Both the position numbers and the translations under genes were made by a program. A stretch of DNA of 39,041 nt from a bacterium (lineage in GTDB: Bacteria; Patescibacteriota; Minisyncoccia; Sungbacterales; HO2-52-23), in the NCBI GenBank assembly GCA_030697525.1, contig JAUYPW010000011.1, positions 1 to 39,041 of the forward strand, read 5' to 3'. Shown one piece after another: positions 1 through 39,041 of the stretch. Every line of letters starts with the position of its first letter. Within the stretch, counting starts at the first letter, position 1. The notes beneath the pieces are model-generated. The model had not been told where the DNA came from. It searched no databases and saw only the letters and a list, made by a program, of their open reading frames with translations.

Positions 1-203
1 GGTTCCTGTGCAGTTGGAGGCGCTTGTGCAAACCTCACCATGATTAGCTGCATATTTAGAGAACGGCTTATCATGCCTCGCTTGCGAAAGACTAAACGCA
101 GAATAAGCAAGAATATAAAAATTAAGAAGGACAGCCCTACCAACGGCCAAACGATCGGCCACCAGGATAACCAGAATTCAATTAGATAATAAAAATCTGG
201 CAT
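1..203 (-). CDS. Partial membrane protein (N-terminal part; runs off the window)
   Basis: Minus-strand reading from ATG at 203: MPDFYYLIEFWLSWWPIVWPLVGLSFLIFIFLLILRLVFRKRGMISRSLN..., a hydrophobic TM segment followed by basic residues, open to the window edge. Confidence 0.6.
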   Translation of the reverse strand, partial: MPDFYYLIEFWLSWWPIVWPLVGLSFLIFIFLLILRLVFRKRGMISRSLNMQLIMVRFAQAPPTAQE

Positions 204-646
204 TATAATTTCTTTATTTTCCTTAAAGCAATTAGCTTGTCATAGTAGTCATCAACCAGATGGTCGTGTAATTCGTCCAGAAGATATGGATTAGATTTTT
301 GAGCCACTTTCACCGCCTCACTGATGGATTTAGTCAGAGCAATTTCTACCAAGTGTTTGATCTGTTCTTCCCGTTTTTCTTTCTTCTTTACTTCATCAGC
401 CTGTGTTTTTAGGTCGTCGGTCAGAATGTGGGTAACGGCTGGGGCCGCGCCAGATGGTTCCTCGGTGCTAGTTCTTACTTCTTCCACTTGTTTTTGCAAA
501 ACTTCCCGCAAAATTTCTTTTTCTTCCGTGGTTTCGACTTGTTTTTCAGCAAACTGACGTTTTTTCTCATCCAATTTCCGCTCAAGTTCTTTTATTTCAT
601 CTTCTGGAGACGATTCGATTTTGGATTGTAGTGGATTAATGACCAT
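203..646 (-). CDS. Hypothetical charged/coiled-coil protein
   Basis: 147-aa ORF rich in E/K; its end abuts the next minus-strand start. Confidence 0.6.
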   Translation of the reverse strand: MVINPLQSKIESSPEDEIKELERKLDEKKRQFAEKQVETTEEKEILREVLQKQVEEVRTSTEEPSGAAPAVTHILTDDLKTQADEVKKKEKREEQIKHLVEIALTKSISEAVKVAQKSNPYLLDELHDHLVDDYYDKLIALRKIKKL

Positions 647-666
647 GAGTTTATTATACTATAAAC

Positions 667-2322
667 ATGTTAAAGAAAGAATGCATAATAATTGCCGTGA
701 TTCTCTTCCTGGGAGCATTTTTTCGTTTTTATGACCTGGGTAAAACCCCGCCCGGGCTTTATCCGGATGAAGCCATGAACGGAAACAACGCTTTGGAGGC
801 TATATACTCCAACGATATAGGTGTTTATAGTTTTAAAATATTCTATCCCGAAAACAACGGCCGAGAGGGGTTTTTTATAAACTTGCAGGCAATCTCGGTT
901 GCCGTTTTTGGAAACACCCCATGGGCGCTTCGTGTAGTAAGCGCTTTGTTTGGGACACTTACCATATTAGGGCTTTATTTATTGACCAAGGAATTATTCA
1001 AAAATACAGCCATCTCCCTTTTATCCTCTTTCTTTTTGGCTATAAGTTTTTGGCATATAAATTTTTCCCGTATCGGTTTTCGCGCCATCATGGTTCCTTT
1101 TCTTTCTGTCTTTGCGTTATATTTTTTGCTAAAAGGTATTCGCGGGGAAAAAATATGGGATTTTATTTGGGCCGGGGTTTTTACAGGACTGGGGCTACAG
1201 ACTTATATCGCTTTCAGATTTGTGCCGTTTGTGATCCTGATACCTTTACTTTGGTACGCAACGCAAAGCGTAAAGCGTAAAGCGCAAAGCCACAACTTAA
1301 AACTTAAAACTAAGATTTTACATATTGCCCTATTTCTTGTCACAGCCCTGATAATATTCCTACCCCTTGGCCTATATTTCCTCCAAAACCCCCAAGACTT
1401 CCTCGGCCGCGGCGGACAAGTCTCCATATTTTCCGCCCAGTCCCCCATCAAAGAATTTCTAAAATCTAATCTGCTTACTTTGCAGATGTTCTTCTTCAAA
1501 GGAGACTGCAATTGGAGACATAATTTAGCCTGCCAACCACAACTTAACCCAATTGTGGCTATATTTTTTCTTATAGGACTAATCCTATCCTTAAAATCAG
1601 TTCTTACGAAGTCCCACTTCGTAATGGTTTTAACCGACCGCTCGCTATCTGATCCCTTGGCACATCTGGTGCTCTTGTGTTGGATTTTGTTTTTGTCCTT
1701 GCCAGCGACTCTCACCCGTGAGGGTCTCCCTCATGCCCTGCGTTCCATCGGTATGATCCCTCCGGTTATGATTTTAGCCGGACTGGGTTGCTGGTGGGTC
1801 TTGGAAAAAATAGACCTGTGGCTGGAAAATCAAAAAAAGAAATGGCCGGCTTATAAAAATCAGCTCGAACGATTAAATAAAGAAATTGTCTTGCTCGTTT
1901 TAGTTGTCTTTTTGGCCATAACCTACACAACTTATCGCGATTATTTCGTCCGCTGGGCAAACAATCCGAATACTTACTTCGCTTTTAGCACCGATCTTTG
2001 GAATCTCGGAAAATATTTGGATGGGCTTCCGGAAGATGTTCACAAATATATAATAGTCAATTCCTCCGGCACAGAAGTCCGCGGTATTCCCATGCCAGCG
2101 CAAACCGTCATGTTTGCCACCAATTCTTTTGCTCCAAGCAGAAAGGAAAGAAATTTTACTTACGTTGGGCCTGATCAAATTGATAGGATTTTTTTGGCTG
2201 AAAATAAAAAAGCGGTCATCGCTTTTTTGAACGGTGATGACCGTGATTTGATATTTTCTGTCCAAAAAAAATTCCCGGAACTGCGCGTGCGCGTCCCGGG
2301 AGATTTTGTTATTTTAGAGTAA
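667..2322 (+). CDS. Glycosyltransferase family 39 / PMT-like multi-TM membrane protein
   Basis: 551 aa, multiple TM segments, N-terminal 'FRFYDLGKTPPGLYPDEA' typical of ArnT/PMT-like (GT39) proteins. Confidence 0.75.
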   Translation: MLKKECIIIAVILFLGAFFRFYDLGKTPPGLYPDEAMNGNNALEAIYSNDIGVYSFKIFYPENNGREGFFINLQAISVAVFGNTPWALRVVSALFGTLTILGLYLLTKELFKNTAISLLSSFFLAISFWHINFSRIGFRAIMVPFLSVFALYFLLKGIRGEKIWDFIWAGVFTGLGLQTYIAFRFVPFVILIPLLWYATQSVKRKAQSHNLKLKTKILHIALFLVTALIIFLPLGLYFLQNPQDFLGRGGQVSIFSAQSPIKEFLKSNLLTLQMFFFKGDCNWRHNLACQPQLNPIVAIFFLIGLILSLKSVLTKSHFVMVLTDRSLSDPLAHLVLLCWILFLSLPATLTREGLPHALRSIGMIPPVMILAGLGCWWVLEKIDLWLENQKKKWPAYKNQLERLNKEIVLLVLVVFLAITYTTYRDYFVRWANNPNTYFAFSTDLWNLGKYLDGLPEDVHKYIIVNSSGTEVRGIPMPAQTVMFATNSFAPSRKERNFTYVGPDQIDRIFLAENKKAVIAFLNGDDRDLIFSVQKKFPELRVRVPGDFVILE

Positions 2323-2376
2323 TTTCTTTTTCCAGAAAATAAAGATTACCAATACTGCGATCCCAATTGCAATCAT
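2314..2376 (-). CDS. 20-aa single-TM microprotein MIAIGIAVLVIFIFWKKKLL
   Basis: AAGGAG Shine-Dalgarno 5 nt before ATG; ATG overlaps the TGA of the upstream gene (ATGA coupling); hydrophobic segment plus WKKK tail. Confidence 0.55.
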   Translation of the reverse strand: MIAIGIAVLVIFIFWKKKLL

Positions 2377-2510
2377 GGAGTCTCCTTAACAGCTTTATCA
2401 GCCGCGTCTTTGTCCACAAAGGAGCTTCTACGGAAGTGCTTGAAGGCCATCCAAAAAGCAACTACCAAGCAACCCGCCGCAAGCCCCAGAGCAAGAATAG
2501 CGCTAAACAT
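2373..2510 (-). CDS. 45-aa single-TM small protein
   Basis: MFSAILALGLAAGCLVVAFWMAFKHFRR...; preceded by GGAGAG; start overlaps the stop of the previous ORF (ATGTTTAG). Confidence 0.6.
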   Translation of the reverse strand: MFSAILALGLAAGCLVVAFWMAFKHFRRSSFVDKDAADKAVKETP

Positions 2511-2619
2511 TTTTATGCTCTCCTTTCTTGGATTTACGATGCTCGTACACCACACTGATCACATATAGAATCGCCACAATACCCAGACACAACAATAGTA
2601 CCGATAGAATTTCAAACAT
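2503..2619 (-). CDS. 38-aa single-TM small protein
   Basis: MFEILSVLLLCLGIVAILYVISVVYEHRKSKKGEHKNV; start overlaps the stop of the upstream ORF (ATGTTTGA). Confidence 0.6.
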   Translation of the reverse strand: MFEILSVLLLCLGIVAILYVISVVYEHRKSKKGEHKNV

Positions 2620-2854
2620 ATGGTAGCTCATCATGGTTAGGGGTATTACTCCACCAAGATTCGGGCCCCCGAGTGACTTCCCCCCTAACTCCGGTGCTGG
2701 GTACTTCAAAATTACTAGGAATACCTCGCCATGGTCCCCTAACAAATTTCTTCTTCCTGTCTTTCTTGGTCTTCCAGCTACTGCAGAAGACCATGAGAAC
2801 AACCGCTAGAAGCGCACCACCCAAACCCCAGAATAGTCCAGAAATCCAAAACAT
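2612..2854 (-). CDS. 80-aa single-TM small protein
   Basis: MFWISGLFWGLGGALLAVVLMVFCSSWKTKKDRKKK...; strong AGGAGG Shine-Dalgarno upstream. Confidence 0.6.
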   Translation of the reverse strand: MFWISGLFWGLGGALLAVVLMVFCSSWKTKKDRKKKFVRGPWRGIPSNFEVPSTGVRGEVTRGPESWWSNTPNHDELPYV

Positions 2855-2920
2855 GTATCTATCCTCCTCTCTGTATTTTTATATAAATTCTCAAACAGCT
2901 TAATCTAATTATATAATCTT

Positions 2921-4660
2921 ATGAATATTAAGTCAATAGCGGTAGTTTTTGTCCTTGGTGTAATGCTTGTTTTAATGCTTTTCTCCGCAGCCGGCGATTC
3001 AGCCACCATGGATGAACTGGCCCATATTCCAGCTGGGTTTGGATATGTAAAGATGCATGATTACCGCCTAAATCCCGAACACCCTCCTTTGATCAAAGCT
3101 CTATCGGCTTATTCGGCTTGGCTTTTTGCTAAACCGTACTTCCCAACCAACACCGAGGCTTGGCAAAAAGACATAAACGGCCAGTGGACTCAAGGAACCA
3201 TATTTTTATACGAATCAGACAATGACGCGGATAAAATAATTTTCTGGTCTCGTTTCCCATTGATACTTCTGACTATATTTTTAGGAGGTTTGCTCTTCTG
3301 GTGGACTCGCAATAAATTTGGGGAAAATACGGCCTTGCTGACTCTGATTTTATACGCTTTCTCCCCCACCGTTCTGGCTCATGGCAGATATGTAACCACC
3401 GACCTCGGAGCTTCTTTTGGTTTCTTTATAGGACTAATTGCCTTTCTTAAATTCATTGAAAAACCTGTTTGGAAAAATATAGTTCTAGCCGGACTGTCTT
3501 TGGGGCTTGCTCTACTGCTTAAGTTTTCATTGGTTTTGCTTATACCTGTTTTTCTGGCAGTAATTTTTGTTAAAAGCTGGGGCGTTGGATATAAATATTT
3601 ATTCAGTATGGCAGGCAAGACAATTCTTGCCGGACTTGTGGCCATCTTGCTTGTTTGGATTACTTATTTTTTCTTCAATTACAATTATCCTCAAGACAGA
3701 CAGTTATCTGATGCCAAATTTCTTCTTGCCTCCCACCCCAACAAGCCTCTTGCCGAAATGGACTTATGGCTCATGAAAAACGAAGCCACTCGACATCTCG
3801 GCCAATATTTACTCGGATTCCTTATGGTAAGCCAGCGAGCCGGCGGAGGAAATACGGGCTATTTCTTGGGAGAGGTATCGGCTTCGGGCTGGAGATATTA
3901 TTTCCCAGTGCTTTACCTGCTCAAAGAAACTTTAGCCTTTCACCTGCTTACCTTACTTGCCATGGCTCTGTGGCTTATCAAAATCTTAAGGTCAAAAAAT
4001 TTAAAAGTATTTAAAAAGATTGGTTCGTGGGCTAATAATATAAATGAATTTTCTTTTCTCGCTCTTATCATCATTTATTGGGCCTCTTCCATGATTTCTC
4101 CCCTGAACATCGGCATACGCCACGTCCTGCCAACTTTCCCTTTTATTTATATATTGGTTTCCAAAAAAATTACCGAATGGTTCAGATCAAAGAATTTTAA
4201 AGTAAAACGGATTATTGTCGCAATTCTGGTGGCTTGGATGGTTGCAGGAACCGCAAAATCTTTTCCTGGTTTTCTTTCATACTATAATGAGCTGGCCGGA
4301 GGAACTAAAAATGGCTATAAAATTGCCGTGGATTCAAATTATGACTGGGGGCAGGATTTGAAAAGGTTGAAAAAATTCGTGGAACAGAATAATATAGAAA
4401 AAATTGCTGTGGATTATTTCGGCGGTGGAAATCTACAATATTATCTGGGAGATAAATTTGAGCCGTGGCATTCGGCTTTGGGCGTTCCTACGGGAGACCA
4501 GCCAAAATGGCTTGCGGTATCAGCCACTTTCAGACAGGGAGCATATGGTGCTCCCGTGCCCGGATTTGAGAGGAAACCCGAAGACTCTTATCTGTGGTTA
4601 AAGAATTACGAGCCGGTAGCTAGAGCTGGGAAGTCTATATTTATATATAGGTTGCCATAG
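2921..4660 (+). CDS. Glycosyltransferase family 39 / PMT-like membrane protein
   Basis: 579 aa, multi-TM, N-terminal 'DSATMDELAHIPAGFGYVKMHDYRLNPEHPPLIKAL' typical of GT39-like proteins. Confidence 0.78.
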   Translation: MNIKSIAVVFVLGVMLVLMLFSAAGDSATMDELAHIPAGFGYVKMHDYRLNPEHPPLIKALSAYSAWLFAKPYFPTNTEAWQKDINGQWTQGTIFLYESDNDADKIIFWSRFPLILLTIFLGGLLFWWTRNKFGENTALLTLILYAFSPTVLAHGRYVTTDLGASFGFFIGLIAFLKFIEKPVWKNIVLAGLSLGLALLLKFSLVLLIPVFLAVIFVKSWGVGYKYLFSMAGKTILAGLVAILLVWITYFFFNYNYPQDRQLSDAKFLLASHPNKPLAEMDLWLMKNEATRHLGQYLLGFLMVSQRAGGGNTGYFLGEVSASGWRYYFPVLYLLKETLAFHLLTLLAMALWLIKILRSKNLKVFKKIGSWANNINEFSFLALIIIYWASSMISPLNIGIRHVLPTFPFIYILVSKKITEWFRSKNFKVKRIIVAILVAWMVAGTAKSFPGFLSYYNELAGGTKNGYKIAVDSNYDWGQDLKRLKKFVEQNNIEKIAVDYFGGGNLQYYLGDKFEPWHSALGVPTGDQPKWLAVSATFRQGAYGAPVPGFERKPEDSYLWLKNYEPVARAGKSIFIYRLP

Positions 4661-4724
4661 CACGCACCATTTGCCTTATTTAAGCCAATTTTATTGGGAA
4701 ATTGCTTTGAACTGGGCTAAAAAC

Positions 4725-4753
4725 TTGACAAGATATTGGTATGGATGTATAAT
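4725..4753 (+). promoter_or_regulatory. Consensus sigma70-type promoter TTGACA-N17-TATAAT
   Basis: TTGACA 4725-4730, 17-nt spacer, TATAAT 4748-4753, directly upstream of an ORF-free structured region. Confidence 0.8.
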
Positions 4754-4759
4754 TGAAAA

Positions 4760-5250
4760 ATTGACAATTTAATACTGGATATGGTGGCTATCAAGAAAAG
4801 CGGATAATGGTGTACAGTGCACATCGGGTTTGTTTCGCGTTTTGGTCGCGTAACGAGCTCGGGGGAAGCGGTGCCAATTCCGTCTTGAGGACCTATTCTT
4901 GATAGTCACCTTAAAATAAAATCCTACCGCGGGCCGCGCAAGGTAGGTCAGACCCGGAAGAGTTTTTCTGGGCTTGGAATCAGCGGATAGCTCTGCAGAG
5001 GAACCCGCGCCTTTGCAAGGTGAACGGGAAAGACGGACAGGCTGTGCCCGGCGCGCAAAAAAAACTAGCGGTATCTCTATAACAGGGGAGAGACCGCGGA
5101 GAGAATGCTGTGCGCCGGCGCAGCCAAATAGTTGGTTAAAAACTGGCTAAGACTAATAGCTCGATCGAGCTATTAGTCGAGTGGCTGTTTTAATGGGTGC
5201 GCCAGAATCACACCTGCTCCCGATGGGAGATGGTCAGTGATTGCCACAGC
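4760..5250 (+). ncRNA. Candidate long structured noncoding RNA (boundaries approximate)
   Basis: No listed ORF from 4660 to 5360; perfect promoter; 15-bp stem 4783-4797/4896-4910 and several further GC-rich stems, including a 28-bp perfect palindrome GACTAATAGCTCGATCGAGCTATTAGTC. Confidence 0.55.
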
Positions 5251-5375
5251 ATCCACCATTTTTTCAAGTTCTTTTTCACAACAAATTGAGCGAGTCGACA
5301 GTAGAGCGACTCGGTCTATCAAATGATGAACCTCGCGCTTCGGCCCGAGGTTCTATTATTTAAGGAGGTGCGGAA

Positions 5376-5786
5376 TTGACCAAAAAATTTGCTCTTATAC
5401 TTTTCTTCGTCAGCGCTCTTCTTAATATAGCGCTGGCTGTTGCAATTATTGACTCAAACAATAAGACAGCTGAAAGGCTGGCCAAAGTAGCCTCTCTTGA
5501 ACCAAGGGTGGCTGATCTGGAAAAGGAGGTTCTGATAACTCCAGACCAGATTAAGCTAAGCCCCAATAAAGTAGCAAAGATAATCGCTGATGCCAAAAAA
5601 ATGGAGGGAGTAAGTATTGACCTTAAATTAGAGCCCTCAACAAAAGTTTCTCGGCAGTTATTTATGCAAGGACTTTTTTATCCGATTTTCCAGCAATTTC
5701 ATGGGGCCGATAAATTCAGTCTTGAAAATAGACTCCCCGATTTTCGCCAGATGCAGTGGGCATTTAAACTACGCACGAACCGCTAA
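5376..5786 (+). CDS. Hypothetical protein with N-terminal TM/signal anchor
   Basis: TTG start with AAGGAGGTG upstream; hydrophobic N-terminus then a coiled region. Confidence 0.6.
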   Translation: MTKKFALILFFVSALLNIALAVAIIDSNNKTAERLAKVASLEPRVADLEKEVLITPDQIKLSPNKVAKIIADAKKMEGVSIDLKLEPSTKVSRQLFMQGLFYPIFQQFHGADKFSLENRLPDFRQMQWAFKLRTNR

Positions 5787-5805
5787 TGGTTCGTGCTTTT
5801 CTTTT
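5773..5805 (+). terminator. Rho-independent terminator
   Basis: GCACGAACC-GCTAAT-GGTTCGTGC followed by TTTTCTTTTT. Confidence 0.8.
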
Positions 5806-5884
5806 TATGGTCTTTGTGGTATTATAATAAACAACGATCATTCACAAATAAACTTCCTGTTTCTGTAAAAGTAAGGAGGCGTTT

Positions 5885-6283
5885 ATGAAAGACATCAGGC
5901 GATATATAAGCAGTCATATTCTCACTGCGTTGGGTTTAATTCTGGTCATCTCTGCATATCCTACTGTCTTTTCTAGACCTAGTATGGAAAATCTAGAAAA
6001 TATTACTGGACTTGGCGCGATGGTTCTTATAATCGGACTCCTTGTATCTATTGTTAGTCTGACTATAACCCAAATTTTGCTTATCAAGATCCTGTTAAGC
6101 CAAAACTCTGGCTTTCTGATGAGGAATAGGGAATTTATGGCGACTACCGTAACTTTCTGTATAACAGGATATTTCCGGAAAGATATTAATTTCCTCATGC
6201 TTATAGCTTTAGTGATCATACTGGTAATTTGTTTTATAAACTGCACAAAAATAATTACAAAGACGAATGAGGTGCAAAAATGA
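5885..6283 (+). CDS. Hypothetical membrane protein
   Basis: 132 aa, AAGGAGG upstream, several hydrophobic segments. Confidence 0.6.
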   Translation: MKDIRRYISSHILTALGLILVISAYPTVFSRPSMENLENITGLGAMVLIIGLLVSIVSLTITQILLIKILLSQNSGFLMRNREFMATTVTFCITGYFRKDINFLMLIALVIILVICFINCTKIITKTNEVQK

Positions 6284-6645
6284 GCGCAGAAATGTATGCC
6301 GCACTAATATTAGTGCTTAGTTTCGTGAGTTTCTATTGCTTTACGATATATTTCAGAAATATTTCAATCACCGCCACGGTCTTAATTTGTATAATCAGTC
6401 TAATTTGCTCTGGGGCTTGGGTATATGTAAACTTTGTTCTAAACCTAGTGCCGCTGTTTTGGGCCGGATATTTTGACACCAGAAAGTTTAGTCCAGCCTG
6501 GCGCGGTTTGTTCTTGGGTTGGTGGGTTTGGTTTTTACTGATGATGACCTCAACCGGTCTTACGGCAGTTGCTTCTTTTCTGACCCTATTTGATCTTTAC
6601 AACAAAAGGATCAGTCTAAATATAAAGAAATCGGCTCGCAAATAA
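6280..6645 (+). CDS. Hypothetical membrane protein
   Basis: 121 aa, ATGA overlap with the previous gene, several hydrophobic segments. Confidence 0.6.
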   Translation: MSAEMYAALILVLSFVSFYCFTIYFRNISITATVLICIISLICSGAWVYVNFVLNLVPLFWAGYFDTRKFSPAWRGLFLGWWVWFLLMMTSTGLTAVASFLTLFDLYNKRISLNIKKSARK

Positions 6646-6663
6646 TCTTGCGGCCGATTTTTT
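6628..6663 (+). terminator. Rho-independent terminator
   Basis: AAATCGGC...GCCGATTT stem followed by a T-run. Confidence 0.7.
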
Positions 6664-6675
6664 AATACCAAAAAA

Positions 6676-7500
6676 CTATTTAAACTTATAAAAAATTTTA
6701 TTCCCGAAACGAAGGTCCACATAATCAAGCAGGGGGCGTTTTTCTTTTATCTCTTTTTCTAAAACAGCTTTCAGCAGTTCAAATATCTTTTTGAAATCAT
6801 CTCCGGTATTTAGGTACAATCTAACTCCTTCGGAATTTACAGCCTGTATTTCGCGAGGAATCTTGGAAAAAAGATCGTAACTCACCAAAAAAGATCCGGT
6901 AAAAACAGAAGAGGCCCGAGATGCTTCCTCAAACTGACGAATCAGATCATCCGTAAAGACTTTTGCGCCGGGTTTAAGCGCCTTATTATCCACTTCAACT
7001 TTGGGTATAAGATGGCCAGTGGATTTGGGGGCTTCTTCATAAACCACGCCCTCTTTATCCAAAAGAAAGCAGTTCTGATCTTCTCCCCGCTCGCAAAGTA
7101 TACCGAACAAACCTCTTTCCGATATTTCTATCATCAGCTTATCAGGAAAATCTTTGGATACCCTGATTTTTTCCACGCGAGGAAATTTTTCTTTTAGATT
7201 GGCGGTTAGACTTTCTTTATTTATAAAAAAATATAAGTCGTTAGGCAAAAATCCGAATCGAAATCCTTTTAAATATTCTGAAACAGTCTCTCGTAATAAA
7301 CTCTCCTCAAGAGCCACTATTCCGGAAAACTCAATCCTCTTTATACGCCAGTAATCCCATCTTGCCAGCATCAAAAATCCCCAGAAAAGTAGAACAAGTA
7401 TCACGAAAAAACCAAGAACAAAAAAGTTAGTTCTCTTTTTTTTTAGAGATTTTTGTTTAAAAAACTGTGGTTCTTTGGGGGTGTAAATTATTCGGCTCAA
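6676..7500 (-). CDS. ftsQ: Cell division protein FtsQ (POTRA domain)
   Basis: Single N-terminal TM followed by 'WRIKRIEFSGIVALEESLLRETVSEYLKG...FPRVEKIRVSKDFPDKLMIEISER', a POTRA/FtsQ pattern. Confidence 0.8.
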   Translation of the reverse strand: MSRIIYTPKEPQFFKQKSLKKKRTNFFVLGFFVILVLLFWGFLMLARWDYWRIKRIEFSGIVALEESLLRETVSEYLKGFRFGFLPNDLYFFINKESLTANLKEKFPRVEKIRVSKDFPDKLMIEISERGLFGILCERGEDQNCFLLDKEGVVYEEAPKSTGHLIPKVEVDNKALKPGAKVFTDDLIRQFEEASRASSVFTGSFLVSYDLFSKIPREIQAVNSEGVRLYLNTGDDFKKIFELLKAVLEKEIKEKRPLLDYVDLRFGNKIFYKFK

Positions 7501-7511
7501 ATACTAGTGTA

Positions 7512-7657
7512 GTGGGTCGAGGGTATTCTGATTGAAGACAACGGGAGGAGCGATTTGCTTGGTTTGCCAGTCTTCTGGCAAAAATCGCGACGACCATTAG
7601 CGAGCGCGCCGCAGGAGCGCGCGAGTCGTGTCTGAAATCAGAATACCCGAGACCCAC
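7512..7657. repeat. Intergenic foldback element A
   Basis: GTGGGTC-GA-GGGTATTCTGATT (7512-7533) pairs with AATCAGAATACCC-GA-GACCCAC (7636-7657); inner hairpins. Confidence 0.75.
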
Positions 7658-7664
7658 GATATTT

Positions 7665-8828
7665 CTATACTTCTACTCTTTTTATAAGTGGGTTAATTCT
7701 AGTCAACAACTCGTAGTGACTGCAATCTATTTTGCGAGCCAGCTCATCCGCCCAAATCGATTCTTGTCCTTGCCTTCCAATTAGCACTACTTCATCCCCT
7801 ACTTTTATTTTATCAATTCCTGTGACATCTACAATGACCATGTCCATGGAAATCAGGCCGATCACCGAAGCTCTGCGGCCACAAACAAGCACTTCGCCTT
7901 TGTTTGATAGTCTGCGGTCATAGCCGTGCCAATAGCCTACCGGCAAGATAGCTATCTGGCTTTTTGACTTAACTTTGTGCAAAAAATTATATCCCACTGA
8001 AGATCCGGCCGGTATTTCCTTAATTTCGGAGACAAATGTTTTCCAAGAAAGAACCGGTGTAAGCTCGCTTTCCAAGTTTCGGCGAGGTGGAGGTGAGGGA
8101 GGATAGCCGTAAATCCCCATACCGATTCTGACCATATCCAAATGCGCATCTGGATAAAAAATTGTTCCTCCGGTAGCCGACATGGATCTTATTAAATTAT
8201 CAAATCCGGCCATTTTGAACTGATCAGAGATATTTTGGAAAACCTTTATCTGCTTTTTTGAATGAAGTTTGTGAGCAGTATCCGAAGCTGAAGCAAAATG
8301 ACTAAATACCCCCATAGGTTTGAGATTTTTATTTTGTACAAAAGACAGGAGCTGTTTAATTTGTTCCGGTAAAAACCCGCGTCTGTGCATACCGGAATCT
8401 ATTTTTATAAAAAACTTTGGTTTGTCTCTAAGTCGGCCAAATTCATTTAAAGAATTAAAATCGGCAATACTTACAACCAATTCTTTTCTAAAAGCTTCCC
8501 GGAATAAATCAGGAATCGTATACCCCAGAATAAGTATCGAAGATTTTATGTTCTCTCGGCGAAGTCTTAAGCCCTCGGTAATAGAATCCACCCCAAAACA
8601 CCCTCCTTCGCTAAAGCTCCCGCCTGTGCTGAGACCTCGGCGGGTAGGTCGGAGGGCAAGCAGCGCCTTTGCAATATGGACAAGGCCATGACCATAAGCA
8701 TTGGATTTGACTACAGCCATGAGACGAGTGTCTTCCGGAATCAAACGCAAAAAACGCTCCACGTTTGAGTGAAGCGCTTTTGTATTTATTTCTATCCATG
8801 TTCTTAGATTAGGTAATTTGGAAATCAT
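7665..8828 (-). CDS. alr: Alanine racemase
   Basis: 'TWIEINTKALHSNVERF...LMAVVKSNAYGHG' PLP-lysine motif; 'CFGVDSITEGLRLR'; 'MDMVIVDVTGID'. Confidence 0.9.
   Translation of the reverse strand: MISKLPNLRTWIEINTKALHSNVERFLRLIPEDTRLMAVVKSNAYGHGLVHIAKALLALRPTRRGLSTGGSFSEGGCFGVDSITEGLRLRRENIKSSILILGYTIPDLFREAFRKELVVSIADFNSLNEFGRLRDKPKFFIKIDSGMHRRGFLPEQIKQLLSFVQNKNLKPMGVFSHFASASDTAHKLHSKKQIKVFQNISDQFKMAGFDNLIRSMSATGGTIFYPDAHLDMVRIGMGIYGYPPSPPPRRNLESELTPVLSWKTFVSEIKEIPAGSSVGYNFLHKVKSKSQIAILPVGYWHGYDRRLSNKGEVLVCGRRASVIGLISMDMVIVDVTGIDKIKVGDEVVLIGRQGQESIWADELARKIDCSHYELLTRINPLIKRVEV
8601..8656. repeat. Palindromic repeat inside the alr coding sequence
   Basis: Nested inverted pairs CCCTCC/GGAGGG and CCCGCC/GGCGGG; encodes a linker-like peptide between 'HIAKALLAL' and 'FGVDSITEGL'. 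Confidence 0.65.
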
Positions 8829-10081
8829 TTTTTAGAGATGATCTTGCTTCCCAAATAAGGTTGCAGAACTTCCGGCACGGATATCGTTCCGTCTTTTTGC
8901 TGATAGTTTTCCAAAAGCTGGATAAGCACGCGGGGTGTGGCAAGAGCCGTGTTATTTAATGAGTGGGCAAACTGCAGTTTGCCATTTTGATCACGATATT
9001 TTATGTTCAAACGCCTTGTCTGAAAATCATAAAAATAAGAAGAGGAATGAGTCTCGCCATATTTTTGCTGGGCGGGGATCCAAGTCTCAATGTCGTATTT
9101 TTTAACCTGCCCCAGCCCCAGATCTCCCGCGCAATTCACCACCACACGGTAAGGTAATTTTAGAGCTTGCAGAATTTCCTCGGAATTTCTAGTTATCTCT
9201 TCATGCCATTTTACAGATTCATCAGTATCGGATTTACAGAAGATAACCTGCTCAACCTTCATAAACTCATGCAAGCGATAAATTCCCTTGGTGTCTTTAC
9301 CGTAAGAACCCGCCTCGCGCCGAAAACACGGTGAGAAGGCAATAAATTTTTTGGGAAGTTCGCTTTCCGCCAAGATTTCATCCTGATACATGCCCATGAC
9401 CGGAACTTCGGCTGTGCCCGCCAGATATAGATCGTCCTGTGTATGATAAATTTCTTCTTTACCCTGCGGTAACCAGCCTGTACCCACAAATGAGTTTTCC
9501 TTTACCAGAGAGGGGGCAACCAGAGGTATAAAACCTTTCTTGACCAAATGATTAATCGTAAACTGCCAGAGAGCAAAACTCAAAAGCGCCCCTTCATTTT
9601 TCAAAAAATAACCCCGAAAACCCGCTACCTTAGCGCCTCTCTCAAAATCAACCAAATCTAATTCTTTCATCAAAGTAATGTGGTCTTTGACTGGAAAATC
9701 AAATTTTGGAATCTCGCCCCAAAGCTTCACCGGCTTATTGTCCGCATCCGACTCCCCTTCCGGAACAGATTCGTGGGGAACCTGCGGAACTTGGAGCATA
9801 AGTAAATTAAACTCTGACTCTACCACATGCAATCTTGCTTCCAAATCATTCAGCTCTTTTTTCAGCTTCTGCATTTCGGAGATTTTGTGTTGATCCTTAG
9901 TCTTGGCAATTTCCTCCGAAACTACATTCTGCTGGTGTCGCATGTCATCAATCGTTTTAATTAAACTTCGCCGCTCATCATCCACAACCACCAATTTATC
10001 TAAATCAACAGCCACATGCTTCTTGCGCGCAGCTTCTTTTATTTCTTTTAAATTTTGTCTGATAAAATTTATATCTAACAT
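8825..10081 (-). CDS. serS: Seryl-tRNA synthetase
   Basis: Starts at MLDINFIRQN; class II motifs 'GTAEVPVMGMYQDEIL', 'FRREAGSYGKDTKGIYRLHEFMKVEQ', 'SSSYFYDFQTRRLNIKY'. Confidence 0.95.
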   Translation of the reverse strand: MLDINFIRQNLKEIKEAARKKHVAVDLDKLVVVDDERRSLIKTIDDMRHQQNVVSEEIAKTKDQHKISEMQKLKKELNDLEARLHVVESEFNLLMLQVPQVPHESVPEGESDADNKPVKLWGEIPKFDFPVKDHITLMKELDLVDFERGAKVAGFRGYFLKNEGALLSFALWQFTINHLVKKGFIPLVAPSLVKENSFVGTGWLPQGKEEIYHTQDDLYLAGTAEVPVMGMYQDEILAESELPKKFIAFSPCFRREAGSYGKDTKGIYRLHEFMKVEQVIFCKSDTDESVKWHEEITRNSEEILQALKLPYRVVVNCAGDLGLGQVKKYDIETWIPAQQKYGETHSSSYFYDFQTRRLNIKYRDQNGKLQFAHSLNNTALATPRVLIQLLENYQQKDGTISVPEVLQPYLGSKIISKK

Positions 10082-10092
10082 ATTATTACTAA

Positions 10093-10336
10093 GCGGGTCG
10101 AGTGGTATCCTGATTTCAGTTCTTGTATTACTAAAGCGAGTCATCATGCTTTTTCCGCGAAATGGTGGAGGTTTGGTTTACAAATTACCGAAGCGCAGGA
10201 ACAAGGAAAGCCGCGATTAGTAGCGGAAGGCTTCCTGTTCCGAGCGAGGATAATTTGTCCAAACCGTAACTTTTGAGCGGAAAGCGTGATGACGAGCTAA
10301 ATCGTGTCTGAAATCAGGATACCCGAGGGGACCCGC
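10093..10336. repeat. Large intergenic foldback element B (about 244 bp)
   Basis: GCGGGTC...GGTATCCTGATTTCAG (10093-10119) pairs with CTGAAATCAGGATACC...GACCCGC (10308-10336); several nested inverted segments. Confidence 0.75.
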
Positions 10337-10348
10337 GTCTCGAAAAAA

Positions 10349-11782
10349 TTATTTCGGTCTCATGGTCGGAAACAATAAAACCTCTTTTATATTTTTTGTG
10401 TCCGTCAAAAACATCACCAGCCGGTCTATGCCGATGCCAAGCCCCGCCGCCGGCGGCATACCGTATTCTAAAGCTTCTATAAAATCTTCATCCACTCTGT
10501 GCGCCTCTTCTTCTCCTCCGGCCCTCTCTTTTTCCTGTCCCTCAAATCTTTTCCTTTGCTCTATCGGATCATTTAATTCAGAAAAGGCGTTGGCCAATTC
10601 CAAACCGCTAACTATCAGCTGGAATCTTCTCACTTCTTCTTTATTATCCGATTTTTGTTTGGCCAAAGGAGAAATCTCTATGGGATGATCTGTGATAAAA
10701 GTCGGCTGCAACAAATGAGGCCGGCATATTTTTTTATATATTTCATCGGCGATCTTGCCCTTAGATTCTTGTTTGCCGATATCTATGCCCAGTTGTTTCG
10801 CTCTGGTCGCCAGGGTATCTCTTGTTTCCTTGTCATAATCCATTATTTGAGCGTGACGTTTAAGAACTTCTTTGAAAGCAAGACGCGCAAAGGGTTTTTT
10901 ATAATTCTCTTTCTTTCCAACCGCCTCAACTAATTGCAAAAACATATCTTCCGTAAAGCTCATCATTGCCCGCTCGTCCCAAAAAGCCGCGTAGCATTCA
11001 AGCATGGTAAACTCTGGATTATGTTGAGGACTTATGCCCTCATTTCGAAAATTGCGGCCTATTTCATAAACTCGTTCAAATCCTCCCACCAGCAGTCTTT
11101 TTAAATAAAGTTCAGGGGCAACTCGCAAATATAGATCCATATCCAAGGCGTTGTGGTGCGTAACAAATGGTCGGGCTATAGCCCCTCCCGGCACCGGATG
11201 CAAAAGAGGAGTTTCCACCTCCAAGAAATCATGGGTATCCAAAAATTCACGCAGAGATTTTATTATTTTTGTTCGCAGTTCAAATCTCTCCCGAACACCC
11301 TCGTTCATCAAAAGATCCAAATATCTTTTTCTAAATCTTTCGTCCACATCCTGCAGGCCGTGCCATTTCTCCGGCAAGGGCAGTAAGGTCTTGGAAAGCA
11401 TCCTCCAATTTTTTACCAAAAGTGTTTTTTCCTCCTTTTGGGTTTTAAAAAGGTCTCCGCTTGTTTCTACAAAATCACCCACATCACCAGTCTGCAGAAA
11501 AAAATCGTAAGCTTCGCCAAGCAAATCTTTTTTAAAATATACTTGTATCTTGCCCGTGCCGTCATATAGGTCAATAAAAGTAGATCCGCCGTGTTCTCGG
11601 CGCGCCAAAATCCTGCCAGCCAAAGTTATATATTTTTTAGACTTGGCAAGATAAGCAAACTTCTTTACGGCCTCACTTGCCGAATGAGTACGCTCGGTTT
11701 CGGCCGGATAAGATTCAAAACCCTTGTCTTGTATGATAACTGTTTTTTTAAGCCGCTCGGAGCGGATTTCTTCAAGAGACAT
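10349..11782 (-). CDS. lysS: Lysyl-tRNA synthetase, class II
   Basis: 'VETPLLHPVPGGAIARPFVTHHNALDMDLYLRVAPELYLKRLLVGGFERVYEIGRNFRNEG', 'GLGIGIDRLVMFLTDTKNIKEVLLFPTMRP'. Confidence 0.95.
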   Translation of the reverse strand: MSLEEIRSERLKKTVIIQDKGFESYPAETERTHSASEAVKKFAYLAKSKKYITLAGRILARREHGGSTFIDLYDGTGKIQVYFKKDLLGEAYDFFLQTGDVGDFVETSGDLFKTQKEEKTLLVKNWRMLSKTLLPLPEKWHGLQDVDERFRKRYLDLLMNEGVRERFELRTKIIKSLREFLDTHDFLEVETPLLHPVPGGAIARPFVTHHNALDMDLYLRVAPELYLKRLLVGGFERVYEIGRNFRNEGISPQHNPEFTMLECYAAFWDERAMMSFTEDMFLQLVEAVGKKENYKKPFARLAFKEVLKRHAQIMDYDKETRDTLATRAKQLGIDIGKQESKGKIADEIYKKICRPHLLQPTFITDHPIEISPLAKQKSDNKEEVRRFQLIVSGLELANAFSELNDPIEQRKRFEGQEKERAGGEEEAHRVDEDFIEALEYGMPPAAGLGIGIDRLVMFLTDTKNIKEVLLFPTMRPK

Positions 11783-11862
11783 AATACTGAAATAATAGAA
11801 CTTGTACGGGTGCTTGTAAAGTGATACATTGCAGAAAGATTTTTGACAAAGGAGGTTTAAAG

Positions 11863-13125
11863 ATGTCTCGGAAACCTAATTTAAACCCAAACGAATTTGG
11901 TATTTTAAACCAAAGAGGATTTCTGCCAGCGCCAAGCCCGATCAAGAACTCCATGGAAGCCCACAATGAACTTAGGGTAGCAACTCCCGGCGCCAGAGCA
12001 GCTTTGGACTGGATAGATGAATTGGTTCTTAATCTGCCCAAACTAATCATGGCTGGCAAAGCCAGAACCATGATTAAGAAGGCTTTGGATCAGATATTAT
12101 TTTATAATATGGATTACCACCTACAGAATCTTATCCTGAACGTACAAAGCCATAATATACTTGCCTACCTGATGCGCAGCTTCTCTTTTTTGGGACATGC
12201 CTTGGTGTGGGAAGATCCGGAAAACCCGATGGACCATATCCACGCCGGTCTTGCCGTTCCCTGGCATGCAGTTGCCCAAAGGCTAGGCAGACCCCCAGTG
12301 CTCTCTTACGCAAGTTATGCTTTGGACAACTGGAGAATGATTGAAGAGGGATCAATTGAGATTGGCAATATTGCAATTCTACAAAATTTTTTGGGAGGCA
12401 TAGACGAAGATTGGTTTATTTTGGTCCACGTGGAAATAGAGGCAGAAGCTGGAACTATTCCAAGATCCATAGCCCAAGCGCTTAAGTGTATTGCCAGAAA
12501 AGATGCCATTGGTTTATATGCTAATCTTTGTGACATAGCTAAGGCAGAAAAGCAGATGTACGAGACCCTTCTGCGAATGCCGGAGCACTGCGACCCGCAT
12601 CTTTATTACACTCGTGTTCGCCCGTGGATTCATGGCTGGATAAATCCGGCTCTGCCAAACGGGATGGTATATGAAGGTGTTGAAGAATATGAGGGAAAAC
12701 CCCAGAAATTTCGGGGGGAAACAGGGGCGCAGAGTTCCATAATTCCTCTGCTGGATGCTTTTCTGGAAATAGAACACGCTGACAATAAATTGACCAGCTA
12801 TCTTTTGGAAATGCGTGATTATATGCCGCCCAAGCATAGAAAATTTATAGAAGAAGTGGAAAGATTAGTTAGAGAAGGTTTGTCCGTAAAAAAGTTTATC
12901 CGCGACGATGCTCTTCTTAGTCACAGCCTGCAATCCTGTTACCACTGGCTGGAATTATTTAGAAATAAGCATTTGGAATATGCCGCCACTTACATCCAAA
13001 GACAAAGTCAGCAGAGCAAGTCTAACCCCAGCGAAGTCGGAACCGGCGGAACACCCTTTATGCCCTATCTTAAAGAACATCTGGAAGATACCAAGAAAGC
13101 AAGAAAAGAAGATCCAAAAGTTTAA
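11863..13125 (+). CDS. Indoleamine 2,3-dioxygenase-like heme dioxygenase
   Basis: Resembles the IDO family: 'LAVPWHAVAQRLGRPPVLSYASYALDNW', 'MVYEGVEEYEGKPQKFRGETGAQSSIIPLLDAFLEIEH', 'YLLEMRDYMPPKHRKFIEEVE', candidate proximal His in 'NKHLEYAATYI', C-terminal 'GTGGTPFMPYLK'. AAAGGAGG RBS before ATG 11863. Confidence 0.85.
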   Translation: MSRKPNLNPNEFGILNQRGFLPAPSPIKNSMEAHNELRVATPGARAALDWIDELVLNLPKLIMAGKARTMIKKALDQILFYNMDYHLQNLILNVQSHNILAYLMRSFSFLGHALVWEDPENPMDHIHAGLAVPWHAVAQRLGRPPVLSYASYALDNWRMIEEGSIEIGNIAILQNFLGGIDEDWFILVHVEIEAEAGTIPRSIAQALKCIARKDAIGLYANLCDIAKAEKQMYETLLRMPEHCDPHLYYTRVRPWIHGWINPALPNGMVYEGVEEYEGKPQKFRGETGAQSSIIPLLDAFLEIEHADNKLTSYLLEMRDYMPPKHRKFIEEVERLVREGLSVKKFIRDDALLSHSLQSCYHWLELFRNKHLEYAATYIQRQSQQSKSNPSEVGTGGTPFMPYLKEHLEDTKKARKEDPKV

Positions 13126-13128
13126 CCA

Positions 13129-13160
13129 AAAATTCCCCAACATCGGGGAATTTTATATTT
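13129..13160 (+). terminator. Rho-independent terminator
   Basis: AAAATTCCCC-AACAT-CGGGGAATTTT with a T-rich tail. Confidence 0.75.
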
Positions 13161-13191
13161 TTTCATTATCCCGAGAAAACCGATTCAACTA

Positions 13192-13653
13192 CTACTTTAT
13201 CTCCAAAATTTCGTACATATAAGAACCTGCCGGAGTTTTCACTTCCACCCTGTCTCCAATCGCATGTTCCAGAAAAGCTTTGCCCAGAGGAGATTCGTTG
13301 GATATTTTACTTTCTGCCGGATTAGCCTCGTCGGTCCCTACAATAGTATAGTATTCCTCACCTTTAGCAGATTTTACTTTTACGGTTGACCCGACGTCAA
13401 CCTTGCCGGAGGAAACATCTTTTTTTATGAGCACAGCGTTTCTTACAACTTCTTCTTGTTCGGCGATCTTGGCTTCCACCATGTTTTGCTCTTCTTTGGT
13501 TTCCTGATATTCAGCGTTTTCAGATAAATCACCTAGAGACTTGGCATGTTCTAACCGCTGGGCAATTTCTTTTCTCTTGGTAGTTTTGAGTTCGTTTAAT
13601 TCCTGTTTTAATTTTTCTAAACCTTCTTCGGAGAAATATTGTGCGGACATCAC
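13192..13653 (-). CDS. greA: Transcription elongation factor GreA
   Basis: 'EEGLEKLKQELNELKTTKRKEIAQRLEHAKSLGDLSENAEYQETKEEQNMVEAKI'. Confidence 0.95.
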   Translation of the reverse strand: MMSAQYFSEEGLEKLKQELNELKTTKRKEIAQRLEHAKSLGDLSENAEYQETKEEQNMVEAKIAEQEEVVRNAVLIKKDVSSGKVDVGSTVKVKSAKGEEYYTIVGTDEANPAESKISNESPLGKAFLEHAIGDRVEVKTPAGSYMYEILEIK

Positions 13654-13708
13654 GAAATATTTAAAAATTAAAGGCTAACCCGAAGCCTAATATACAATAA
13701 CTAATCGG

Positions 13709-15613
13709 TCAAGGCTGCTGGTTTGTGGATAACTTATCTTTTTGAGCAAAGTACCACTTATACAAATCTCTGGCCACCGGTACCGCCGTACGAGCTCCCT
13801 CACCGCCATGTTCTCCCATAGACAATATGACCAGTTCCGGATTATCAACGGGGGCAAAAGTCGCCGCCCAAGAGTGAGGGTTTTTTCCGCCGCTTACCTG
13901 CGCTGTCCCGGTTTTAGAAGCCGTGGGAACAGGAACGGCCTGCAAACCTTTGGAGGTGCCTCTTATCACTGCCTCCCTCATGCCTATTTTAACTTTTTCT
14001 ATATGCGCCAAATCAACCATGTTTTCTCTCACCAAAACCACGGGGTCATCGGCAAGAAGCCGAGGCTTAAACAGCTTGCCGCCATTGGCAATTGCGGCTG
14101 TAGCCATAGCCATTTGTAGAGGCGTAACTCTAAGCCCCCCTTGTCCGATAGAAACATTGTAAGTATCTCCAATCCTCCAAATTGGGTTGGCAGGATCAGT
14201 TTTTTTCTTAGATTCCGGATCCGGCAAAAATCCTTCTTTTTCCCCCGGCAATGTCACTCCTGTTTTGGATCCCAAACCAAAAGCCTGCAGATAACTTTTA
14301 ATTCTATCTATACCCAAACCTTCTTGTTCCTTATATCCCCCGCCGATAATATAAAAATAAACATTGGCTGACAGCGCAACCGCGTCGTAAAAATTTATCC
14401 ACCCATGAGGACGCCAATCTTTAAATATGTGACCCTCGCCCGGACGATACGGATTAGGGATTTCAATAAAACCCTGGTCGTATATCTTTTTTTCTGGGTC
14501 TATTAATTTCTCCTGCAAAGCCGCCACAGCTGTGAATGGCTTAATAATGGACCCCGAAGGAAATTCTCCGGCAATAGCCCGATTAAATAGAGGCTTCAGG
14601 GGATCGTTGATTATTTTTTCAAATTCTTTTTGGGAAATATTGTAACCTAATTCGTTGCTATTAAATCCTGGAAAACTTACCAAAGCTTTTATAGAACCGT
14701 CTCTCGGATCTAAAGCAATTACACTGCCGCCACTTTTCCCTCCAGTATAATGTTTCAGTAAATCATAAGCTAATTTCTGCATTTCCCCATCAATAGTGAG
14801 CTTCATTGAAGACCCCTCCTCTGGGTCTTCAATGAATTTAAACCTTGTCTCTCGGCCGCGGGCATCAATCTCCACCAGTCGTCGCCCCACGCTACCCCTA
14901 AGCTTGCTATCGTACTGCGCCTCAATTCCGGACTTACCCACAAACAAATCTTTTTTGGTAAACTGCTCTTTTTGGAGATCTTCCTGGGAAATTTTACCCA
15001 CAAATCCAAGCAAATGGGAAAAAGCTTGAGGATTTTTGTAGATACGGCGAGACCCTTCAATTATCTCAATACCCGGGAGTGAATCCAGCTTGCTTGCGAT
15101 AGTTACCAAATCTTCCAAAGGTATATTCTGGGGCATAAACACCTTGGAGGGAGTTTTTTTAAGATCGTAATTATAAGGAAAACCTAAATCAAAAAAATAA
15201 TCTTTTTTAACTTTAAGCAGCTCGCCCAGTTGATCAAGCAAACCGGCCAGATCTTTGGATTTAGCTGAAAATCTATCTTTGCTGAAGACCAGCCCCCAGG
15301 AAGGAACATTTTCAACCATAGGGCGGTTTTTTTCATCATAAATCACACCCCTGGGAGAAAAAACGGGTCTTATGAGAAATCTGTTTTCCTGTGATCTATT
15401 GTAAAGGGTCTCGCCCTTAGCCACTTGAAGTGTGGAGGATTCCCAAATAAGATATCCAAACCCCAAGGCTATCAAAAACAAAAATAAAAAAGAGGGTGCC
15501 CGGCTTATGGAGCGTTCCAGTTTTCCCTCCGTGTCAAAAGGTGAATTCAGATGACTAAAGGAATCAGCCAATATTTCATCCGGATCCAATAAGTTATGAT
15601 TTTTTATTTTCAT
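13709..15613 (-). CDS. mrdA: Penicillin-binding protein 2 (transpeptidase)
   Basis: 'FPSGSIIKPFTAVAAL' SxxK, 'SANVYFYIIGGG' SxN, 'SKTGTAQVSGGKNPHSW' KTGT; adjacent to mreD. Confidence 0.9.
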   Translation of the reverse strand: MKIKNHNLLDPDEILADSFSHLNSPFDTEGKLERSISRAPSFLFLFLIALGFGYLIWESSTLQVAKGETLYNRSQENRFLIRPVFSPRGVIYDEKNRPMVENVPSWGLVFSKDRFSAKSKDLAGLLDQLGELLKVKKDYFFDLGFPYNYDLKKTPSKVFMPQNIPLEDLVTIASKLDSLPGIEIIEGSRRIYKNPQAFSHLLGFVGKISQEDLQKEQFTKKDLFVGKSGIEAQYDSKLRGSVGRRLVEIDARGRETRFKFIEDPEEGSSMKLTIDGEMQKLAYDLLKHYTGGKSGGSVIALDPRDGSIKALVSFPGFNSNELGYNISQKEFEKIINDPLKPLFNRAIAGEFPSGSIIKPFTAVAALQEKLIDPEKKIYDQGFIEIPNPYRPGEGHIFKDWRPHGWINFYDAVALSANVYFYIIGGGYKEQEGLGIDRIKSYLQAFGLGSKTGVTLPGEKEGFLPDPESKKKTDPANPIWRIGDTYNVSIGQGGLRVTPLQMAMATAAIANGGKLFKPRLLADDPVVLVRENMVDLAHIEKVKIGMREAVIRGTSKGLQAVPVPTASKTGTAQVSGGKNPHSWAATFAPVDNPELVILSMGEHGGEGARTAVPVARDLYKWYFAQKDKLSTNQQP

Positions 15614-16010
15614 TTAGGAAGTGTATCAGACTAAAGAATATAGATAATATAATTACAGGAGCCAGAGACCATATTATTATATCAATCACAAACCCGGAAT
15701 CCCACGGAATGTGGATTTCCTCTAATTTACCAATGACATAAGAGGCGGGATAAATCATGGAATTGACCAAGAAAAAAACGGAACCCACTGCTATTCCCTT
15801 GGTAAACAAAGAATCTGTGTTGGAAAAAATATGTCTTAATAACTCCACCAATAAAGCCGCCAAAATAAAAATAAGGGTGTGGGTTCCGAAAGGGAAAAGA
15901 CTTAAACTGTCCATAATAAAACCCAAAAATATTCCAAGCCAGATCCTTACCGAAATACCGACATGCCAGTATAAAAATATCAAAAAGAATAGGACTATAG
16001 AAAACGTCAT
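15594..16010 (-). CDS. mreD: Rod shape-determining protein MreD
   Basis: Hydrophobic 138-aa protein between mreC and mrdA. Confidence 0.7.
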   Translation of the reverse strand: MTFSIVLFFLIFLYWHVGISVRIWLGIFLGFIMDSLSLFPFGTHTLIFILAALLVELLRHIFSNTDSLFTKGIAVGSVFFLVNSMIYPASYVIGKLEEIHIPWDSGFVIDIIIWSLAPVIILSIFFSLIHFLNENKKS

Positions 16011-16759
16011 TTGGGTTGGGAAATTACAAAGACATTGTCTAGATGTTCGGGAAAAAACAAAGCGCGAGCTTTAGATTCTACAAAAATATCTCCGTAGCCT
16101 GTTTCAGATATTTCTCCCAGAAGTATTGATTTAAACTGACCGCCCACCAAAGACACCAAGTCATTAGTTTTTAATTCAGTGTCGGGGGGAATTAGTTTCA
16201 AATACCACTCCCCCGAACCCGCTCCTTCGGCTAAAACTCTAAGCCCTGAACTTTTTATTTCCGCCTCAAAACTTCTGCCGGGATTATAAGCCATATCCAC
16301 CTTGGAAAAATCCTCGTTAGATTCCTGAACAACGCCCACCAAAACCCCCTTGCTGTCAATAACTATATTTCCAACTTCTACACCCTCCTTATCTCCCAAA
16401 TCTATTATTAAAAAATCTCTACCTAAGTCTCGGGAATAAAAAATCACTTTAGAGCCTTTCAGAGACGAAAACTTACTTTTAGTTTTTAAATTTAGTGACT
16501 CTTTTAAAGAGGAATTTTCTCGATGCAGGACATCCAAATCAAACTGTAAAGCTTTTATCGCCCGCTCTTTTTCCTGCAACAAAATAGAGTTATCATTCTT
16601 GCCCCACCATTTCCAGTTTATTTTATAAACCGGCGCAAAAAAACTTATAACCTTAGAGCGGATTTTAAGAAGAATTGGATTGGCCCCATAAAAAATAAAC
16701 CCACCCAAGATGAGTAAGACAATTACAGTTTTAATATAAAAAATCTTTCTTGAGATCAT
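16007..16759 (-). CDS. mreC: Rod shape-determining protein MreC
   Basis: N-terminal TM, coiled coil, 'VIFYSRDLGRDFLIIDLGDKEGVEVGNIVIDSKGVLVGVVQE'. Confidence 0.88.
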   Translation of the reverse strand: MISRKIFYIKTVIVLLILGGFIFYGANPILLKIRSKVISFFAPVYKINWKWWGKNDNSILLQEKERAIKALQFDLDVLHRENSSLKESLNLKTKSKFSSLKGSKVIFYSRDLGRDFLIIDLGDKEGVEVGNIVIDSKGVLVGVVQESNEDFSKVDMAYNPGRSFEAEIKSSGLRVLAEGAGSGEWYLKLIPPDTELKTNDLVSLVGGQFKSILLGEISETGYGDIFVESKARALFFPEHLDNVFVISQPK

Positions 16760-16766
16760 TTAAATT

Positions 16767-17825
16767 TTACGTTGGCACCCTTTCATAGTCAGTACTCACC
16801 AGTACATTTTTCAACGACCCTATGTCCTCTAAAATTATACCTGTCCCCCGCACCACCGCGGTTAGGGGGTCCTCCGCCACTCTTACAATTATCTTGGTCT
16901 GCTCTTGTATAAGCCGATCAAGCCCTCGCAACATAGAACCACCGCCGACCAGATTTATACCTCGGTGCATAATATCCGCAATCAATTCCGGAGGGGTTTC
17001 CTCAATAACTGATTTAATGGAATTTACCAATACATTTATAGAATGACGCAAGGCCAGCCTAATATCAGTATCGTCCACCACCAATTCCTTAGGAAGACCA
17101 GTAACCAGATCTCTTCCACGCATAGTTGCCTCCATCGGCTCATCCAATTCGTGAGCAGAACCGATTGCTATTTTTATGTCTTCCGCCGTTCGCTCGCCAA
17201 GCAGAAGTTTAAATTCCTCGCGAGCAAACCGAATTATATCTTCATTAAATTTATCACCCGCCACCCGCAAATTCCTTGCAACCACTATTCCACCCAAAGA
17301 AATTACCGCGATATCTGTAGTCCCTCCACCTATGTCCACAATCATAGAGCCGATAGCTTCCTGCACGGGAAGTCGTATGCCGATGGCCGCAGCCATCGGC
17401 TCCTCAATCAAATATACTTCTCTTGCGCCGGCATTTTTAGAAGCATCTTCTACGGCCCTTTTCTCAACCTCGGTTATACCCGAGGGTATGCCAATCACCA
17501 CCCGCGGACGGGCAAATAAAGAAGATGTCTCCTCATGTACTTTGCGGATAAAAAATTTCAGCATTTCCTCCGTAACTTCAAAATCGGAAACCACTCCGGC
17601 CACTAGTGGCCGGGTGGCCACGATCTGCGCCGGGGTCCGGCCAACCATTCTTTTGGCTTCTTCCCCAATCGCCACAATTTGTCCGGTTTTCTGATTTATG
17701 GCCACCACCGAGGGTTCGTTTATAACAATCCCCCGCCCGCGAACATAAACGAGGGTACTTGCCGTACCCAAATCTATGCCGATATCTTTAGAAAACTTAC
17801 CTAAAATTTTATCCAGAATTGCCAT
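16767..17825 (-). CDS. mreB: Rod shape-determining protein MreB
   Basis: 'DIGIDLGTASTLVYVRGRGIVINEPSVVAIN', 'IVDIGGGTTDIAVISLGGIV', 'LVGGGSMLRGLDRLI'. Confidence 0.97.
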   Translation of the reverse strand: MAILDKILGKFSKDIGIDLGTASTLVYVRGRGIVINEPSVVAINQKTGQIVAIGEEAKRMVGRTPAQIVATRPLVAGVVSDFEVTEEMLKFFIRKVHEETSSLFARPRVVIGIPSGITEVEKRAVEDASKNAGAREVYLIEEPMAAAIGIRLPVQEAIGSMIVDIGGGTTDIAVISLGGIVVARNLRVAGDKFNEDIIRFAREEFKLLLGERTAEDIKIAIGSAHELDEPMEATMRGRDLVTGLPKELVVDDTDIRLALRHSINVLVNSIKSVIEETPPELIADIMHRGINLVGGGSMLRGLDRLIQEQTKIIVRVAEDPLTAVVRGTGIILEDIGSLKNVLVSTDYERVPT

Positions 17826-17860
17826 TGGTAGTTAAAGCCCGCCTTCTTTGGAAGTGCGGG

Positions 17861-19099
17861 CTATTTTATTTTCAAAAGTTCTTGGATGGTTATTATTTTG
17901 GCCTGTTTCTCGTCTCTTTTTTTCAATTCCACTCCTTTTTTCTCCATAGTTTTTTCTGATACCACCACCCGCCAAGGAATACCTAGCAAATCCGCATCCG
18001 AGAATTTTTCCCCGGGCGTTTTGTCGCCGCGGTTATCGTATAATACCTCTATATTTTCCGCAAGCAGGTCTTTGTATAGATTTTCCGCTTCATTTTTAGC
18101 TTTATCGCCCAGCGCTATCAGATGAATTTTAAACGGCGACACTTCTTCCGGCCAAAGAATACCGTCCTCATCACTATGTATTTCTACAATCGTTCCCATA
18201 AGTCTCCCCGGTCCTATGCCGTAGCTTGCCATGATGACGGGCTTTTTGCCGCCCTCTTTGTCTGTGTAGTAAAGACCAAAAGCATCCGAAAACTTGGTGC
18301 CTAATTTGAATATATTGCCAACTTCTATGCTTTTGCCCACTTTCAATTTGTTCCCGCATTTTGAACAATCACCCCCTTCGTCCAGAGAACTTATTTCTTT
18401 ATTCTGGGCAAAACCGCATTGAGAGCAAAATATAATTTTGTCTTCCCCTGCGTCACTCAAGACCTGATACTCATGAGAAAAGTCTTTGCTGAAAACGCCT
18501 CCGGAGGCTTCGGTAACAAAAGTTTTGAGACCGCAACGTTTAAAAATTTTTAAATAAGATTCGTCAACTAATTTATAGTATCTGTCCAGGTCTTCAGTGG
18601 TGGCATGAAAGCTGTATAAATCTTTCATCAGAAATTCTCGTCCCCGAATCAATCCGGATTTGGCTCTGGATTCACTGCGGTATTTTGTTTGGATCTGATA
18701 TACGGCAAGCGGCAGGTCTTTGTATGATTGAATAAATCTTGTGGCTATTTCGGTTACGGCTTCCTCATGGGTTGAAGCAAGCCCAACTTCGTGACCAAAA
18801 CGATCTTTAAACTGATACATTACTTCCTCACCCAATAGTTTCCACCGTCCGGTTTTCTCCCATCGTTCGCGCGGCTGCATGGCGGTTAAGAAAATTTCCT
18901 GTCCGCCAACGGCATTCATTTCTTCCCGAATTATATTATTTATTTTATTTAAAACCCGCCATCCAAGAGGAAGGAAATCGTAAACCCCGGCCATGGTTTT
19001 ATAAATAAAACCTCCGCGCTCCAGTAACTTGGCGTTGGTTGAGACCTCATCTTTCGGGTCTTCTCTTAGGGTTTTGCTGAAAATTTTACTCTGCAGCAT
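17861..19099 (-). CDS. proS: Prolyl-tRNA synthetase
   Basis: Start at MLQSKIFSKTLRE; 'LERGGFIYKTMAGVYDFLPLGWRVLNKINNIIREEMN', 'RSESRAKSGLIRGREFLMKDLYSFH'. Confidence 0.95.
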   Translation of the reverse strand: MLQSKIFSKTLREDPKDEVSTNAKLLERGGFIYKTMAGVYDFLPLGWRVLNKINNIIREEMNAVGGQEIFLTAMQPRERWEKTGRWKLLGEEVMYQFKDRFGHEVGLASTHEEAVTEIATRFIQSYKDLPLAVYQIQTKYRSESRAKSGLIRGREFLMKDLYSFHATTEDLDRYYKLVDESYLKIFKRCGLKTFVTEASGGVFSKDFSHEYQVLSDAGEDKIIFCSQCGFAQNKEISSLDEGGDCSKCGNKLKVGKSIEVGNIFKLGTKFSDAFGLYYTDKEGGKKPVIMASYGIGPGRLMGTIVEIHSDEDGILWPEEVSPFKIHLIALGDKAKNEAENLYKDLLAENIEVLYDNRGDKTPGEKFSDADLLGIPWRVVVSEKTMEKKGVELKKRDEKQAKIITIQELLKIK

Positions 19100-19154
19100 A
19101 AAATTTTTGACGGCAGTTTTATGATATAAAAAAAGTAGTCTCTTGGCAAGAAAA

Positions 19155-19182
19155 ATCCCCACATCTCGTAAGACGCGGGGAT
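19155..19182 (-). terminator. Rho-independent terminator for the 19187-20803 gene
   Basis: Minus strand: ATCCCCGCGTCTTACGAGATGTGGGGATTTTT. Confidence 0.7.
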
Positions 19183-19186
19183 AAAA

Positions 19187-20803
19187 TTAAGCGGCTTGTT
19201 GGCCAGCCTTTTCCTTTATGTTTCTGACTACCTGCGCATAGGTCAGCTGATCCAGCACTCCCAGCACCTGCCGCTTTTCCTGATAGACAGTATTTCGTAC
19301 CCCGGCCTGCCCTGAATTTATGGTTATAACTCGGCCTGCCGGTGGCTTGCCTCCTTCTTTAAGAGGCAAGAGGTATATAAGACAGCTTCCTTGGCCATCC
19401 TTCACAACACCGAGAGATAAATAAATAGAATCCAACCCAAGCTGTTCAATAAACGCCGACGGAACACCCGGATATTCAAATCCCACTATAGACCCTCTTG
19501 GTATCGGTTCTATTCTCCATGCGTTTATGATGGCGGCGATAACTTTGGAAAATACAGACAGTCTGGCTTGCAGCTTTTCCCAACTCTCAAACTTAATACT
19601 GTGGATTTGCGAAATCCTTTTCACCATATCATCCAGAATTTGGCCACGGTCCATGTGTTCATTGAATTCCTCAACCAAACCAAGAATAATCACAGAAGCC
19701 AAATCCTTGTCGCTTAAACGATTCGCGTCGGACACCGTCTCCTTCACTACCGCATCGGCATTTGTAGATTTGACCGAAGTGGCAAAAATTCCGTGACCGC
19801 CCTGATCAGCCGTACTGTCGGGCTGCCAGTCACTGCTTTTATGGTAAGTAACCTGTTCAAGTTTGATGGCTTCTCCACCAGCCAGAGCGATGGTTGTCTC
19901 ATGTTTTACTTTCAAGACAAAATAATCGCTCCAAGATCTTCCTCTGGTATGATTTAGGACAAGCTCCTTGATACCAACCGGACTTTTCCAACCCCGTTCC
20001 TCGAGCATTGCAATTAATCGCGCGCTTCGATCTTCGTGCCCCTTAGAATCTTTGTGCCCCCAAAGACCGGCGTTTTGCAGCAGAGCCGCAATGCACAATC
20101 TCGCAAGACCATCGGTGCCAAAATATTTGCGGATTTTGTCCAGATGATACCCCACCAACATGCAATCGATAGCCAATTTTAAAGCATCTTTCGCCTCCGC
20201 TTGATCCGGCCTTTCCACCCTGATCATGTCTGCCAAAATAGAATCATCCGTAGCGAGGCCCTGAGAGACTCTTAGGGCCACCTCATACAGCGCATCTAAG
20301 GCTTCTTTAAGAGAAATAATTTTTTTCCCTAGTTCCTCGTCTATCTCATGCACACCCGCACCTTCGGGCAAAACCCCAAAGGCCTCCTTGCAGATTTTAA
20401 GCAAAAGCATATAGGTTTTTACCAAGTTGTCCTTGAGATCACGGATATTTTTCTTGGCAACACTCTTTTCTTTTTCTTTATTGCCGAGAGACTCCAAAGC
20501 CTTGGACACCAAGGATTTAATATCAACTTCCAAACCTTTGGAAACCAAAAGAACATTGAGACTGCTTAGGTGTTCTTTGAATATCAAAAGCTTGTCCCAG
20601 TCAATTTTAGTACCGGCATTTACTTTCGGAGATCGGCTAGAGCCGGTACCATGCGAGAAATGTACGGAACTTATTACATATATACCATAAACATCATCTC
20701 TTAGGAGATCTTCGATCTCCAGCATGGTTGTGGGACCAACATAAGCGTTATAACCTTCCCCCGCTCCCGAGATATCAATCGTCTCAAATCCTTTTAAATT
20801 CAC
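19187..20803 (-). CDS. Hypothetical protein (HD-like segment possible)
   Basis: 538 aa, GTG start with AGGAGGTGTT upstream; segment 'LCIAALLQNAGLWGHKDSKGHEDRSARLIAML' loosely resembles an HD-type helical region. Confidence 0.6.
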   Translation of the reverse strand: MNLKGFETIDISGAGEGYNAYVGPTTMLEIEDLLRDDVYGIYVISSVHFSHGTGSSRSPKVNAGTKIDWDKLLIFKEHLSSLNVLLVSKGLEVDIKSLVSKALESLGNKEKEKSVAKKNIRDLKDNLVKTYMLLLKICKEAFGVLPEGAGVHEIDEELGKKIISLKEALDALYEVALRVSQGLATDDSILADMIRVERPDQAEAKDALKLAIDCMLVGYHLDKIRKYFGTDGLARLCIAALLQNAGLWGHKDSKGHEDRSARLIAMLEERGWKSPVGIKELVLNHTRGRSWSDYFVLKVKHETTIALAGGEAIKLEQVTYHKSSDWQPDSTADQGGHGIFATSVKSTNADAVVKETVSDANRLSDKDLASVIILGLVEEFNEHMDRGQILDDMVKRISQIHSIKFESWEKLQARLSVFSKVIAAIINAWRIEPIPRGSIVGFEYPGVPSAFIEQLGLDSIYLSLGVVKDGQGSCLIYLLPLKEGGKPPAGRVITINSGQAGVRNTVYQEKRQVLGVLDQLTYAQVVRNIKEKAGQQAA

Positions 20804-20898
20804 ACAACACCTCCTATTTCAATTTTCATTTTTAAAAGTAGCGTTAGAACTGTAATAGCATAGATACAGCAGAATTGAAAGTGACTCCAAATAAAAAA

Positions 20899-20927
20899 TT
20901 GACACAAGCGATTGGACATGCCATGAT
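20899..20927 (+). promoter_or_regulatory. Possible promoter TTGACA-N17-CATGAT
   Basis: Perfect -35, weak -10; upstream of a structured leader and ORF 21045-21767. Confidence 0.4.
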
Positions 20928-20984
20928 CTTGCCAGTCCCGACACACGGGAACAGTTGCTTTAAAAGGCCACCCGGCCAAAAAAA

Positions 20985-21013
20985 TCCGCAGTCCGCCAAC
21001 TGGCGGAGGCGGA
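20985..21013. repeat. Short palindromic GC-rich repeat
   Basis: TCCGCAGTCCGCCAACTGGCGGAGGCGGA; GTCCGCC-AACT-GGCGGA core. Confidence 0.55.
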
Positions 21014-21044
21014 AAACCGACCCACCCGGGTCAAGGAGTTTCTT

Positions 21045-21767
21045 ATGGATACCGAGATTTTCCAATATAAGTTTAAGCCAACCAGAAGTTTAAGGTCTAT
21101 TGTTGAAGACTCAAGAAGAATCAACATCTTTGAATTATTCGAGCAGTGGCCAGTCCTTGAAGTAAGGCAGGCTTGTTTAAAAATAATTAAGGAGTTTGAT
21201 GGTTGGTCATTTCATCCTGAATCCGCTGATTGGGCTGAAGAGTGTATAAAAGATCTGGCCTACCAACAAGACCCCTTGGCAGAAGAAATTCTGGCGTGGT
21301 ATGTTTTTGCTCCTCAACATCAGGAATTGGCCGTTAGGGCGCTTGAGTTTGCTATATCCTTAGAAGCCACTTGGGATTTGCGATCAACCATAAATACCCG
21401 AGCTGTTTCCAAAATCGTCTGTGGTAGAATATGCAACAGGCATTGGATTTTATATCCACATGTGCCTTCCCTGCCGGCATTTATTCATAAACTACTAAGC
21501 CATATAAAACCGCGATCGTTTAATCAATCGCTTTACAGGTATATTGAATATGATTGGCACTGCGCGGAGAGGGCTTTAAGAATGATACGGCAAGGTAAGG
21601 ATTTTTCTTTCCTTCCTGCCATTGAGGAGTTAATTCTTCTGTTCCAAGATGGAATTACAGAACCAAGTTCTTGTTTTTCTGATCCTGCCTACGACAAAGA
21701 AATGCACTTGGCGGACCTAAAAACCACCAGAAAAATTTTGCAAAAATCCCGAAGGGGAAAAAAATAA
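21045..21767 (+). CDS. Hypothetical protein
   Basis: 240-aa ORF with AAGGAG RBS before ATG; followed by a terminator. Confidence 0.65.
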   Translation: MDTEIFQYKFKPTRSLRSIVEDSRRINIFELFEQWPVLEVRQACLKIIKEFDGWSFHPESADWAEECIKDLAYQQDPLAEEILAWYVFAPQHQELAVRALEFAISLEATWDLRSTINTRAVSKIVCGRICNRHWILYPHVPSLPAFIHKLLSHIKPRSFNQSLYRYIEYDWHCAERALRMIRQGKDFSFLPAIEELILLFQDGITEPSSCFSDPAYDKEMHLADLKTTRKILQKSRRGKK

Positions 21768-21772
21768 ACTTT

Positions 21773-21808
21773 ACCCCACACCTGTATAGGTCGTGGGGTT
21801 TTATTTCA
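21773..21808 (+). terminator. Rho-independent terminator
   Basis: ACCCCAC...GTGGGGT followed by TTTATTTC. Confidence 0.75.
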
Positions 21809-22049
21809 TGGCAAACAAGTCTTCCATTCTTTTCATTCTCTTGGCCAACTCTTGAATCTGGAAACCATGTTGTTTAAGCATCAACTTTTCTATATTCTCT
21901 ACACGCTCCTTAATATCTTCTATGTCTACCCTTACCAAATCTAAATCTTTTTGCTTAGCCATACTCTTTGTAATATCGTCAAAACCCCGTTTTACCATCC
22001 CGGCTAAATCATCAATTGTAGCCTGTTTTTTTATTTTTGAGACCATCAT
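21801..22049 (-). CDS. Hypothetical small coiled-coil protein
   Basis: 82 aa, heptad-like 'LDLVRVDIEDIKERVENIEKLMLKQHGFQIQELAKRMKRMEDLF'. Confidence 0.6.
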   Translation of the reverse strand: MMVSKIKKQATIDDLAGMVKRGFDDITKSMAKQKDLDLVRVDIEDIKERVENIEKLMLKQHGFQIQELAKRMKRMEDLFAMK

Positions 22050-22053
22050 ATTT

Positions 22054-23061
22054 CTACAAATTTTTAGAAACCCTCCTTACATGCTCAATAAGAGTTGCCG
22101 TATATCCCGCTTCGTTATCATACCAAGAAAAAACCAAAGCGAGATTTTCTTGGGTTACTTTGGTCAAAGACAAATCCACGATAGCCCCGTAAAGTTCGCC
22201 TATTATATCCGTGGAAACTATCGGATCAGAAGTTACTTTGAGCGCTTTGGCCCAACGAGGCTCTTGCGCGGCCTTAATGAGAGCATTATTAACATCATCT
22301 CTTGAAGCCCTTTTTTCCATAACTATAGTCATGGAGCTTAAAGAGCCGGCAATCACCGGCACCCGCATGGCTACCGCTTCAAACCTGTCTTTAAGCTGGG
22401 GGATGGCCTGAATCACGGCCTCGGCCGCACCAGTGGTGGAAGGCACAATATTTACCGCCGCCGCGCGTCCCCGTCTTACATCTTTGGCTATTGGACCATC
22501 AACTAAATTTTGAGTTGGGGTATAGCCGTGCACTGTCACCATGCTTGCTTCTTTTATACCAAAGTTCTCAAACAAAACCTGCATAACTGGAGCTACTGAA
22601 TTGGTAGTACAAGACGCATTGCAGGTAATAGGTTTAGCCGATGCAAATCTGTCTTCATTTACTCCGATAAGCGCTGTTGTCACCTCATCATCTTTCACGG
22701 GAGCGGTAATTACAACTCTTTTTGCCCCAGCCTGCAGGTGGGCCTGTGATTTTTCACCAGAAGCAAAAACTCCCGTTGATTCAATTACTATATCTATATT
22801 CAAATCTTTCCACGGAAGTTTAGCCGGATCTTTTTCGGCCAAAACTTTTACTTCTTTTCCATCAACTCTTAAACTTCCATCCGTTGCCTCCACCGGATAT
22901 TTATAACGCCCATAAACACTGTCGTATTTTAAAAGATAGGCCAGGGTTTTAGCATCAGTCAAATCGTTTACCGCCACAATATCAAACTCCGAAAGCCCGA
23001 ATGCTTCCCTAAAAAATGAGCGGCCAATGCGGCCAAAACCGTTTATTGCTATATTCATATT
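22054..23061 (-). CDS. gap: Glyceraldehyde-3-phosphate dehydrogenase, type I
   Basis: Start at MNIAINGFGRIGRSFF; 'ITCNASCTTNSVAPVMQVLFENFGI' active-site motif; 'SWYDNEAGYTATLIEHV'. Confidence 0.96.
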   Translation of the reverse strand, partial: NMNIAINGFGRIGRSFFREAFGLSEFDIVAVNDLTDAKTLAYLLKYDSVYGRYKYPVEATDGSLRVDGKEVKVLAEKDPAKLPWKDLNIDIVIESTGVFASGEKSQAHLQAGAKRVVITAPVKDDEVTTALIGVNEDRFASAKPITCNASCTTNSVAPVMQVLFENFGIKEASMVTVHGYTPTQNLVDGPIAKDVRRGRAAAVNIVPSTTGAAEAVIQAIPQLKDRFEAVAMRVPVIAGSLSSMTIVMEKRASRDDVNNALIKAAQEPRWAKALKVTSDPIVSTDIIGELYGAIVDLSLTKVTQENLALVFSWYDNEAGYTATLIEHVRRVSKNL

Positions 23062-23070
23062 ACGGATAAG

Positions 23071-23206
23071 CGCGGTCGAGGTAATGCTCGTAGAAAACCA
23101 TAGAAAGTTTGGCTTGCTTGGTTCTGAAGCCAAACTTTCTCTGAGTGAGTTCTGCCGCTGGAGCAGGACGAACGTGTTTTCTTAGAGCGTTACCGAGGGA
23201 ACCGCG
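23071..23206. repeat. Intergenic foldback element C
   Basis: CGCGGTCGAGGTAATGCTC...GAAAAC pairs imperfectly with GTTTTCTTAGAGCGTTACCGAGGGAACCGCG; inner perfect 13-bp hairpin AGAAAGTTTGGCT/AGCCAAACTTTCT. Confidence 0.7.
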
Positions 23207-23220
23207 CGATAGTTTATATT

Positions 23221-23340
23221 TCAAGAAAAAATTAGCGTGAGTATTATTACCCCCAAAATCACAAGCCAGAAGGCCACATAGCCCGCGAGCAACATCCCGC
23301 TTTTTCTGTCATCAGCCGAAAGTTTTCTTCTGGTTGCCAT
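23221..23340 (-). CDS. 39-aa single-TM microprotein
   Basis: MATRRKLSADDRKSGMLLAGYVAFWLVILGVIILTLIFS; ATG start, TGA stop; fills the gap between the transketolase C half and element C. Confidence 0.5.
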   Translation of the reverse strand: MATRRKLSADDRKSGMLLAGYVAFWLVILGVIILTLIFS

Positions 23341-23350
23341 AGTGTTACAG

Positions 23351-24340
23351 TTAAACTTTTTTGCGACTCACAACTTTTTTCACCGCTTCCTTTATTGATT
23401 GTACACCCATACCGAACTTTTCCACCAGCTCCCACGAACCTCCAGACTCTCCAAACCTATCATGCACACCTATAAATTCCATAGGCACGGAAAAATTTGC
23501 GGACAAAATCTCCGCCACGGCTGACCCCATCCCTCCAGCAATTTGATGCTCCTCCACCGTAACCACAGCTCCGGTTTCCTTGGCTGATTGTATGATAGAA
23601 TCTTTGTCCATCGGCTTGACAGTGTGATTATTTATAACCCCCGCATCAATTCCTTCGCTTTCTAATTCTTTGGCGGCTAGTAGCGCATTATACAAAAGCA
23701 TTCCGCTGGCAATAATTGTAACATCTTTACCGGAACGATAAGTCTCCGCTTTGCCGATCTGGAACGGGGTGTCTTTAGTGGTCATGACGGGAGATTTCTC
23801 ACGGCCAAATCTTATATAAACTGGTCCGGGGTAAGAAGCCGCCGCCAAGGTTGCTTTTTGGGCTTCAACCGCATCGCAAGGAACCAAAACCGTCATTCGC
23901 GGCTGCATACGCATAAGCCCAACATCTTCCAGTGCTTGATGAGTCGCGCCATCCGGCCCAACCGAAATCCCAGCGTGTGCCCCGCCGATTTTTACCGGAA
24001 CATTGTTTATACAAATAGTAGTTCTTATCTGCTCGTTGTTTCTGCCGGGGCTAAAAGCCGCGTAAGAAGAAATAAAAGGAATTTTGCCGTAATTGGCCAA
24101 ACCGGAAGCGACAGCCGCTAAATTTTGCTCGGCTACTCCTATTTCAATAAACCTCTCCGGAAATTTTTCTTTAAACCAAAGGGCACGCGTAGATTCGGTC
24201 AGATCCGCGCAAAGCACAACCACTCGTTCATCTTTTTCTCCCGCTTCCACCAGTCCCCTCCCATACCCGTCTCTCGTCGCCACCTGCTCCACATCTTTCT
24301 CAAAAAGTTTAGGATTTAATTTTGATTCAGAGTTTAGCAT
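23351..24340 (-). CDS. Transketolase, C-terminal (pyrimidine-binding + C-terminal) subunit
   Basis: 'TRDGYGRGLVEAGEKDERVVVLCADLTESTRALWFKEKFPERFIEIGVAEQNLAAVASGLA', 'VTVEEHQIAGGMGSAVAEIL'. Confidence 0.92.
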   Translation of the reverse strand: MLNSESKLNPKLFEKDVEQVATRDGYGRGLVEAGEKDERVVVLCADLTESTRALWFKEKFPERFIEIGVAEQNLAAVASGLANYGKIPFISSYAAFSPGRNNEQIRTTICINNVPVKIGGAHAGISVGPDGATHQALEDVGLMRMQPRMTVLVPCDAVEAQKATLAAASYPGPVYIRFGREKSPVMTTKDTPFQIGKAETYRSGKDVTIIASGMLLYNALLAAKELESEGIDAGVINNHTVKPMDKDSIIQSAKETGAVVTVEEHQIAGGMGSAVAEILSANFSVPMEFIGVHDRFGESGGSWELVEKFGMGVQSIKEAVKKVVSRKKV

Positions 24341-24366
24341 ATCGTTAATTATACCATAAAATCTTT

Positions 24367-26151
24367 TTATATCACCTCGTTTTGATAACATTGTTCACAA
24401 TATACTATCTCTCCCCTCTCCGGTGAGTAGGAAGTCTCAAATTCATTGGGACACTGACCAGAACCATGATCGTGGGGATATTGATTGGTATATATTCTAT
24501 TACTCGAAACAACACCAGTGCATCCGCAACTGCGATGGAAAAGTTTAATGGTGTTTCTCTGGGTTATACGTTCCGCATGGCGACAATTTGGACATAGATG
24601 CGGGATTGGTACGTTCAATTTTTTATAAATCTCAAGCTCTTGGGGGATTATGCGAATAACTCCAGTACATTCGTGATTGCATGTACCAAAATGTTCACAT
24701 CTGATAACTTCAGAAAAAATACTGTCGTTGACTTCGGAAATAGTATCAGGCAAGTCACTGGAAACCATAGTTATAGGATATTCTTTTCTATTAGCCTCCC
24801 GCCAATTAAATCCTCTAGACAATGCTTCTTCTTGAGAAAGCTGGAAGTATTCTTTAGCTACGGATTCATTATAAGCAACCGGGGATATTTCTGATGGCAT
24901 AAACTCCCCATACTTATACACCCTGCCTTTGTTATCTGTATACGGCATATCATCCATGTGTTTCTTTATTTCTGGAATTAACCCCCCATATTCTTCTCTG
25001 GAATATTGCTTATTTAGAATACAGTATTGTTTTTTGTTTAGACCAATACACCCAAAAAGATGCGAAGAGTTATTACAATTCCAGGAGTATTCTATGTCGC
25101 GGCAATTAGTATACACATGATAAGAAAATTTTATATTCGCTGAATGTCCCCCAGTAAGAGCACACTCATACATTAGCTGGCTATTGTCTCCATAACGATA
25201 CTGATCATAGGAATCGCTTGAAGGTTTTACATATAAACCATGTGAATACTTAATATTTTCAGCCCCATCAATATAGTAACTTTGATGAACATTCTTAGAA
25301 TTAGTGATATATTCCCCTGTGCAGTTATCGTTCTTATAATTTTTTGCACAGCGTACGGGATATTTTAACCAAAGATCAGAAATATCTTTTTTCAGAACTT
25401 CGCGCTTAGCGTAGGATTCCATACCAAACTTTTTAATGCGTTTGGCATAATCTTCCTTACTGTGTGGTTTATTGAAAATATAATGAGACTTTCCACGCAA
25501 ACCAACACAGCCGAAACAATCAGAGCAACCATTGCAATCACGGCAGAAATAAATATTCTGGCAATCTTTACAATATGAGGAGTAAAGAGCGCTATAACAT
25601 TTTAAATTAAAGAAGCATTCGTAAGACAATTCCGAATCAAACACAAAAGAAACATCCAGAGAATCCTTGACACGAACTGAATTTTCGAGATATGCACCGT
25701 TTTCTATATAAGATGAGCCAAAGACAAGATAAGAATCCTTAAGATATGAGCCGTTGTTAGAGTAATCACTATTTACCAATTGGACTATTCCGCGGCTTGG
25801 GACAGGAGCCTTGGCCATGAGCTCGCGATATTGCTGTAAAAATGGCTTGTTCCAATCGTATTGCATCCCGGCCGCATTTTGATCCCAATCATCAGCCAGC
25901 CATTCTTCCCTGTCCCAAACAGTAAGAGCCGCTTGCGGAGGATACATCGAAAAAATATCTTTACCACTTTTATTGCTTTTGAGACGGAAGAGATATCTTT
26001 CGTTGTGGTAGCTCATTCTTCTTTGCAAACGGCAAAGCCTGCACCACGTCGGTGAAGGAACTTTTACTTTTTCATAAAACTCAAAATCTTCGGGTTCTAT
26101 ACTAAAAGTGGTTTTACAACTTTGACATGTTTTTTGTTCTTGGTTATTCAT
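24367..26151 (-). CDS. Cysteine-rich zinc-ribbon-like protein with internal repeats
   Basis: 594 aa with many CxxC pairs (CQSC, CRLC, CKDC, CRDC, CSDC, CPNC, CEQC) and duplicated 'GC[VI]GL...Y.[FL]NK..S[KR]E[DE]Y'. Confidence 0.75.
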   Translation of the reverse strand: MNNQEQKTCQSCKTTFSIEPEDFEFYEKVKVPSPTWCRLCRLQRRMSYHNERYLFRLKSNKSGKDIFSMYPPQAALTVWDREEWLADDWDQNAAGMQYDWNKPFLQQYRELMAKAPVPSRGIVQLVNSDYSNNGSYLKDSYLVFGSSYIENGAYLENSVRVKDSLDVSFVFDSELSYECFFNLKCYSALYSSYCKDCQNIYFCRDCNGCSDCFGCVGLRGKSHYIFNKPHSKEDYAKRIKKFGMESYAKREVLKKDISDLWLKYPVRCAKNYKNDNCTGEYITNSKNVHQSYYIDGAENIKYSHGLYVKPSSDSYDQYRYGDNSQLMYECALTGGHSANIKFSYHVYTNCRDIEYSWNCNNSSHLFGCIGLNKKQYCILNKQYSREEYGGLIPEIKKHMDDMPYTDNKGRVYKYGEFMPSEISPVAYNESVAKEYFQLSQEEALSRGFNWREANRKEYPITMVSSDLPDTISEVNDSIFSEVIRCEHFGTCNHECTGVIRIIPQELEIYKKLNVPIPHLCPNCRHAERITQRNTIKLFHRSCGCTGVVSSNRIYTNQYPHDHGSGQCPNEFETSYSPERGEIVYCEQCYQNEVI

Positions 26152-26157
26152 AGTTTT

Positions 26158-26292
26158 TGTCCCGATCCCGATTCAAGTCGGGATCGTGGATCTCCCGATC
26201 TTCATCTAAAAATAACTAGGAGATCGAGGATTCTCGACGAAGTCGGAACTCGATTTTGTAACCAAATCAAAGATTTGGGCAAAATCGGGACA
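26158..26292. repeat. Intergenic foldback element D
   Basis: TGTCCCGAT (26158-26166) / ATCGGGACA (26284-26292) outer arms; inner hairpins CGATCCCGA/TCGGGATCG, GATCTCC/GGAGATC, CCAAATC/GATTTGG. Confidence 0.6.
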
Positions 26293-26318
26293 GTTTTGGC
26301 ATTGTCTAGTTTCGGAAT

Positions 26319-26582
26319 TCATTTATAAATTTTGTGGGTGCCTATATTTACAAAACCGATATCTTTATCATTATCCATAAATCTGAACATGATACGATAT
26401 TGGCCGATAACAGTAAAAGCCCAATATTCTTTATATTTACCATGTAATTTGTGTGTTTCCAAAGATGAGTGAAATGGATTTCTCAAAAACAAGCCTTCCT
26501 TTTCTAGGAAAGCTTGTTTAACCGGCTTAGGCATCTTCCTTAAGGATTTCTGAAATTTCGTTGAATAGAAAACCTGCCTCAT
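26319..26582 (-). CDS. RelE/YafQ-family toxin-like protein
   Basis: 'FYSTKFQKSLRKMPKPVKQAFLEK...LHGKYKEYWAFTVIGQYRIMFRFMDND' is a RelE-superfamily pattern. Confidence 0.8.
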   Translation of the reverse strand: MRQVFYSTKFQKSLRKMPKPVKQAFLEKEGLFLRNPFHSSLETHKLHGKYKEYWAFTVIGQYRIMFRFMDNDKDIGFVNIGTHKIYK

Positions 26583-26597
26583 ATTAATTTCAATCGG

Positions 26598-26822
26598 CTA
26601 TTTCTTTAAACCCAGTATCGCAGAAAAATTACTGACTCTTTTTAATCTATTTTCTTTTAGTTCTTTTTCAAAAATATGGATAGCCCGGTCAGTGTCTTTT
26701 TCTTCCCACAAAAGGCGCTTTTTTAATTCCGCTATTTCCTTATATTCCCTGCGAGGCACAACTATCAACTCATCCTTTTTTATGTTAAGTAGTTTTTTAG
26801 GAATAGATATTGTTTGAACCAT
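26598..26822 (-). CDS. Putative antitoxin
   Basis: MVQTISIPKKLLNIKKDELIVVPRREYKEIAELKKRL..., AbrB-like N-terminal strands followed by helix; immediately upstream of the RelE-like toxin. Confidence 0.65.
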   Translation of the reverse strand: MVQTISIPKKLLNIKKDELIVVPRREYKEIAELKKRLLWEEKDTDRAIHIFEKELKENRLKRVSNFSAILGLKK

Positions 26823-26861
26823 AATATGAGTATAACACAAAACTATATTTAAAATCAACTC

Positions 26862-27731
26862 TTAGATAATTTTATGTTCTGCTTTTGTTCTTTCTTCAAC
26901 TTTTTTTAACTCCTCCAAAAACTTTTTGGCCTCATCCGGTTTGGGAGGCTTGCCATGCCACAGAAAATCAAACTCAATTTCTTTAACTCCTTTGCCGGGA
27001 ATGGTGTGCGCCATAATTAAAGTCGGTTTTTCATAAATATTTTTAGACTCCTCCACCGCATCCACAAATTCACGAATGTTGTTGCCGTCTATTTCAATCA
27101 CATGCCAGCCAAAAGATTTGTATTTATCAGCCAAAGGTTCAAGCGGCATTATGTCCTCGGTCATGCCGTCTATCTGAATGTTGTTTCGATCAATCACTCC
27201 GATTAAATTATTCAGTCTGTATTTGGAGGCAAACATAGCCGCTTCCCAAGTATTGCCGGCCTGCTGTTCGGCATCCGACATCAAACAAAAAACTCGTAAA
27301 GTTTTTTTATCCATTTTAGCGCCATAAGCCATACCTGCGGCCTGACTCAAGCCGGAGCCCAAAGGACCCGAGGTAGTCTCAATTCCGGGAAGCCTTTCTC
27401 TTTCCGGGTGTCCTTGCAGACGCGAGCCGAATTTCCGCAAAGTTTTTAATTCTTCAATCGGAAAATACCCAGACATGGCCATCACTACATATCTTATGGG
27501 GGTTATGTGCCCGTTGGATAAAATAAGTCTGTCTCTTTCGGGTAAGTCCGGATTTTTAGGGTCGTGATTTAAAATATGAAAATAAAGAGCGGTAAAAATA
27601 TCCGCCATGCCCAGAGGCCCCGCGGTATGCCCTGATCCGGCCTCCACCAGCATTTCAATCAAAAGCTGACGAGCCTGATTGGCTTTCAATTCCAATTCTT
27701 TTAATTTTTCGTCGTGAATAGTGTGACTCAT
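26862..27731 (-). CDS. Transketolase, N-terminal (TPP-binding) subunit
   Basis: 'EAGSGHTAGPLGMADIFTALYFHILNHDP...RDRLILSNGH', 'GDSN-like ...IGVIDRNNIQIDG'. Confidence 0.92.
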   Translation of the reverse strand: MSHTIHDEKLKELELKANQARQLLIEMLVEAGSGHTAGPLGMADIFTALYFHILNHDPKNPDLPERDRLILSNGHITPIRYVVMAMSGYFPIEELKTLRKFGSRLQGHPERERLPGIETTSGPLGSGLSQAAGMAYGAKMDKKTLRVFCLMSDAEQQAGNTWEAAMFASKYRLNNLIGVIDRNNIQIDGMTEDIMPLEPLADKYKSFGWHVIEIDGNNIREFVDAVEESKNIYEKPTLIMAHTIPGKGVKEIEFDFLWHGKPPKPDEAKKFLEELKKVEERTKAEHKII

Positions 27732-28675
27732 TTGTTTTGTAGTAAATAGGCATAAGCGGATAAGGCAGCTTTTACTCCATCACCCATGGAAATATTATTT
27801 TGTTTAAACGGATCATCCGTTACATCCCCCGCGGCAAAAATTCCTGGGTAACTGGTGGTGGCGTATTTGGAATCAATTTTTACCTGCCCCCATTTATCCA
27901 ATTCTACCAAGTATTTTGCCATTTCAGAATTTGGCACAGAGCCTATTTCTATAAAAACACCTTCTACTTTTAACTCTTTTTCCTCCCCGCTTAAACGGTT
28001 TTTATAAATCAAACCGGTTACAAATTTATCCCCGTTTACTCTGACAGTTTCTGTATTAAAAATAATTTCTTTCAGCTTGGGATTTTTCTTAATTTCTTCT
28101 TGAGTTATCGGATCGCCCTTAAGCTTTTCGGAGTATTCCAGCAGGTATATTTCCTCCGCGTAAGGAAAAAGATCCTGCACGGCTTCAAGCCCCGCGTTTC
28201 CCCCACCCACTACCGCCACTTTTTTTTCTGCAAAAAGAGGCGCGTCACAGGTGGAACAATAAGCCACGCCTTTGCCGTCAAACTCTTTTTCACCAGGTAT
28301 ACCTAACTTTCTGCGCCTGGCTCCAGCGGTTAGAATTATAGTTTTTCCCTCGTATTTATTACCCTTGTCGCTGATCACCTCAAAAATACAGTTTTGTTTG
28401 TCGGGTTGACAGTTTAAAGTTTTAATACCAACCGCCAGTTCAGGAGCTTTTATATCTACATCTGTAGGAAAATTACGTACATGATCTTCCATTTTTTTAG
28501 CCAAATCAAAACCAGAGATGTGTTTTTCCCCGATCCAGTTCTGCACATCGTCTGATACAATAGACTGCCCTCCGAAAGATTCGGTGATTAGTAAAGTCTT
28601 TAACTTCTTGCGGGCAGTATATACCGTAGCCGCACACCCCGCCGGCCCACCGCCGATTATGATCACGTCGTACAT
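27728..28675 (-). CDS. trxB: Thioredoxin reductase
   Basis: 'DVIIIGGGPAGCAATVYTARKKLKTLLI', 'VAYCSTCDAPLF' CxxC, 'VAVVGGGNAGLEA', 'GIFAAGDVTD'. Confidence 0.9.
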   Translation of the reverse strand: MYDVIIIGGGPAGCAATVYTARKKLKTLLITESFGGQSIVSDDVQNWIGEKHISGFDLAKKMEDHVRNFPTDVDIKAPELAVGIKTLNCQPDKQNCIFEVISDKGNKYEGKTIILTAGARRRKLGIPGEKEFDGKGVAYCSTCDAPLFAEKKVAVVGGGNAGLEAVQDLFPYAEEIYLLEYSEKLKGDPITQEEIKKNPKLKEIIFNTETVRVNGDKFVTGLIYKNRLSGEEKELKVEGVFIEIGSVPNSEMAKYLVELDKWGQVKIDSKYATTSYPGIFAAGDVTDDPFKQNNISMGDGVKAALSAYAYLLQNK

Positions 28676-28698
28676 ATATATAATTTACCACCCGCGCA

Positions 28699-29658
28699 TC
28701 AAGCTATCAATCCTTTAAATTTCTCTACCATGGGAACTTGTTCCGGATCAAGGCCGTACTCGCCCGCCAAATAAAAAGATACCCAGTCGGACAAGATAAG
28801 AGAGGAAAATATTTTATGAAAATGGTTCTGTCCGGATAGTCTTATTTTCTCCACCTTAAGTCTTTTTTGAACAAAAAGATCAGCCATTACACTCATTCTT
28901 TTTTGTACCCGAGGGTGGTCGTATGAGTCCTCCAGAAACAGAAAATAAAATTTTTCAGAAAGCGTAGGAATTTCAAAACTGTTTATCTCGTTGTGATTCA
29001 TCTCCGGTATTACGTTGCAAAAAGCCGGTGCTTTGGCATTTTCATTTATTTTAGTTTTCCAATTATAGGCCACCGCCCACTTTTTAGCAGAAGAATAAAT
29101 AACCAGTATCTTTCCTTTTGCTTTTTCAGCTAAATTTTTGCCGAGATCCTCAAATTCTCCCGAACTTAAACTTTGAGATAAGCCCTCTGCTTCAGCAAAA
29201 AGTTTGTCATCCCCAATTAATTTTACCAAAGCCATAAAGCTCAAGCCAAGAGCCGATCTTGGCTGTAAATCCCAGTCGGGAAGCTGTATAAGGGGCAGTT
29301 TGTTCTCTCTGGCAATTTCCAGAAGTTTTCCGCCAACCGCGATACAAGCAACGGCAAGCCTTTTTTCCAAAGCCGTGTTTAGACTGTCTATAACTTCTTC
29401 CGTGTTTCCGGAGTAGGAACTTGCCACCACCAAAGATTTAGACAAAATCTCCTCCGGCACATTTGGCAGGCCGTAATCCATGTGGACAAATATCTTGGAT
29501 TCGTATTCTGGTAAAGTTCTCAAAATATCTGCCGCCAAATGCGACCCTCCCATGCCGCAAATTATAAAATAGGAAAAACCACCCAGTTGATCTTTGTTTT
29601 CTACAATCGGCTGATAAGTAAACTGCTTTGGAAAATTTTTTATGGAATCTATGAACAA
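28699..29658 (-). CDS. Bifunctional phosphoglucose/phosphomannose isomerase-like (SIS domain)
   Basis: 'FIICGMGGSHLAADILR', 'VVASSYSGNTEEVIDSLNTAL', 'EMNHNEINSFE'. Confidence 0.82.
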   Translation of the reverse strand: MFIDSIKNFPKQFTYQPIVENKDQLGGFSYFIICGMGGSHLAADILRTLPEYESKIFVHMDYGLPNVPEEILSKSLVVASSYSGNTEEVIDSLNTALEKRLAVACIAVGGKLLEIARENKLPLIQLPDWDLQPRSALGLSFMALVKLIGDDKLFAEAEGLSQSLSSGEFEDLGKNLAEKAKGKILVIYSSAKKWAVAYNWKTKINENAKAPAFCNVIPEMNHNEINSFEIPTLSEKFYFLFLEDSYDHPRVQKRMSVMADLFVQKRLKVEKIRLSGQNHFHKIFSSLILSDWVSFYLAGEYGLDPEQVPMVEKFKGLIA

Positions 29659-29660
29659 AG

Positions 29661-30785
29661 TTAGGATTTTGCGCTTAGAATTTTCTTTTTAGCTATTTCC
29701 ATCGCCACTTCTCTCGGGTTTTTATTGTACCGCATACTTTTCTCCAAAACCACCTTTGTTGTTTTGGTAATTTTTTCCTCCACCAGTTTAAACATTTTCT
29801 CTGCAGAATATCCTTTGTATTCGGCATAAGAAGAAATAACTCCTCCGGCATTAGCCACAAAATCCGGCACAATCAAAACATCTTTTTTAAAAAGCTCTTT
29901 TTCAATTTCCTCCCCCATGGGGATATTTGCCCCTTCCACAATTATCTTAAATTTCAGATCTTTTTTATTACTATCATTTATTACATCCGTAACCGAAGCT
30001 GGTATCAAAATATCAGCCTTAATTTTCCAAAAATCCTCCGGCCTTATATGCTGTTTGGCTGGATAATCCTTCAGGCATAGATCCTTTTTAATTATTTTGT
30101 CTATTATTTTATCGTCCAATCCGTTTGGATCAAAAACACTGGCCGTAGAGTCGGCCAGCGCAATAATCCGTACTCCTGTACCTCGCAAAAACTTATAAGC
30201 AAAACTGCCGACATTACCAAATCCGTGGATAATGGCCGTGGTTTTTTTAATATCTAAGCCGGCCACACGGATAGCCACCAAAGTAGACTGCGCTACCCCG
30301 AAACCAGTGCTTCCCATCTCGTGAGGAATACCGCCGGAGCAACACATCTTCCCCGAATCTTTATTAAAACACAAGCTTTTCGGCTTGCCGGTAGCCGAAT
30401 TGCACTTACCCGTAGCTTCCACAAACCAACTCATTTCTTTTTCACCGGTATTTATATCCGGCGCAGTTATATATTTTTTAGGAGTTAGCGGCTCCAGCGC
30501 GCGGGCAAAAGCCTGAACATATTTTTTTTTGAGAGTATCCGGTCCTCCGGGCCATATTATCCCGCCCTTTCCTCCCCCAAAAGGAACGTCCGCCAAAGCA
30601 TTTTTCCAAGTCATGGTACGCGCCAGCCTAAAAACTTCGTCTTCAGTCACATTTTTGGTCATCCTGAATCCTCCTTTCCCGGGACCTAAAACAGTATTAT
30701 CAATAACCAAAAACCCCCTCATTTCTGTTTGGGGGTCGTAAACTCTCAAAATATATTCCGGACCAAATTCGTCGTAAGAAATCAT
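29661..30785 (-). CDS. Glu/Leu/Phe/Val dehydrogenase (glutamate dehydrogenase-like)
   Basis: 'GPGKGGFRMTKNVTEDEVFRLARTMTWKNALADVPFGGGKGGI', 'IHGFGNVGSFAYKFL', 'VPDFVANAGGVISSYAEY'. Confidence 0.9.
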   Translation of the reverse strand: MISYDEFGPEYILRVYDPQTEMRGFLVIDNTVLGPGKGGFRMTKNVTEDEVFRLARTMTWKNALADVPFGGGKGGIIWPGGPDTLKKKYVQAFARALEPLTPKKYITAPDINTGEKEMSWFVEATGKCNSATGKPKSLCFNKDSGKMCCSGGIPHEMGSTGFGVAQSTLVAIRVAGLDIKKTTAIIHGFGNVGSFAYKFLRGTGVRIIALADSTASVFDPNGLDDKIIDKIIKKDLCLKDYPAKQHIRPEDFWKIKADILIPASVTDVINDSNKKDLKFKIIVEGANIPMGEEIEKELFKKDVLIVPDFVANAGGVISSYAEYKGYSAEKMFKLVEEKITKTTKVVLEKSMRYNKNPREVAMEIAKKKILSAKS

Positions 30786-30795
30786 GGCTAGAAAC

Positions 30796-31032
30796 TTATG
30801 GCAGGTTTAAAACTTTCTTAAGTTCCGGTTCATCGAAACCGATTATGACCTTGCCGTCTATATCAATCACCGGCACACCCATTTGCCCAGATTTCTGGAT
30901 CATCTCGTCTCTGGCGTTGGCGTCTTTGGCCACATCCAGTTCTTCATACTCAACATTATTCTTCTTAAAAAACTCTTTGGCCATCTTGCAGTAAACACAA
31001 GTAGTGGTTGTATAGATTTTAACCTTAGCCAT
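30796..31032 (-). CDS. Glutaredoxin
   Basis: 'VKIYTTTTCVYCKMAKEFFKKNNVEYEELDV', 'GQMGVPVIDIDGKVIIGFDE'. Confidence 0.92.
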   Translation of the reverse strand: MAKVKIYTTTTCVYCKMAKEFFKKNNVEYEELDVAKDANARDEMIQKSGQMGVPVIDIDGKVIIGFDEPELKKVLNLP

Positions 31033-31037
31033 AAAAA

Positions 31038-31805
31038 TTATTTTTTTATATTTTCTAACTCTTCCTCAATTATCGTCTTAAATCCCGGCATCATTTCATT
31101 CCCTTGAGGATAGTCTTCGTATGGTATGGCGCCGGTTACTAGGCGTCCATTTACAAAAGTTGCCGGAGTCCCGGTTACTCCAAAACTTTGACCGCTTTGC
31201 AAATCTTTACCAACTTCGGTGGCATATTTGCCGGAATCTAGACAATTATTAAATTTATTTGTATCCAAACTAAGTTCCGTGGCCCATTTTTTATAATTGT
31301 TCAGAGATAACTTATCCTGGCGGTTGTAAAGTAAATCATGATAAGCCCAGAATTTACCCTGCTCATCCGCGCATTCGGAAGCCTCCGCCGATTTTTGCGC
31401 TTCCGCGTGAATTGAGCTTAAAGGAAAGTCTCGGTAAATAAGTTTTGCTTTTCCGGTTTTTATATAATTTTCAATCACCTGCTGTTCTGTGGTCTGGAAA
31501 AACCTTTGGCAGAAAGGACACTGGAAATCTCCAAATTCCACGATAGTAAGTTTGGCATCTGGACTACCAAGCACCGGATCATCGTCTGCCAACAAATTCA
31601 TATCTTTCACGGGATCAATAGCTTTCCCACTAGCGGCGAGTCCTTTTTTACCAGCAACCGTCTCTCCTTGCGGCTTATTTATAAAAATAATCGCTCCGGC
31701 GATAATTATGCCGGCCAATAAAATAGAGCCGGCAATCACCATGTTCGGATTACCGCCTGATTCATTCTTAGATGCCGAATTTGAAGTTAATATATCTTCT
31801 TCCAT
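31038..31805 (-). CDS. DsbA-like thioredoxin-domain protein, membrane anchored
   Basis: N-terminal TM; 'LTIVEFGDFQCPFCQRFFQTTEQQVIENY', 'FGVTGTPATFVNGRLVTG'. Confidence 0.9.
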   Translation of the reverse strand: MEEDILTSNSASKNESGGNPNMVIAGSILLAGIIIAGAIIFINKPQGETVAGKKGLAASGKAIDPVKDMNLLADDDPVLGSPDAKLTIVEFGDFQCPFCQRFFQTTEQQVIENYIKTGKAKLIYRDFPLSSIHAEAQKSAEASECADEQGKFWAYHDLLYNRQDKLSLNNYKKWATELSLDTNKFNNCLDSGKYATEVGKDLQSGQSFGVTGTPATFVNGRLVTGAIPYEDYPQGNEMMPGFKTIIEEELENIKK

Positions 31806-31818
31806 AATTTTTCTATAT

Positions 31819-33057
31819 CTACTCTACCATCGAGATATCCTTCAAGTCAAAATCAAAACTTGTTAGTCTATCTTTATATAAATCTAACTTGGTTTTACTC
31901 TCTATTAGTTTCGTAAGTAGGATTTTGTCTTTAAAACAATTTATCAAAACAGCCCCCACCAAAACCCCCTGCCGCAAGAAAAATCTCTCATAAAGATGCT
32001 GATACATATCATAACGAACGACACTGTCTATTCCCTCTTTTTCTCCACAATCTCCAAGAGCCGTTATCTGAAATCCCAGGTTGGTTATGGAGTAGGCTGA
32101 AACCGCCCGGAAAGCTTCTTTAGAACCCATCATGTTTAAGCCCGCTTTTTGCCCCTGCAAAAAAGAATTGGTCCAGTTACCCACAGATCTAGGCCTTTCT
32201 AAGATGACATCATAAAATTCGGCCACGTCTCCCGCCGCCCAGATATTTTTTTGATTGGTTTCTAAAAATTCATTAACCCGTATCCCCGCCTTACTTGATT
32301 CTATCTTTGTTCCAGCCAAAAATTCCAGATTTTTGTCCAAGCCTATACCCACAGCAACAGCATCGGCCTCTAAATTATGCCCCAGACGAGTTACTGCACC
32401 GATTTCCCCAGTTGCCAGCATACTCATAGATTCAACCGCGTCTCCGGTAAGTATTTTTATGCCATGCCTCTCGAAATTTCTATGAAGAATCTCGCCACCA
32501 TTTTTCTCTACTAATTTGCAAAAGAAAAATGGCCTATCAAGCAAAAGAGTTGGAGAGATGTTGTTAAGGGTAAAAACCTCTAAAAATTCAAGGCCGATAA
32601 AAGAACCCCCGATAACGATTGGTTTTTTTATTTTAGACAGATCGATCTTTAATCTGTCTGTATCTTCAATGGTCTGCAGACGATACACCAGAGACTGAAC
32701 ACCGTTTTCCCCCCAAGGTTTTACTTTGCCACCGCTTGATATTAGAAGCTTCTCATACCCCAATCTTGTACCGTTTTCCAAAGTAACTGTTTGTTTTTCT
32801 GTATCTATGCCGGCAACTTTCTGATCAAGTCTCAAATCTATATTCTTCTCATAAAAATCCCTCTGGGCGCGCAGAAAAAGCTGTTCTCTTTTTATTTTGT
32901 TTTTTAAATAATGAGGAAGAAGAACCCGGGAATAGAGAAGATAAGGCTCCTCGCCTATTATACCGATTGTTGCCCTGGTATCTGCTTTACGTATAGTTTC
33001 TGCCGCCGTGACCCCGGTAATTCCCCCTCCGATTATAAGATATTGATAACTGTTCAT
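31819..33057 (-). CDS. NAD(P)/FAD-dependent oxidoreductase
   Basis: 'YLIIGGGITGVTAAETIRKAD', second Rossmann 'PIVIGGSFIGLEFLEV', 'NIWAAGDVAEF'. Confidence 0.88.
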   Translation of the reverse strand: MNSYQYLIIGGGITGVTAAETIRKADTRATIGIIGEEPYLLYSRVLLPHYLKNKIKREQLFLRAQRDFYEKNIDLRLDQKVAGIDTEKQTVTLENGTRLGYEKLLISSGGKVKPWGENGVQSLVYRLQTIEDTDRLKIDLSKIKKPIVIGGSFIGLEFLEVFTLNNISPTLLLDRPFFFCKLVEKNGGEILHRNFERHGIKILTGDAVESMSMLATGEIGAVTRLGHNLEADAVAVGIGLDKNLEFLAGTKIESSKAGIRVNEFLETNQKNIWAAGDVAEFYDVILERPRSVGNWTNSFLQGQKAGLNMMGSKEAFRAVSAYSITNLGFQITALGDCGEKEGIDSVVRYDMYQHLYERFFLRQGVLVGAVLINCFKDKILLTKLIESKTKLDLYKDRLTSFDFDLKDISMVE

Positions 33058-33064
33058 AACTTAT

Positions 33065-33093
33065 TTTACACAAAACGTGTCTAATTATATAAT
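33065..33093 (+). promoter_or_regulatory. Promoter TTTACA-N17-TATAAT
   Basis: TTTACA 33065-33070, 17-nt spacer, TATAAT 33088-33093, about 50 bp upstream of ATG 33144. Confidence 0.65.
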
Positions 33094-33143
33094 AAATTTG
33101 GATAATAATCCATCTTTAATTTAATAATTAATAACTTATTTTT

Positions 33144-34349
33144 ATGACGAGTTCACTTTTTGCAGGCGTAATCGCGCTTGCCGTACTCCTCGAAGGAGCT
33201 AATTTCTTAAGCGGGGGCAGTCTGCAGTTGGCTGCTTTGCAAAGAATTGCCCAAGCCGAACAGCAGACAACTTCCACCACAGACCACACCTCATCTGGAA
33301 CCACTTCTTCGGCGCCAGCTACGACGGATACTTCTACTACTTCTTCCGCGCCGACTCCGGCCACCGCCACCCAGCCAGCCACAACCGAACCGACGCCAAC
33401 CACCCAAACACCGTCTCAAACAACACCATCGCCGACCAATCAGGCACCGCAGCCATCACAACCCCAAGGACAGGGTCATGAAGGGCAAGGGCAGTTTTCT
33501 CAAGACATACCAGATAGAGAAGAGTATTTCGACCCAAGAGAAATAAAACAAGTATTACGAGAAATCAAAGATCTTAGATCACAAATAAAGCAGTTGGGAA
33601 GACAAGCCAAGAAGTTGTCTTCCGCCGCCGAAGAAACAGCTATACTTTCTAAAGTCTCCGGAGAACTGGATCAATTTCAATCTCTAATTTCAAGTAACTC
33701 TCAAAATAATTCTATTTTGCGTGAAGCTGTTCAAGACTTTCGTGATAATCAATACTGGGAAGTGCTGAACAAAATAAGAGCCAAGGTGGAACTACCCCAA
33801 CAGTTAAAACAAATGGGAACTTCACTGAAAAGAGTGGAAAAGGTTTTGGCCAATAAATCCGTGCAGAATATTGGCCTGGATATAGCTAAAGCACAATCGG
33901 TAGTAGCTGAAATGAGACAACATTATGACGCCGTTCAAAATCTTTATAGTAGTGGGGAACTGGATGAAGCTATGCAGGAAATGCAGTTCTTCCACGAAGG
34001 GGGTCATCCGGGAGAGATTGAAGGCACGATCTATAGAATCAGAGACATTAAAAACATGCTGAAAAAAATTAAAGATACCACTATTCAAGCCGAGGTTGAC
34101 GGAGTTTTGCAGGAAGTTGTGGATAAATTTAATGCCGGAGAATACCGCGACGCGCGGGAAACTATGGATGAATATGCAGATGATTTGATGCGTTTAATCC
34201 AATCTTTCACTAGACCAAGTTTTCGCGGAGGACCGAGTCAGGAAAGCATGAATAAAATAAGAAATCTGGAAAATCTTATAAAAAGTAAATTGGAGACGGA
34301 AGGAAACAGGGATAGCAACTACAATCCCTTCTCTGCCCCTAAGAAATAG
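33144..34349 (+). CDS. Secreted protein with Thr/Pro-rich linker and helical C-terminal region
   Basis: Signal-like N-terminus, low-complexity T/P/S/A/Q stretch, then charged helical sequence; followed by a strong terminator. Confidence 0.7.
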   Translation: MTSSLFAGVIALAVLLEGANFLSGGSLQLAALQRIAQAEQQTTSTTDHTSSGTTSSAPATTDTSTTSSAPTPATATQPATTEPTPTTQTPSQTTPSPTNQAPQPSQPQGQGHEGQGQFSQDIPDREEYFDPREIKQVLREIKDLRSQIKQLGRQAKKLSSAAEETAILSKVSGELDQFQSLISSNSQNNSILREAVQDFRDNQYWEVLNKIRAKVELPQQLKQMGTSLKRVEKVLANKSVQNIGLDIAKAQSVVAEMRQHYDAVQNLYSSGELDEAMQEMQFFHEGGHPGEIEGTIYRIRDIKNMLKKIKDTTIQAEVDGVLQEVVDKFNAGEYRDARETMDEYADDLMRLIQSFTRPSFRGGPSQESMNKIRNLENLIKSKLETEGNRDSNYNPFSAPKK

Positions 34350-34352
34350 CTC

Positions 34353-34383
34353 AAAAAAACCCCGCTGACCAGCGGGGTTTTTG
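34353..34383 (+). terminator. Rho-independent terminator (potentially bidirectional)
   Basis: AAAAACCCCGCT-GACC-AGCGGGGTTTTT. Confidence 0.85.
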
Positions 34384-34394
34384 ATTACAAAAAT

Positions 34395-35453
34395 CTAGAA
34401 TATTCTGCTTATGTCTTTGAAAGTAACCAAAACCATTAAAATAAGTAACAGGGTAAAACCTATAGCATGAGCCGCATTTTCCCATTTGGGGTCTATTTTT
34501 TTTCTTCGCAGCTTCTCAATCACCAAAAATAAAACTCTTCCTCCATCCAGGGCCGGAATAGGTAAAAAATTTAAAATGGCTAAATTCACCGATAGCAGAC
34601 CGGCCAGTTGCAACAAATAGCCAAGCCCCAATTCCCGCGAATCTCCGACCATCATAAAAATGCCGACCGGCCCGGAAACAGCCACTGAAGTTTTTTGCTC
34701 TAAAATAAGTTCTTTCAGGATAAAAGCTAAGCCGCTGATAGTTAGAACAATGCTCCGCCCAAGAGTCTTCAGCCCTTCCCACGGCGCCATGTACCAGGAA
34801 ACAGCTTCTGTAGTGATCCTTGCCAAAGCTATACCCATAGGCCCTTCGCCTGAAGGATATTCGGCTCGCGGAATTATGTTTATATTTAAAGTCCCTTTCC
34901 CTCGTTTTATAACCAAAGTAATTTCCTTTCCTCCATATTTCTCCGAAAAATCTCTGACATGCTGTTCTTCGGTGATTATTCTTTGTTCTACTTCAGCTAC
35001 TATCTGTAAAATCTGATCGCCAAATTTAAGTCCGGCTTTTTCTGCCGGAGATCCGGGCAGAACCCCAGCCACAGACACTGGAACAGATGCGTCTTCAGTT
35101 GCCTGTGGCAAACCAGCTAGACTTCCGCCGCTGAAAAAAATCCAGGCCAAAACCACATTCATTCCCACTCCGGCAGATAAAATTATAAATCTCTGCCACG
35201 CCGGACGAGAAATAAAGCTATCGCGATTACCCTCTCCCTCGCCGTGCTCTCCGAATATTTTTACAAAACCGCCGAAAGGCAGAAGGTTTATGGAATATTT
35301 AATTCCATTTTTTGTTTTTGACCAAATTTTAGGAGGAAAACCAAAACCAAACTCTTCTACCTTTACTCCAAGTTTACGTGCAGAATAAAAATGCCCCCAC
35401 TCGTGAGCTAAGATAAGCACGCCTATAAGAATTAAAACCAAAAAAATAGTCAT
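34395..35453 (-). CDS. rseP: Site-2 protease family zinc metalloprotease (M50, RseP-like) with PDZ domain
   Basis: 'LAHEWGHFYSARKLGVKVEEFGFGFPPKIW' HExxH; PDZ 'GSPAEKAGLKFGDQIL'; 'FLPIPALDGGRVLFL'. Confidence 0.92.
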   Translation of the reverse strand: MTIFLVLILIGVLILAHEWGHFYSARKLGVKVEEFGFGFPPKIWSKTKNGIKYSINLLPFGGFVKIFGEHGEGEGNRDSFISRPAWQRFIILSAGVGMNVVLAWIFFSGGSLAGLPQATEDASVPVSVAGVLPGSPAEKAGLKFGDQILQIVAEVEQRIITEEQHVRDFSEKYGGKEITLVIKRGKGTLNINIIPRAEYPSGEGPMGIALARITTEAVSWYMAPWEGLKTLGRSIVLTISGLAFILKELILEQKTSVAVSGPVGIFMMVGDSRELGLGYLLQLAGLLSVNLAILNFLPIPALDGGRVLFLVIEKLRRKKIDPKWENAAHAIGFTLLLILMVLVTFKDISRIF

Positions 35454-36181
35454 AAATTATTATTTTGTAAATGTATAAGATATTCTACATTTCCTTTATC
35501 CCCTTTAATTGGGGACTCCATCCATTCTACCACTTTCCAATTATTATCCTTTGCCCAGATTATAAAATTTTTCAGCAAATTTTCCCGAGCCTGCTCGTCT
35601 TTTATAACTCCTTTTCTAAGAATTGATCTGTCTCTGGTCTCATATTGGGGTTTAAAAAGGGCAATAACTTTTCCATTTGGCGCCAGGAATTTTCTTACTG
35701 AAGGCAGGATTCCTTCCAAAATGATTAAAGATACATCAATCGTAACCAGTTCCATTTTTTCAGGCAACATTTCAAGTTTGCGTACATCCGTGCTCTCCAA
35801 AGTTACCACTTGAGAATTTTCTCTTAGTTTTAAAGCCAGTTTCCCCCGCGCGGTATCTATGGCGTATACTTTTTCAGCTCCATATTTAAGCAAAATTTCC
35901 ACAAATCCTCCCGTGGCCGATCCGATATCAGCACAGATTTTTCCTTGAACTTTTATCTTAAATTGCTTAACAGCCGCTTCCAGTTTATGAGCTCCCCGAC
36001 CGACATATATCTGCTCCGTACGGACAATTATTTTTGATTCTTTGCGAACGGCCTGCGCCGGAGATACAGCTTTTTGTCCCCCCACTAAAACCTTACCTTC
36101 CGTAACTAAAATAAAAGCATCTTTCTTGTCTTTGGCAAAACCCTGACTGATTAAAATTTCATCCAATCTCTTTTGTCGCAT
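35450..36181 (-). CDS. tlyA: TlyA family rRNA 2'-O-methyltransferase
   Basis: N-terminal S4-like domain 'RLDEILISQGFAKDKKDAFILVTEGKVLVGG', 'SKIIVRTEQIYVGRGAHKLEAA', 'CADIGSATGGFVEILLKYGA'. Confidence 0.88.
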   Translation of the reverse strand: MRQKRLDEILISQGFAKDKKDAFILVTEGKVLVGGQKAVSPAQAVRKESKIIVRTEQIYVGRGAHKLEAAVKQFKIKVQGKICADIGSATGGFVEILLKYGAEKVYAIDTARGKLALKLRENSQVVTLESTDVRKLEMLPEKMELVTIDVSLIILEGILPSVRKFLAPNGKVIALFKPQYETRDRSILRKGVIKDEQARENLLKNFIIWAKDNNWKVVEWMESPIKGDKGNVEYLIHLQNNNL

Positions 36182-36278
36182 TTACCACATTATACATCAA
36201 ATAATTACTACTAAACCCATAAGATTCTGCAAAAATATAGTTTTTCATGTCTAGCTTTAAACTTTAACATTAAAAAAC

Positions 36279-37184
36279 CTATTTAGCAAATATCTTTTTT
36301 GAAATTAGGTAACCCTTGCAATGCTTCAAAACCCCCAAATAAGAAACTATGTTTATATTATTTGCTCGTCTTAACAACCTTTTCTTTGTCCTCGTCCGCA
36401 AAACTCTGTGAGTTGGCATAACCACATAACCGAGAAAATCTATGCCCTGGCAATACTTGCGGATAATAATTTTATCCGGATGCGGGGTTAGTTTTAAGTT
36501 ATCAGCCAAAAAATTATTTATTTTATTTACTGTTTCCATTAAATGCCCGACAGTATAACCCAAAATAATAAAATCATCACAGTAGCGAATATAATATCTT
36601 TCTTTTAAGCCATGCTTAATAAATTGATCTAGCTCGTTAAGATAAATGTTGGCAAATAACTGGCTGGTCACATTGCCCAAAGGTAACCCTTTGTTAAAAC
36701 TTTTTATTATTTTCTCAATCAACCAGACCGCATTACCATCTTTTATTTTACTCGAAATAAGCTTAATCAGAGTTTGATGGTCTACCGAATCAAAAAACTT
36801 TCTGATGTCGCACTTTAAGACAAAGATATTTCTCGTATTATTGTAGCTCAATTTTCCGCAGAATGTTTCTAAACGATTCACGGCTCGGTGAGTGCCTTTG
36901 TCTATTCGGCAGGAGTAAGAATCAAATATAAAGTTTTTATCAAATACATGGTAAAGAACCCTGAAAACAGCGTGATGCACCAACCTGTCGCGGACAGTGG
37001 CCCTATGAATATGTCTCAATTTGGGATCAGTCACATAAAAAGGCGTGTAAAAGCCATGTTGATAGGTTTTAGTCCTCAATTCGTGGTGGAGTTGAAACAG
37101 ATTGTTTCCCAAGTTAAACTCAAACTCTTGAACATCCAGCCGTTTTCTTTTGCCTTTTTTGAATTCTCGCCAGGCCAAGAACAA
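36279..37184 (-). CDS. DGR-type reverse transcriptase (5' end uncertain; homologous-looking frame extends upstream to about 37249)
   Basis: 'FVLKCDIRKFFDSVDH', 'GLPLGNVTSQLFANIYLNELDQFI', 'YYIRYCDDFIIL' (YxDD box), 'LGYVVMPTHRVLRTRTKKRLLRR'. Adjacent to TR, VR and an Avd-like gene. Confidence 0.93.
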   Translation of the reverse strand: MFLAWREFKKGKRKRLDVQEFEFNLGNNLFQLHHELRTKTYQHGFYTPFYVTDPKLRHIHRATVRDRLVHHAVFRVLYHVFDKNFIFDSYSCRIDKGTHRAVNRLETFCGKLSYNNTRNIFVLKCDIRKFFDSVDHQTLIKLISSKIKDGNAVWLIEKIIKSFNKGLPLGNVTSQLFANIYLNELDQFIKHGLKERYYIRYCDDFIILGYTVGHLMETVNKINNFLADNLKLTPHPDKIIIRKYCQGIDFLGYVVMPTHRVLRTRTKKRLLRRANNINIVSYLGVLKHCKGYLISKKIFAK

Positions 37185-37239
37185 GTTTTCTAAAGAAATA
37201 ACCTCATCAAAAATATTATGGAAGATTTTCCCATTAAAG

Positions 37240-37249
37240 CCCCCCCCCC
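37240..37249 (-). repeat. Poly-G10 homopolymer (poly-C on +) at the 5' end of the RT frame
   Basis: TTAAAGCCCCCCCCCCTACGG on the + strand: ten consecutive C. Confidence 0.9.
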
Positions 37250-37267
37250 TACGGAGTTAATGTAAGT

Positions 37268-37603
37268 TTGGTGCATAAGATAAGTGAATTTTACAAACAG
37301 GTTTATTCTTTATCCGGCAAAATAGACAAAAGAGATAAATTCGGGATTTGGCTGAAAATAGAAAATTCATGTCTAGAAACTTTACGTTTAATAATCAAAG
37401 CTTCTTTTACCAACAAATTGGGCAAATTGCCATTATTGGATTCGGCTAGAACAGAAATTGAAGTGCTTAAAAGATTGCTGACCATAGCCCACGAGCTCAA
37501 GATTATCCAGACCAACTATTATTTACAACTGGAATCCGATTTGCAGGAAATCTCTAAAATGACTAACGGTTGGATAAGATATTTAACACAAAAGGAGCAT
37601 TAG
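37268..37603 (+). CDS. Avd-like four-helix-bundle accessory protein of the DGR
   Basis: 'ISEFYKQVYSLSGKIDKRDKFGIWLKIENSCLETLRLIIKASFTNKLGKLPLLDSARTEIEVLKRLLTIAHELKIIQTNYYLQLESDLQEISKMTNGWIRYL' matches the bacterial Avd / 23S-IVP-like pattern. TTG or GTG start. Confidence 0.85.
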   Translation: MVHKISEFYKQVYSLSGKIDKRDKFGIWLKIENSCLETLRLIIKASFTNKLGKLPLLDSARTEIEVLKRLLTIAHELKIIQTNYYLQLESDLQEISKMTNGWIRYLTQKEH

Positions 37604-37613
37604 CTCCTTTTGT
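37588..37613. terminator. Perfect 11-bp stem-loop at the avd 3' end and TR 3' flank
   Basis: ACAAAAGGAGC-ATTA-GCTCCTTTTGT; overlaps the avd stop codon and lies 11 bp from the sense-strand 3' end of TR. Confidence 0.7.
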
Positions 37614-37624
37614 TGTGGAAACTT

Positions 37625-37738
37625 CTGACGGGAACGGAGGTTGCCGTTGGAGTTGTCAGGGTTGTACCAGTTGACCTTGAACTTGTCCCTGTTCCAGTTG
37701 GCGTTCGGCACATTGCCGTCCTGATTGCGAGAACCCGT
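37625..37738 (-). repeat. DGR template repeat (TR), 114 bp
   Basis: Gap-free 114-bp alignment to VR 38057-38170 with 20 mismatches, all at TR adenines on the minus strand. Would encode GSRNQDGNVPNANWNRDKFKVNWYNPDNSNGNLRSRQ (AAC-rich). Confidence 0.95.
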
Positions 37739-37767
37739 TTAATTGCCTGATTTCATCTATTATCACC

Positions 37768-37789
37768 GATAATTTTTTGCAAAATTATC
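37768..37789. other. Perfect 9-bp stem-loop on the 5' (sense) side of TR
   Basis: GATAATTTT-TTGC-AAAATTATC. Confidence 0.55.
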
Positions 37790-37984
37790 TGGGTTAGCCG
37801 CGAACACACGCGGATTTTTTTACGAAGCACCCCGATGTTAATCGGAAACCCTCTCTAAAACCAAACAAGCAGTTTCCTTTGTTGCGGCAAACCGCTACCG
37901 AGCATATAGAATTTATGTGCTTCGGCCAGTTGTATTAGCCAAAGTAATTTTATCAAAATTTTAAACATAAAGACATAAAGAAAA

Positions 37985-38011
37985 GAGGCGCAACATCGGA
38001 TGTTGCGCCTC
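37985..38011 (-). terminator. Hairpin/terminator downstream of the DGR target gene
   Basis: Minus strand: GAGGCGCAACA-TCCGA-TGTTGCGCCTC followed by TTTTCTTT; perfect 11-bp stem. Confidence 0.8.
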
Positions 38012-38044
38012 AAGGTTAAAAGAAAAAAGGTACAATGGAAAGAA

Positions 38045-38776
38045 TCAGGAAACTGCCTGACGGGAACGGAGGCCGCCGCCGGAGCCGCCAGGGTCGTACC
38101 AGTCGACCCCGAACTTGCCCCTGCGCCAGCCGGCGCACGGCACATCGCCGTCCTGATCGCGAGAACCCGTGCAGAGGGTGATATTATCTATGTCCGGGTG
38201 CTGGCCGGTCTCGTAAAAGTAGACGCCTTCATGAACCAGGCGTTCCAGCAAGGTTTCGGTGGTGAGACCCTCGGCCCTGATTTGGTTAGCCGACTTGTTT
38301 TTGTGCTCCTCGTCGGCCTCACGCCGATTGCGCACCCGAATGAAGTAATTCTGGACGGGTTCACGCTCGTTGAGACCCTGGGTAGCCGCGTCCAGATCGT
38401 CGATGTAACGCCAGCAGGGAAAGTGCTTCTCCAAAGCCCCGAGCATCTGGTTGGGCGTGAGGCCTTGGGGGATGCCGAGAACACGGGTAAAATCTCTCTC
38501 TGGTTCCGGAACTCTGGCACCCGAGAAATCAACTTCCAAACCGCAAAAATCGTGATAGAACTTCTGGAAAAAGACCATGGAATCAATGACAACTGGATCA
38601 ATGACAACTGGCGGGAAAATACCGACAATCTGCTCGGCCTTGCCCGACTTGGTGTTGGCCACTTCGGCGGCCATCTCGGGGGAGAATCCTTTCCTGCCCA
38701 GAGTGACCAGCATCTCGTGGACCTGACCCGCAGAAAACTCCGCGGGCTTGTAAATGCGGCTCGTGATGGTTTCCAT
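38045..38776 (-). CDS. DGR target protein with C-terminal C-type-lectin-like variable region
   Basis: Start ATG 38776 with GGAGGTGTGTG upstream; C-terminus 'VYFYETGQHPDIDNITLCTGSRDQDGDVPCAGWRRGKFGVDWYDPGGSGGGLRSRQAVS' contains the VR. Confidence 0.92.
   Translation of the reverse strand: METITSRIYKPAEFSAGQVHEMLVTLGRKGFSPEMAAEVANTKSGKAEQIVGIFPPVVIDPVVIDSMVFFQKFYHDFCGLEVDFSGARVPEPERDFTRVLGIPQGLTPNQMLGALEKHFPCWRYIDDLDAATQGLNEREPVQNYFIRVRNRREADEEHKNKSANQIRAEGLTTETLLERLVHEGVYFYETGQHPDIDNITLCTGSRDQDGDVPCAGWRRGKFGVDWYDPGGSGGGLRSRQAVS
38057..38170 (-). repeat. DGR variable repeat (VR), 114 bp
   Basis: Pairs with TR 37625-37738; 20 adenine-specific substitutions (18 A-to-G, 1 A-to-C, 1 A-to-T in sense orientation). 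Confidence 0.95.
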
Positions 38777-38894
38777 CACACACCTCCATAAAATAAGGTT
38801 TCAAGGGACTTTTATGACTCTATTTGAGCTTATTTATAAGTAAAGCATATGGATTATACCCTGTCAATGGTGGTGTAATTTTCATACATAAAAA

Positions 38895-39041
38895 CTAGAC
38901 CGTCATTATTTCTTTTTCTTTGTTTTTGGCGAGGTCTTCTATTTTTTTGTTTATTTCATCTACGGCTTTTTGCGCTTCATTTCGCTGGCGGAATTTTTGG
39001 TCCTCGGAAATTTCTTTGCTTTTTTCTTGGCGTTCTACCGA
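38895..39041 (-). CDS. frr: Ribosome recycling factor, C-terminal fragment (runs off the window)
   Basis: Minus-strand reading SVERQEKSKEISEDQKFRQRNEAQKAVDEINKKIEDLAKNKEKEIMTV*, typical RRF C-terminus. Confidence 0.85.
   Translation of the reverse strand, partial: SVERQEKSKEISEDQKFRQRNEAQKAVDEINKKIEDLAKNKEKEIMTV

Follow-up and report, generated by a model that had tools for sequence, protein, structure and literature searches.

Indoleamine 2,3-dioxygenases (IDOs) fall into three branches, and effective degradation of tryptophan is reported for only one of them, that of mammals, fungi, Gemmatimonas, and S. scabiei (PMC4217691). The IDOs of Erythrobacter and Neptuniibacter, together with fungal IDO-gamma, are reported to be very slow on tryptophan (PMC4217691). 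The IDO described here is 45-51% identical to bacterial IDOs with His at the position of human S167 (H167-type IDOs of Nitrospira, Fimbriimonadales, Bacteroidia, and Nanopelagicales; L033-L111). It has the same pocket residues as these enzymes, which do not usually adjoin kynurenine genes. Their hosts are mostly larger-genome members of other phyla, whereas the host here has a reduced genome without ferrochelatase and TrpA. Haloarchaeal IDOs (Haladaptatus, Natronococcus; 31-32% identity) also have His at 167, but they sit with a kynureninase and an alpha/beta hydrolase, and the genome here has neither. Human IDO1 and IDO2 (24-28% identity) share the fold, the proximal His, R231, Y126, F163, and the GTGGT loop; human S167, F226, S263, and A264 are replaced by His, Tyr, Thr, and Gly.

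Patescibacteria are usually characterised as non-respiring fermenters with numerous auxotrophies (PMC7507113). For 587 CPR genomes, a 2025 survey of enzymes that use O2 lists kynurenine 3-monooxygenase and, in its main text, does not list IDO (PMC12577380). Our text searches of the literature returned no report of IDO in CPR or Parcubacteria, which is not proof, as subscription journals lay outside them. The gene presented here extends a known family to new hosts.

The window, meaning the whole stretch of DNA analysed (39,041 nucleotides), is an entire contig. It belongs to a genome of 746 kb in 36 contigs, estimated at 93% completeness and 0.06% contamination. This size and purity bear out the initial annotation, which had recognised a CPR-type genome. 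The features around the gene are as follows.

10349-11782, minus strand: lysS, left flank of the IDO insertion site, with LysS homologues in the order.
11850-11855, plus strand: Shine-Dalgarno sequence AGGAGG, 7 nt before the IDO ATG, read directly from the sequence.
11863-13125, plus strand: IDO-family gene (P0001), 420 amino acids, assigned by its PF01231 match, AlphaFold2 model, and PDB fold match.
12427-12429, plus strand: codon of His189 (human S167) in the distal pocket; His throughout the bacterial and CPR members of the first tree set.
12619-12621, plus strand: codon of Arg253 (human R231), the substrate carboxylate residue, invariant.
12970-12972, plus strand: codon of His370, the proximal heme ligand (human H346), invariant in 89/89 bacterial and CPR sequences.
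13039-13053, plus strand: GTGGT loop, residues 393-397, with Thr394 equivalent to human T379 in the alignment with human IDO1.
13129-13154, plus strand: predicted intrinsic-terminator-like stem-loop 3' of the IDO gene, with a 10-bp stem and a T-run, from a pattern scan.
13192-13653, minus strand: greA, right flank of the IDO insertion site (PF01272/PF03449).
13709-15613, minus strand: pbp2, conserved beside greA in the order-wide gene order.

The IDO gene is thus alone on the plus strand, and its neighbours lysS and greA are both on the minus strand.

The open reading frame encodes a full-length, apparently intact member of the IDO family. Pfam profile PF01231 (IDO) aligns to residues 10-413 and is covered from position 3 to position 412 of 412 (E-value 3.4e-76; score 257 bits, cut-off 26), which is far beyond chance. 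No other family, and in particular no TDO family, is matched in the Pfam search; TDO likewise has a distal His. By sequence, the closest solved structures are IDO2 and human IDO1. A confident AlphaFold2 model (pLDDT 89.9, pTM 0.90) has the same fold: all listed top PDB matches in Foldseek are IDO2 or human IDO1, with a TM-score of about 0.90 normalised by IDO1. The initial annotation had identified the protein as IDO-like from hallmark motifs; all of these are found in it, and both the profile search and the structure prediction agree with that identification.

The heme and substrate residues of human IDO1 are retained. We find the proximal heme ligand H370 (human H346) with its supporting residues R367 (R343) and D298 (D274), and the substrate residues Y149 (Y126), F185 (F163), R253 (R231), and T394 of the GTGGT motif (T379). 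The human reference sequence in this alignment agrees in its middle part with the chain of a database structure. The equivalents of Y126, F163, R231, H346, and T379 are invariant in all 89 sequences compared, of which 15 are from CPR and 74 are IDOs from other bacteria. Those of D274 and R343 are lost in some CPR members, and the window protein keeps both. The histidine previously singled out as a candidate heme ligand is therefore the equivalent of human H346, and none of the ligand or substrate residues whose loss would have spoken against an IDO is missing. At four pocket positions the window protein departs from human IDO1 (S167 to H189, F226 to Y248, S263 to T287, and A264 to G288). These His, Tyr, Thr, and Gly states are fixed or nearly so in the same 74 and 15 sequences.

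The window IDO is phylogenetically distinct from animal-type IDOs. It lies on the opposite side of a branch with 100/99 support from human IDO1 and the animal-like actinomycete IDOs. Two IDOs from large-genome actinomycetes (L203, L204) keep the animal-like T, F, S, and A and group with human IDO1; the window IDO neither groups there nor has S/T167, F226, S263, or A264, the marks of the Trp-efficient animal-type branch. The sequences in the tree do not include the IDOs of Gemmatimonas, S. scabiei, Erythrobacter, or Neptuniibacter, or fungal IDO-gamma; they do include a Sphingobium IDO. Sphingobium and Erythrobacter belong to the same order. Because the Sphingobium enzyme has the H167 pocket and shares the window IDO's side of the tree, we infer that the window enzyme lies on the poorly characterised side of the family, outside the animal-like branch. 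Four long actinomycete proteins (L211-L214; 677-809 amino acids or more) match the IDO profile in its N-terminal half only (positions 9-216) and are possible IDO-domain fusions.

This placement bears on the substrate. L-Trp is the likeliest substrate of the window IDO. It is no more than a candidate, given that the enzyme sits in the H167 branch and that very low rates on Trp are reported for those characterised bacterial IDOs that are not animal-like (PMC4217691). Hence, of the proposal that this is an enzyme of tryptophan breakdown, family membership stands, and Trp as the true substrate does not yet follow. Nevertheless, an H167 pocket is consistent with a role on the path from Trp to kynurenine, since haloarchaeal IDOs with His at 167 adjoin kynU and an alpha/beta hydrolase gene, and the S167H variant of human IDO1 has been crystallised with Trp bound (PDB 6cxu).

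Neither cofactor synthesis nor a downstream pathway accompanies the enzyme. Ferrochelatase was found in 0/16 IDO-bearing genomes of the class, including the window's own, with positive controls, and TrpA likewise in 0/16 (controls 14/14). The expectation that heme and tryptophan biosynthesis would be lacking is therefore upheld. No kynureninase over the cut-off occurs in these 16 genomes. A Cyclase-type formamidase is present in three of the 16, and neither this enzyme nor a kynureninase was found in the window's own genome; at 93% completeness, single absences could be gaps. Homologues of the haloarchaeal KynU and its neighbouring alpha/beta hydrolase were also not found among the open reading frames of this genome. 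We reject a kynurenine or NAD operon: partner genes are missing at this locus, and no kynurenine gene recurs beside IDO at the loci of other bacteria. Respiratory use of heme is likewise rejected: a heme-copper oxidase occurs in 5/387 genomes sampled from the class, and none of these five carries IDO.

IDO is common in free-living bacteria. Only 5 of the 28 free-living carriers sampled have a kynureninase over the cut-off, so a stand-alone IDO is usual there too and is not unique to CPR.

Two minor observations concern these searches. The Cyclase-family proteins (kynurenine formamidase type; L193, L194, and L195, from G514, G400, and G422) occur only with divergent IDOs, in 3/7 such genomes against 0/9 others, which are small numbers. 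One genome of the class (G622; L198 and L201) has a heme-copper oxidase subunit I with seven to eight in-frame TGA codons, reflecting either TGA recoding or a foreign bin.

We consider it probable that the window gene encodes a bacterial-type IDO heme dioxygenase that acts alone. Imported heme would be bound by His370, and an indoleamine, most likely L-Trp, would be held by Arg253, Tyr149, Phe185, and the GTGGT loop (Thr394). O2 would then bind, and both of its atoms would be inserted across the indole C2-C3 bond. As the cell makes neither heme nor Trp, both would have to be imported, perhaps from a host, neighbours, or necromass. With Trp as substrate the product would be N-formylkynurenine; whatever is formed would not be channelled into NAD or anthranilate, because formamidase and kynureninase are missing. 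The lone enzyme could thus consume O2 and indole compounds or shift a Trp/kynurenine pool shared with a partner cell.

The reading just given overlaps with its strongest rival, as the chemistry is shared. In that rival, an IDO-fold heme dioxygenase marked by H167, Y226, T263, and G264 acts on another indole or aromatic, such as indole itself, a Trp derivative, or a signal or antibiotic of the partner. We regard this as a real but lesser possibility. The four pocket positions differ from the animal type in nearly all bacterial and CPR members, and the slowness of characterised non-animal-like IDOs on Trp (PMC4217691) points in the same direction, as does the scarcity of kynureninase (none over the cut-off in 16/16 CPR genomes, and few in free-living carriers). 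The wider IDO/TDO superfamily can take other substrates, as in PrnB-type chemistry. However, the residues that hold an amino-acid carboxylate and amine (R231 and T379 equivalents) are invariant, and haloarchaeal H167 IDOs sit with kynU. Slightly less likely still, and offered tentatively, is a broader proposal: that stand-alone IDO-fold dioxygenases in heme- and Trp-auxotrophic Patescibacteria act on chemistry shared with a partner that also supplies heme, and that the whole H167 branch is an IDO class apart from the kynurenine pathway, with a distinct physiological reaction. Such an enzyme might lower the partner's Trp, release formylkynurenine, or remove O2 or toxic indole. No neighbouring gene points to a cellular role, and a role in host interaction is speculation.

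IDO genes are patchily distributed among relatives. PF01231 is found in 4/23 genomes of the order and in 16/387 of the class, one of the 16 being a shortened copy below the cut-off. Among 384 genomes sampled phylum-wide, only the window's own has it; the phylum and class samples differ in make-up (1/384 against 16/387). Loci in other genomes were found with an alignment-based scan; a single-protein query gave no match. The gene is thus not restricted to this genome. Several class members carry it on long contigs, and three copies (L017, L018, L019) are on contigs of 3.6-7.2 kb, for which binning is uncertain.

Some relatives retain IDO at a fixed locus. Gene names at these loci are readings of the sequences unless a Pfam match is given. 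Two members of one genus (L021, L023) have IDO in the same dprA-murC slot, at 63% identity. Their pN of 0.24 against a pS of 0.75 resembles that of neighbouring genes and supports constraint, although synonymous sites are saturated and the ratio gives no rate. Position is also kept in L027 and L028 (beside truB) and in L026 and L030 (a shared region), where divergent IDOs still have H346, R231, and T379. This retention bears on a second rival, in which the protein has no dioxygenase role: it would instead stay heme-free or sense heme, or be a relic that has drifted since its transfer. A heme-free state is possible for human IDO1, ferrochelatase is absent from these genomes, and D274 and R343 equivalents are lost in some CPR members, though not in the window protein. 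We nevertheless judge this rival improbable, given that related species retain IDO at the same locus under constraint and that the window gene is full-length and intact, with a good ribosome site and with every heme and substrate position retained.

In the tree, where bootstrap support is not settled, the nine clear CPR IDOs are spread over roughly four places. A single origin is weakly rejected (AU p 0.026), which makes several transfers into the class from other bacteria likely, though not certain. Carriage by phage was not seen: a search of 50,697 phage records gave no match. The IDO-bearing Patescibacteria make neither heme nor Trp, yet they have kept a dioxygenase that depends on heme and O2 and was probably gained more than once; this implies heme import and exposure to O2. 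The window IDO is a defined, expressible enzyme with which to probe how these cells use O2 and a partner's Trp, and it allows the function of most bacterial IDOs to be approached in a cell with a small genome.

The locus itself is native to the lineage. The order pbp2-greA-lysS is conserved across the taxonomic order, and only the window genome has IDO between greA and lysS. The gene greA is conserved in 22/23 genomes, and LysS homologues 44-63% identical lie near it in most members whose stretch extends to that point. Roughly 70-130 bp separate greA from lysS in G392, G394, and G395, which are relatives, against 1.4 kb with IDO here. In other members (loci L170, L172, L174, L179), the gap contains different, unrelated open reading frames, a recurrent insertion spot. 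The site is thus a loose one for lineage-specific genes, and we reject greA-lysS as an IDO module. The GC content of the IDO gene (44.3%) fits both the genome (42.5%) and the neighbouring genes. With these conserved flanks, we conclude that the gene is resident and arrived long enough ago for its composition to adapt; it would have been gained by horizontal transfer and inserted here between greA and lysS. Bin contamination by a contig or gene from a free-living aerobe is refuted by this synteny on both flanks and is exceedingly improbable: the highest identity of the window IDO is to free-living bacteria (about 50%), but its GC fits the genome and IDO occurs in 16/387 genomes of the class, in several of them on a contig of 33-175 kb.

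Other neighbourhoods show further associations. Two genomes of the class, both from one family (L026:9405-14796 and L030:6078-11271), have a divergent IDO beside genes for alanine dehydrogenase, proline dehydrogenase, and an aldehyde dehydrogenase, which together look like an island of amino-acid catabolism. In G631 (L022:203-3243), the genes directly upstream of IDO encode a multiheme c-type cytochrome and a 669-amino-acid protein without a Pfam match; such a cytochrome is unexpected in the class and was possibly transferred or is part of a contig chimera. Within the window, minus-strand genes at 26865-33057 encode a transketolase half, a thioredoxin-reductase-like protein, a SIS-domain isomerase, a Glu/Leu/Phe/Val dehydrogenase, a DsbA-like thioredoxin, and an NADH-oxidase-like Pyr_redox_2/Rubredoxin_C protein, a cluster that hints at O2 and amino-acid metabolism.

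Follow-up and report, generated by a model that had tools for sequence, protein, structure and literature searches.

A run of ten guanines at the head of the reverse transcriptase (RT) gene of a diversity-generating retroelement (DGR) from a Sungbacterales genome was interpreted, on the basis of comparative sequence analysis, as a contingency locus, i.e., a putative phase switch of the DGR, with a probability of about 0.83. The tract is located where the coding 5' ends of RT and of the accessory gene avd, encoded on opposite strands, overlap. It is likely, although with somewhat less confidence, that a single slippery repeat in this antisense overlap co-switches both hypermutation proteins, and that lineages of the Candidate Phyla Radiation (CPR) thereby control one hypermutable site by another, a second-order, mostly-off and bet-hedged form of evolvability.

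Results

Components of the DGR

The analyzed window is the entire 39,041-nt contig JAUYPW010000011.1, contig C27 of its own genome, which is assembled into 36 contigs with a total length of 746 kb. It contains a genuine DGR, in which an RT, a bAvd protein, a template repeat (TR) and a variable repeat (VR) are found together. The RT frame (36279..37256, minus strand) was assigned by its translation and by Pfam RVT_1 (E=7.9e-19), with the core starting at approximately 37232, and it is conserved with more than 500 CPR relatives. The avd frame (37241..37603, plus strand) encodes a bAvd-like four-helix accessory protein matching Pfam PF22296 with 56.9 bits at a cut-off of 40, while NCBIfam NF033474 gave E=4.7e-15, which is under the cut-off of that model. 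This gene lies between the TR and RT, and is divergent from RT in a head-to-head orientation.

The TR (37625..37738, minus strand, 114 nt) forms a direct repeat of 82% identity with the VR (38057..38170, minus strand), which occupies the 3' end of the target gene (38045..38779, minus strand), and thus the C-terminal end of its 244-aa product. No Pfam or NCBIfam match was obtained for this target. Over 114 positions, the TR and the VR show 20 mismatches, all of them at adenines in the TR. The locus therefore combines an RT of the DGR family, an adenine-specific TR/VR pair, Avd and a target with a 3' VR, which are the features expected of a DGR. The strong divergence of the VR from the TR, in a locus whose switch is assembled as off, fits past activity. 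Among the TR-to-VR changes at 38057-38170, 18 of 20 are A to G, which is a strong bias. In addition, the TR lies on the RT strand, so a transcript running from TR to RT would cross avd antisense (37268-37738), and RNA-level interference between this transcript and avd is possible.

The G10 tract and the start of RT

The tract, a proposed slipped-strand switch, occupies 37240..37249 on the minus strand (C10 on the plus strand) within the head-to-head overlap of RT and avd, where the minus strand reads GTA-G10-CTTTAATGGGAAAATC. An earlier sequence-only reading had described an RT frame that stays open upstream of the predicted TTG start, a stop preceding it and an off-frame ATG at 37276, and all of these features were found as described. 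From 37256 onward, directly downstream of a TAA stop at 37259-37257, the RT frame stays open (LRRGGGFNGKIFHNIFDEVISLENLFLAW). The ATG at 37274..37276 (minus strand), which is the proposed RT start, lies one frame off RT as assembled and reads MHQTYINSVGGGALMGKSS before a stop; it enters the RT frame only with 8 or 11 G. As that reading had calculated, addition of one G or removal of two fuses this ATG to RT, giving the head MHQTYINSVGGG(G)FNGKIFHN.

No ATG, GTG or TTG start is present between the tract and the conserved RT core. Two residues upstream of the TTG at 37184, N16 and I12, are invariant and nearly invariant, respectively, across relatives. A start at this TTG would cut off the invariant N-terminal motif and was rejected as an artefact of the ORF caller; comparison of N-termini, which the sequence-only reading had proposed, revealed no examined relative that backs it. 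We also considered a local alternative, in which RT would start from the ATG at GGGAAAATC through a change in the A-run, or through a -1 slip on GGGAAAA. It was set aside because the RT starts of relatives are either an ATG just before the block or lie across the tract, and because the required shift varies. A G10 run by itself is not very improbable in the window, as 9 of 100 shuffles contain one; the non-randomness of the tract is in its position and conservation.

The shared overlap with avd

The proposed start of avd is the ATG at 37218..37220 (plus strand; MEDFPIKAPPPYGVNVSLVHKISEFYK in the in-frame phase). The avd gene does not begin beyond the tract; from this codon its frame traverses the tract as PPP, and the head of Avd would read MEDFPIKA-PPP-YGVNVSLVHKISEFYK at a tract length of 11 bases, or the same with one proline fewer at 8 bases. 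The 5' coding ends of the two genes thus overlap in antisense over 59 bp (37218..37276), with the tract in the middle. With 8, 11, ... G, RT from the ATG at 37276 on the minus strand and Avd from the ATG at 37218 on the plus strand are both in frame, whereas with the assembled 10 G both ATG-started frames are broken.

The two starts are related in a reciprocal manner, each ATG being the reverse complement of a CAT (His) codon in the opposite gene: the RT start lies opposite a His codon of avd, and the avd start opposite the RT His codon in 'IFHN'. This geometry was observed in 50 of 53 unambiguous dual loci in each direction. In the window, avd contains two non-ATG start codons between the tract and helix 1 (TTG at 37268 and GTG at 37271). 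Such GTG or TTG codons occur at this place in 59 of 109 out-of-frame loci, and an ATG in 8; the GTG and TTG codons could provide leaky expression or a shortened Avd.

Conservation of the repeat in related loci

A search for RT in genomes of the class gave matches in 171 of 384 genomes. We gathered related loci from whole genomes (158), named genome contigs (80) and viral contigs (80), and removal of duplicates left 279 loci that include the 5' end of RT. In the first set, 147 of 149 loci have avd and RT in divergent orientation, as do all 60 loci of the second. The named relatives belong to Wildermuth-, Moran-, Falkow-, Yanofsky-, Levy-, Davies-, Curtiss-, Doudna- and Peregrinibacteria, a spread which indicates that the avd/RT arrangement spans the CPR. 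Approximately 200 related CPR DGR loci share a common plan, and most of them carry a non-triplet repeat at the matching spot of avd; the tract is therefore conserved in sister genomes, the comparison suggested by the sequence-only reading.

The distribution of repeats was analyzed in 202 loci. The avd head, defined as the sequence that separates RT from the avd domain (16.3 kb in total), harbors 138 mononucleotide runs with a length of at least 8 bases. It also holds dinucleotide (22), tetranucleotide (4) and pentanucleotide (1) repeats, while tri- and hexanucleotide repeats were not found in it. Comparable repeats are nearly absent elsewhere in the two genes, with 2 mononucleotide runs in the avd domain (60.4 kb) and 3 in the RT core (115 kb). 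The repeat units at the avd head are diverse, including C7-14, (CT)n, CA, AG, GA and a CAGGA pentamer, so the element is conserved as a repeat and not as a sequence. The pentanucleotide repeat was observed in a Daviesbacteria DGR (L204), where (CAGGA)9 in the avd head reads SGQDRTGQDRTGQDRTG.

The repeat type switches repeatedly along an RT tree built for 192 loci, although the counts are approximate because three loci scored as 'none' (L041, L042 and L158) carry C/G runs. CA, AG, CAGGA and C repeats occur together in a single five-row branch whose clade otherwise lacks repeats. In a large clade without repeats, Avd begins directly before helix 1 (MNEFDIPIFKK). Across the repeat-free loci, an in-frame, ATG-started Avd is present in 51 of 52.

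Frame states and coupling of RT to Avd

Usually, exactly one phase of the repeat gives an Avd started by ATG. In-frame copies number 29 among the 138 unambiguous repeat loci; another 58 require one additional unit and 51 require two, and both in-frame and out-of-frame copies are found in different genomes. The in-frame share (21%) is lower than the one third expected for a free phase (p=0.002, a value that is only a guide, since related loci are non-independent). The sample of repeat loci is therefore not a neutral mixture, and the deficit of in-frame copies may reflect a favored off state.

The phase of RT was compared between two groups of loci. In all 55 loci where RT has no ATG, GTG or TTG beyond the tract, its upstream ATG shares the Avd-on phase, versus 9 of 74 controls in which an ATG of RT itself follows the tract (Fisher 2e-27). 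In most loci with a downstream RT start, the tract leaves the RT frame intact. The comparison of the two groups indicates that Avd is the general target, and that RT is a second target coupled to Avd in a subset of loci that includes the window locus. The best reading is the phase-variable switch that was proposed earlier for the mutagenesis system. That proposal was incomplete, having overlooked avd on the other strand: its choice of RT as the target applies to this subset, whereas Avd is the most widely conserved target.

The cleanest close pair of loci, L008 and L015, are 92% identical over 1,041 nt and differ by repeat length, (GA)6 being in frame and (GA)8 out of frame, with no other length change adjoining the repeat; other pairs are more diverged. 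Length variants within one species were not found in the genus-level searches or in additional scans of viral contigs. The properties of a contingency locus observed here are thus a non-triplet repeat at a coding 5' end, a single length class giving an ATG-started frame, and a length difference between close relatives with conserved flanks.

Genomic context

By pattern search, only two G/C runs of at least 9 bases were found in the 746-kb genome, and these are located at the heads of its two DGRs. The second DGR (L001, C34:295-306) carries G12 at the RT/avd head and is out of frame as assembled; its phase is coupled as in the window locus, and one TTG after the tract places it in an intermediate class. 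In 17 DGR-bearing genomes, approximately 27 of 44 G/C runs of at least 9 bases are located at DGR heads, and three genomes without a DGR match in an earlier search contain no such runs. In related genomes, G tracts of 9-10 bases were also observed where large ORFs resembling secreted or surface proteins begin, or immediately before them (L330, G184:C8:31207; L336, G239:C9:16799; L323, G137:C32:25033; L338, G028:C4:10306), which are candidates for further phase-variable genes.

Loss of mismatch repair raises slippage rates. MutS_V (PF00488) has no match in the genome studied, an absence that is not absolute given its completeness of about 93%, and it was detected in 11 of 14 control genomes. 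The lack of a MutS match is fitting for high slippage.

Discussion

Proposed mechanism

We propose that strand slippage during replication would alter the tract length by single bases, and that any change other than a multiple of three would shift the 5' coding end in or out of frame. In the window locus, one tract would set the frames of the antisense avd and RT genes simultaneously, with both on at 8, 11, ... G, and cells in the off phase would produce little or no full-length Avd and RT. The TR-templated mutagenic retrohoming into the VR of the target would then stop, until rare slippage restored activity in a few cells. Avd was described as essential for cDNA synthesis and retrohoming (PMC6642488, PMC10053308), so an out-of-frame avd, here accompanied by an out-of-frame RT, should silence diversification. 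Under this mechanism the tract length would change within a population, the out-of-frame state would abolish activity, and the resulting heterogeneity of DGR activity would presumably be the selected benefit.

Alternative explanations

The window belongs to a draft, metagenome-type assembly and homopolymers of ten bases are error-prone, and the true tract might be in frame with both genes on. Such a sequencing or assembly error is nevertheless improbable, since 10 of 16 short C7-8 tracts and 14 of 17 dinucleotide repeats are likewise out of frame, and neither wrong phase predominates. Error also leaves unexplained why most related loci keep a non-triplet repeat at that spot, and it cannot account for the cross-locus pattern. 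Programmed ribosomal frameshifting or transcriptional slippage, which would supply a constant in-frame fraction from DNA of fixed length, is an explanation to which we attach similarly little weight. It would suit the ability of G/C runs to make RNA polymerase slip and the out-of-frame state of most assembled copies, but the needed shift has no fixed direction across loci, dinucleotide and pentamer repeats stand in for the homopolymer, and about a fifth of the copies are already in frame. A fixed programmed frameshift in particular was rejected on the basis of the equal +1 and +2 classes.

The location between divergent gene starts may also suggest a regulatory DNA or RNA element, such as a promoter spacer, a leader or a purine tract for ribosome binding, that does not switch the frame. 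On the RT strand, G runs and GA runs alike are rich in purines, and some of the remaining long G tracts of these genomes are positioned a short distance upstream of an ORF. However, the repeat units on the RT strand are not all purine-only (TG/GT for the CA repeats, CT for the AG repeats), one phase places the repeat inside an open, ATG-started avd frame, and the invariable coupling of the RT and Avd phases in the 55 loci would be left without a reason; tri- and hexanucleotide repeats would serve spacing, yet they are absent. We therefore regard this explanation as rather remote. Decay of the DGR heads into pseudogenes, with the tract as a frameshift scar, would agree with the out-of-frame majority, but it is hardly credible given that RT and avd have intact bodies, conserved across the class, that the TR/VR differences all fall at adenines, a signature of an active DGR, and that the frameshifts are confined to the repeat. 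The phase switch set by slippage is the reading that we retain.

Comparison with known systems

The window locus resembles the DGR of Bordetella phage BPP-1 (mtd-avd-TR-brt) in its RT, its bAvd-family protein and its adenine-specific TR/VR pair. The BPP-1 genes are codirectional and we know of no repeat switch in that system, whereas here avd is antisense to and head-to-head with RT, and the 5' ends of both genes share a slippery tract. Toggling of the frame by a non-triplet repeat near the start codon is characteristic of the poly-G/C genes of Campylobacter, Neisseria and Haemophilus and of phase-variable mod methylases. Those loci switch surface structures or methylases, in contrast to the targeted mutator and the two antisense frames on one tract described here. 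In Haemophilus, a single TA repeat between the divergent genes hifA and hifB controls both; it works by promoter spacing, and not through two overlapping coding frames.

The studied loci are very probably members of the Patescibacteria-restricted DGR clade 2 (Roux et al. 2021, PMC8144416), which they resemble in being cell-encoded DGRs of CPR genomes; the main text of that work contains no mention of Avd, frameshift or antisense. No earlier report of such a switch was found among titles and abstracts on DGRs combined with phase variation or homopolymers, a coverage outside of which the CPR DGR survey of Paul et al. 2017 falls, and no literature joining Avd with homopolymers or Patescibacteria was found. 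The novelty of the switch is accordingly provisional.

Implications

DGRs are common in uncultured CPR bacteria. To our knowledge, the regulation of DGR activity is largely unknown, especially in these organisms. A repeat switch on Avd, and here on RT as well, would provide an on/off state of hypermutation that is readable from the sequence and can be scored in existing metagenome reads. If the interpretation is true, many avd genes and some RT genes of CPR DGRs are mis-annotated or missed, because their starts lie across a shifted tract and are concealed in an antisense overlap, and these bacteria would practice bet-hedging of mutation itself.
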